In this document: in pieces, positions 1 through 39,662 of the stretch
Layout of the letters: each line of letters begins with the position of its first letter
How positions within the stretch are numbered: position 1 is the first letter of the stretch
NCBI GenBank assembly: GCA_919901575.1
Contig: CAKKPF010000312.1
Location: 1-39,662, forward strand
Direction of reading: 5' to 3'
Source of the DNA: Candidatus Brocadiaceae bacterium
GTDB lineage: Bacteria > Planctomycetota > Brocadiia > Brocadiales > Scalinduaceae
Length of the DNA stretch: 39,662 bases
Translations under genes and position numbers: made by a program
Notes under the pieces: model-generated
Seen by the model: only the letters and a program-made list of their open reading frames with translations
Told to the model about the DNA's origin: nothing
Databases searched by the model: none

Positions 1-838
1 TTAAAAAGGCGCCTAATTGAACATCAGACATCAGACTTTTCTGTACTGCATTCTCCATTAAGTCATATAATTTCTCTTTGTAAAAACCTATTCGTTCACT
101 ACTTTTTCCTGGTTTATTTTGTAAAGGAGTAACAGGTGTACTAATATCCCAATATTTTCTGGTTACCACAGTTTTTCTTTCGGCCAGGAGATAATGTCCG
201 GCTTCAAGTTTTCTTATATTCTTAAAAATAGTTTTTGGCGCCGGGATGTAATTAAAAGTCAGATACAATTCCAGGGCAGTCCAGTCAATCTCCTTAACCA
301 CATCATGATCGCATAGTATACCCTTAATTTCTGAGGAAAAGATTAAGGACTCCCCGTCCCAATAATAGACAAGGGGTTTAATCCCAAGTCTGTCCCGACA
401 TAACCATAGTTTCTGCAAACATTCATCCCATATGCAAAAGGCAAACATCCCATTAAGTCTTTTCAAGCAATCGATCCCTTCCTCTTCATATAAGTGTATG
501 ATAACCTCCGAATCTGTATTACTCCTGAATCTATGTCCTTTCGCCTCTAATTCAATCCTGATTTCCTTAAAATTATATACTTCCCCATTATAGACTAACC
601 ATATAGTTTCTTCTTCATTACACATAGGTTGATGACCGGCATCTGACAGGTCAATAACGCTGAGACGTGTATGCCCTAAACCCACTTGTACTTTTGAGGC
701 TTGAGATTTGGAATTTGAGCGGACAAATACACCTTCATCGTTCGGCCCGCGGAAGGCAAGAGATTTACACATCCTTTTCAGAAGAGCCTCATCAACTATT
801 TTATTTCCATAACTGAGCTTACCACAAACACCACACAT
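1..838 (-). CDS. asnB: Asparagine synthase (glutamine-hydrolysing), N-terminal part, cut by window edge
   Basis: The protein begins MCGVCGK, which gives the Cys2 nucleophile of class II glutamine amidotransferases. RGPNDEG near residue 30 and NGEVYNF further on are the other glutaminase signatures. About 279 codons are visible, and the frame runs off the left edge just at SDVQLGAFL, where the family's synthetase domain has its SDxxLGAFLSGG pyrophosphate loop. The ATP-dependent amidation domain is therefore outside the window. Family knowledge: these enzymes move glutamine nitrogen onto aspartate, and copies in O-antigen clusters often amidate sugar carboxylates. The frame is open with no internal stop. 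It is the last gene seen on the minus strand and is separated from the upstream GT4 gene by about 100 bases holding a palindrome. Its role in glycan amidation rather than asparagine supply is inferred from context. Confidence 0.93.
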   Translation of the reverse strand, partial: MCGVCGKLSYGNKIVDEALLKRMCKSLAFRGPNDEGVFVRSNSKSQASKVQVGLGHTRLSVIDLSDAGHQPMCNEEETIWLVYNGEVYNFKEIRIELEAKGHRFRSNTDSEVIIHLYEEEGIDCLKRLNGMFAFCIWDECLQKLWLCRDRLGIKPLVYYWDGESLIFSSEIKGILCDHDVVKEIDWTALELYLTFNYIPAPKTIFKNIRKLEAGHYLLAERKTVVTRKYWDISTPVTPLQNKPGKSSERIGFYKEKLYDLMENAVQKSLMSDVQLGAFL

Positions 839-878
839 TTGTTTTCTATTTACATTAAACGAAAAAAGTAAGATAATG

Positions 879-923
879 AATCCCCCTTAGTCCCCCTTTA
901 CTAAAGGGGGACTAAGGGGGATT
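879..923. repeat. Perfect 22-bp inverted repeat, one-base loop (dispersed palindrome type)
   Basis: Arms 879-900 and 902-923 are exact reverse complements around a single C at 901. Each arm contains two C5 (or G5) blocks separated by TTAGT/ACTAA, so the arm is itself partly a direct repeat. It sits between the GT4 stop (941) and the asparagine synthase start (838). Palindromes of C5TTAGTC5TTTA type are widely dispersed between genes in several bacterial genomes. It could act as a strong hairpin in RNA, but a T-run follows only about 11 bases beyond it on the minus strand, so I do not call it a standard terminator. Confidence 0.9.
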
Positions 924-940
924 TGTTACAATCGTTTATA

Positions 941-2071
941 TCACATCATCCTTTGCATAGCACTAATCAAACGTTTGGCTACTTGTTCCCAACTCATTTG
1001 TGTTTCAGTCCACCGGCGCCCCTCATCCCCCAGCCGTCTTGCAAGATTGTCATCAGTAAGCAAACACTTTATTGCGGAGGCAATATCCTCTGGACTATCC
1101 GGGTTGACTAAAAGGCCTGTTTTCCCATCCCGTACAGCATCAGAAACACCACCGGAATTCCCAGCCACCACCGGAATTCCACTGGCGCCAGCCTCAAGAA
1201 AAGAAATACCAAACCCCTCAACAAGATCTAGACGTCCCGGTATTTCTCTACTGGCCATAACATAGATATCGCAAGAGGTATACATGGGGGGTAATTGATT
1301 ATTGTCAATAAAACCTGTAAATACCACCTGATTTTCTAAACCAAGATCTTGTACCATCTTTCGTAACCTCGTTTCTTCAGAACCTTGACCTACTATAGTG
1401 TAATTTGGCGTGAACCCTTGTTTCTTTAATATAGACAGAGCTTCAAGGACATGATCATGCCCTTTGTTCAAATCCAAACGCGCCACAGTAAGTAATCTTT
1501 TTTGTCTATTTCTCTTCTGATAATTCGTGACAGGTCTGAAACGCTGTGTATTCACGCCATTTAAGAGCACTTTTATACGGCTTTGCTCCACTCCCAGAGA
1601 CACTACCAGACGAGCGCTGTAGTTGCTGACAGGGAAAATTCCTTTGGCCTTACGAAGGGCTGCAATACGCCACCCCTTTAAGTAGTATTTCAGACGCCGT
1701 CTCCAGGACTTTTTGTCATCACGGATTTCAGTCCCATGAACACTGACAAAATAGGGTACAGGTATCAACCAATACCATACATGGCTGATTAGAGACGTAA
1801 TCCAAACAACATGCAACACTGCATCAATCTGGTACTTCCTTAGTATCCATGGAATATATATAAGAAAGGCTATATAGCGTAAGATCGGGAATGATGGGGT
1901 GCGAATTATTTGATAAAGGCAGCCATGATCAAAGGCTTTGGCATTGGGAATCCCGGTTGCCAAAACAGTTACCTGGTTTTCCCTGGTAAGGAAAGTAGCT
2001 AATTCCTTTGTGTAAGCCCCAATTCCCCAACTACGAGGTGAAAAATCCGATCCTACCACTAAAAGATTCAT
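941..2071 (-). CDS. Glycosyltransferase family 4 (GT-B fold)
   Basis: This 376-residue protein has the two-Rossmann GT-B layout. The N-terminal acceptor domain opens with LLVVGSDFSPRSWGIGAYTKEL. The C-terminal donor domain has LLTVARLDLNKGHD (residues 193-207) and an EX7E motif EGFGISFLE at E285/E293, the site that holds the nucleotide-sugar in GT4 retaining enzymes. I start at ATG 2071 because AAAGGGA lies upstream at good spacing. The frame is open to 2146, but those 25 extra residues have no family character. It follows the second GT4 gene (2195-3340) in the same direction. It probably adds a hexose to the growing lipid-linked glycan at the inner membrane; donor and acceptor cannot be read from sequence. 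Confidence 0.92.
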   Translation of the reverse strand: MNLLVVGSDFSPRSWGIGAYTKELATFLTRENQVTVLATGIPNAKAFDHGCLYQIIRTPSFPILRYIAFLIYIPWILRKYQIDAVLHVVWITSLISHVWYWLIPVPYFVSVHGTEIRDDKKSWRRRLKYYLKGWRIAALRKAKGIFPVSNYSARLVVSLGVEQSRIKVLLNGVNTQRFRPVTNYQKRNRQKRLLTVARLDLNKGHDHVLEALSILKKQGFTPNYTIVGQGSEETRLRKMVQDLGLENQVVFTGFIDNNQLPPMYTSCDIYVMASREIPGRLDLVEGFGISFLEAGASGIPVVAGNSGGVSDAVRDGKTGLLVNPDSPEDIASAIKCLLTDDNLARRLGDEGRRWTETQMSWEQVAKRLISAMQRMM

Positions 2072-2194
2072 GCTATGTTTCCCTTTCTCAGTAAAGCCAT
2101 CGCCGTGAATCTTCAACTGGTAGTAACTTCGTATTACATAGTTCACTGCGTATTAACCATTCCAAAAGTCTTTCACTCATTCGACGTCCTCGCG

Positions 2195-3340
2195 TTATTG
2201 ATTTAATTGCAAAAGTTCCTCGTAAACTTTTTCAACCTTTTGTACCATAATATCCACTCCAAATCTCTCTTCTACAACCTTTCTTGCATCTATACCCATC
2301 TGATATGCTTTATCCCTATGACAAAGCAAATCTATAATAGCATACGTTAAAGCCCTGGGGTTTTTAGGTGGTATAAGTAAACCTGTTTTCCCGTTATCCA
2401 GAACCTCTTTTATACCATCAATATCAGTAGCTACAATGGGTTTCATCATAGCCATTGCCTCCAGGAGGACAATAGGCAACCCTTCCAGTAAAGAAGGCAT
2501 AACGAAGATATCAACAGATGTCAAAACATCCTTAATATCATTCCTGAAGCCGGTAAAAATTATCTTTTCTTCAAGCTTCAGTATTTTACTTTTCACCTTC
2601 AACTCGTCCTTTAGCTCTCCTTCTCCTACAATAAAAAACATTGCTTCCGGGATCTCTTTTAATACATCATGTACTGCCTCAATAAAATACTCAAAGCCCT
2701 TCTGCCAAACCAACCTCCCTATAGCCACAACAACCGGCACATCATCTCCTAATCCAAACTCTTTCCTGAATCTTGACCTTCTGCATGCAATTTCCTTATC
2801 TGGTATACAGTATTCATCTTTCTCTATACCATTATAAATTTTGACTACCCTTTGGGGTTCAATCTTGTGTTTCTCTATCATCGCTTTTTCCAGGGCATCA
2901 GAGACAACCATGAACCTATCTACAAAACGTTCTGAGAATCGGTTAAAGAGCTTGTATATTAATTTTCTTATTGGATTTACATCAAAGCCTTCTACCGGCA
3001 TAGGAACAGTCGAAACAACAATAGGTGTTCCAGATAGTCTTGCAGCCATTCTGGCAAAAAAATCTGCACGGGCACCCTGACTGTGGACAATAACTATCTT
3101 CTCATTTTTCATTAAATCAGCCAACTGGAAAATTACTCCGGGATTGAATCTTTTTCTCATATCCACAGATTTAATCTGTACCCCACTTCCCTTAATCTTT
3201 TCTATAAACGCCCCTGTCGGCAGACAGGCTACGATTATTCTGTATCGTTCAATAGACAGCCTATTAATTATCTGTGCGAAAACCCTCTCCCCGCCACCAA
3301 ATTCCATATTGTCAAATACATATAAAAGATTGTATCTCAT
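2195..3340 (-). CDS. Glycosyltransferase family 4 (GT-B fold)
   Basis: The 381-residue protein carries the GT4 hallmarks: N-terminal GGGERVFAQI (residues 15-24), the donor-site loop IGRLVWQKG with R209 and K214, and EX7E as EGLPIVLLE (E286/E294), followed by PIVATDIDGIKEVL. Length is normal for the family. The start ATG at 3340 places the first beta strand at residues 3-8, as expected, although the Shine-Dalgarno is weak. It lies between a GT4 (941-2071) and a GT2 (3431-4363) gene on the same strand, which suggests joint transcription. It resembles transferases that use UDP-GlcNAc or UDP/GDP-hexoses in capsule and LPS pathways; specificity is unknown. Confidence 0.93.
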   Translation of the reverse strand: MRYNLLYVFDNMEFGGGERVFAQIINRLSIERYRIIVACLPTGAFIEKIKGSGVQIKSVDMRKRFNPGVIFQLADLMKNEKIVIVHSQGARADFFARMAARLSGTPIVVSTVPMPVEGFDVNPIRKLIYKLFNRFSERFVDRFMVVSDALEKAMIEKHKIEPQRVVKIYNGIEKDEYCIPDKEIACRRSRFRKEFGLGDDVPVVVAIGRLVWQKGFEYFIEAVHDVLKEIPEAMFFIVGEGELKDELKVKSKILKLEEKIIFTGFRNDIKDVLTSVDIFVMPSLLEGLPIVLLEAMAMMKPIVATDIDGIKEVLDNGKTGLLIPPKNPRALTYAIIDLLCHRDKAYQMGIDARKVVEERFGVDIMVQKVEKVYEELLQLNQ

Positions 3341-3430
3341 AGAGTTTGTGTCTCACAGTACTTTATTACAAACAATATTCAGAATTTCGTTGTTTTCTCT
3401 AATAGTAGTATTTCTTAATGTCATTCGATT

Positions 3431-4363
3431 TTATAAATCTACTTTGCCTACGCGGTTTATGATTGCGTGTCTGACGGCCTTGAGCATTACCAACCACTCG
3501 TCCAGTTTAATGCCGCGATGGAACAGTATGGAATCCATTATCATCTTTGGTATCCAAAAAATTGTGTACAAAGGAATACTGGTCACTTTTTGAAGCAATG
3601 AAGCATTCTTGCGAACAACCAGCAATTTGTTACGGTAAAGATAGTAAATCCGTTCCAGAGTTTTCGTTCCTCCCCTTGTCACATTATGTCTGACAACTAC
3701 ACCGGGATCATATAAAATCTTATATCCCTTCTTCTTCGCTCTAAGGCAAAAATCAACCTCACCGTGAGAAGTATAGTAATCTCTGTCAAAACCCTTTAGT
3801 TTTGAAACAACTTCACTCTTTATGAGCATACAACACCCTATAACATAATCACATTCTACCAAACTACTGGCATCAGTCTCACTATACCGTCCTAGCCAGA
3901 GATTTACAAAACCAGCCCCATGTGCAGTTTCATTAGGCTTCATATCATATACAGTTCGCGGGCCTATGATTCCAGCGGCAGAATGGCCCTGGAGATATTT
4001 GATCAAGATGTTTAGACCATCACTGGGCAATAAAACGTCATCATCTATACTCAAAACATAATCTGTATCGGGATTAACACGTTTGAACAATTCATCCCTT
4101 GATGTATATACACCAAGGTTTTCCTTACTTTGTATCATATTCAATACCTTCCATCCTTCTTTCTCCATCTCCATGAACATTCTACCAACCTCTCCCTGCG
4201 TGCCGTCGGTTGATCCATTGTCCCATATTATGACTTCCATTCTTTTTTTGGGGTATTCAACCCTTCGAATAGAATGAAGACACTTGACTAAATCTTTCTT
4301 ACCATTCAGTGTTGGAATAACAATGGAAATAAAGGGATTTGTATTTCTTCCTTTTGATATCAT
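3431..4363 (-). CDS. Glycosyltransferase family 2 (GT-A fold)
   Basis: The 310-residue protein has the GT-A nucleotide-binding start ISIVIPTLNG (residues 12-21), the UDP-binding DNGSTDG (48-54) and a DXD metal site SIDDD (D107-D109). HGEVDFCLR replaces the usual acidic catalytic-base motif (ED.D), so an acidic residue is retained. The C-terminal third is hydrophobic and basic and probably binds the membrane. This is an inverting enzyme of the rhamnosyltransferase-like branch; sugar and acceptor are not predictable. A diverged 106-bp copy of its codons 40-75 is found at 12921-13026, where it is a dead fragment, so this gene has been duplicated or moved within the cluster. Confidence 0.92.
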   Translation of the reverse strand: MISKGRNTNPFISIVIPTLNGKKDLVKCLHSIRRVEYPKKRMEVIIWDNGSTDGTQGEVGRMFMEMEKEGWKVLNMIQSKENLGVYTSRDELFKRVNPDTDYVLSIDDDVLLPSDGLNILIKYLQGHSAAGIIGPRTVYDMKPNETAHGAGFVNLWLGRYSETDASSLVECDYVIGCCMLIKSEVVSKLKGFDRDYYTSHGEVDFCLRAKKKGYKILYDPGVVVRHNVTRGGTKTLERIYYLYRNKLLVVRKNASLLQKVTSIPLYTIFWIPKMIMDSILFHRGIKLDEWLVMLKAVRHAIINRVGKVDL

Positions 4364-4553
4364 ACTCGTTTTATATATATTGAAGGTAAAACGTATAACT
4401 TATTGTAAATTGTGTGTCTGATATGTTTGTATGAGTAGATTGTACATTGCCTTTATTCAAATGTAATAGTATGAAAGGCAAAAAGCAGGAGTAACAGAAT
4501 AAAAGTGTCAAAAACCTTATTAGAGAAAACCATAATCTTTCCAACTTTGCTTA
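4364..4553. other. Intergenic stretch, nothing recognised
   Basis: These 190 AT-rich bases separate the GT2 start from the end of the broken HepT gene. I see no coding frame, hairpin with T-run, or convincing promoter. The right end of the segment bounded by the GT2 duplication (see 12921-13026) falls near here. Confidence 0.4.
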
Positions 4554-4976
4554 TTAGTTTTGACTAAGGGTATTCAAAATCACATTACGATAGACAAGGA
4601 AGTCATTAAGGTGTTTTTTCAATATGTTAATAACGATATATTCATCCACCTGATCATAACGGTGAACTACAATATTTCTGAATTTTGCCATATTTTCCAT
4701 CATCTTGAAAATCTCTTCTTCTATAATACCTTTTTCATAAAGCACCCTGAAAGTATCGGCATAACTCCTAGGGATACGATATCCTTTGTCGGCTATAATA
4801 TGGTTAGCAATATCGGCACATATTTCTATCATTATCTGTAATGTTCTTTCCACAATCCTCTGGGTTTTCTACTCCCTACTATAGTCTTCCACAGAGATAT
4901 TTGAGAATTCTTTTATCTGTTTTAAATGCTCCTCAAGTTCAGTAAGCTTTCTAAGAATTAGGGCTTTATCAACCAA
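4554..4976 (-). pseudogene. hepT: HepT-like HEPN ribonuclease toxin, interrupted by an amber stop
   Basis: Read through one TAG at 4869-4871, the frame from TTG 4976 to the TAA at 4554 encodes 140 residues, the usual HepT (DUF86) length. The break falls at codon 36, in SRE-stop-KTQRIVERTLQ, where the family has a conserved Trp (WKTQ), so a TGG to TAG change is the simplest explanation. The C-terminal HEPN catalytic motif RX4HXY is intact (R100, H105, Y107 in full-length numbering). The start overlaps the end of the MntA gene by 8 bases, typical of translationally coupled pairs. Known biology: HepT cleaves RNA (tRNA in characterised cases) and is silenced when MntA adds AMP to the Tyr of this motif. 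A shorter protein could start at GTG 4853 but would lack the first helix. A sequencing error cannot be excluded. Confidence 0.82.
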
Positions 4977-5391
4977 TGGAATACCTCTTTTTGTATATCT
5001 CCATCTCTTTTATTGAAAAATCAAAATATTCTCTGAGGGTTAGGGATTCGAATTTATGTCTCAGAAATGGGGAACTGTCAACCAAAACCTTTTTCTCCTC
5101 TAATATCTTTGCCCTAAGAGGAAGAGATGCAGTATTTAGTATTACTAGGTCTATCTCGTCAGTGTTTAAAAGCTCAATAAGATTCCCCAGGATTTCCATC
5201 TTTTCTTGAGCGGTATTACCTCCATTTGAAAGATACACTGCAATGTCTATATCACTTAAAGGGCCACATCTGGCCTTTGCAAGCCCTCCAAAGAGATAAG
5301 CAAAAACTACCTTTGGGTGTGAGTCCAGGTAAGTTTCGGCCTTATATATATGCTCTAAAATTTTCTCTGGAATTTTATGGGTCTTTATCAT
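4969..5391 (-). CDS. mntA: MntA-like minimal nucleotidyltransferase antitoxin
   Basis: This 140-residue protein matches the MNT/MntA fold: helix, then YLFGGLAKARCGPLSDIDIAV (residues 33-52). The family signature is GSX10DXD. Here the metal-binding D47 and D49 are present, but the Ser is Gly (G35-G36), an unusual change at the phosphate-binding turn. Known role: MntA AMPylates the partner HepT toxin on its HEPN tyrosine. AGAGG lies 9 bases before ATG 5391. It overlaps the downstream hepT frame by 8 bases. With the toxin broken by a stop codon, this antitoxin may now be an orphan. Its place inside a glycan cluster is typical of small accessory TA modules rather than a pathway role. Confidence 0.88.
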   Translation of the reverse strand: MIKTHKIPEKILEHIYKAETYLDSHPKVVFAYLFGGLAKARCGPLSDIDIAVYLSNGGNTAQEKMEILGNLIELLNTDEIDLVILNTASLPLRAKILEEKKVLVDSSPFLRHKFESLTLREYFDFSIKEMEIYKKRYSIG

Positions 5392-5829
5392 TGCTAAGAA
5401 CCTCTATTTATATAAGTAAAACTAACAAACGATGACTAATAAGTCAACTAACAATTAAGGCTTTAAGTGGCTCAGTTTGTCAGGAAAGATATTAGAAAAT
5501 ACTTCTGCTCTATCATACAGTATAGCTGCCAACACATATCCTTAGTTACAGGTTTAAGGAATGGCGAGTGGCCGTAGGTATCTCCTTGGCCGTTTCCACC
5601 GACAAGAAAGCGCAACAAATAGAGTAGAAAGGTTACGTATTTTACCATTTTAAAAATTCACTGCAAGTATTGTTAAATATGTGTTAGATTTCAAAAGAAC
5701 AATTAGTCATAAAAAGTACCCTTTTAAAACTCAGATGTGAAGCCATTTCTTTAATAAAAATCTTTACATCCAAATCTAATTCCTGTACATTTTCTTGATT
5801 AATATCGACATAAAGAGGGATCAAGATAA
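5392..5829. other. 438-base gap between divergent genes, holds a gene remnant
   Basis: The mntA start (minus) and the GT39-like start (plus) diverge from this gap. The recognisable contents are the coding remnant at 5459-5545 and, at the right edge, GAGGGA about 9 bases before ATG 5830. Promoters for both directions must lie here, but no pair of -35/-10 boxes stands out. The remaining bases are AT-rich with no open frame that I can support. Confidence 0.5.
5459..5545 (+). pseudogene. Decayed 3' fragment of a GT39-like gene
   Basis: Translation from 5459 gives a stretch ending LENTSALSYSIAANTYP-stop. This matches DKNTSALAYSIATNT near the C-terminus of the intact plus-strand gene 5830-7548. 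At base level, 5496-5536 and 7394-7434 agree at 36 of 41 positions, and most differences fall at codon third positions, so both copies were once under protein selection. The fragment lies on the same strand just upstream of its intact relative and ends with TAG at 5543-5545. It is probably what remains of a tandem paralogue lost by deletion. Confidence 0.75.
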
Positions 5830-7548
5830 ATGGTTGATACAAAAACAACTAGAATGAATTTGGTTTTCCTGTACATAATATTTTTATTAGCTTTAGGGCT
5901 TTTTTCAGCCTTTTCTCTCTGTCGTATTCAACAGCCGGTAACGCAAGATGAATTGAATTGGTTAATAGCCGCTAAGACTTTTTATGCAGATGGCGCACCA
6001 CTACATTTAATTTCTAACAAAGTAGTAACTTACTCACCATATTTGTACTTACACAGTGTAGTAGCAGCGTTCAGCCTTTTTGGAGAAAGTGAGATTGTTG
6101 CACGTTTGCCAGGGGTTTTCTCCGGGTTACTTGCAATAATTATGGTCTTCCTTATTATAAAATCACTTTCTAAAGGTAGCCAGGCTGAGGGTCTTCAATG
6201 GGCAGCCATAAGCAGTCTGTTATACGCTATCACACCTGCCGTTGTTCAAGGCGCTGTAATAATAGACATTGACAATACCATCCTTGTTCCAACCATTCTT
6301 TTTCTATACTGGACTTTTGTAAAATATCAAGAAAAGGAGAATTATACATGGGCTATGCTTATGGGACTGGCGTTGTCAATTGCATTGTGGGGGAGAGTAA
6401 CTACACCACCGATCATTGCACTCTTATTATCTTTTTACATTTTGGTCAGCAAAAAAGTGATTAAAACAAAATTGATTTTCTTTTGCGCTATTTTTGCTGG
6501 AGGTTTTCTTTTTGCGGCTTCATGGTATCTGTACTGTTACAGTACAGATATCCCTTTTTTTGGGGTATTTATATATACTCTTAGCTCATTCCAGGGTAAA
6601 GGCCACCTGACACTTTCTCAATTATTACAAAATCTTGTTTGCCTTATACTATGGCTTGGTATTTTTCCTTCATTATTATTCATCATTTTTACGATACAGA
6701 GATGTATAAGTTGTTTAAGGAAACCAGAAGTTTGCCTGAAGGATATTTTCTTATGGAGTGGTGTTGTTCTCGTGATTGGTTATACTCTGGTTGGTGGAGC
6801 AATTTTTGGATATCCTAAATATCACATCCCTGCAATCCCGCTTCTATATATCTACATCGGTATTACTCTATCCCAATCCGGGTTGGATTTTGAAAATATC
6901 CGTTTAAAAGTATTTTCTATCATAGTAGTTATAGCTTTAGCTTTTATTGTTCAATACATGGTTGCAGGAGATGTACTATATATATTCAGGTATACGTTAC
7001 GTAATGCAATTGCATTTGCGTTGCCTTTATATCCGATATTGAAAAACACAGTCCTTAAAATGAGCTTCTATTCCATAATATTTGCGGTGACGTTTGCAAT
7101 TTGCCTGAAAACTTCATTTAAAAAAGTATGGATTTTGTTACTGATTCTATTCTCAATCGGCACAAGCATGGGAACCTCGCTTATTCAAAGCACTGCAAAC
7201 TATCACACAGGCTATAATTATGGAGGAGAGGGAACTATTGAGGCCGCTCAATTCATTCGAGAAAATGTGCCGGCACAGAGTGTTGTATTTGCTCCCAGCG
7301 AGATTATTTATTATTTGAAGTTACCCAAATCTCCACACCTGCTTAATCCATTATGGACAGATATAAGTGAACTAAGGAAACGTCTTGCGGACAAAAATAC
7401 TTCCGCTCTAGCGTACAGTATAGCCACCAACACAACCCGGCAAGTTCAGACGATATCTTTCACTAAAGAAATTCAAGAACTTCTACACCAGGATTTTGAC
7501 CAGACTAAGATAAAGAATTATACAATTTGGATAAGAACTGGTTACTGA
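5830..7548 (+). CDS. GT39/ArnT-like GT-C membrane glycosyltransferase
   Basis: This 572-residue protein is the only plus-strand gene in the window. It starts with a membrane segment (about 10-30), followed by the periplasmic-loop motif TQDELNW with D40-E41, the acidic pair that acts in GT-C enzymes of the PMT/ArnT family. About ten more hydrophobic segments follow, then a soluble tail of about 110 residues after residue 460. ATG 5830 is supported by GAGGGA upstream. GT-C enzymes take a sugar from a polyprenyl-phosphate carrier and transfer it outside the cytoplasmic membrane to lipid A, protein or glycan. A likely donor-maker, the ALG5-like GT2 at 13039, is nearby. A degraded relative lies upstream at 5459-5545. 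It converges with the minus-strand gene ending at 7643. The exact acceptor is unknown. Confidence 0.85.
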   Translation: MVDTKTTRMNLVFLYIIFLLALGLFSAFSLCRIQQPVTQDELNWLIAAKTFYADGAPLHLISNKVVTYSPYLYLHSVVAAFSLFGESEIVARLPGVFSGLLAIIMVFLIIKSLSKGSQAEGLQWAAISSLLYAITPAVVQGAVIIDIDNTILVPTILFLYWTFVKYQEKENYTWAMLMGLALSIALWGRVTTPPIIALLLSFYILVSKKVIKTKLIFFCAIFAGGFLFAASWYLYCYSTDIPFFGVFIYTLSSFQGKGHLTLSQLLQNLVCLILWLGIFPSLLFIIFTIQRCISCLRKPEVCLKDIFLWSGVVLVIGYTLVGGAIFGYPKYHIPAIPLLYIYIGITLSQSGLDFENIRLKVFSIIVVIALAFIVQYMVAGDVLYIFRYTLRNAIAFALPLYPILKNTVLKMSFYSIIFAVTFAICLKTSFKKVWILLLILFSIGTSMGTSLIQSTANYHTGYNYGGEGTIEAAQFIRENVPAQSVVFAPSEIIYYLKLPKSPHLLNPLWTDISELRKRLADKNTSALAYSIATNTTRQVQTISFTKEIQELLHQDFDQTKIKNYTIWIRTGY

Positions 7549-7642
7549 TTTTCATAAGAATATGGTATGGCGGACTAAGTATAAACGAGGAATTTGTACT
7601 GAAATGATACAACTAAAGAATTTGAAGATACTACTCTGCCAA

Positions 7643-9259
7643 TCAATTGAGATGGGAAGTACTGAATAGCTGCAGAACACGATATTCCTGGTTTTGATAA
7701 ACAACAGGCAGGTCAATCTTCGGCTTTTCCTTTTCTTGAATCATGTAGTGTATTCCATTGGATTTTGCAAAATCCAAAATTTCATCTATATTTTCTGATT
7801 TGTATATGCGCTCTCTTTCTACAAATCGTGTATACCACTCTTCAGCTAATTTCCCAGAAAACATTCCAACCGACCCGTCTTTGAAGGTAACGAATAGTGA
7901 TCTCAGGGCGTATATTCTGAAAGATGCCCATGCACCAGGTGGTGTCATGAATACATCAGCAGGGGCTGTATTATGTTTGGCCCACTCACAAAGATCAAGC
8001 ATTGCTTTTCGATCAGGAACCCCGGCACGTGGTGTTTCAATATCTGCCGATAGGATATTTTTTTTGGTTGATTTTGAAGAGAATGGAGGGAGTCCTGACA
8101 ATAACTCTCCAAATCTTCCGCCTCCTGCAGTAAGAACAAGAAAGATGGAAAATAATATTGCAACCAGACATGAACCAACTGATTTTTGTTGAAAAAGCCG
8201 GCGAAGACAAAAACCTGTAAGGATCAGTGAAAAAAGGAAAATGTATCCACTTATTCTGAGAAGATCTATTGCAAAGAGGCGCGGCACCAAAGCAGTCTGG
8301 AGAGGGCCTAGAAATGCCAACAATGCGGCGGTAAATCCCATGAAAATTATCCATTTTACCTTTTCCTTTTCTGCATTTTCACGTACAAATAGAAATCCTA
8401 TTGAGCCTAATGCTACCGGCAGTGCATAGAACTTCAGAAGATTCGACATAAGATGTCCCCAATTAGGAAAGACTGCTTCTCCTACACGAAATTTAAGTAT
8501 CTCCATCCTCAAAGGGACATCATCTTGTTGAAGACCCCATTGCAGGATGTAAGGAGATAATCCAACAGCAAAACCAAGAGAGATTGCCAATAGATGGCGA
8601 AACTTGTCCTGATAAGGAAAGTATATTATCATGGCACCGGCAACCAGCAAATACAAGTGCAAGGCTGAAATGGGGTGTATGTTCCCAAGGATTCCAATGG
8701 CAAAACCAAGGGTGAGTATTGCGATTGTATTTCTGTGCAGTTGAAGCGTGGCGCCCAGTACCCAGGGGGTTATGGCAAGAATTATAGTTCTGGGTAGTAA
8801 ATGAGGGATATATATTCCCCACCCTGCGCTTCCAAGATCTGAATTAACACGAAAAGAAACGATAGCTATGATTAAGGCGGTTAACCGGTGCTGAACTAGC
8901 CTCCAGGCAAACCAGTAAACTCCTGCACTATAGATCAATAGGAGAACGGAAGATCCCGACAACATCAGCAACCGTAGATTATCAAATACTTTTAATCCAA
9001 AGGCAAGAAAAAATGTATAGGCAGGCGGGAAGTATCTTTTCAGGGAATTTACGGTGAGATCGTTGGTAAAAAGAGTCGTATCGTTCCAGCTGAGAGCTAA
9101 CGGAATCCAGTTGGCCTCATCCCATGAACCCAGAATAAAGCCGTCCCACTTGAGCCAATACCTGCTCACGTAAATTACCACGAATGCAATCAGCGTGGCA
9201 ATGTATGGTAGATGGCTTCTCCACTCAGAATAAGAAATCAGAGATTTCATTTTATGCAT
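7643..9259 (-). CDS. GT-C-like polytopic membrane protein (possibly DUF6798-like)
   Basis: Around 535-538 residues. After the first membrane segment comes GSWDEANW, a DE pair in the same place as the catalytic acid of GT-C glycosyltransferases. About ten hydrophobic segments follow, then a C-terminal soluble part with DLCEWAKHNTAPADVFMTPPGAWASFRIYALRS, which recalls the lumenal tail of DUF6798-type proteins. I place the start at ATG 9259, two bases past the GT9 stop (TAATATG); ATG 9250 is equally possible and neither has a good Shine-Dalgarno. An open frame continues upstream to a GTG at 9370, but that part overlaps the GT9 gene and looks non-family. It is probably a transferase acting on the periplasmic side; no substrate can be assigned. 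Confidence 0.75.
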   Translation of the reverse strand: MHKMKSLISYSEWRSHLPYIATLIAFVVIYVSRYWLKWDGFILGSWDEANWIPLALSWNDTTLFTNDLTVNSLKRYFPPAYTFFLAFGLKVFDNLRLLMLSGSSVLLLIYSAGVYWFAWRLVQHRLTALIIAIVSFRVNSDLGSAGWGIYIPHLLPRTIILAITPWVLGATLQLHRNTIAILTLGFAIGILGNIHPISALHLYLLVAGAMIIYFPYQDKFRHLLAISLGFAVGLSPYILQWGLQQDDVPLRMEILKFRVGEAVFPNWGHLMSNLLKFYALPVALGSIGFLFVRENAEKEKVKWIIFMGFTAALLAFLGPLQTALVPRLFAIDLLRISGYIFLFSLILTGFCLRRLFQQKSVGSCLVAILFSIFLVLTAGGGRFGELLSGLPPFSSKSTKKNILSADIETPRAGVPDRKAMLDLCEWAKHNTAPADVFMTPPGAWASFRIYALRSLFVTFKDGSVGMFSGKLAEEWYTRFVERERIYKSENIDEILDFAKSNGIHYMIQEKEKPKIDLPVVYQNQEYRVLQLFSTSHLN

Positions 9260-9260
9260 A

Positions 9261-10418
9261 TTACATGTTGATGAGCCATATAGCAGACGAATCTTGCGTG
9301 TTAGTTTTAAAAAGACTTTGAATACATATATTTTCCCCGTTGCATGGAGGCATTTCTGCAATGTGAACACATGGCGAACATGGAACTTTATTATACATTA
9401 CCGTTTCTTTAATATCCGGTATTGGCCTCAAAAGAGTTGATGGATCTGTTGGTCCCCAGAAACTTGTACATTTTAAGCCCATAAATCTTGCATAGTGCAG
9501 GAGCGCTGAATCTATTCCCCAGAACTCGCAACAGGTAGAAAGAGTACAAAGAGATTCAATAAGGGACAACTTTCCACAATAATTATTGAATTTAACAGAA
9601 GGGAATTTAACGGAAATATTTTTTATTACATTATCAGCTAACGTGTTCTCGCTCATGGTACCCAGGAAGATGAGTTCTACCCCGTCTTGAAGACAGTCAT
9701 ATTTTTCAAAAACAGATAACCATTGCTCGGGAGTCAGCATGCGTTCCCTTGATAGCTCAGAGCAGCCATGTCCAATAACAATACGTCCCTTTTTTTCTCT
9801 TTTTTTATTAAGATTAAGTACGCTAAATAATTTCTCTCTACATGCCTGAATAGTAGCCGGTTGAGCATCCAAAAGATGAGCTATGGCATCATACCAATAG
9901 TATGTGGGTGAAAATCTTTGAAAAAAAATGAGATGTGTATTCAAATATTTACGCCAGAATACAGACTCTAAATAGAACCCTATCCGGTTCCTAGCACACG
10001 TTAGAATAGAGAAGATAGTAGTAAGCCGGCTATATACTTCCAGGTCGATTACGGTATCTGTCTTGAAGTTTTTGATAATACAAGTTAAGGTTGTAACGAC
10101 CAGACGGAAGAGGGACGAATCATCTATCGAATCAATGCGATCAAATACTCCAAGAGTGTGGGCTGATTCTTTAATCGAATTCGTTGAAATAAGTATGAAT
10201 TTTGAAGATGGATGACGGCTGCGCAGGCCAAGAATAGTAGGGTAGGCAACCACAAGACTACCACCCCCCAGCATTTTGATAAAACAAATATCACCCTGGA
10301 CTTGTAAGGCATGATCACGTCTAAGTATGAAACCAAGAAGTATTACAATCGGTTTCATAGCGAACATGAGAAACCCGCCCAAATAACAATCAATCAGCTT
10401 TTTAGTTTGAAGTTTCAT
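9261..10418 (-). CDS. GT9 heptosyltransferase-family glycosyltransferase
   Basis: The 385-residue protein has the ADP-heptose:LPS heptosyltransferase (GT9) arrangement: an N-terminal GDICFIKMLGGGSLVVAYP phosphate-loop region, a middle IVIGHGCSELSRERMLTPEQW segment, and the C-terminal donor-site motifs WGIDSALLHYA and SFWGPTDPSTL. The start ATG 10418 is set by AAAGGA at 8-12 bases upstream; the frame open to 10472 is ignored. It overlaps the end of the upstream methyltransferase gene by 17 bases, so the two are probably translated together. Family enzymes build LPS inner core or related repeats. An N-terminal hydrophobic stretch (about residues 12-35) may tether it to the membrane, which is not usual for WaaC or WaaF. 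Confidence 0.85.
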   Translation of the reverse strand: MKLQTKKLIDCYLGGFLMFAMKPIVILLGFILRRDHALQVQGDICFIKMLGGGSLVVAYPTILGLRSRHPSSKFILISTNSIKESAHTLGVFDRIDSIDDSSLFRLVVTTLTCIIKNFKTDTVIDLEVYSRLTTIFSILTCARNRIGFYLESVFWRKYLNTHLIFFQRFSPTYYWYDAIAHLLDAQPATIQACREKLFSVLNLNKKREKKGRIVIGHGCSELSRERMLTPEQWLSVFEKYDCLQDGVELIFLGTMSENTLADNVIKNISVKFPSVKFNNYCGKLSLIESLCTLSTCCEFWGIDSALLHYARFMGLKCTSFWGPTDPSTLLRPIPDIKETVMYNKVPCSPCVHIAEMPPCNGENICIQSLFKTNTQDSSAIWLINM

Positions 10419-11346
10419 CAGATATTCCTTTAGAAAGGGATTCTCTTTTTTGTGCGATCCAGAGCCACTCACCCAGTTTTAATGGCAATGCAATTTGTTT
10501 GATTCCCTGCGGCAAATGTTGATGGATCCAGCGACAGCAATTTTGAACAGATAGCGGACCAAATCTACTTCCAATTGAATAAAGATAATCCAAAGGTAAT
10601 GTTTTTGTCAAAGCAGAGAGTTCTATAGTTTTCAGATTTAGTTCCCTTGCTAACCATTGAACCGAGGATTGAGAAAAATAAAAGAGATGCTCAACCTTAT
10701 ATTGCGGCCAGAATGCGTTCAACAGCTTGCGTGAAAGAGAATCTACATTGGGGAAGGTGGCAACAACCATTCCTTCTGTATTCAAATGTCGGGAAACCAG
10801 TTGCTCTAAGTTTTGTTTTGGTTTTCTCAAATGTTCTAATAGATCAAATAAAAAGATTACATCGAAACACTCTTTTGTTTGATACGCAAGCCATGTTTCG
10901 ACACTTTTAGTTATCAAATTGCATTTGAGGCGCTCATAGTTAGATAAACATTCTTCATTCGCTTCAATCACCGTAATCTCAGCTTGACACCATTTCTCAT
11001 TTATGGCAGCTACCAGATCACCCTCTCCAGAGCCAATCTCTAATAGTGAACGTTTTGAAAAATCCACGTTTAGCCGTTTGAGTAAAGCTTGAAACCATGC
11101 CTTTTTTGGGCGTTGGATGGAACTTTGCCGTTTTTGGTAGTCGCTCGAATACTCAGAGGCCAGCCAATCATCAGAAGGTTGAGGGGACAGAAATTCGCAG
11201 CCACAATTCATACACTCACATAGATACAGATGCTGCTCATTCCTTACGGCAAAAGAACGTAATATTTTACCGGTACCGATTAAACAGAGGTTACATTTAT
11301 TGAAACCTTCCTCTGCATCATTTACAACCCGATGTTTTTGATTCAT
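10402..11346 (-). CDS. SAM-dependent methyltransferase with N-terminal zinc-binding knuckle
   Basis: The N-terminal 60 residues hold C18-x2-C21 and C45-x2-C48, a four-cysteine site like that in sugar C-methyltransferase relatives, followed by LSPQPSDDWL. The class I SAM fold follows, with motif I LLEIGSGEGDL (residues 101-111) and the post-motif FDLLEHLRKPKQNLEQL, as in Methyltransf_23 proteins. ATG 11346 is chosen over TTG 11352, which adds two residues only; the ribosome site is weak in both. It is followed by the GT9 gene with 17 bases of overlap. Known relatives methylate sugars or lipid-linked glycan ends; the target here is not known. Confidence 0.87.
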   Translation of the reverse strand: MNQKHRVVNDAEEGFNKCNLCLIGTGKILRSFAVRNEQHLYLCECMNCGCEFLSPQPSDDWLASEYSSDYQKRQSSIQRPKKAWFQALLKRLNVDFSKRSLLEIGSGEGDLVAAINEKWCQAEITVIEANEECLSNYERLKCNLITKSVETWLAYQTKECFDVIFLFDLLEHLRKPKQNLEQLVSRHLNTEGMVVATFPNVDSLSRKLLNAFWPQYKVEHLFYFSQSSVQWLARELNLKTIELSALTKTLPLDYLYSIGSRFGPLSVQNCCRWIHQHLPQGIKQIALPLKLGEWLWIAQKRESLSKGISDETSN

Positions 11347-11396
11347 AGACAATAATTTTATCTAAAATTCAACTCTGTGAATTAAACTTTCTTAAT

Positions 11397-12824
11397 TTAT
11401 TCCTTAGTCAATACATGGCGGTAATTTCTACAAGCGAATTTTAGAGATTCCCAAAAGTTTCTGCGCTCACTTCTAATATAATTGTAAAAGTAAATAATCC
11501 CAAACCACCAGGTGAAGAAACAGTTTGGTTTGATGTAAATGAGTTTCTTGATCAAGTGGAAAGTCCACGGCCAGAGGACGGCTGTTTGAAAGAGTTTTTG
11601 GAGATTTTCCATTTCATGTATATTCTCTACATCTAACTTGGAATCAAGAAAGAATGATTTTGAAATAGTATTACATTGAAAATGCTCATCCAAATAACCT
11701 CTCTCGAAAGCATAATCGGTCAATTTTGTTCCTGGAAATGGTGAAAAGAGTGAACACCATGGATAATCTGTCTTAATTCTGATATTCAACTCAACCGTAG
11801 CAAATGCGTCTTCAAGTGTTTCATCCGGCAGACCCATGATATTGTAAGTTCTAAACTTGATTCCAGCCTTATGCAACAATTCAGCGGCCTTGATAATCTG
11901 GTCATCTTTCAGTTGTTTTTTCAGGACACGGTTACGCAACGATTCGTTTCCACTTTCAATACCAAAGAAAACAGATCGACAACCTCCCTCTGCAAGATGA
12001 AAAGCGTATTCCTCATCTGAAGCCACAATATCTGCACGCACCAGACATATAAAATCCAACCCTATTTCTTTCTTAAAGATGGGAAGAAATCGATAAAGCC
12101 AGGACTTGCTCAAGCCAAACACATCATCTGCAAAATATATCACCCGTACATTCGTTTCTTCCTTCAGTCTCATACACTCTTCTATAACTTTCTCAATACG
12201 GCGGATACGAACGTATTTACCTTTACCTTTATAAAGTTCACGCATCGCATCTTCAAAACAAAATGAACAATGAAATGGGCAGCCGCGTGAAGTGATAACG
12301 TTGCGTACAGTACGGTCCAATCTGGATCCCAACGCGTCGTAAAGATGACGATCAGGAAAAGGGTAATCATCCAGGTCTTTCCTGAGATTTCTGAGAGGTG
12401 TCTGTACAAAATTGCCATCCTTTTTGATGCACAAATTTGGAACTCTATCAATCGGTTTTTTAGCATCAATCAGGTTCATCACTTCTAGTATTGCCTCTTC
12501 TCCCTCACCCCGCACCAGCATATCAATGGAGGTTTCTTCGCCAAACTGAGGGAAAAAAGTTGGATGGGCGCCTCCAAAAATATTAGGAATCCCGTATTCA
12601 CGTTTGATATGGCCAGCCATTTCTTTAGCCCATTCATGGCTGCCAGTCATGATGGAAAACCCTACAATATCCGGGCGAAATTTAGTGATGGATGATGCAA
12701 AATCATCCAGCGTTTCCCCAAATGCTAACTGACATTCATGACCATGCTTTTTTACAATTGAAGAAACATACATGGGACCCAGGAACTCATATTCTATATT
12801 TTGCAGAAAAAGAAGTTTTGCCAT
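11397..12824 (-). CDS. B12-binding-domain radical SAM protein
   Basis: The 475-residue protein has a cobalamin-binding-like Rossmann domain (residues 1-125, with GGAHPTFFP at 84-92). The radical SAM barrel follows, with its CX3CX2C cluster motif SRGCPFHCSFC (C182, C186, C189), then the typical GIESGNESL and IMGLPDETLED segments. It belongs to the BchE/Fe-S oxidoreductase type that performs methylations, cyclisations or other radical steps. The C-terminal 100 residues are basic and aromatic-rich and may lie at the membrane. The methyltransferase starts about 50 bases downstream, so both could be in one transcript. No substrate can be given; modification of a lipid or glycan intermediate is the context-based guess. 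Confidence 0.88.
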   Translation of the reverse strand: MAKLLFLQNIEYEFLGPMYVSSIVKKHGHECQLAFGETLDDFASSITKFRPDIVGFSIMTGSHEWAKEMAGHIKREYGIPNIFGGAHPTFFPQFGEETSIDMLVRGEGEEAILEVMNLIDAKKPIDRVPNLCIKKDGNFVQTPLRNLRKDLDDYPFPDRHLYDALGSRLDRTVRNVITSRGCPFHCSFCFEDAMRELYKGKGKYVRIRRIEKVIEECMRLKEETNVRVIYFADDVFGLSKSWLYRFLPIFKKEIGLDFICLVRADIVASDEEYAFHLAEGGCRSVFFGIESGNESLRNRVLKKQLKDDQIIKAAELLHKAGIKFRTYNIMGLPDETLEDAFATVELNIRIKTDYPWCSLFSPFPGTKLTDYAFERGYLDEHFQCNTISKSFFLDSKLDVENIHEMENLQKLFQTAVLWPWTFHLIKKLIYIKPNCFFTWWFGIIYFYNYIRSERRNFWESLKFACRNYRHVLTKE

Positions 12825-12920
12825 ACTTACTCATAAAGGGTTTTTAGATAATTGATAGTTTAAACTGTGTTAATAAGCATACTAGGTATAAATATATTAT
12901 GATCAGAATCAGATTCGTTT

Positions 12921-13026
12921 AATACCTTCCAGCCTTCCTTTTCCATCTCCACAAAGATTTTACCAACCTCTTTCTGTGTACCGTCGGTTGAGCCATTGTC
13001 CCATATTATGACTTCCATTCTTTTTT
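12921..13026 (-). pseudogene. Fragment of GT2 gene (copy of part of 3431-4363)
   Basis: This 106-base stretch matches 4143-4248 without gaps at 94 positions, and the final 34 bases are identical. It encodes KRMEVIIWDNGSTDGTQ followed by KEVGKIFVEMEKEGWKVLN, the UDP-binding part of the intact GT2. No start, DXD site or C-terminal half remains, so it cannot be an active enzyme. It begins 12 bases after the stop of the ALG5-like GT2 gene (13039), which suggests the ancestral gene order was ALG5-like then this GT2, later split by insertion of the 4249-12920 segment. Confidence 0.88.
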
Positions 13027-13038
13027 CATGGCAAAACA

Positions 13039-13776
13039 CTAACAATATCTTTTCGAGAGATCATAATATTTCATTCTAAACAAATCATAGAGCATAAAAA
13101 AAGAATCTTTTATAATATGCACCGTGGAGGGTGGTGAATTTAACCATCTTACAGGCACTTCCTTTGTTCTGAATCCCTGTCGCCTGGCAATTAAAAGGAT
13201 TTCAACATCAAAGGAAAATCCTCTGATTATCTGTTTTCTAAATACTTTGTCTGCGGCATTCCTTTTGAAGCATTTGAACCCGCATTGAGTATCCTTAATG
13301 CCGGTAAAAACTATTAATTTTACAATTTTATTGAATAGCTTTCCCATACTTCCGCGTATGAAGGACTGGTGTATTTCCACTTGTGACTCCTTCAACCCCC
13401 TTGAACCAATAGCCACGTCATGACCTTTGTCCAACCAAAAGAAAAGTTTTTCGACTTCACTTATTGGTGTTGACAAATCTGCATCTGTAAACAGCACAAA
13501 ATCTCCTTTTGATTCCAGTACACCTCTCCTTACAGAGTATCCTTTTCCCATGGTGGTTTCATTTTCTATTATCGTTAGCTGATACACCAACTGTTCATAT
13601 CTTTTAACAACTTCAATTGTTGAATCTGTACCGCCATCGATGACAACTATGATTTCGCTTTTGAAATCCTTCGTCTTCAAATAACTTATTATATTTTCAA
13701 GTGTATTGCCGATTCTCTTTTCTTCATTGTATGCAGGAATCACAACAGACAAATAAATTTTATCTTTGTTGTACAT
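13039..13776 (-). CDS. ALG5-like GT2, polyprenyl-phosphate hexosyltransferase
   Basis: The 245-residue protein fits the dolichyl-phosphate glucosyltransferase (ALG5, DPG-synthase) branch of GT2: LSVVIPAYNEEKRI (residues 9-22), GKGYSVRRG (77-85), the metal-binding FTDADLSTP with D98/D100, DTQCGFKCF, and the C-terminal WLNSPPSTVHIIKDS. Family role: transfer of a hexose from a nucleotide sugar to a polyprenyl phosphate on the cytoplasmic face. It ends with TAG and lacks a clear ribosome site, but starts only 14 bases after the DUF2079 membrane protein gene, so translation may be coupled. The product would serve as donor for GT-C enzymes, of which the DUF2079 protein and those at 5830, 7643 and 31038 are candidates. 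Confidence 0.9.
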   Translation of the reverse strand: MYNKDKIYLSVVIPAYNEEKRIGNTLENIISYLKTKDFKSEIIVVIDGGTDSTIEVVKRYEQLVYQLTIIENETTMGKGYSVRRGVLESKGDFVLFTDADLSTPISEVEKLFFWLDKGHDVAIGSRGLKESQVEIHQSFIRGSMGKLFNKIVKLIVFTGIKDTQCGFKCFKRNAADKVFRKQIIRGFSFDVEILLIARRQGFRTKEVPVRWLNSPPSTVHIIKDSFFMLYDLFRMKYYDLSKRYC

Positions 13777-13790
13777 GAGAAGAATTATTG

Positions 13791-16175
13791 CTAAAATTTT
13801 CGAACAGTAATATTCCCTACTTTTGCCATATCTTCTAACTTATCAATATTATCATTTGTCTTTTCACTTACTCCTACATATATATGATAAATTCCTGGCT
13901 GTATTGTTATTGGCAATTCGACCCAATATGCTTCACTAATACTTTCTTTCTTATTCCAGGAAGAAGTTGGATAAAGTCCGTAGACAGGTTCATGGTCATG
14001 CTGGAAGACAATATTCCCTCTTTCATCCACAAGTTTAATTAACATATAATAGTTGTAGTCAGTCTCTTTAGTTGCCTTCCAAAAGTAAACGATGCGAAAA
14101 GGTATCTTAGGTCTTATTGTTGGTGTATTCAAAGAATATCCCCAAAAGTCAATTTCGTTATTCAACTCAACATCTACAATATGAGCAGGCTTGTCAGTAG
14201 TCAAAGCAATATTATTAACACCTGATTTATCTTTATAGCCCTTCTTCAAGATGGTATAGCCGTCTTTGAAGTGGAATACTCCGTAGTTACGTTGAAACAG
14301 CAGTTCTTTCAAGATTTCATTGAACTTTTCACGCTGAATTCGCGTTCCACAGTAGGGTTTGGCTAAGTTTATAAATACATACTCAGGTTCTTCGCTTGGA
14401 GGTAGAAAACCAAATGGGAAATGAAAATGAAAAACCTTTTCCCTATTGGAAAAATGTGCTCCCAGATTACTGGCAACCGAGATTGATGCATCTGGTGGAA
14501 TTAATTTAAACGCTTCTTTCGCTGCTCTAACACCTTCCTTCTTTACTAAGAATTCGTCAGAATATGGATCTAGAGAATAAGGTAAGGGACCATACAAAAC
14601 GCTGCTTACTATACTCGAGAACAATATGACAGATGAAAAGGCAATAACAAAATTTGATTTCGAAAAGGTACATGTTTTTTCTGCAATATTCATAGTAAAG
14701 TTTTGTTTACTTAATAAAAATCTCAGGCCATATATACTTGAAATAAAAATAAAAGGAGTGATGGTTGCTGTATAAAAGAAACGAATAGTTGACATGAAAA
14801 TATTTTGTGACAACATATTTCCCATAATCATTGAGAAACCGATCAGGAAAGTAGGGGGGTGAAAAAGAGAGATAAAACATAATGGCAGTAGCAATAAAGC
14901 GATATACCCCATTTTTTCCAGAATCAGGATTTTTTTCAGGATAAAGAGTGGATGCAGGAGTATGGTTGAAATAATCTCTCCTATACTACTTCCAAGATCA
15001 GAATAAAGGCCAAAAGAGCCTGTATTCAGTTTGGAATCTTCTCCCGATGTTATGTATGGTAGAAAAATCCAATAGGCAAAGTAGAACCAGGCCAGACTCA
15101 TACTAATTGTGATGACGCCGATCTTCTTCTTCCTTTCATAGAAGAAAATATATATTCCTAAGAAAAAGACTATAGGAACAACATCTTCTCTGCACAACAA
15201 GGCCAGCAATAAGAAAATAAAATACTTGAAATAAAATCTTTTGTGAAAAAAATAAAAGGTAAAAAGAATCAGAGGGGTCGCAATATTTACTGGATGGAAA
15301 TCATACAAATTGGCAAACTGCAATGCCGGGTATAGAAGATATCCAATACATAGAGAAATGGCTAATAAATTGCTGTCAAGCTTATCCTTTGCCAGCCAAT
15401 AAATGGGAAAAACTCCCGATGACAGTAATACGCTTTGTAAAATAAGTAACGTAATCGGATCACTGTAAATTTTATAAAAGGGGCTCAAAAAAACCAGAAT
15501 GGGGGTCATGTGGTCTGTGAAAACATTTATATTATTATAAAAAGAACTTAAGGGTGCCTTAAAATTACTAAAAAGCCAAACTGCCTGTGAGTAGAACCCT
15601 AATGTATCTACTCCGGAATTCAGATTAACATGTCTTGTAATTGAATAATATGAAAATGTACCTGCATACAAGCCGGCGAGCACAAACAAAAAACAGTAAA
15701 CCCGCTTTCTTTGCAGGATGCCAGAGTCGGAAGAATTACCTGATAAACCGGTCAGAAGCAGTATTTTCAGGAAAACCACCATACTCCCAATCGGAATTAT
15801 TAAAATTCCGGAAAAGTACCTTGACACCAAATGATTGAAGTAAGGTGTGCTGGCAGTAAATAAATCTTTGACAGGGAAAATTAAAAACAATAATAGTGGC
15901 AGGAAAGTATAAACATCTCTTTTTAAAACGTCATTTAGTTTGAAATCAGAAAGACGGGAAATTATAAGAGCAGAAATGAACAAAGAGAGGTATAAGGCAC
16001 ATATTACTATAAAGATATAGAAAATCGGGGAAGATGTAGAAGTGTAAACTAAACTCTCATCCTGATAATCATCGCCTTTCAGATCCCAGATAAACAAGCC
16101 TAATGAGATGCCGCTTAATGGAATAATTAAATGATGTAAGGCCTTGAGCATCTTTACACTATTCTTGTTTATCAT
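13791..16175 (-). CDS. DUF2079 polytopic membrane protein with C-terminal beta domain
   Basis: About 794 residues. The first 520 residues hold a dozen or more membrane segments and the DUF2079 signature DTLGFYSQAVWLFSN, then FTDHMTPILVFLSPFY. D and H residues in the first large loop recall the acidic site of GT-C enzymes. A soluble region follows (residues about 520-650), and the end (about 660-790) reads as a beta-sandwich (VELNNEIDFWGYSL...PFRIVYFWKA...PGIYHIYVGV), similar to carbohydrate-binding-like domains. ATG 16175 is chosen over TTG 16181; both have poor ribosome sites. Adjacent to the ALG5-like GT2, it is a plausible user of polyprenyl-phosphate hexose. Activity is not established for the family. 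Confidence 0.82.
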   Translation of the reverse strand: MINKNSVKMLKALHHLIIPLSGISLGLFIWDLKGDDYQDESLVYTSTSSPIFYIFIVICALYLSLFISALIISRLSDFKLNDVLKRDVYTFLPLLLFLIFPVKDLFTASTPYFNHLVSRYFSGILIIPIGSMVVFLKILLLTGLSGNSSDSGILQRKRVYCFLFVLAGLYAGTFSYYSITRHVNLNSGVDTLGFYSQAVWLFSNFKAPLSSFYNNINVFTDHMTPILVFLSPFYKIYSDPITLLILQSVLLSSGVFPIYWLAKDKLDSNLLAISLCIGYLLYPALQFANLYDFHPVNIATPLILFTFYFFHKRFYFKYFIFLLLALLCREDVVPIVFFLGIYIFFYERKKKIGVITISMSLAWFYFAYWIFLPYITSGEDSKLNTGSFGLYSDLGSSIGEIISTILLHPLFILKKILILEKMGYIALLLLPLCFISLFHPPTFLIGFSMIMGNMLSQNIFMSTIRFFYTATITPFIFISSIYGLRFLLSKQNFTMNIAEKTCTFSKSNFVIAFSSVILFSSIVSSVLYGPLPYSLDPYSDEFLVKKEGVRAAKEAFKLIPPDASISVASNLGAHFSNREKVFHFHFPFGFLPPSEEPEYVFINLAKPYCGTRIQREKFNEILKELLFQRNYGVFHFKDGYTILKKGYKDKSGVNNIALTTDKPAHIVDVELNNEIDFWGYSLNTPTIRPKIPFRIVYFWKATKETDYNYYMLIKLVDERGNIVFQHDHEPVYGLYPTSSWNKKESISEAYWVELPITIQPGIYHIYVGVSEKTNDNIDKLEDMAKVGNITVRKF

Positions 16176-16215
16176 ATTCAACGTTCATAATGCGTCTGAG
16201 TTGACAAAGATTGAC

Positions 16216-16302
16216 CTAAATAAGGTTTATATTTATCTCAGCTTGAATATGCTCGAAGTGTCTGTCCAGTATATCTTTTTCAATAGTTACAGTAGCTCTC
16301 AT
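16216..16302 (-). CDS. 28-residue antitoxin-like mini-ORF (VapB/RHH-type N-terminus), possibly truncated
   Basis: ATG 16302 is preceded by AGGAGA at ideal spacing. The product starts MRATVTIEKDILDR, which resembles the first strand and helix of small ribbon-helix-helix-like VapB antitoxins (typically MRxTVTIDDxLL). It stops with TAG after 28 codons, about half the usual antitoxin length, and no toxin frame follows; the DUF2079 gene begins about 40 bases downstream. A promoter with an internal palindrome lies about 45 bases upstream, as in autoregulated TA operons. It may be a remnant of a TA pair whose toxin was lost, or a free small DNA-binding peptide. Too short for sure assignment. Confidence 0.5.
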   Translation of the reverse strand: MRATVTIEKDILDRHFEHIQAEININLI

Positions 16303-16347
16303 AATGTTTCTCCTGCCAAAATTTTCATTATAGGGCGCTCCATTCAA

Positions 16348-16376
16348 ATTTTAGGATATAATGTGCATTATGTAAA
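16348..16376 (-). promoter_or_regulatory. Sigma-70-like promoter upstream of antitoxin-like mini-ORF
   Basis: On the minus strand TTTACA (16371-16376) and TAAAAT (16348-16353) each match the -35/-10 consensus at five of six positions and are separated by exactly 17 bases. Transcription would begin near 16341, about 39 bases before ATG 16302. Confidence 0.55.
16358..16371. promoter_or_regulatory. Operator-like palindrome between -35 and -10 boxes
   Basis: ATAATG and CATTAT are inverted around a two-base centre (TG). The site lies within the 17-base promoter spacer, so a bound dimer would block RNA polymerase. This position is typical for antitoxin self-repression, matching the mini-ORF it precedes. 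The binding partner is inferred. Confidence 0.45.
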
Positions 16377-16486
16377 TAGAATTTGCACAAGAAATCCTGT
16401 AAATATTGTGCGTATTCATGAATGTTGGGTAATTAAATACTACAACTTACAACATCTAATACATCCTGGAAACAGTTTCTTCTTTT

Positions 16487-17029
16487 TCAATTCTTCTTCT
16501 TTTTAATAGTATGTCTAAATTTCAGTACGGCAAAATTTACCTCAATAAATGTTTCCGTATCAGAAACCTTCATATCATCTTCAAGGATTTCAGCAATTAT
16601 TTCTCCACTCTTTTTTAATAAACCATCTTTCTTAACTTCATCCTTTGTAACAGATAGTTCTTTAATATTTCTCGATAATTTCTTCATCTTTGCAAAAGTT
16701 TCGATAATTGCCAAAGTAGTTTTAGTTGCAGTTTTGCTCTTTAGTATTGTAGCGAGCATATATAAACCTTTTTCAGTAAAAGCCTTAGGAGTAGATCTGG
16801 TTTTAGATAATTTTGTGGTCGAAATTTTCGTCCGCAAAAGTTCTAATTCGATTTTACTTAGCTCAATTATGTAACCGGAAGGAAATTTATCTGGATTGTT
16901 TTTAACAGCTTCATTAATTCTTTTTGTTGCTACGCCATATAATTCTGCAACATCGCTATCAAGAATTACTTTTTCATCTCTTATCTCTAAAATAAGATTT
17001 TTGATTTTGTCAATATTTACTATTTCCAT
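16487..17029 (-). CDS. ORF6N-domain DNA-binding protein
   Basis: The 180-residue protein has the ORF6N domain at residues 5-95: IRDEKVILDSDVAELYGVATKRINEAVKNN followed by FPSGYIIELSKIE and AFTEKGLYMLATILKS. This domain occurs in phage, plasmid and chromosomal accessory proteins and is thought to bind DNA. The C-terminal part is helical and charged and ends in a lysine-rich tail (KKKKN). No ribosome site is obvious before ATG 17029. It has no expected role in sugar chemistry, is flanked by a mini-ORF resembling an antitoxin and by a terminator-like hairpin, and is probably an acquired accessory gene. Confidence 0.88.
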   Translation of the reverse strand: MEIVNIDKIKNLILEIRDEKVILDSDVAELYGVATKRINEAVKNNPDKFPSGYIIELSKIELELLRTKISTTKLSKTRSTPKAFTEKGLYMLATILKSKTATKTTLAIIETFAKMKKLSRNIKELSVTKDEVKKDGLLKKSGEIIAEILEDDMKVSDTETFIEVNFAVLKFRHTIKKKKN

Positions 17030-17070
17030 TGCATTTATCTTTTCTAATCATACAATTCATTATAAATCAT

Positions 17071-17103
17071 CTTAAAGAACACCTACACTATGAGGTGTAG
17101 GTG
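17071..17103 (-). terminator. Possible intrinsic terminator after radical SAM gene
   Basis: A 9-bp inverted repeat (CACCTACAC at 17080-17088 with GTGTAGGTG at 17095-17103) with a six-base loop follows the radical SAM gene stop (17112) on the minus strand. TTCTTT comes directly after the stem, a short and imperfect U-tract. It lies before the ORF6N start, so it may separate the two units. Confidence 0.5.
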
Positions 17104-17111
17104 GTATATTC

Positions 17112-18563
17112 TTAATTAAGAATTTTCCTTAATTTACTCAGTATTATTAGATTAAATTTCGTAATCCTGATTTTCAGTTCTCCTAGATTCCGCATTTTAA
17201 TAAGTGATTTGATAATGAGCCAAAACCAATCAGACAATGTTCTCTTTTGCATACGATCTATTTCCACGTATAAACTTTCCAGAGGAAGTTGAGGCTGAAC
17301 GAACAAAGGAACGGATACAATATCATTAAACAACCTGTTTATTGGGAATTCACACTCAGTATTCCAGGAGAAACCGGTAGGTAATATCTCTTTTGACCTC
17401 GCTATTCTTTCCATCTCAGTGCCAGGGTATATCTTGGCAATACCTGCCCCTGCCATTACATTTTTACCATAGCTGTTTAATTCTTTTATTAAACTGAGGC
17501 TGGCGGAAACATCCTCTTGCTCCTCGCCGGGAAGGCTTAATATGAAGAATGCTTTTGTGTAAAATCCTAAATCTGCTGAGGCCTTAATAATTGACTTGAC
17601 CACAGGTATGGTTATTCCTTTTTGAATACTTTTCAGAATCCGAGGACTACCGGATTCTACTCCAAACCCCATCGAGACACAACCTGCCTCCTTCATCAAA
17701 CCTAGAATCTCTTTGTTTACAGAATCTACTCTCGATCTGGCATACCATTTTATATCCAACTTTCTTTTAAGAATTTCTTCGCAAATACCTTTAACGTGTG
17801 GTTTCTTAATAGTCATCGTGTCGTCCCAGATATCAAAAGATCTGTATCCATACTTATCGTATAATAATTCAATTTCATCGACAAATTTTTCTGGATTTCT
17901 TGTTCTAAGACTTCTGCGCCAGAGGGTATTGTTTGCACAAAAATTGCAATCATAAGGACATCCCCGTGAACTTACTACTCCAATTGTATTTGGACTTTGA
18001 TACTCCCCCTCTAACCTGGCGTTATACTTGTTGAGGGAAAATAAATGGTAAGCCGGCATGGGTATTGTGTCTAAATCCTGGATAAAGGGGCGTTCGGCAT
18101 TTTCAATTATTTTACCATCCTCACCTCTAAACGATATTCCGGGGATATCATAAAATCCTCTTTTCCGGTTATACGCTTCAAGCATTTCAAGAGTTGTAAT
18201 TTCACCTTCCCTTCTCACAACGACATCAATACTCTTTACTTTCTCAAGGGCATCTCTTGCTGTAGGGGTAAAATGGGGGCCTCCCACAAATATTAACACA
18301 TTGGACTTTTCCCTGATTGCATTGCATAGTTGTATTACCTCTAATCTGTTATTAGTGGTGGCAGTTATTCCCACTGCATCAGGTTTGTAGGAGAGAATTT
18401 CCTCTGAAGCCTTCTTGCTATCATATCGGTTGACTTCGGAGTCGACTATCGCAACTTCTATTCCTTTAGATTCCAGGGAGGCGGCGATATACCCTAATGA
18501 AAGTGGAGGGAGCCACTCTCTTTCCATAATTTGCTGTTTAGCGGTTGCCAAAATAACTTTCAT
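17112..18563 (-). CDS. B12-binding-domain radical SAM protein
   Basis: The 483-residue protein has a B12-binding-like domain (residues 1-135, with PPLSLGYIAASLESKG and GGPHFTPTA), then the radical SAM cluster SRGCPYDCNFC (C202, C206, C209), GFGVESGSPRIL and FILSLPGEEQED. I choose ATG 18563, preceded by GAGG, over TTG 18578. Same general class as the proteins at 11397 and 25606 but clearly a separate sequence, so each may act on its own substrate. It lies 27 bases downstream of the GT4 gene (18591) and is followed by a hairpin, so it may end a transcription unit. Confidence 0.88.
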   Translation of the reverse strand: MKVILATAKQQIMEREWLPPLSLGYIAASLESKGIEVAIVDSEVNRYDSKKASEEILSYKPDAVGITATTNNRLEVIQLCNAIREKSNVLIFVGGPHFTPTARDALEKVKSIDVVVRREGEITTLEMLEAYNRKRGFYDIPGISFRGEDGKIIENAERPFIQDLDTIPMPAYHLFSLNKYNARLEGEYQSPNTIGVVSSRGCPYDCNFCANNTLWRRSLRTRNPEKFVDEIELLYDKYGYRSFDIWDDTMTIKKPHVKGICEEILKRKLDIKWYARSRVDSVNKEILGLMKEAGCVSMGFGVESGSPRILKSIQKGITIPVVKSIIKASADLGFYTKAFFILSLPGEEQEDVSASLSLIKELNSYGKNVMAGAGIAKIYPGTEMERIARSKEILPTGFSWNTECEFPINRLFNDIVSVPLFVQPQLPLESLYVEIDRMQKRTLSDWFWLIIKSLIKMRNLGELKIRITKFNLIILSKLRKILN

Positions 18564-18590
18564 CCGATTTAACCTCAAGTGTTATTACAC

Positions 18591-19811
18591 TTATTCATTC
18601 TTTCGTGTAATTGCTGATTCAAATATTTTTACAGTTTCTTCTGCCATATTATCAACGCTGAACTTTTGAATGATTTTTTCTCTTGCATTTGTTGCTAATT
18701 TATCAGCAAAATTCTTATTGTTAAGCAGGAAAAGTATCTTTTTGATTAATTCAGGTATATTTCCTGGCGGAATCAGCAACCCTTCAACACCATCATCTAT
18801 AATAGAAATAATGCCGCCTATCCGTGAGGCAATCACCGGTTTTTGACAGGCCATTGCTTCAAGCACAGAAAACGGCATTCCTTCCATTCTTAAAGTGGGC
18901 AAAATAAAGATATCTGAAGCGTTAATATAATGAGGCGCTTTCTCTCGAGAGGCAAAACCTGTAAAGATTACATGCGTTTCCAATCCCAGTAATTTTACTA
19001 ATTGTTTGGCACCCGATAAGTAATCCCCATCGCCAACTATCATTAATTTTACCTGATCATTAGTTTTTAAGATACCTTGTAGCGCTTTGATTAACAGGTG
19101 CGCTCCTTTTTGCTTGGTTATAGAACTGAAAAATAACAATACCTTTTCTTTATCGGTGATAGCTAATTCTTTTCTTGTCCTTTCCCTCTGTGTCTGGTCT
19201 GGATAAAAACGGTTTGTTTCTGCACAGTTATTCACGGTGAAAATTTTCTCTTTGCCGACAAAGTGCCATTTTTTAATCGTATTTGCCATCTCACGGCTTA
19301 CGGTAATAACCGCATCACATTTTCTAAACGCAAATTCCCAGAAAAAATAATAATAAAGAAATGCCAGAAAGATTTTAGTGAGATTCCTGAACCCACTTCC
19401 ATGATACAAGACCTGATTGACTTCGGATATTAAAAATGTGATTTCAGGGCCTTCCGAGATTACTATTAAAGGGGATTTTCTCTTCCGTACTGCGGCAATT
19501 AACCCTCTTGAAATACTTGCGGACATAGAAAAGACGATATCAAAATGATTGATTTTGCCTAATTCTATAAACTTTTTTGTACTCGCAGTTTTCCAACCTC
19601 CCCTTTTAGAGCCAAATGTCGTGTCTTGTAAATAATATAGTTTTATGCCTTTTCTTTCTTCAAACTCTGTTTTTTCCGGATGATTGGTAGAAATTATAGT
19701 TACGTTGTGTCCCATTTCTACCAGCCTTTCGCAAAGCAACTTTCCGTGCACCTCCAACCCGCCTTTTATTCCATGCCAGTAAGTTACTATCGAAAGACAA
19801 CAAATATTCAT
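18591..19811 (-). CDS. Glycosyltransferase family 4 (GT-B fold)
   Basis: 406 residues. The N-terminal domain has the glycine loop YWHGIKGGLEVHGKLL (residues 11-26). The donor domain has LLFFSSITKQKGAHLL (225-240), IVGDGDYL and EX7E as EGMPFSVLE (E310/E318), followed by PVIASRIGGI. All usual GT4 catalytic features are retained. A hydrophobic patch FLAFLYYYFFWEFAF (about 148-162) may sit in the membrane surface. It starts 85 bases after the methyltransferase gene end and runs into the radical SAM gene at 18563. Sugar donor and acceptor are unknown. Confidence 0.92.
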   Translation of the reverse strand: MNICCLSIVTYWHGIKGGLEVHGKLLCERLVEMGHNVTIISTNHPEKTEFEERKGIKLYYLQDTTFGSKRGGWKTASTKKFIELGKINHFDIVFSMSASISRGLIAAVRKRKSPLIVISEGPEITFLISEVNQVLYHGSGFRNLTKIFLAFLYYYFFWEFAFRKCDAVITVSREMANTIKKWHFVGKEKIFTVNNCAETNRFYPDQTQRERTRKELAITDKEKVLLFFSSITKQKGAHLLIKALQGILKTNDQVKLMIVGDGDYLSGAKQLVKLLGLETHVIFTGFASREKAPHYINASDIFILPTLRMEGMPFSVLEAMACQKPVIASRIGGIISIIDDGVEGLLIPPGNIPELIKKILFLLNNKNFADKLATNAREKIIQKFSVDNMAEETVKIFESAITRKNE

Positions 19812-19896
19812 GTTAACTATTTTCTTTGTGTTGGAATCTTTTTATTCCTATAAATAAGTCCATTGTAAATACCAAGGCTAATAATATCCGGTTCTA

Positions 19897-20646
19897 CTAA
19901 TTTTTTCGACATAGGAAAAATAAGTTATAGGCAAATCTCTGCATTCTGATTTTTGAGAAAAACCATTCCGCAAGAGGAGAAATATTCCTTATTAGAGGAA
20001 GCATTTGGAGATAGCGTAAATACCGCCAACCCTCAATCTTCTCAATTAACAGTCCATTACGGCAAATAAGCTCAATAATCTCTTTATACTTATAGCAGGT
20101 GTCTACAGGTTGATCAGTGTTTAAAGGGTGTTCATAGGGTAAAAGGCGACTTCTGAGCCATTTTGTCGGTATTAAACTATCAAGATAAAGAAATGGCCAA
20201 AATCCCGTTCCATTAGGCACCGTAACAACTATAAATCCAGTTTTCTTAAGTACGCGTATAATTTCCTGAAGGCAATGATCCGGGTTCTTTAAATGTTCTA
20301 AGGTTTCTGTACAAAATACAAGATCAAAGTAGTTGTCTTCGAAAGGAATCTTTTCCTGGATATCCCCTTTCTTTATTGCAATCTTACCAGATTTTTCAGA
20401 CACTTCTTTGATTCGGATATCTACCAGGTCTACGCCATATAGATGACTGTCAGGATAGCTTTTAGCAATCTCTACAAGCAATTCTCCATAACCACAACCT
20501 GCATCCAGAATTTTTTTGCCCTTCAAATCACCGGCCAATGAAATAACACGTTTGTTAAATTCTTTTCCTAGCCCTCGTCTTTGATTCAAAACATTATACT
20601 TTTTAACAATTTCTTCTTTAGTCAGGTTGTAACCAGTTTTCAGCAT
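19897..20646 (-). CDS. Class I SAM-dependent methyltransferase
   Basis: The 249-residue protein has SAM motif I ILDAGCGYGE (residues 46-55), the acidic end of strand 2 (GVDLVD) and FDLVFCTETLEHLKNPDHCLQEIIRVLKKTG, the Methyltransf_11 pattern. The start ATG 20646 lies 4 bases after the stop of the CDP-alcohol phosphotransferase gene, with AGGA upstream; the longer open frame to 20736 overlaps that gene and is not used. The gene ends in a double TAG. Close coupling suggests that it methylates the product of, or a lipid made by, the neighbouring enzyme, but this is inference. Confidence 0.87.
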   Translation of the reverse strand: MLKTGYNLTKEEIVKKYNVLNQRRGLGKEFNKRVISLAGDLKGKKILDAGCGYGELLVEIAKSYPDSHLYGVDLVDIRIKEVSEKSGKIAIKKGDIQEKIPFEDNYFDLVFCTETLEHLKNPDHCLQEIIRVLKKTGFIVVTVPNGTGFWPFLYLDSLIPTKWLRSRLLPYEHPLNTDQPVDTCYKYKEIIELICRNGLLIEKIEGWRYLRYLQMLPLIRNISPLAEWFFSKIRMQRFAYNLFFLCRKN

Positions 20647-20650
20647 TTTG

Positions 20651-21475
20651 CTATAGTGGTTCCTGTAGATGAGATTTACGTAGTTGTCTACCACGATTAC
20701 AGTAAATAATAACCAGCAGGATGGTGTGCAATACATAATAAGACAGGAAGAAGATCAATAATAGATCAACTGCCCTTCCAATAAATGCCAGAACAAGTAA
20801 AAAAAGATATGTTTCTCTTACCCGTAGATTATGGTTGATTCTGCGGATAATATTTCGAATAAAAGAGAGTGAGTCATTTCTATTTTCTGCCACGCCATCT
20901 TTAGATATTCCTGATTTGGTCTTGTCAAAAAGGTTGTTAATATCTTTCCTGAGTAATCTGTCAAAAGTACCTTCTACGTATCCGACAAGGTTGTAGAAAT
21001 AGCACGTTATACCACCTGTTATCAACCAAACAATTTCTCCCTTGTCGAATGGGTTGTGCCAATATAATAGCTGCGGATGTCGATATGTCATAAATCCGAT
21101 AAGGGCCCAGAGCCCTATGTCCACCCATGCCATAACTGAATCGAGAAAACTGCCGTAAGGGTTTTCCGTTTTCATAGTACGTGCCATGCTTCCATCCACG
21201 CAGTCGAGAAGATTGAAGAATATCAGCAAAGAGATTCCAATAAGCAATAATTGTTCCTGACTGCTCATCAAACATAAGCATCCAATCAAAGCAACAAAAC
21301 CGGAGATCCAGGATACTGTCTCAGAAGCTAAACCAAGGCGGATGGCCAACCAGGTCAACAAGAATCCCAGGGGGCGAAATAGATATCGGCTTAACGGGAG
21401 ATACCTTTCGTATTCTCGTTTCCATGCGTGTGTAGCTCGAATTTCCTGAAGAGTTGGGTATTTATATTTAGCCAT
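20651..21475 (-). CDS. CDP-alcohol phosphatidyltransferase family protein, altered catalytic motif
   Basis: 274 residues with several membrane segments. The family motif DX2DGX2AR...GX3DX3D can be followed: D91, D94-G95, A98-R99, G108 and D112 are present, but the last Asp (expected at 116) is Ala; the next Asp is D119. In studied members this fourth Asp acts as base for the attacking alcohol, so activity may be altered or lost unless D119 substitutes. ATG 21475 has AGGA at 6 bases. Such enzymes move a phospho-alcohol group from a CDP carrier onto a lipid or sugar acceptor at the membrane. A phospho-group decoration on the glycan or a special lipid is possible. Four bases separate it from the methyltransferase start. 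Confidence 0.85.
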   Translation of the reverse strand: MAKYKYPTLQEIRATHAWKREYERYLPLSRYLFRPLGFLLTWLAIRLGLASETVSWISGFVALIGCLCLMSSQEQLLLIGISLLIFFNLLDCVDGSMARTMKTENPYGSFLDSVMAWVDIGLWALIGFMTYRHPQLLYWHNPFDKGEIVWLITGGITCYFYNLVGYVEGTFDRLLRKDINNLFDKTKSGISKDGVAENRNDSLSFIRNIIRRINHNLRVRETYLFLLVLAFIGRAVDLLLIFFLSYYVLHTILLVIIYCNRGRQLRKSHLQEPL

Positions 21476-21517
21476 GTTAATCCTGATATACGGTCAAATA
21501 CTTCTTACCTTATTTAC

Positions 21518-22228
21518 TCAAGGTTCCTTTTTTGCCGATATGGTTATGCTTCCGCAAAACCATTCTCCAAAAGTTTTTTCTCCGGTTAATAAACGAATTA
21601 ATCTTCTTTTTCTGGATATACGAAATTGACCCTGATTAATGAAAAATCTCATTCTTGCAAAACCAGCTTTTCCGAGAAGATTTTCCAGGTCTCTCCTCGT
21701 AAAATAATTCAAATGTACGCCTCTCCATGCAAAGTCATCAGGAGTTGTATGAGGGAAACCCCCTTTGAAAATTAACTTATTTAAATTCCTGAAATACCTG
21801 AAATTAGGTGTTGTTAATACTAATTTACCATCAGGCCGAAGCACACGATAAATTTCAGCAAGCAGCAAGCGAGGGTCCTGTAAATGTTCGATTACGTCCA
21901 GGCATGTTACGGCATCAAACGTATTAACCTTATAAGACAATGATGAATTTAAATCCGTTATGGTTGTAAACACACCCTGCTTCTGTGCAATGTGAGCGGC
22001 CTCTTTCGTAATCTCTGCACCATACAGCCTCCTGAATTTATTTTTAATGTAGTGAGAAAAAGATCCATCGCCACAGCCCACATCAAGAATTCTATTTCCC
22101 TCTGTCAGGGCTGAAGATGCAGTCTCAAAGATTTCATTAAGTTTTGCTTCACCTCTAACCTCATTCTTTGATTTCTTAATTCGTTCATGCCAATATTGTT
22201 CGTATAAAAATTTTGTATTTCCGTTCAT
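21518..22228 (-). CDS. Class I SAM-dependent methyltransferase
   Basis: The 236-residue protein has ILDVGCGDGSF (residues 47-57), GAEITKEAAHIA at strand 2, and FDAVTCLDVIEHLQDPRLLLAEIYRVLRPDGKL, the standard SAM-binding core. The C-terminal GVHLNYFTRRDLENLL is common in methyltransferases of polysaccharide clusters. GGAG lies 5-6 bases before ATG 22228, a good site. It is 42 bases upstream of the CDP-alcohol phosphotransferase gene, on the same strand. A sugar O-methyl or ubiquinone-like target cannot be separated from sequence; context favours glycan. Confidence 0.88.
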   Translation of the reverse strand: MNGNTKFLYEQYWHERIKKSKNEVRGEAKLNEIFETASSALTEGNRILDVGCGDGSFSHYIKNKFRRLYGAEITKEAAHIAQKQGVFTTITDLNSSLSYKVNTFDAVTCLDVIEHLQDPRLLLAEIYRVLRPDGKLVLTTPNFRYFRNLNKLIFKGGFPHTTPDDFAWRGVHLNYFTRRDLENLLGKAGFARMRFFINQGQFRISRKRRLIRLLTGEKTFGEWFCGSITISAKKEP

Positions 22229-22480
22229 CTTTCTCCAGAGAACCTTACCTGATACGCCATACTCATATATTCCGACTTCGAATAAACTACCCTTTAAATC
22301 ATCCTGTCCAATTGTAAGATTGTTCGGGAGCTAATTGCAATAACTTTTTGTCATTTGAAACATTCGCCCTTTGGTAATTGACCCAATTACAGTGTAACCT
22401 AGTGATTAATGACCAATAGGCAGTTGTCATGCCAATTCACAACTGCTTACTTTCCCTTTTGGTTATACTGCAATACTGCC

Positions 22481-23443
22481 TTATGCGTTTGTCATCAGCC
22501 AATCCGGCCCTTTACCAGTTTTACCTGAATGATAATCTATCATTGCAAGAAAACACGCTCCTGCTTTCTTAATCTTCGATGGGCCATGTGATTTAAACAA
22601 AAGCCAGGCTATATCACAAAGAAATTTCCGGTGCAACTTATAGAGTGATTTGGGTACATATAGTTTTGCCATAAGGAGCCGGCTGCGTGTTTTGTGGTAG
22701 ATTGTGAATGGTGAATCAAGGCCGCCAACGGTAATAGATACTTTGTGCCAAATCCTGGCATCAGGCACAACTAAGTTCTTGAGACCTGCCTTGATAAGTC
22801 TCAACCCCCAATCAAGGTCTTCACAATAAATGAATATCCTTTCATCCAACAGGCCGATTTTTTCTATCGCCTTTCTCTTAATCAGTAAAGCACATCCAGT
22901 AATAAAATCTGATTCAATCGGAACAGAATCTTCATATTGTACAGCCTGATTAAATCCTGTTGCCGTAGCCATACAGGTTTCAGGATTGAACCTTGCCCCT
23001 GCAAACCATATTTTTTGAGGTTGATCGTAAAAAAGGATTTTGGGTCCCAGCATCCCGGCATCCGGGCGTAATTCTGCAACATCTATCAACGTAGTTAAAA
23101 AATCGGGAGCGACTTCGGTATCGTCGTTTAATAATAATATATACTCCGCTTCATCCCGGAGCGCATGTCTTATACCAATATTGTTTGCCCTGGTAAAACC
23201 GATATTGGCATCCATATCTATTACTTTTGTTATGTGTCTGGATATTGGAGCCAATGCATCCAGCAAAGCTATGCTTTCAGGACCATTGTGAGCAATGATA
23301 ATATTAAAATTCCGGTAGGTTATTTTATTGAGAGATATTATGCAATCGACAAGGCATGGTATATCCTTCAGGTGAAGGATTATTACCGCAACTTTCGGAT
23401 ATGTTTGCCTTTCCGGCGCTATCGTCTTATTATCTATCGCCAT
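22481..23443 (-). CDS. Glycosyltransferase family 2, rhamnosyltransferase-like
   Basis: The 320-residue protein has the GT-A start VAVIILHLKDIPCL (residues 18-31), ANIGFTRANNIGI (79-91), the metal site LLLNDDTEV (D107/D108) and the acid motif YCEDLDWGLRL. This is the RfbF/WbbL-like arrangement that commonly moves rhamnose or related sugars. The start overlaps the epimerase gene end by 10 bases, so translation is probably coupled, linking sugar supply with transfer. About 250 bases without visible features follow before the next gene. Confidence 0.91.
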   Translation of the reverse strand: MAIDNKTIAPERQTYPKVAVIILHLKDIPCLVDCIISLNKITYRNFNIIIAHNGPESIALLDALAPISRHITKVIDMDANIGFTRANNIGIRHALRDEAEYILLLNDDTEVAPDFLTTLIDVAELRPDAGMLGPKILFYDQPQKIWFAGARFNPETCMATATGFNQAVQYEDSVPIESDFITGCALLIKRKAIEKIGLLDERIFIYCEDLDWGLRLIKAGLKNLVVPDARIWHKVSITVGGLDSPFTIYHKTRSRLLMAKLYVPKSLYKLHRKFLCDIAWLLFKSHGPSKIKKAGACFLAMIDYHSGKTGKGPDWLMTNA

Positions 23444-24429
23444 GATTCCGGAAGGTTTTTTGTCACCTCAATATTGTTAAAAGCTGTGGTCTTCCTTGAT
23501 ACCTGGCTTTTCACCCAGGAGGCCATCCTATTAAGCCCATCTTCCAGGGTTACATTTTTTATTAAGTCCCCGAAATGGCTGCTGACTTTTGTGTGAGCGG
23601 AATAGGCATGGACAACTTCGTTCCGGGCATCCAGATATTTAATCCTGACTTCAGCCTTCATAGCCCTTGCCACTTCTCTGGACAAGTGGTTTATTGAATA
23701 TGGAGTATCCGCTCCAATATTGTACACTTGATTGTAAGCAGCATTCCGCTCTACACTTGCAGCAATAATCGGAGCAACATCCCCAATATAGGTAAAGGCG
23801 CGTGTCTGCTCTCCATTTCCAAAGATTGTCATAGGCTGCTTTTGCAAAATTTGATTCATAAATATCCCTATTACGTTTCTATATTTATCACTGATATTCT
23901 GCCTCTCTCCGTATACGTTATGAGGCCTGAAAATAATATAATTCAATCCAAACATCTCATGAGATTCTTTTAAGTCCAGTTCTACCGCATATTTTGCAAT
24001 ACCGTAAGGATCTTCAGGTTTGGGGGTAAGTTCCTCTGTCATGGGAATCTGGTTCCTGCCATATACCGCTATAGATGAAGTAAACACAAAGGTCTTTACC
24101 GTGCCGCTATTTACACTGGCATTTATAAGATTAATACTTCCCAACAAATTGTTAGTGTAATTAAATCGTTTAATAAAATGGCTTAAACCTTCTGCCGCAT
24201 AAGCAGCTAGATGATAAACATAATCGAAGCGGTATCTTCCAAAAATTCCTTGTGCCAGTTCATAATCCTCTATGCTTCCCTTTATAAATTCTGCTTTCGG
24301 GTTTATGTTTTCTTCAAAACCTCCGCTTAAGTCGTCTAAGGCAACCACATCATGTCCCATCATTAAGACATTGTCAACCACGTGTGAACCGATGAATCCG
24401 GCAGCGCCGGTAACTAAAGAAGTCGGCAA
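23434..24429 (-). CDS. NAD-dependent nucleotide-sugar epimerase/dehydratase (extended SDR)
   Basis: The 331-residue protein has the NAD-binding GAAGFIG (residues 8-14), HLAAYAAEGLS, the catalytic Ser in TSSIAVYG (118-119) and YGIAK (Y142, K146), as in UDP-glucose 4-epimerase relatives. The start is a TTG at 24429, decided by GGAG about 8 bases upstream and by the glycine motif being at its usual distance. Next to a GT2 gene with overlapping ends, it probably supplies the sugar which that enzyme transfers. GalE-like, WbpP-like or UDP-uronate epimerase function cannot be separated. Confidence 0.9.
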   Translation of the reverse strand: MPTSLVTGAAGFIGSHVVDNVLMMGHDVVALDDLSGGFEENINPKAEFIKGSIEDYELAQGIFGRYRFDYVYHLAAYAAEGLSHFIKRFNYTNNLLGSINLINASVNSGTVKTFVFTSSIAVYGRNQIPMTEELTPKPEDPYGIAKYAVELDLKESHEMFGLNYIIFRPHNVYGERQNISDKYRNVIGIFMNQILQKQPMTIFGNGEQTRAFTYIGDVAPIIAASVERNAAYNQVYNIGADTPYSINHLSREVARAMKAEVRIKYLDARNEVVHAYSAHTKVSSHFGDLIKNVTLEDGLNRMASWVKSQVSRKTTAFNNIEVTKNLPESWR

Positions 24430-24577
24430 TTGAAAACTCCGTAATTATTCTAAATCTTCAAATATAAATTAATTTACTTAATAAGAAATTATTCATAAGC
24501 CGGCAGCTTTTAGGGAGATTACAAAAAATCTCTTTCTTCCCTTTTTCGTTACTATCTTGTAAGGCTTCACATTTCTG

Positions 24578-25609
24578 TTATGAAAGAGAGGCAACCAAAA
24601 TACCATTTTCGCCTTCGACAAAGCCATTGTTTTCGGGTTCAACAAAAAAGCCGCTATCTTCAAGATGCTTTATGATCTTTTCCGGATTATCATGATATTC
24701 AACTACCATTTTCCTTATTTTCTTAAGATATATCGTATCACATGAAAGGAGAGCTTGAAATTCACAACCCTCACAGTCCATTTTCATAAAATCAATTTCA
24801 CCAATATTTTCTACTATCTCTTTAAATGATACGGCCTTCATCTCGACTGTTTTGCCTTCTCTTCCCTTTGAAAGTTTTAACCCAAATGCCCCTGTTGGCC
24901 CATTGTAAAAGTTGTCTTCTTTGGTAAATATAATAGAGTTTTCATTACTTGCCCCGCAATTAATGGTTTTTACATTCTTTAAATTATTGAGTTCAATATT
25001 TTTGGTCAGAATCTGATAAAGTACCGGATGAGGCTCATAGACATAAACCATGGACGCGCCTAAATTTGAAAAATATACTGCAGTATCACCGATATATCCT
25101 CCAATATCCAGGACAATCTTGCCTTTAACATCCGGTAAATACTTCCCATACTCATCGTGTAGAAAAGTATATTTCAATATCTTTATATCCTGTTTTATTT
25201 CTTTTCTTATAATGAACTTGTATTTATCTTTAATAGTAACAAGAAAGAAATCGTTATCGTATTCTTCTACAAAAATGCCGTCGCCTAGGGCAGGATAAAC
25301 TATATTTCCAATGAGGAATAAATCAAATTTCAAAACTGTCTTTTTATTAAAAGCGCAAATACCTATTTCATTTCTTGCCTCATCATAAGAATTTATTATT
25401 CTATTGTATAGCAACTTAGAAAGTATATACAGACACTCCGTGGCTTCCTTTTCCCTTATATCTGTTTGATTAATTTCTATATATAATCTGTCCGGTTTTG
25501 TTTCGAAATAAACGTTGCCCCTGGATTTTATCTTCCATCGAACTAGTAAATAAACGTAAAGATTCTTCATGACAAAGAGGAGTAAGAAAAGTTTGTGGAA
25601 TTTATTCAT
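24578..25609 (-). CDS. FkbM-family methyltransferase
   Basis: The 343-residue protein's C-terminal 170 residues carry the FkbM pattern: VLDIGGYIGDTAVYFSNLG, VYVYEPHPVLYQIL, LKNVKTINCGASNEN and DFMKMDCEGCEFQALL. The N-terminal 150 residues are less conserved and begin with a hydrophobic helix (about 5-22) that may anchor it in the membrane. ATG 25609 overlaps the TGA of the upstream radical SAM gene (ATGA), a classic coupled start. FkbM proteins methylate hydroxyl groups, including sugar hydroxyls. The coupling suggests that it works with the radical SAM enzyme on the same substrate. Confidence 0.88.
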   Translation of the reverse strand: MNKFHKLFLLLFVMKNLYVYLLVRWKIKSRGNVYFETKPDRLYIEINQTDIREKEATECLYILSKLLYNRIINSYDEARNEIGICAFNKKTVLKFDLFLIGNIVYPALGDGIFVEEYDNDFFLVTIKDKYKFIIRKEIKQDIKILKYTFLHDEYGKYLPDVKGKIVLDIGGYIGDTAVYFSNLGASMVYVYEPHPVLYQILTKNIELNNLKNVKTINCGASNENSIIFTKEDNFYNGPTGAFGLKLSKGREGKTVEMKAVSFKEIVENIGEIDFMKMDCEGCEFQALLSCDTIYLKKIRKMVVEYHDNPEKIIKHLEDSGFFVEPENNGFVEGENGILVASLS

Positions 25610-27006
25610 GATAGCCAGTTAGTTTGAAAAAAGAGTTTGATATCTCTTATTATAGTCTTTCTTTTAATACCACCGACCAATCTTCTCAGCAGGAGAGAAG
25701 GCGAGAAATAAAAAGACAAAAAAGCTTTTCGGTAATATTTATTTAAAATATCATGACTCAATGTTGGATGGTCATATATGTCTTCGTAAGGGGAGTAATA
25801 ATTATATTTAGACCAATCTTTTGTTTTAATACTACCTTTTGCCTCCCACTCATTAAACATTTTTGTTCCGGGTAAAGGAATCGTAATATTAAACTTTGCG
25901 ACATCCAGCTTGAGCCTTTTTGCAAAATTAATTGTATCCTGCATTGTCTTCTCTGTTTCTCCGGGCAGCCCAAGCATAAAAAACCCAAACGTTTCCATAC
26001 CTTCCAACTTTGCCAGTCTCACAGCTTGTTCCGATTGTTCAAGGTTTATTCCCTTATTAATATTATTCAATATTGTCTGGTTGCCCGATTCAAGACCAAA
26101 AGAAACTGTATAACAACCACTTCTCTTCATAAGTGAAAAAAGTTCCCTGTCCACCCTGTCGACCCTCATTCCGTTATTTGGGTGCCAGGGAAATTTAATT
26201 CCTCTCTTTATAATCTCCTCACAAATGAGTTTTGCCCTTACTATATCAGCATTAAAGGTATCATCAATTAAATTAATTTCTTTAAATCCAGCTTTCAGCA
26301 TGTATTCGATTTCATCAACCACTCTTTCCGGAGTTTTCATCCTGAACTTGAAACCATGGATATTTTTGTTACAGAAAACACAATTCCAGGGGCAGCCACG
26401 ACTCGTCTCCAGATACCCGGGAGGGCTGGCTATATTACTCAAAGACGGTTTGTTATATTTACTCAAGTCATAAAGATGCCAGGCAGGAAATGGTAACGTA
26501 TCTAAATTGTCAATCCGTTTATGCTTTTCATTTCTTACAATAGCGCCGTCTTTCTTAAAAACTATTCCCTGGACATTTTCAATAGGTAATTCCAGGAGAT
26601 CTTTTATGACAAAATCTGACTCTCCGACAGCAACAATGTCAAAAGGTGAATTTTCTAATATTTCTTCCGGAAAAGTTGTGGCATGCGGACCACCCGCAAT
26701 CAGCTTTATATTTGCGTCTATCTCTTTTATAATTCGGGCTAATCGTGTTGACTCTTGAAACAAAGGAGTGGTAAACGTAAATCCTGCAAACTTTGGTTTT
26801 TCATTCCGGATTTCTTGACGTAGAAAACTATCGCAATCATCTATTAGATTCAGATCTAAAATCTTTGGCTTAAAATCTGCCTTTATAGGCGGTGATGCAA
26901 GCAGGGCAAGATTCAATAGTGGATTAATTGGAACACCCGCTTTAATCTTTGCTTTACCATAAATTATCCTGCTATAAGGAGGGCAAATTAATATTACATC
27001 TGCCAT
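25606..27006 (-). CDS. B12-binding-domain radical SAM protein
   Basis: The 466-residue protein has the B12-binding-like domain (residues 1-140, PLLNLALLASPP and AGGPHATTFPEEI), the cluster motif SRGCPWNCVFC (C205, C209, C212), then SFGLESGNQTIL and FMLGLPGETEKT. AAAGGA lies about 10 bases before ATG 27006. It ends in a 4-base overlap with the FkbM gene and follows two SPASM radical SAM genes. This makes a compact run of three radical SAM enzymes and one methyltransferase. The reaction is not known; C-methylation and carbon-skeleton rearrangement are both possible in this class. Confidence 0.88.
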   Translation of the reverse strand: MADVILICPPYSRIIYGKAKIKAGVPINPLLNLALLASPPIKADFKPKILDLNLIDDCDSFLRQEIRNEKPKFAGFTFTTPLFQESTRLARIIKEIDANIKLIAGGPHATTFPEEILENSPFDIVAVGESDFVIKDLLELPIENVQGIVFKKDGAIVRNEKHKRIDNLDTLPFPAWHLYDLSKYNKPSLSNIASPPGYLETSRGCPWNCVFCNKNIHGFKFRMKTPERVVDEIEYMLKAGFKEINLIDDTFNADIVRAKLICEEIIKRGIKFPWHPNNGMRVDRVDRELFSLMKRSGCYTVSFGLESGNQTILNNINKGINLEQSEQAVRLAKLEGMETFGFFMLGLPGETEKTMQDTINFAKRLKLDVAKFNITIPLPGTKMFNEWEAKGSIKTKDWSKYNYYSPYEDIYDHPTLSHDILNKYYRKAFLSFYFSPSLLLRRLVGGIKRKTIIRDIKLFFQTNWLS

Positions 27007-27067
27007 AATTTGGTTTCCTTTCTATGGCAACCAGATAGTTGGAATGCTTGTTAAACCTATCATGTTT

Positions 27068-28177
27068 TTAAGTTTTGTTCTTGCCACTAAGAATATTATG
27101 ATTCCAACGAGAAAAAGGAGCAGTGCGAGCCATAATAGATTGATAAGCTTCGCACGGTGTCCAGCAATTAGGACACCTTCCGTCTATAACGTCTTTTCTT
27201 AATTCCATAATCTTCGAATCTTGAAGAAAGGTATCTAATGAATATTGATAATCTTTGATCTTTCCCAATCTTTTATTCCATGTAATACAAGGAAAAAGCT
27301 GGCCGCCGGGATCCATGAATAAAGAACAGGATAACGCCTGACATACGGCAGGGTTCTTATGTTCTTTTAAGAATTCTACGGCCAGAGACTGGTAATGAGA
27401 TTCAAGATATTTGATAATTCCTCTGCCTTCACTTTGAGTACGATCAGAAAGTTCATTAAAAATTTCAATTTGCTTAGTAGGATCAATTAAGACATCCGCA
27501 TCATTTTGGTAATAATGAGTTGAAGCTTGAGCAAAGTTTAAATGCATATCATTATATGTTAAACCGGGAATTCCCTCCTCCATCTTTCGTAAAATTTCGT
27601 GGAATCTTTTAATATTAAACCGTGAAATAGTCATTCCCGCATAAACCTTGAATTTACTATTTGTCCTTTTCTTTAATTCCAGGAAAGTCTCCAGGGCAAA
27701 CTTAAATGCATTTTCCTTCCCTCGAATACGGTTGTGGGTTTCTTCATCACCATCAATGGAAACCGTAGCAATAATCAATGGAACAGGAGAACTCATTAAA
27801 AAATCAATCGCCCGAATGACCTCTTTATAGCATGAACCATTTGTTGGAAAATGCAACAAGTACAGATTCTTGCAGCAAGAAACTATTATTCTTAAAATTT
27901 CATGTATATCTTTCCTCAAAAAGATTTCTCCTCCTGTCAGGTCTATCCAATTGAATCCTGGATTTTTCCTAAAGAAGGCATCTATCTCTTCCAGTGACAT
28001 TTCTTCATCCGGAGCCTTCTCCCAGATGTTACAAGTAAGGCACCTTTGATTACATCTATAAGTAACAGCATAATTCAGTTTGACTGGGAAACTGAGATTT
28101 TTATAATTGGCCGCTAAGACTTTCCATCCAAAATTGGCCAGACGCTTATACTTTTCTACATTTTTTATATTAAACAC
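27068..28177 (-). CDS. Radical SAM/SPASM-domain protein
   Basis: 369 residues. The cluster motif TYRCNQRCLTC (C42, C46, C49) begins the barrel, with DLTGGEIFLRKD and ATVSIDGDEETHNRIRG following. The C-terminal quarter has the SPASM-like cysteines VCQALSCS, GGQLFPCITW and GRCPNCWTPCEA, which bind auxiliary iron-sulfur clusters. The start is a GTG at 28177 that overlaps the preceding SPASM gene by 8 bases. SPASM enzymes modify ribosomal peptides, enzymes or sugars. No precursor peptide ORF is visible nearby, so a glycan or lipid substrate is favoured by context only. Confidence 0.87.
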   Translation of the reverse strand: MFNIKNVEKYKRLANFGWKVLAANYKNLSFPVKLNYAVTYRCNQRCLTCNIWEKAPDEEMSLEEIDAFFRKNPGFNWIDLTGGEIFLRKDIHEILRIIVSCCKNLYLLHFPTNGSCYKEVIRAIDFLMSSPVPLIIATVSIDGDEETHNRIRGKENAFKFALETFLELKKRTNSKFKVYAGMTISRFNIKRFHEILRKMEEGIPGLTYNDMHLNFAQASTHYYQNDADVLIDPTKQIEIFNELSDRTQSEGRGIIKYLESHYQSLAVEFLKEHKNPAVCQALSCSLFMDPGGQLFPCITWNKRLGKIKDYQYSLDTFLQDSKIMELRKDVIDGRCPNCWTPCEAYQSIMARTAPFSRWNHNILSGKNKT

Positions 28178-29288
28178 GCTTATAATTGAATTTTGAAAAC
28201 ATTAAATTTATCTCTGTCTGATTGTTCCAGTAGCATTCCCTGCATTCGGAACATTTATCTCTCATATTCTGTGCTCTTTCAGATTTCCAGAAATCCATCA
28301 GGGAAACCGCCCGTATATTCGCAAAACTTCTCTCTAACATGCTGTAAGTAAAACAAGGGTAAATCTCTCCCCAGGAATCTACAGCAATAGTCGCATAACC
28401 AGCATAACAGGGAATCGGCAAAGGCTTTCCATTATAATAATTCTTAAAAAGTCTAAGGTATTCAACGGTATTCTCAATAACAGGTTCTTTGCGGGCATAG
28501 TCTATAAGAAAATCTATGGTTTCAAGAAGCCTGTTGTTCCGCTTAGCAAAATATTTTTCCCGGTTCTCATCAGTGTAATTATCGCCAAAGTCATGGTCTG
28601 GAATAAATCCGATTTGTTCTATGCCGGCATCTTTCAATAATTCGATAAGAGCGGGTATTGAATCGACATTTTCTTCATTTATTACGGTTGTAGTAGTTAA
28701 TGATATTCTTTTTTTTGTACGTTCTTTATAAGTACGAACATTTTCAATAGCAGTCATCACCTGTTTGAAATTACCTTTTTTCCCACGAATAGCATCGTGT
28801 ATTTCTTCGTAAGGAGAATCAATCGAAATAGATGTGGCGTCTAAACCAGATTCGAAAAGCTTCCTTGTTTCTTCCTTGTTTCGGAAAGCGTATCCGTTTG
28901 ATGATAAATGAGTTAACATACCTTTCCCGGCAGTAAACTCGATTAATTCATGAATGTCCTTTCTCAGGACCGGTTCTCCTCCTGTAAAAGCAGCTACAGT
29001 TGTATTTAAGTGATGAAGGTCTGATATTACATTCTTCATCTCCTGAGTAGATAACTCACGTAATCCAGCTCTCTTTTTTAATATATGCTTTTCCGGATAA
29101 TTACAAAATACACAGTTTAGATTACAGGCGTATGTGGCGAAAATCACCGCATGTATAGGGCCGGAGATTGGGGTTTGTATTTTATGGCCTAGATAAATTC
29201 CAATATACTTGAGTAATTGACTAAAAGGCCATAAGATCCTGCCCCTCATTAATTGTTTTTTTAGAATGTAATTGTAAGACTTTCTCAC
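28170..29288 (-). CDS. Radical SAM/SPASM-domain protein
   Basis: 372 residues starting with GTG 29288. The cluster motif is TYACNLNCVFC (C55, C59, C62), with AFTGGEPVLRKDIHEL and TSISIDSPYEEIHDAIRG following. The C-terminus has IPCYAGYATIAVDSWGEIYPC and KCSECRECYWNN, SPASM-type auxiliary cluster ligands. It overlaps the next SPASM gene by 8 bases; the two share layout but differ in sequence, so they are probably old paralogues acting together or in sequence. The SDR gene ends 12 bases upstream, adding it to the same likely transcript. Confidence 0.87.
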   Translation of the reverse strand: MRKSYNYILKKQLMRGRILWPFSQLLKYIGIYLGHKIQTPISGPIHAVIFATYACNLNCVFCNYPEKHILKKRAGLRELSTQEMKNVISDLHHLNTTVAAFTGGEPVLRKDIHELIEFTAGKGMLTHLSSNGYAFRNKEETRKLFESGLDATSISIDSPYEEIHDAIRGKKGNFKQVMTAIENVRTYKERTKKRISLTTTTVINEENVDSIPALIELLKDAGIEQIGFIPDHDFGDNYTDENREKYFAKRNNRLLETIDFLIDYARKEPVIENTVEYLRLFKNYYNGKPLPIPCYAGYATIAVDSWGEIYPCFTYSMLERSFANIRAVSLMDFWKSERAQNMRDKCSECRECYWNNQTEINLMFSKFNYKRV

Positions 29289-29300
29289 AGTTTTCTCAAA

Positions 29301-30299
29301 TCAATGAATGGTTTTTTTGAGACCATCTTCCAGGGAGATGTTAATACAACTTTTATACTCTACGTTGATTTCGTCGAAGTCAATACATCCAATATTTTCC
29401 TTGATGAGCGGCAGCAAATGAAATGGGACTTTCTTCTTCACGTATGGGATTTTGTACAAATGAATCAAAGACCAGGAAATAGATTTATACAGTATTATAG
29501 GCAGTTTAATGGATTTTATTTCTATCCCTAGAATTTCTCCTAAAATTTTGAATAATTCCGTATAAAGAATCGGTTTAGAATCTGCAAAGAAGATTTCATC
29601 AACGGTTGATTCATCCCTGGACACATGGATGAGAAGTGTAATAAGATTATCTATATGTGTAAAGCTTAACGAACCAGGATAGTTCATGCGTGCTCCAATA
29701 CTCTGGTTTTTGACCATGTGAATGAACTTTGAAAACCCGCTATTCTGTCTCATCCCGGTGCCATAAATATAGGAAGGCCGAACAATAACAAGTTTAAACC
29801 CATGTTTTATTGCCAATGCTTTTATCTTTAATTCCGTTTCGTATTTGCTCCTTCCATATGGGGTATTCGGATTTGAAGGTGTTTCCTGGTTTAATCGGCA
29901 AAGACTGCCATTAGAAGAGGTATCATATCCACAAGCCAGAGCTGAACTGATAAATATGACCCTCTCTATCTTTGCAGCCGCAATTATCCAGCTTAAGAAA
30001 TTCACAGTTCCATTCACATTTGTATTCAGAAGGTCTATCCACCTGGCAGATATCGATGAAATACCGCCGCAATGATAAACAGTATCTATATTATTAACTG
30101 GAAATTTCGCTGTCGGCAATTTTGTATAATCGAATTCTATATACTGCCATTTATTGTGATACTCGGTGTTTTCATCCAAAAAGTCAGGTCTGTTTCGTCC
30201 CACAAGGATAAGCTTTTTGCTCCTATTCAATTTTATCAAACGTAATACAAGCGCCTTACCGACAAAGCCGGTATATCCAGTAACTATGTCAAATTTCAT
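29301..30299 (-). CDS. NAD-dependent epimerase/dehydratase (extended SDR)
   Basis: The 332-residue protein has GYTGFVG (residues 8-14) for NAD(P) binding, HCGGISSISARW, a FISSALACGY segment for the catalytic Ser, and the YGRSK pair (Y148, K152). The C-terminal part has VRPSYIYGTGM and SFTHIDNL, as in WcaG-like enzymes. The start ATG 30299 lies 12 bases past the ancestral end of the broken GT2 gene (30312). Likely a nucleotide-sugar epimerase, reductase or dehydratase for the glycan. A role on lipid-linked sugar is possible since the last 70 residues are hydrophobic in part. Confidence 0.87.
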   Translation of the reverse strand: MKFDIVTGYTGFVGKALVLRLIKLNRSKKLILVGRNRPDFLDENTEYHNKWQYIEFDYTKLPTAKFPVNNIDTVYHCGGISSISARWIDLLNTNVNGTVNFLSWIIAAAKIERVIFISSALACGYDTSSNGSLCRLNQETPSNPNTPYGRSKYETELKIKALAIKHGFKLVIVRPSYIYGTGMRQNSGFSKFIHMVKNQSIGARMNYPGSLSFTHIDNLITLLIHVSRDESTVDEIFFADSKPILYTELFKILGEILGIEIKSIKLPIILYKSISWSLIHLYKIPYVKKKVPFHLLPLIKENIGCIDFDEINVEYKSCINISLEDGLKKTIH

Positions 30300-30311
30300 A
30301 AAAGAATAGAC

Positions 30312-30992
30312 TCAAGGAAAATAGCAATACTTTATCCAACTGTATATATAACGAAACCAAACCTTTCGGAGTATGATCTTAGAATCTCCACAGCGCCGGG
30401 CATACTCATGGCTGGGCACTTCAACGATCCGGTATCCCTATATCAAACATTTAATAGTGATTTCTTGTTCGATTGTAGTTATGTTTTCTTTTAAATCTAA
30501 TTTTAGCCCCGCTTCCCGTCTGATTGCACGAAAACCATTCTGGCTTTCTGTAAGCCAGATGCCGAATCTATAATTAATACAAGTTGTAATGATGTTGCTC
30601 CCCACTATACGCAAAAGCTTTTCGATGTCTCCTACAAATTCATCGCTTCCTCCACGGAAACGAGAAGCAACTACCATGTCTGCTTTTCCTTCAATTATTG
30701 GCTTGAGTAATTCTGGGATGTCTTTTGCTTCGTGTGATCCATCAGCATCTATAAATAACACAATGTCCCCTTCCGCCGCCTTAAGAGCACATCTGATACC
30801 ATCTCCCTTCCCTACGCCATTATCCAGAATAACCCTGCAATTCAGTTCTTGTGCTATTTCTCTCGTTCTATCTGTAGAGTGCCCGTCAACTACTAATATC
30901 TCGTCTCCGTACCCCTTTACCTGAGTAATTACATTACGGATATTAAGCTCTTCATTTCTTGTCGGGATTACTATTGTTACCTTATTTAGCAA
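30312..30992 (-). pseudogene. GT2 glycosyltransferase (DPM-like) interrupted by amber stop
   Basis: The first 184 codons encode a GT2: TIVIPTRNEELNI (residues 6-18), VDGHSTDRTREI (35-46), LFIDADGSHE with the DAD metal site, and TESQNGFRAIRR. TAG at 30438-30440 cuts this short at KCLI-stop. The same frame then continues for 41 more codons with conserved family sequence GYRIVEVPSHEYARRCGDSKI and ends at TGA 30312-30314, 12 bases before the next gene, exactly where an intact gene of about 226 residues should end. So one point change has broken an otherwise whole gene. The shortened product keeps the catalytic core and might still act. No Shine-Dalgarno doubt affects this reading. Confidence 0.85.
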
Positions 30993-31037
30993 TGATTCTT
31001 TCTTTCTCCTTTCTGGTCTAAAGATTTTAGTGAGACA

Positions 31038-32444
31038 TCAAAAGAAGTATTTCGTTTTTATTCTTTCCCATTCGCCAGGTAGTTTTTTATAGCTTTTGAA
31101 TACTTGTAAATAAGACACATCTCCATGAATCGGAAGCCATCCTAAATACCTTTGCTGCATTAAGAGTTGCACGTTCCACAATACAAGTATAATACACGCC
31201 GACATAACAATTTTCTTTTTCTTCCATAACCTGTTTAGAATCTCTGCCCAGCCCAGAGCAAAAAAAAGTGTTGAACCATCGAAACCTCGATTGCCAAATG
31301 AGTTGGCCAGCGTATAATCCCATGAGGCAACAATATACCACGTTAAAACAAAACAGATTGATAACAAAAATATGAAGAGGCGTCCCTCTTTTATTCTATA
31401 AAATAATAAACATATTCCCAAACATGATATTAAAGTAATAGGATTCCATAGAAACAAGCCATGATTGGTAGAAAACAATGTTTTTAATAATTCCGGTTTT
31501 GAAAAATCAAAACTCCAGCCATGTCCAAGATAAGAGCCTGTGACAGAATAACTGCTATATACTACTTTATAGTAAAAAATTTGTGGTATAAAGCAAATAA
31601 CTGTGGAAAAAACACTCAGTGATATTTTCCCGATCAATTTTAACAATGGTTTCATGTTACTATCACTTTTTCGCACAAAAAATAGATGCTGAGCCATGGC
31701 AACGATTGGTATAAGCGCAAATATCGCATTCTGAAAGCGTATCATAGTGGCCAGAGCAAGAAAGCTGCCGACGCAAACATATCTCAGGATGCCTATTTCT
31801 GAGATATCCCTTTTAAAAAAAGGCATTGTGCTGTACATCAAAGCTGCCAGGGCTGCAAAACTGTGTATATGCACCATGGTCACCTGCCCGGTGATATACC
31901 AGAGTAAACTGGTGGACAGGATTACAATATTTATGGATAGTGACGCTATGACATTATCAAGAAATATGGCTATAATTTTATAGGCCAGAAAGCCCCCAAC
32001 AAAGCCGTAAATCATTGTGGCAAAAGGAACCAATATGCCAAAGACGCCTCTATATCCATCATAAGGAAGTTTTGTTCTTAATAAGTAATTAGAGCTTCCG
32101 GTAATAATGTCTGCCAGTAAAAAGAATGGTTGTGTCAACAGGGCATATCCTATGGGCGCATGATTATCTATTTTGCCTGTTTTCGTTAAATGTATTTCTG
32201 TCCCGAGATTTCCAGGACGAGGGTCTAATTGCAGCTCATTTGTGAGATTGAAATCGTGGTCGAAATAGAGGGAACGGCCAATCATGTAAAAACCCTGGGC
32301 ATCAGCTCCAAATATCCATCCTTTGTATAAGTATCCAAAAAAAGCGTACAAAGCCAGACATATAGCAAAAGTAACAGAAAATAATCCAATAACTGTTCGT
32401 TTATTATATTTATGATCGATTATATTCATTGTTAAATTTGACAT
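31038..32444 (-). CDS. GT-C-like polytopic membrane protein
   Basis: 468 residues with about eleven hydrophobic segments. After the first segment lies FGADAQGFYMIGRSLYFDHDFNL, with Asp in the place where GT-C enzymes have their acidic catalytic residue, then a loop with HLTKTGKIDNHAPIGYALLTQPF. It has no long soluble tail. I cannot name the family beyond GT-C likeness. It lies 45 bases upstream of the broken GT2 gene; a polyprenyl-phosphate sugar made by that GT2 could once have been its donor. The start ATG 32444 has no clear ribosome site, and ATG 32429 is an alternative. Confidence 0.72.
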   Translation of the reverse strand: MSNLTMNIIDHKYNKRTVIGLFSVTFAICLALYAFFGYLYKGWIFGADAQGFYMIGRSLYFDHDFNLTNELQLDPRPGNLGTEIHLTKTGKIDNHAPIGYALLTQPFFLLADIITGSSNYLLRTKLPYDGYRGVFGILVPFATMIYGFVGGFLAYKIIAIFLDNVIASLSINIVILSTSLLWYITGQVTMVHIHSFAALAALMYSTMPFFKRDISEIGILRYVCVGSFLALATMIRFQNAIFALIPIVAMAQHLFFVRKSDSNMKPLLKLIGKISLSVFSTVICFIPQIFYYKVVYSSYSVTGSYLGHGWSFDFSKPELLKTLFSTNHGLFLWNPITLISCLGICLLFYRIKEGRLFIFLLSICFVLTWYIVASWDYTLANSFGNRGFDGSTLFFALGWAEILNRLWKKKKIVMSACIILVLWNVQLLMQQRYLGWLPIHGDVSYLQVFKSYKKLPGEWERIKTKYFF

Positions 32445-32487
32445 GGTGAACTTTATTAATTAGGCTTTTGGCGACATTAAATGCTTA

Positions 32488-32565
32488 GGTAGGAGCCAAC
32501 TCCTGTTGGCGACCTGATTCTCATCGTTGAGTACTGACGATCGCCGTCAGGAGACGGCTCCTACC
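32488..32565. repeat. Inverted pair of REP-like palindromes (BIME-like)
   Basis: Two 25-base units face each other: 32488-32512 starts GGTAGGAGCC, and 32541-32565 is its inverted copy ending GGCTCCTACC. Each unit contains its own hairpin: GCCAAC-TCCT-GTTGGC in the left and GCCGTC-AGGA-GACGGC in the right. Compared in one orientation, the units differ at four bases, and all four changes are paired so that each stem is kept. The spacer also has an imperfect ATCGT/ACGAT palindrome. This is the architecture of REP elements, which are usually spread by RAYT transposases acting from elsewhere in the genome. The location is between two glycan genes. Confidence 0.88.
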
Positions 32566-32606
32566 AAAAACTTTGCATTTTCTATACATCAAGAGACAAA
32601 TCCTGG

Positions 32607-33890
32607 TCAAAAATACATTTTACACAAATCATCATATATGCTTACAAATCGTCTTGCAATATTCTCCCATTGATAAGTATTCCTGACAAGTTGTATATCC
32701 ATCGGTACAGGAAAGCCGTTGTCAAGCAGTCCTTCAATAATAGCCGCCCATTCTTTGTATCCTTTTACAGGCAGGAATGCTCCCACATTATTTTCTTTCA
32801 TCAGTTCTGACGTCCCTCCCACAGGTGTTGTAACAACCGGTAAACCGCAGGCCATAGCCTTCACAACTGAAACCGGCCCCCCTTCGTCATTAGCTGTTGA
32901 AATATACACATCCGATGCCCAATAAAGATTTCTAAGCTCCTCACCCGTTACATAAGGGTGAAGGATACATTTTCTCTGTTTTACCAAAGGCGCTGCAAGT
33001 GATGTAATTAAGTCGGTATTGGCCTTGTCTCCGTGTCCTGCTATAACAAGAAAAAAGTCATTGCGGTTTATTATACTACGAAAGGCTTCTAACAATTTGT
33101 CCAGTTGCTTTCTGGAGACGTAGTTGCCGGAAGCAAAAAACACATTTTTCTCCAGGGGAATATTAATTTCACGCCTGACAGTTTTCTTCATCCCTGCTGA
33201 AGGAACAGGTACCCAGATGTCTAAATTACACCCCATTGAGAGTTTTTCTACACGGCCGCCGTAGACCTTTTGAACTTCTTTTAATGCTGATGTTGTGTGC
33301 TCAGAAATCACATCTATGTACTTTAAAGGTTTTTTCAGCCGCCACTGCTCTGCCATAAGGCACAAATAAGTCTCTAATCTGTGCAAACTCAACATTTCAC
33401 TAGTGGGCGCCTTCGAGGGGCCATACCCCACGAGAAATACGGGGAATTTCTTTTTTGGTCCAAATATCTTCAAGATTTCATTATTAAATGGTACACGAAA
33501 ATGATCATGTAATTGTAAGATTATTGGCGTGTCTCGGAGTTTCCTGATATGTGAAATCATTCTTTCTGAGTATATACCGCTTTGAGCCCTGACTCCCGGT
33601 CTATAGATTTTTTCTTTTGCGGGAAATAGACGATGAATCAAACCTGTATCTAATTGTTTGGTATATATTTTATCAGCGCGGAAATCAGGCTGCCATACCT
33701 CCCAACGATATTGACCACTCACGCTTAATACCGCTTCTCCCAACAAATCCGGCCATTCTCGTATCCAGAAACCCAGCCAGCTACCATCCTGCTTTTCCCA
33801 CCAATAATCCGGTTTCTCATCAGGAGAGTAGTGATAACACGGTCCATGAGGCATGATGTTTATAATCTTAGGTTTATTCGTATTATTCAT
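32607..33890 (-). CDS. GT4-like glycosyltransferase with altered EX7E motif
   Basis: 427 residues. The C-terminal donor domain is clear: FFASGNYVSRKQLDKLLEAF (residues 251-270), LVIAGHGDKAN, and VYISTANDEGGPVSVVKAMACGLPVVTTPVGGTSEL. In the EX7E motif the first Glu is present (E336) but the second is Lys (K344), an uncommon change in a site that touches the donor sugar. The N-terminal domain is longer than usual, with an aromatic-rich segment (PDYWWEKQDGSWLGFW, residues 27-42). No ribosome site is visible before ATG 33890. Activity could be retained in this branch, or the protein may have become a partner of another transferase. Confidence 0.85.
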   Translation of the reverse strand: MNNTNKPKIINIMPHGPCYHYSPDEKPDYWWEKQDGSWLGFWIREWPDLLGEAVLSVSGQYRWEVWQPDFRADKIYTKQLDTGLIHRLFPAKEKIYRPGVRAQSGIYSERMISHIRKLRDTPIILQLHDHFRVPFNNEILKIFGPKKKFPVFLVGYGPSKAPTSEMLSLHRLETYLCLMAEQWRLKKPLKYIDVISEHTTSALKEVQKVYGGRVEKLSMGCNLDIWVPVPSAGMKKTVRREINIPLEKNVFFASGNYVSRKQLDKLLEAFRSIINRNDFFLVIAGHGDKANTDLITSLAAPLVKQRKCILHPYVTGEELRNLYWASDVYISTANDEGGPVSVVKAMACGLPVVTTPVGGTSELMKENNVGAFLPVKGYKEWAAIIEGLLDNGFPVPMDIQLVRNTYQWENIARRFVSIYDDLCKMYF

Positions 33891-33948
33891 TTATAAATTC
33901 AATTCTGCAAAACGGATACTTTGGCAGGTCGAGAAAGAATCTATGAAA

Positions 33949-35022
33949 TCAGGTAAGTAATTGTTTGTAGCATGACTCTAATTTTTTACCGATATTTGTC
34001 AGGAGAAAATTCTCCCTGGCAAATTCCTGCCCTTTTCTACCTAATTTTATACGTTTTTTCCTGTTATGATATAATAAATCAATATATTTAGCATATTGCT
34101 TGTAGTTGTCCATTCTTACAAAGAAACCACATTTTTTTACAAAGGGTTTATGCGCATTTGCTCTGCGGCTTCGATGTGAGATAACGGGTTTGCCATGAAT
34201 CATCGCTTCGGCAATATTTAACCCAAATGTCTCACCATCTCTGCGGGCATGGGCAAGGATGTCAATTGTGTTGTAAAAAGAGGTAATCTCATCATCTGTT
34301 ACAATAGGGACAGTTAAAAACCGCACCTTTTTCAGTCCCATTTCCCGGGCTGTTTTTATCATATTAGGAGGGGGCGACTGGACAAGATACAGGAGATCAT
34401 AATCCTCTTTTTCTTCAATCACTTTGAGAGCCTGCAAAGAAATAGGATCGAAAATATAATCATCAGGCCTACCAAGACGGCCCATTACAAATGTAGAAGA
34501 TGATATACAAAGAACACTTCTTAGATTTCTTGTATGTGATGGTATCTTAACAGGATAATAAATAACACATGTTTTCCTATTGGGGTGTCGAGCGTTTTTA
34601 AATAAATAATCACTGATATAAATTGTCAAATCAATGATGTTTACAGGATCATAACCGCCAAAGACATTGGATTCTACACACCTTCTTACATATTTTTCCA
34701 GCCCGGGAACAATAGGAAACTCATTTGGACTTCCGCTCCGATGAGTATGAAAGATATCGGGTTTTATATTTCCCAATATACTGAAAAACTCTTCTTCAGT
34801 GGAGTATGCCAGCACTTTTTCACTGCCCAGAAGGTCCTGTAGTAATTTTTCTCTATATTTACCCTCCTCATCAGTTCTCTGGCGATTATGTATGCAGTAG
34901 CAATCGTGGCCGGCATTATGCAGATACTCCAGGAAATACTGCATACATTTTTCCACACCGCCTAAACCGAGTTGATGAGCATAGTGTACGATCTTCAATG
35001 CATGATTACTATCGATATTCAT
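33949..35022 (-). CDS. Glycosyltransferase family 4-like protein
   Basis: 357 residues with the N-terminal LGLGGVEKCMQYFLEYL loop (residues 18-34), DIFHTHRSG, and a C-terminal donor domain with MGRLGRPDDYIFD and EX7E as ETFGLNIAE (E264/E272), then GKPVISHRSRRANAH. The usual catalytic layout is kept. It starts at ATG 35022 and ends 58 bases before the next GT4-like gene. It probably works in sequence with its neighbours on the lipid-linked glycan. The sugar is unknown. Confidence 0.86.
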   Translation of the reverse strand: MNIDSNHALKIVHYAHQLGLGGVEKCMQYFLEYLHNAGHDCYCIHNRQRTDEEGKYREKLLQDLLGSEKVLAYSTEEEFFSILGNIKPDIFHTHRSGSPNEFPIVPGLEKYVRRCVESNVFGGYDPVNIIDLTIYISDYLFKNARHPNRKTCVIYYPVKIPSHTRNLRSVLCISSSTFVMGRLGRPDDYIFDPISLQALKVIEEKEDYDLLYLVQSPPPNMIKTAREMGLKKVRFLTVPIVTDDEITSFYNTIDILAHARRDGETFGLNIAEAMIHGKPVISHRSRRANAHKPFVKKCGFFVRMDNYKQYAKYIDLLYHNRKKRIKLGRKGQEFARENFLLTNIGKKLESCYKQLLT

Positions 35023-35091
35023 TAGTTCTCGATTTTAGAAATAAAAGGATCTTCTTAGATATGCCATTGATTGGATCTTAACGATTAACAG

Positions 35092-35931
35092 TCAAGGGCC
35101 GATGAATGGGTTGAAAATCTCTATATGTTTATGTAAGTCCTGAATATGTATACTCTTCATTGGAATAGTCTTACACTTCCACTTTGGATTTGCGGCAGCA
35201 ATCCTTTGCTCTTTCTTTTTCATTGCGGTTGAAGCCTGACTCGTTAGCTCAGTATGTGCAAAGCTCTTCAGCTTGGTTTCCAGTGAATAGAGATATGAAA
35301 AATGGTATCCTGTGGTTTTAGGATTTGACGGAGGCGGTATTTGTCGCCTTCCCTTAAATTTCAAAGCAAACTCCTGAGCGGCTTCATAATCAAACAGAGA
35401 ATATGTGGGGCCGAATATTACAGGGTTACTTTTCATTAGGCATAAGATACGTTTCCAGCCTCTGGGGTAAACACATCTCCAGTTCAGATAGTAATTGAAG
35501 TACCAGAATTTAAACTCCTTCTTTCCTCTAAAATCGCCGGATATCAGTGACTTGATTTCCTCTATTTGTTCATCTGCAAATATTTCATCAACATCGTTGT
35601 AGATATAGTATTTAGCCATGTATTTAAGGAAAGGAACTGATCTGCACATTCCTTCATTCTCAAAGGCAATATGTCTTTCCAACTCTAAGTCTTTCACTTT
35701 TTCAAAATTTTCTTTTGGTATCTTTAAGTATTCGTACGGTATTCCTTTGATATCTTTTCCAAATCTCTCTAAGAAATGGCCAAACTCGAGGTTCTTTCTT
35801 AGTTCACCTCTCCAGTTACATTCTGCTTCTACAATGATAATATGATCGCAAATTCTGCTCAAGGTTTTCAGTTGTAGAAATAACATCTCAAATTCGTTAA
35901 AAAACAAGGTTATTCCAAGGCAATTATACAT
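35092..35931 (-). CDS. GT17-family glycosyltransferase
   Basis: The 279-residue protein resembles GT17 (beta-1,4-mannosyl-glycoprotein GlcNAc-transferase family): it starts YNCLGITLFFNEFEML, has IIVEAECNWRGELRKN, a DXD-like YIYNDVDEIF, then WYFNYYLNWR, PKTTGYHFSYL and FAHTELTSQ. I start at ATG 35931; TTG 35949 would add six residues. In eukaryotes GT17 adds bisecting GlcNAc; bacterial members occur in polysaccharide clusters with unknown sugar. It is between a double methyltransferase and a GT4 gene, all on one strand. Family assignment is by motif recall and needs a profile search to be firm. Confidence 0.82.
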   Translation of the reverse strand: MYNCLGITLFFNEFEMLFLQLKTLSRICDHIIIVEAECNWRGELRKNLEFGHFLERFGKDIKGIPYEYLKIPKENFEKVKDLELERHIAFENEGMCRSVPFLKYMAKYYIYNDVDEIFADEQIEEIKSLISGDFRGKKEFKFWYFNYYLNWRCVYPRGWKRILCLMKSNPVIFGPTYSLFDYEAAQEFALKFKGRRQIPPPSNPKTTGYHFSYLYSLETKLKSFAHTELTSQASTAMKKKEQRIAAANPKWKCKTIPMKSIHIQDLHKHIEIFNPFIGP

Positions 35932-36009
35932 AAGTCTCTTTTTTCCCAAAAAAAATAGAACAACTTCAAAAGTAAACAGTTTTACAAATGTTACAACCGC
36001 CTAACCGCT

Positions 36010-37683
36010 TTATATCCGCTCCCAGAAAGTATAGACGTGCAGAGGGTCGCCATTCAGGCCGTAGATACGTGGATTATCACTTACGGGAGCCTGCAAGTCG
36101 GTGCGTAGCCTGTAGTAAGGGCTGGCTTGCTTTGCCCACCATTTCAAGGGTTTTAGCGTCATGTGGTCAGGTCTTAAATCTGTGTGGTTGATGAGGTGTA
36201 CCATCCACGGACAATTTATACGCGCCATCTCCCTAAATGCACGATTGACGTTTTTGAGTTGCACATGCTCCAAAACGTCTGTAGTGAGAAAACAGTCAAA
36301 ATTATCATTTGCATCAAATGGAATATCTATCATCGAGCCACTCCTAATATAGTCTTTTACCTCTGGAAGTACAATCCGATCCAGGTCTGGAGATATTTCA
36401 AAACCATAAGCTTGTACATTGATCTGTCTGAACGCAAAGATCCCCATTCCGGAAGAACAACCTCCAATTAATACTTTTTTGATATGGGGCAAAACCTGCA
36501 TGATAGCCCTGGCATGTGCGAGTTTGGTTACAGCATCCGGTTCCCAACCGCTATCATCAACATCAAATCTTCCATAGTGATGTTTTTTGTGATATTGGGT
36601 GGTATAGATAGTCTCAATTTCTTCAGGATTTAAGCGGTTCTGCCGTTTTGTATGAATATAACAGTCAATCCTCTTTTGAATACGTCGGACATACGGCAAA
36701 AATCCAAGAATATCTATAGTGATACGTGCAACAGCCTTCAATAAAAAGATTGGTAAACTATTTGTGCGTATATCTTTTTTCCTTCTAAACTGTTTTATTT
36801 CCTCTGCACAAAGCTCCACAGGCTTTTGGGCAAGTATAAAACATAAGCCTGAACAAGTTTTAGAGTTATCGGTTTTGCGTAACATAGCGCCCCGCTCTAC
36901 AATATTAAACCCCAGGGTTCCTATATAGTTAGTAACTTCATCTTCTCCAACCATATAGACTGCATCCCAGTCTATCTCCCACGACTCGGTTTCTAAACAA
37001 AGCGGACGAAGGTTAATTAACCAGGCTCCGCCATTTTTGGACATTAATCGTGCCTTCATAATTAATCCCGGAAAAATAATATATCGATTAACTACTTCTA
37101 TCAATGCCTCAATCCACTGGCATTTACTTATTTTGTCCTTAATACCTCCGGGTTTTCTTCCAAAGAAATGTTGAGATGGAAGAAAACCGCGCTCAAGATA
37201 GTCTGGACAAAGTAAAGCCAAGAACCCACCAGGTTTTACACAGAGAGCAGATGCCTCTAAAAATTCACGTGGATAAACAATATGCTCCAAAGTAAAGAAC
37301 GATGTTACAATGTCAAAAACATCTCCAAGAGTATGAATATCACGCCAGTGCATCTCCAGAAAATCACATTTTGGATACTTTTTTTTATTTACTTCTAATT
37401 GTTCCCTGGAAATATCCACTCCGGTGTAACAGGCTCCTTTTTCTGTGAACCACGGAGAGGTAATTGCGTTGCCGCAGCCTACATCGAGGACTTTTGCGCC
37501 GGGATAGGCATGGCTGACTATTCTTCTGTGAAAAATATGATCCTGATCATTCAAATTTTCATTGGCTGCAATTGCTACTTCATGATAAGCTTTCGGAGGA
37601 TTTGAGTAAAAATTGGTTAGCGCCTCATCAAGAAGTTGTAATTCATCTGGGTAAATGTTCCGGATTTCTCTCAACCATTTCAT
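36010..37683 (-). CDS. Fusion protein with two SAM-methyltransferase domains
   Basis: 557 residues with two class I methyltransferase cores. The first has VLDVGCGNA (residues 65-73), GVDISREQLE and FTLEHIVYPREFLEAS. The second has VLIGGCSSGMG (404-414), GFEISPDLDR and TTDVLEHVQLKNVNRAF (467-483). The second motif I is changed from the standard DxGCGxG to IGGCSSG but keeps the glycines. The linker (about 290-400) is basic and helical. Such double enzymes can methylate two positions of one sugar chain or cap its end. The start at ATG 37683 lacks a clear ribosome site. It follows Wzt and may be in its transcript; O-antigens exported by Wzt are often ended by methylation, which fits. Confidence 0.85.
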   Translation of the reverse strand: MKWLREIRNIYPDELQLLDEALTNFYSNPPKAYHEVAIAANENLNDQDHIFHRRIVSHAYPGAKVLDVGCGNAITSPWFTEKGACYTGVDISREQLEVNKKKYPKCDFLEMHWRDIHTLGDVFDIVTSFFTLEHIVYPREFLEASALCVKPGGFLALLCPDYLERGFLPSQHFFGRKPGGIKDKISKCQWIEALIEVVNRYIIFPGLIMKARLMSKNGGAWLINLRPLCLETESWEIDWDAVYMVGEDEVTNYIGTLGFNIVERGAMLRKTDNSKTCSGLCFILAQKPVELCAEEIKQFRRKKDIRTNSLPIFLLKAVARITIDILGFLPYVRRIQKRIDCYIHTKRQNRLNPEEIETIYTTQYHKKHHYGRFDVDDSGWEPDAVTKLAHARAIMQVLPHIKKVLIGGCSSGMGIFAFRQINVQAYGFEISPDLDRIVLPEVKDYIRSGSMIDIPFDANDNFDCFLTTDVLEHVQLKNVNRAFREMARINCPWMVHLINHTDLRPDHMTLKPLKWWAKQASPYYRLRTDLQAPVSDNPRIYGLNGDPLHVYTFWERI

Positions 37684-37864
37684 ATTTGGTATAGACGTTA
37701 CTTTTTAAAAAGTTTTAAGTTTTAAAGGAAACCTTTCAAATTGGTCTTTTATTAATGTTTATAGGATCCGCTTTTTCTCTTAGACAATCAAAATCTTCTT
37801 ACAATTTTACTGAGAAAGATTTCTCCTGAAGTCTTATCCATAGTATTATTCAGTTTAAGAAAGG

Positions 37865-39157
37865 TTAATGTGACTCCTGAAAAGAAAAAGAACCGTCAAC
37901 CAGGAATTTGCTTTCTTTCTCAAAAATACAATAACCAGATTGATAAAAATCTCCATCTATAACATCTACCAGTGTTAACCATGAAATGTAATCGGAAGGC
38001 TTGCCTCCGGCTGCTAAATAGGCGTCCAATCGGTAATGCCCTGGCACCAAAGGAAATTTCCTGATTTCACATATAAATTTCCCCTTAGGAGCAATTTTTT
38101 TCAATTGTTGACCTGTAAATCTTGTTCCAAATTGAAAAAGAAGTTCTGCTTCCTGTGTCAACATCACAATCTGGAAATCAACATCTTTAACTTCCTGGTA
38201 TGATTTTGTGATATAATCAAAAATAAACCGGACTGTTTGTCCGTTTCTAATTTGAACAATTTCCTTTCCATCTTCATCCTCAAGACAGAAATTGACCAAT
38301 ATTGCCTCACCGGTACCCGTACGGTCTTTACGCAGGCTTAACTGCATTCCTCTTTGACTGGTTCCAGAAAATTGATCCAGATATATAGAAACCGCTTCCC
38401 GAACTGGCCCTGCAAAGGAAATCTTGCCTGCTTCAAGCAGGATACCAGTCTTGCAAATACTTGAGATTGCTGACATATTATGGCTGACGAATAACACTGT
38501 CCGTCCTTGTTGGGTAATACTTGACATTTTAGCCAGGCATTTTGTCTGAAACAAAGCATCTCCAACCGCAAGCACCTCATCTACAAGTAGAATCTCCGGT
38601 TCCAATTGGGCGGCTACGGCAAAGGCTAAACGCATATACATACCACTGGAATATCTTTTAACGGGAGTATCGATAAATCTTTTTATTTCAGCAAAGGCCA
38701 CAATATTATCAAACTTTTTATCAATCTCTGCTTTTTTCATTCCCAGAATTGCTCCATTTAAGTAAATATTTTCCCTTCCAGTAAGCTCTGAATGAAAACC
38801 GGCGCCCACTTCCAGCAAGGAACCTACACGACCATTAATTCTAACCTCTCCCTCTGTCGGTTCTGTGATCCGTGATAGAATCTTTAAAAGTGTAGTCTTT
38901 CCTGCACCGTTTCGGCCTATGATCCCGACGACTTCTCCTTTTTTAACCTGAAAGGAAATGTTCTTCAGTGCCCAAATTAATTCCGACTCAGCATCGAAAC
39001 CTGAAGTATCAGGTCTAAAAAAGGTATTTCTCATAAGACGGAGTGGCGTTACAATCTTGTCAGTTAACGCTTCTCGAAAAGTCCTGCCCTTCTCCGCGGC
39101 GGCGCCTATTTTATACTGTTTGCCCAAATTTTCTATATTAATAGCTATATCATTCAT
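37865..39157 (-). CDS. wzt: Wzt-type ABC transporter ATP-binding protein, polysaccharide export
   Basis: The 430-residue protein has an ABC domain with Walker A GRNGAGKT (residues 81-88), signature YSSGM (169-173), Walker B ILLVDE (189-194) and H-loop His226. The extended loop before Walker A (residues 20-62) is typical of the O-antigen/teichoic-acid exporter family. Residues about 275-425 form a beta-rich Wzt C-terminal domain that in known cases binds the modified end of the glycan and so selects finished chains. It therefore fits with the methyltransferases next to it. The partner permease Wzm is not in this window; it may be further right. No strong ribosome site precedes ATG 39157. Confidence 0.94.
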   Translation of the reverse strand: MNDIAINIENLGKQYKIGAAAEKGRTFREALTDKIVTPLRLMRNTFFRPDTSGFDAESELIWALKNISFQVKKGEVVGIIGRNGAGKTTLLKILSRITEPTEGEVRINGRVGSLLEVGAGFHSELTGRENIYLNGAILGMKKAEIDKKFDNIVAFAEIKRFIDTPVKRYSSGMYMRLAFAVAAQLEPEILLVDEVLAVGDALFQTKCLAKMSSITQQGRTVLFVSHNMSAISSICKTGILLEAGKISFAGPVREAVSIYLDQFSGTSQRGMQLSLRKDRTGTGEAILVNFCLEDEDGKEIVQIRNGQTVRFIFDYITKSYQEVKDVDFQIVMLTQEAELLFQFGTRFTGQQLKKIAPKGKFICEIRKFPLVPGHYRLDAYLAAGGKPSDYISWLTLVDVIDGDFYQSGYCIFEKESKFLVDGSFSFQESH

Positions 39158-39391
39158 GTTTCAGGAATTCTACAAAGCTGAGCTTAGCTCTGTAACTTGT
39201 TGAGATTAAAAAGTTTTATATCTTGCTTAGATTGTTGCTGCCATCAGATGTTATCAGAACAATATCTGTTTTTTAAGGTTTTATCAATTGTTAATAATAT
39301 CATCTCCAATAAAGAGTACTATATCCTCAGAGAGTTTCATAATTATATTTTTAGCCTTACAAATTTCTTCCTGTCTCTCTCGGTCTACAAA
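39158..39391. other. Gap between TumE-like toxin and Wzt, no antitoxin gene recognised
   Basis: TumE toxins are normally followed by a small antitoxin gene. Here the same frame after the toxin stop continues for only 35 codons to TGA 39284-39286, with a fragment MKLSEDIVLFIGDD that could start at 39340. I cannot match it to a known antitoxin. The rest is AT-rich with no open frame that I support. Confidence 0.4.
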
Positions 39392-39662
39392 TTATGGAGA
39401 AAGTCCAAGTATACGATGTTCTATCTCCCTTAATATATCTGTTAAGGATGGTGCGGGTGACTCATAAACACTTGTGTCAATATGTTTATGATGGGGAAAA
39501 GAAGCAATAGATTTGTGATGAGAAGCATTATCGAATCTAAATATCTCCTTATTCTCAGAATCCATGAGTTGATACCTATATTTTTCTCGACTTACTTCTT
39601 TGCGGCTACCCTCTGTGTCTATAATAGTTGGACATTTTCCTTGTAATAATTTAGTGTAGGGC
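39392..39662 (-). CDS. TumE-family (DUF6516) toxin, C-terminal 89 residues, cut by window edge
   Basis: Frame read from the right edge to TAA 39392-39394. It contains YRYQLMDSENKEIFRFDN followed by ASHHKSIASFPHHKHI and SPAPSLTDILREI, the pattern of TumE-like toxins (FRYDNAPHH...FPHHKH...PSL.D.L.EI). Total family length is about 110-120 residues, so about 25 N-terminal residues lie outside. Mode of action for the family is not well settled. No clear partner antitoxin follows on the minus strand. It is one of three TA-like loci in this window. Confidence 0.78.
   Translation of the reverse strand, partial: PYTKLLQGKCPTIIDTEGSRKEVSREKYRYQLMDSENKEIFRFDNASHHKSIASFPHHKHIDTSVYESPAPSLTDILREIEHRILGLSP

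Follow-up and report, generated by a model that had tools for sequence, protein, structure and literature searches.

A conserved, glycosylation-associated pair of Twitch-type radical SAM enzymes in a surface-polysaccharide locus of a Candidatus Brocadiaceae bacterium

The window, i.e., the whole stretch of DNA that was analysed (39.7 kb), represents one complete contig of a draft genome of 2.73 Mb. Besides many glycosyltransferases and methyltransferases, it encodes a Wzt-type ABC ATPase and two B12 radical SAM proteins in addition to the one described below; hence, the window was regarded as a surface-polysaccharide locus. A foreign origin of the contig was considered and set aside, given that its GC content of 37.7% lies within the 34-43% of the genome's other contigs, although this match is no proof of a native contig because such loci move between species. 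Five co-directional open reading frames had been described by the earlier note, and their positions and spacing on the minus strand were borne out. In the order of transcription, they encode an extended short-chain dehydrogenase/reductase of the NAD-dependent epimerase type (SDR1, here SDR; 29301..30299; Pfam Epimerase, 90 bits), the Twitch-type radical SAM enzymes rSAM_A (28170..29288; Pfam Radical_SAM and SPASM) and rSAM_B (27068..28177; Pfam Radical_SAM, with no Pfam SPASM match), a B12-binding domain radical SAM protein (25606..27006; Pfam B12-binding and Radical_SAM) and an FkbM-family methyltransferase (24578..25609; Pfam FkbM; TIGR01444, 93.7 bits). The SDR and rSAM_A genes are separated by 12 bases, rSAM_A and rSAM_B overlap by 8 bases, 61 bases lie between rSAM_B and the B12 radical SAM gene, and the latter overlaps the FkbM gene by 4 bases. 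Judged from this spacing, the five genes are likely to share a transcript. A scan for promoter- and terminator-like sites gave chance-level counts only.

Contrary to what had been supposed, the SDR gene is not the start of the run. It is preceded, 12 bases upstream, by the end of a GT2 frame of the AglJ/DPM1 type (polyprenyl- or dolichyl-phosphate sugar synthase; 30312..30992, minus strand) and, a further 45 bases upstream of that frame, by the gene of a putative GT-C membrane protein (31038..32444, minus strand), which is the probable first gene of the unit. The membrane protein has about 9 transmembrane segments predicted by hydropathy count and matched no Pfam family at gathering score. Among relatives of the module, a PMT_2 GT-C occupies the same place in a Gemmatimonadota locus (L070), and a GT-C lies beside rSAM_B in L061 and in a Woesearchaeota locus (L133); the membrane protein is thus likely a GT-C glycosyltransferase. 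The GT2 gene is interrupted by an in-frame TAG (30438..30440, minus strand) at a position occupied by a sense codon in intact relatives. The open reading frame before the TAG spans 184 residues (30438-30992), and the frame runs on to 30312 with the C-terminus expected of the family. The GT2 of L070, located directly ahead of rSAM_A there, is 59% identical to that of the window over the full length across the TAG, and the relative in L086 also reads through this position. Pyrrolysine was rejected as an explanation. No protein of the genome scored above the PylS cut-off, which leaves either a nonsense mutation or an assembly error to account for the TAG; unless it is the latter, the stop in this copy may leave the pathway partly dead in this genome. 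The part before the TAG scored 133.2 bits against the AglJ model TIGR04182 (143.3 bits for the L070 GT2), for which the cut-off is 325; by sequence, the window GT2 is therefore of the AglJ type, yet outside the AglJ family. Its nearest solved structure was dolichyl-phosphate mannose synthase (5mlz).

The two radical SAM enzymes had been labelled as SPASM proteins, and this label was corrected. The full SPASM motif contains seven cysteines (CX9-15GX4C-gap-CX2CX5CX3C-gap-C), and Twitch is its truncated form, which has the first four cysteines and binds one cluster (PMC6231123). The core CxxxCxxC of rSAM_A is at residues 55-62, and four C-terminal cysteines are common to its aligned relatives (C294-X17-C312...C349-X2-C352), with N356 standing where most relatives carry a cysteine. 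In rSAM_B, the core CxxxCxxC is at residues 42-49 and five C-terminal cysteines are common to the aligned relatives (C279-X17-C297...C335-X2-C338-X3-C342); C335, C338 and C342 sit in the invariant signature CPxCWTPCEA (also written CPxCWxPCEA). The seven-cysteine motif was found in neither enzyme, though rSAM_A matches the Pfam SPASM model. Because four and five C-terminal cysteines are present rather than seven, the cysteine patterns assign both proteins to the Twitch type, with one cluster, or to a close variant of it, rSAM_B with one extra invariant cysteine. The AlphaFold models were confident (pLDDT 89.7 and 89.6). The nearest solved folds included peptide maturases (SkfB, anSME and SuiB) as well as sugar/nucleotide enzymes (BlsE, DesII and viperin). 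With neighbours so mixed, the fold was rejected as an arbiter of the substrate class. Function in the radical SAM superfamily is not predicted by sequence similarity networks (PMC6231123), and NCBIfam equivalogs were discarded for rSAM_A and rSAM_B, as every score was far below the cut-off.

The SDR retains an intact GxxGxxG at residue 8 and YxxxK at residue 148, and its nearest solved structure was WbgU, an O-antigen UDP-sugar 4-epimerase. The B12 radical SAM protein was nearest to HpnJ among the named families (TIGR03471), of which it is not a member (204.3 bits against a cut-off of 577.6), and AprD4 was matched among the solved structures. The FkbM protein had been counted as part of the set. 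A relative of it was found in none of about 90 comparison loci, and it is a local add-on outside the recurring module. Chance gathering is the best reading for FkbM and may also apply to the B12 radical SAM gene.

The distribution of the pair was explored with a pattern and tblastn scan, which identified 195 rSAM_B relatives in genome contigs. The best 80 of the 195 belonged to many phyla, including Woesearchaeota and Aenigmatarchaeota. Among 392 Planctomycetota genomes, rSAM_A was present in 23, rSAM_B in 43 and both in 18 at the cut-offs, which corresponds to an odds ratio of about 50 (Fisher p=2.9e-15, with kinship among the 392 genomes not corrected for). Five genomes had rSAM_A only, and two of these (G136 and G302) contained rSAM_B in pieces or at a contig end. 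Moreover, the pairwise distances of rSAM_A and rSAM_B were correlated over 25 loci (r=0.83), a value reached in 0/5000 permutations. rSAM_B was more widespread than rSAM_A and often occurred without it.

The gene orders also pointed to a recurring unit. In two Gemmatimonadota loci (L070 and L074), GT2, SDR, rSAM_A, rSAM_B and GT-C were contiguous, with the GT-C placed ahead in L070. A single run in a Geobacteraceae locus (L089) comprised rSAM_B, rSAM_A, a third radical SAM gene, a B12 radical SAM gene, SDR, GT2 and a carbamoyltransferase, and the Woesearchaeota locus (L133) carried GT2, SDR, rSAM_A and two B12 radical SAM genes together with a divergent run of rSAM_B and GT-C. The usual order in Planctomycetota was rSAM_C, rSAM_A, GT9, a TPR-bearing membrane protein and rSAM_B. 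Hence, rSAM_A, rSAM_B and SDR recurred together in L070, L074, L089 and L133, in keeping with part of the five-gene set that had been proposed, whereas the conserved unit does not coincide with that set, which omitted the upstream GT2 and GT-C and included an optional B12 radical SAM gene and an FkbM gene without relatives elsewhere. Such loci are gene mosaics, and the possibility that independent tailoring genes were gathered here by chance, with no functional module, was weighed on this account. The missing FkbM counterparts fit such an origin, as do the genomes of the window's own genus, in which rSAM_A was absent and no close rSAM_B was found. Nevertheless, the co-occurrence, the co-divergence and the repeated contiguity over several phyla argue against it; chance gathering is disfavoured for rSAM_A and rSAM_B, and the absence of any functional module was considered very improbable.

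Glycosyltransferases (GT9 or an AglJ/DPM1-like GT2, plus GT-C) adjoined the rSAM_B relatives in most loci, in several bacterial phyla and in Woesearchaeota. GT9 genes were 50-fold denser within 2.5 kb of rSAM_B (10.5 per 100 kb) than at distances above 5 kb (0.2 per 100 kb). The corresponding values were 6.3 and 2.3 per 100 kb for AglJ-like GT2 (about 3-fold) and 5.3 and 0.2 per 100 kb for rSAM_A, and carbamoyltransferases and PMT-type GT-C were likewise enriched. The profiles were built from the same loci, so the absolute counts lean upward, and the near and far bins were handled alike. Some adjacency of the pair to glycosyltransferases is expected because surface-sugar loci gather unrelated tailoring genes. 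rSAM_A and rSAM_B form a conserved, uncharacterised radical SAM system associated with glycosylation. Among open-licence papers, none was found that linked such radical SAM genes with glycosyltransferase or polysaccharide loci, which is weak evidence of absence.

A peptide substrate was then weighed against a glycan- or lipid-linked one. The earlier note had seen no peptide precursor, and this was upheld: an all-versus-all comparison of 748 short open reading frames, located within 4 kb of rSAM_B relatives and outside larger genes, revealed no conserved peptide family. The groups that did form could be traced to reading frames that overlap larger genes out of frame, to the detached tail of the window GT2 or to near-identical pairs from related genomes. 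Neither enzyme has an N-terminal RRE extension, the radical SAM core beginning at residue 38 in rSAM_B and at residue 52 in rSAM_A. No RRE gene was found on the window contig in a search covering PqqD-like types; the genome's single PqqD-like gene lies on a different contig (C167). A RiPP system was thus rejected, as these searches found neither a conserved short open reading frame nor an RRE. The same results weigh against a broader alternative, in which an exported protein is modified by the radical SAM enzymes while still in the cytoplasm, comparable to anSME and sulfatases, and is then glycosylated by the glycosyltransferases. SkfB, anSME and SuiB are among the best fold matches, protein O-glycosyltransferases occur among GT-C enzymes, and several Planctomycetota operons of the order rSAM_C-rSAM_A-GT9-GT-C-rSAM_B directly follow one or two genes of large glycine-rich proteins with apparent lipoprotein signals. 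However, the module has no such protein gene beside it in the window, L070, L074, L089 or L133, and modification of a protein was considered unlikely. That the substrate is glycan- or lipid-linked and not a peptide, as had been proposed, was backed by association, since glycosyltransferases adjoin the rSAM_B relatives and no precursor or RRE was found.

Between these two substrate types, a membrane lipid (the polyprenyl carrier or a different one) as the target of the radical SAM enzymes, in the manner of HpnH, HpnR and GDGT-MAS, would agree with the polyprenyl-phosphate acceptor used by GT2 enzymes of this type. rSAM_B matched HpnH weakly (49.5 bits) and rSAM_A, likewise weakly, the tetraether synthase GDGT-MAS, but these scores were far below the family cut-offs and under those to other radical SAM families. 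Furthermore, glycosyltransferases recur around the pair and lipid-biosynthesis genes do not. Lipid modification was accordingly held to be quite improbable.

The fifth C-terminal cysteine of rSAM_A offers a lead on the role of the SDR. Most rSAM_A relatives contain this cysteine in the pattern CX2CX3C. At its position, the window, L070, L074 and L133 have N, and L089 and L093 have G; these six are all of the loci whose cluster carries a close SDR. The cysteine is kept in the other 36 complete rSAM_A sequences, only one of which (L066) has an SDR-profile match, 4 kb away. Fisher's test gave p=8e-6 when a truncated sequence was scored as contradicting the rule; the association is treated as a lead because it was noticed post hoc, the six loci represent about two lineages and some of them had served to train the SDR profile. 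The link provides a testable rule for the role of the auxiliary cluster.

The gene run as a whole very probably serves to make or modify an unusual surface sugar. For the radical SAM pair, the favoured reading is the editing of a sugar. The core module would consist of GT-C, the AglJ/DPM1-type GT2, SDR, rSAM_A and rSAM_B within a surface-polysaccharide locus of the ABC-transporter (Wzt-type) kind, and we infer its substrate, the order of its steps and its redox chemistry as follows. GT2 would load a hexose onto polyprenyl phosphate, GT-C would transfer the hexose on the outer side, and the two Twitch enzymes would edit the sugar before or during lipid linkage. A 5'-deoxyadenosyl radical would abstract hydrogen from the carbon of a carbinol and, as in BtrN, a ketone would form once the auxiliary cluster had accepted the second electron; reduction of this ketone by the SDR would leave the sugar epimerised or deoxygenated overall. 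By analogy, the oxidation would fall to rSAM_A and the reduction to the SDR, whereas rSAM_B may carry a more general step. The B12 radical SAM protein (C-methylation or carbon rearrangement) and FkbM (O-methylation) would be optional decorations. We hold the chances about evenly balanced that radical oxidation and SDR reduction edit a sugar that a polyprenyl-phosphate glycosylation route uses or carries. The wider proposal is more doubtful and is offered tentatively: a widespread, undescribed glycosylation-linked radical SAM system of bacteria and DPANN archaea, in which the Twitch pair edits polyprenyl-linked sugars in a GT9/five-cysteine version and an SDR/four-cysteine, oxidise-then-reduce epimerase version. 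In Planctomycetota, the pair is instead accompanied by large exported proteins, an observation that fits a protein target and counts against the sugar reading. Most of the radical SAM enzymes known to act on sugars belong to antibiotic or hopanoid pathways. If the proposal is true, the radical editing of surface glycans would be widespread, in bacteria and DPANN archaea alike, and many unassigned radical SAM genes of surface-polysaccharide loci would be explained.

Several known systems resemble parts of the module. The pairing of an AglJ/DPM1-type GT2 with a PMT/GT-C enzyme is that of polyprenyl-phosphate routes, and the same pair of enzyme types adjoins rSAM_B in many loci; such routes are not known to include a radical SAM enzyme. 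The closest solved fold is that of SkfB and other Twitch/SPASM maturases of RiPPs, from which rSAM_A and rSAM_B differ in that no RRE domain or precursor peptide was found for them. HpnJ, the B12 radical SAM enzyme of the bacteriohopanetetrol cyclitol ether, acts on hopanoid-bound glucosamine, a lipid-bound amino sugar (PMC12583986), and is the named family to which the window's B12 radical SAM protein comes closest, although the score is well below the cut-off. AprD4, a radical SAM dehydratase, deoxygenates an aminosugar with the NADPH reductase AprD3 (PMC5461906), an arrangement similar to a radical SAM gene beside a reductase gene; however, AprD4 resembles the B12 radical SAM protein of the window rather than rSAM_A or rSAM_B and belongs to an antibiotic pathway. 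BtrN did not appear among the sequence matches. It acts on a soluble antibiotic precursor (butirosin) and is not partnered by an SDR, a GT2 or another radical SAM enzyme of the window's kind. Nevertheless, BtrN is a four-cysteine Twitch enzyme with a fully ligated auxiliary cluster that oxidises the alcohol of a sugar-like cyclitol (PMC9012708, PMC6231123), and rSAM_A has the same four C-terminal Twitch cysteines.

A second gene set was repeated around relatives of rSAM_B, which with rSAM_A forms the pair of Twitch-type radical SAM enzymes of the window (27068-28177 and 28170-29288, respectively). This set consisted of rSAM_B, an AglJ-like GT2 glycosyltransferase, a carbamoyltransferase and PMT-type membrane proteins, occurred in the comparison loci L062, L069, L073, L084, L099, L104, L135 and L137, and was common to bacteria and DPANN archaea. 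The AglJ/DPM1-type GT2 gene of the window contained an in-frame TAG at 30438-30440 (-), past which the frame ran on to 30312 with a C-terminus normal for the family. Two weaker GT2 relatives were present elsewhere in the genome.

Two additional B12 radical SAM genes were located at 11397-12824 (-) and 17112-18578 (-). A close relative of the former directly adjoined rSAM_B in L125, and another lay two genes ahead of rSAM_B in L098. Furthermore, the polysaccharide locus included a phage-type ORF6N-domain gene at 16487-17029 (-), as well as a methyltransferase ORF and a CDP-alcohol phosphatidyltransferase-like ORF (19897-20736 and 20651-21475, (-)) overlapping by 86 bases; the true methyltransferase start is probably further downstream.

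The fifth C-terminal cysteine of rSAM_A relatives (position 356, window protein numbering) was absent exactly in the close-SDR clusters, a lead noticed after the fact in six clusters from about two lineages. The neighbourhood of L096, titled as a Klebsiella pneumoniae MAG, had gene families in common with Deltaproteobacteria and Binatia loci, and this name is probably wrong.

On a Planctomycetota contig (L039), the gene immediately after rSAM_B-rSAM_A, at 12438-13871 (+), belonged to the lipase maturation factor (LMF1) family. In several Planctomycetota (L041, L043, L178, L180, L183, L186, L188 and L189), the operon rSAM_C-rSAM_A-GT9-GT-C-rSAM_B, in which rSAM_C is a further radical SAM gene, was preceded by one gene or two encoding large, exported, glycine-rich proteins. 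These proteins may be targets, and several of them carried a lipoprotein-like signal.
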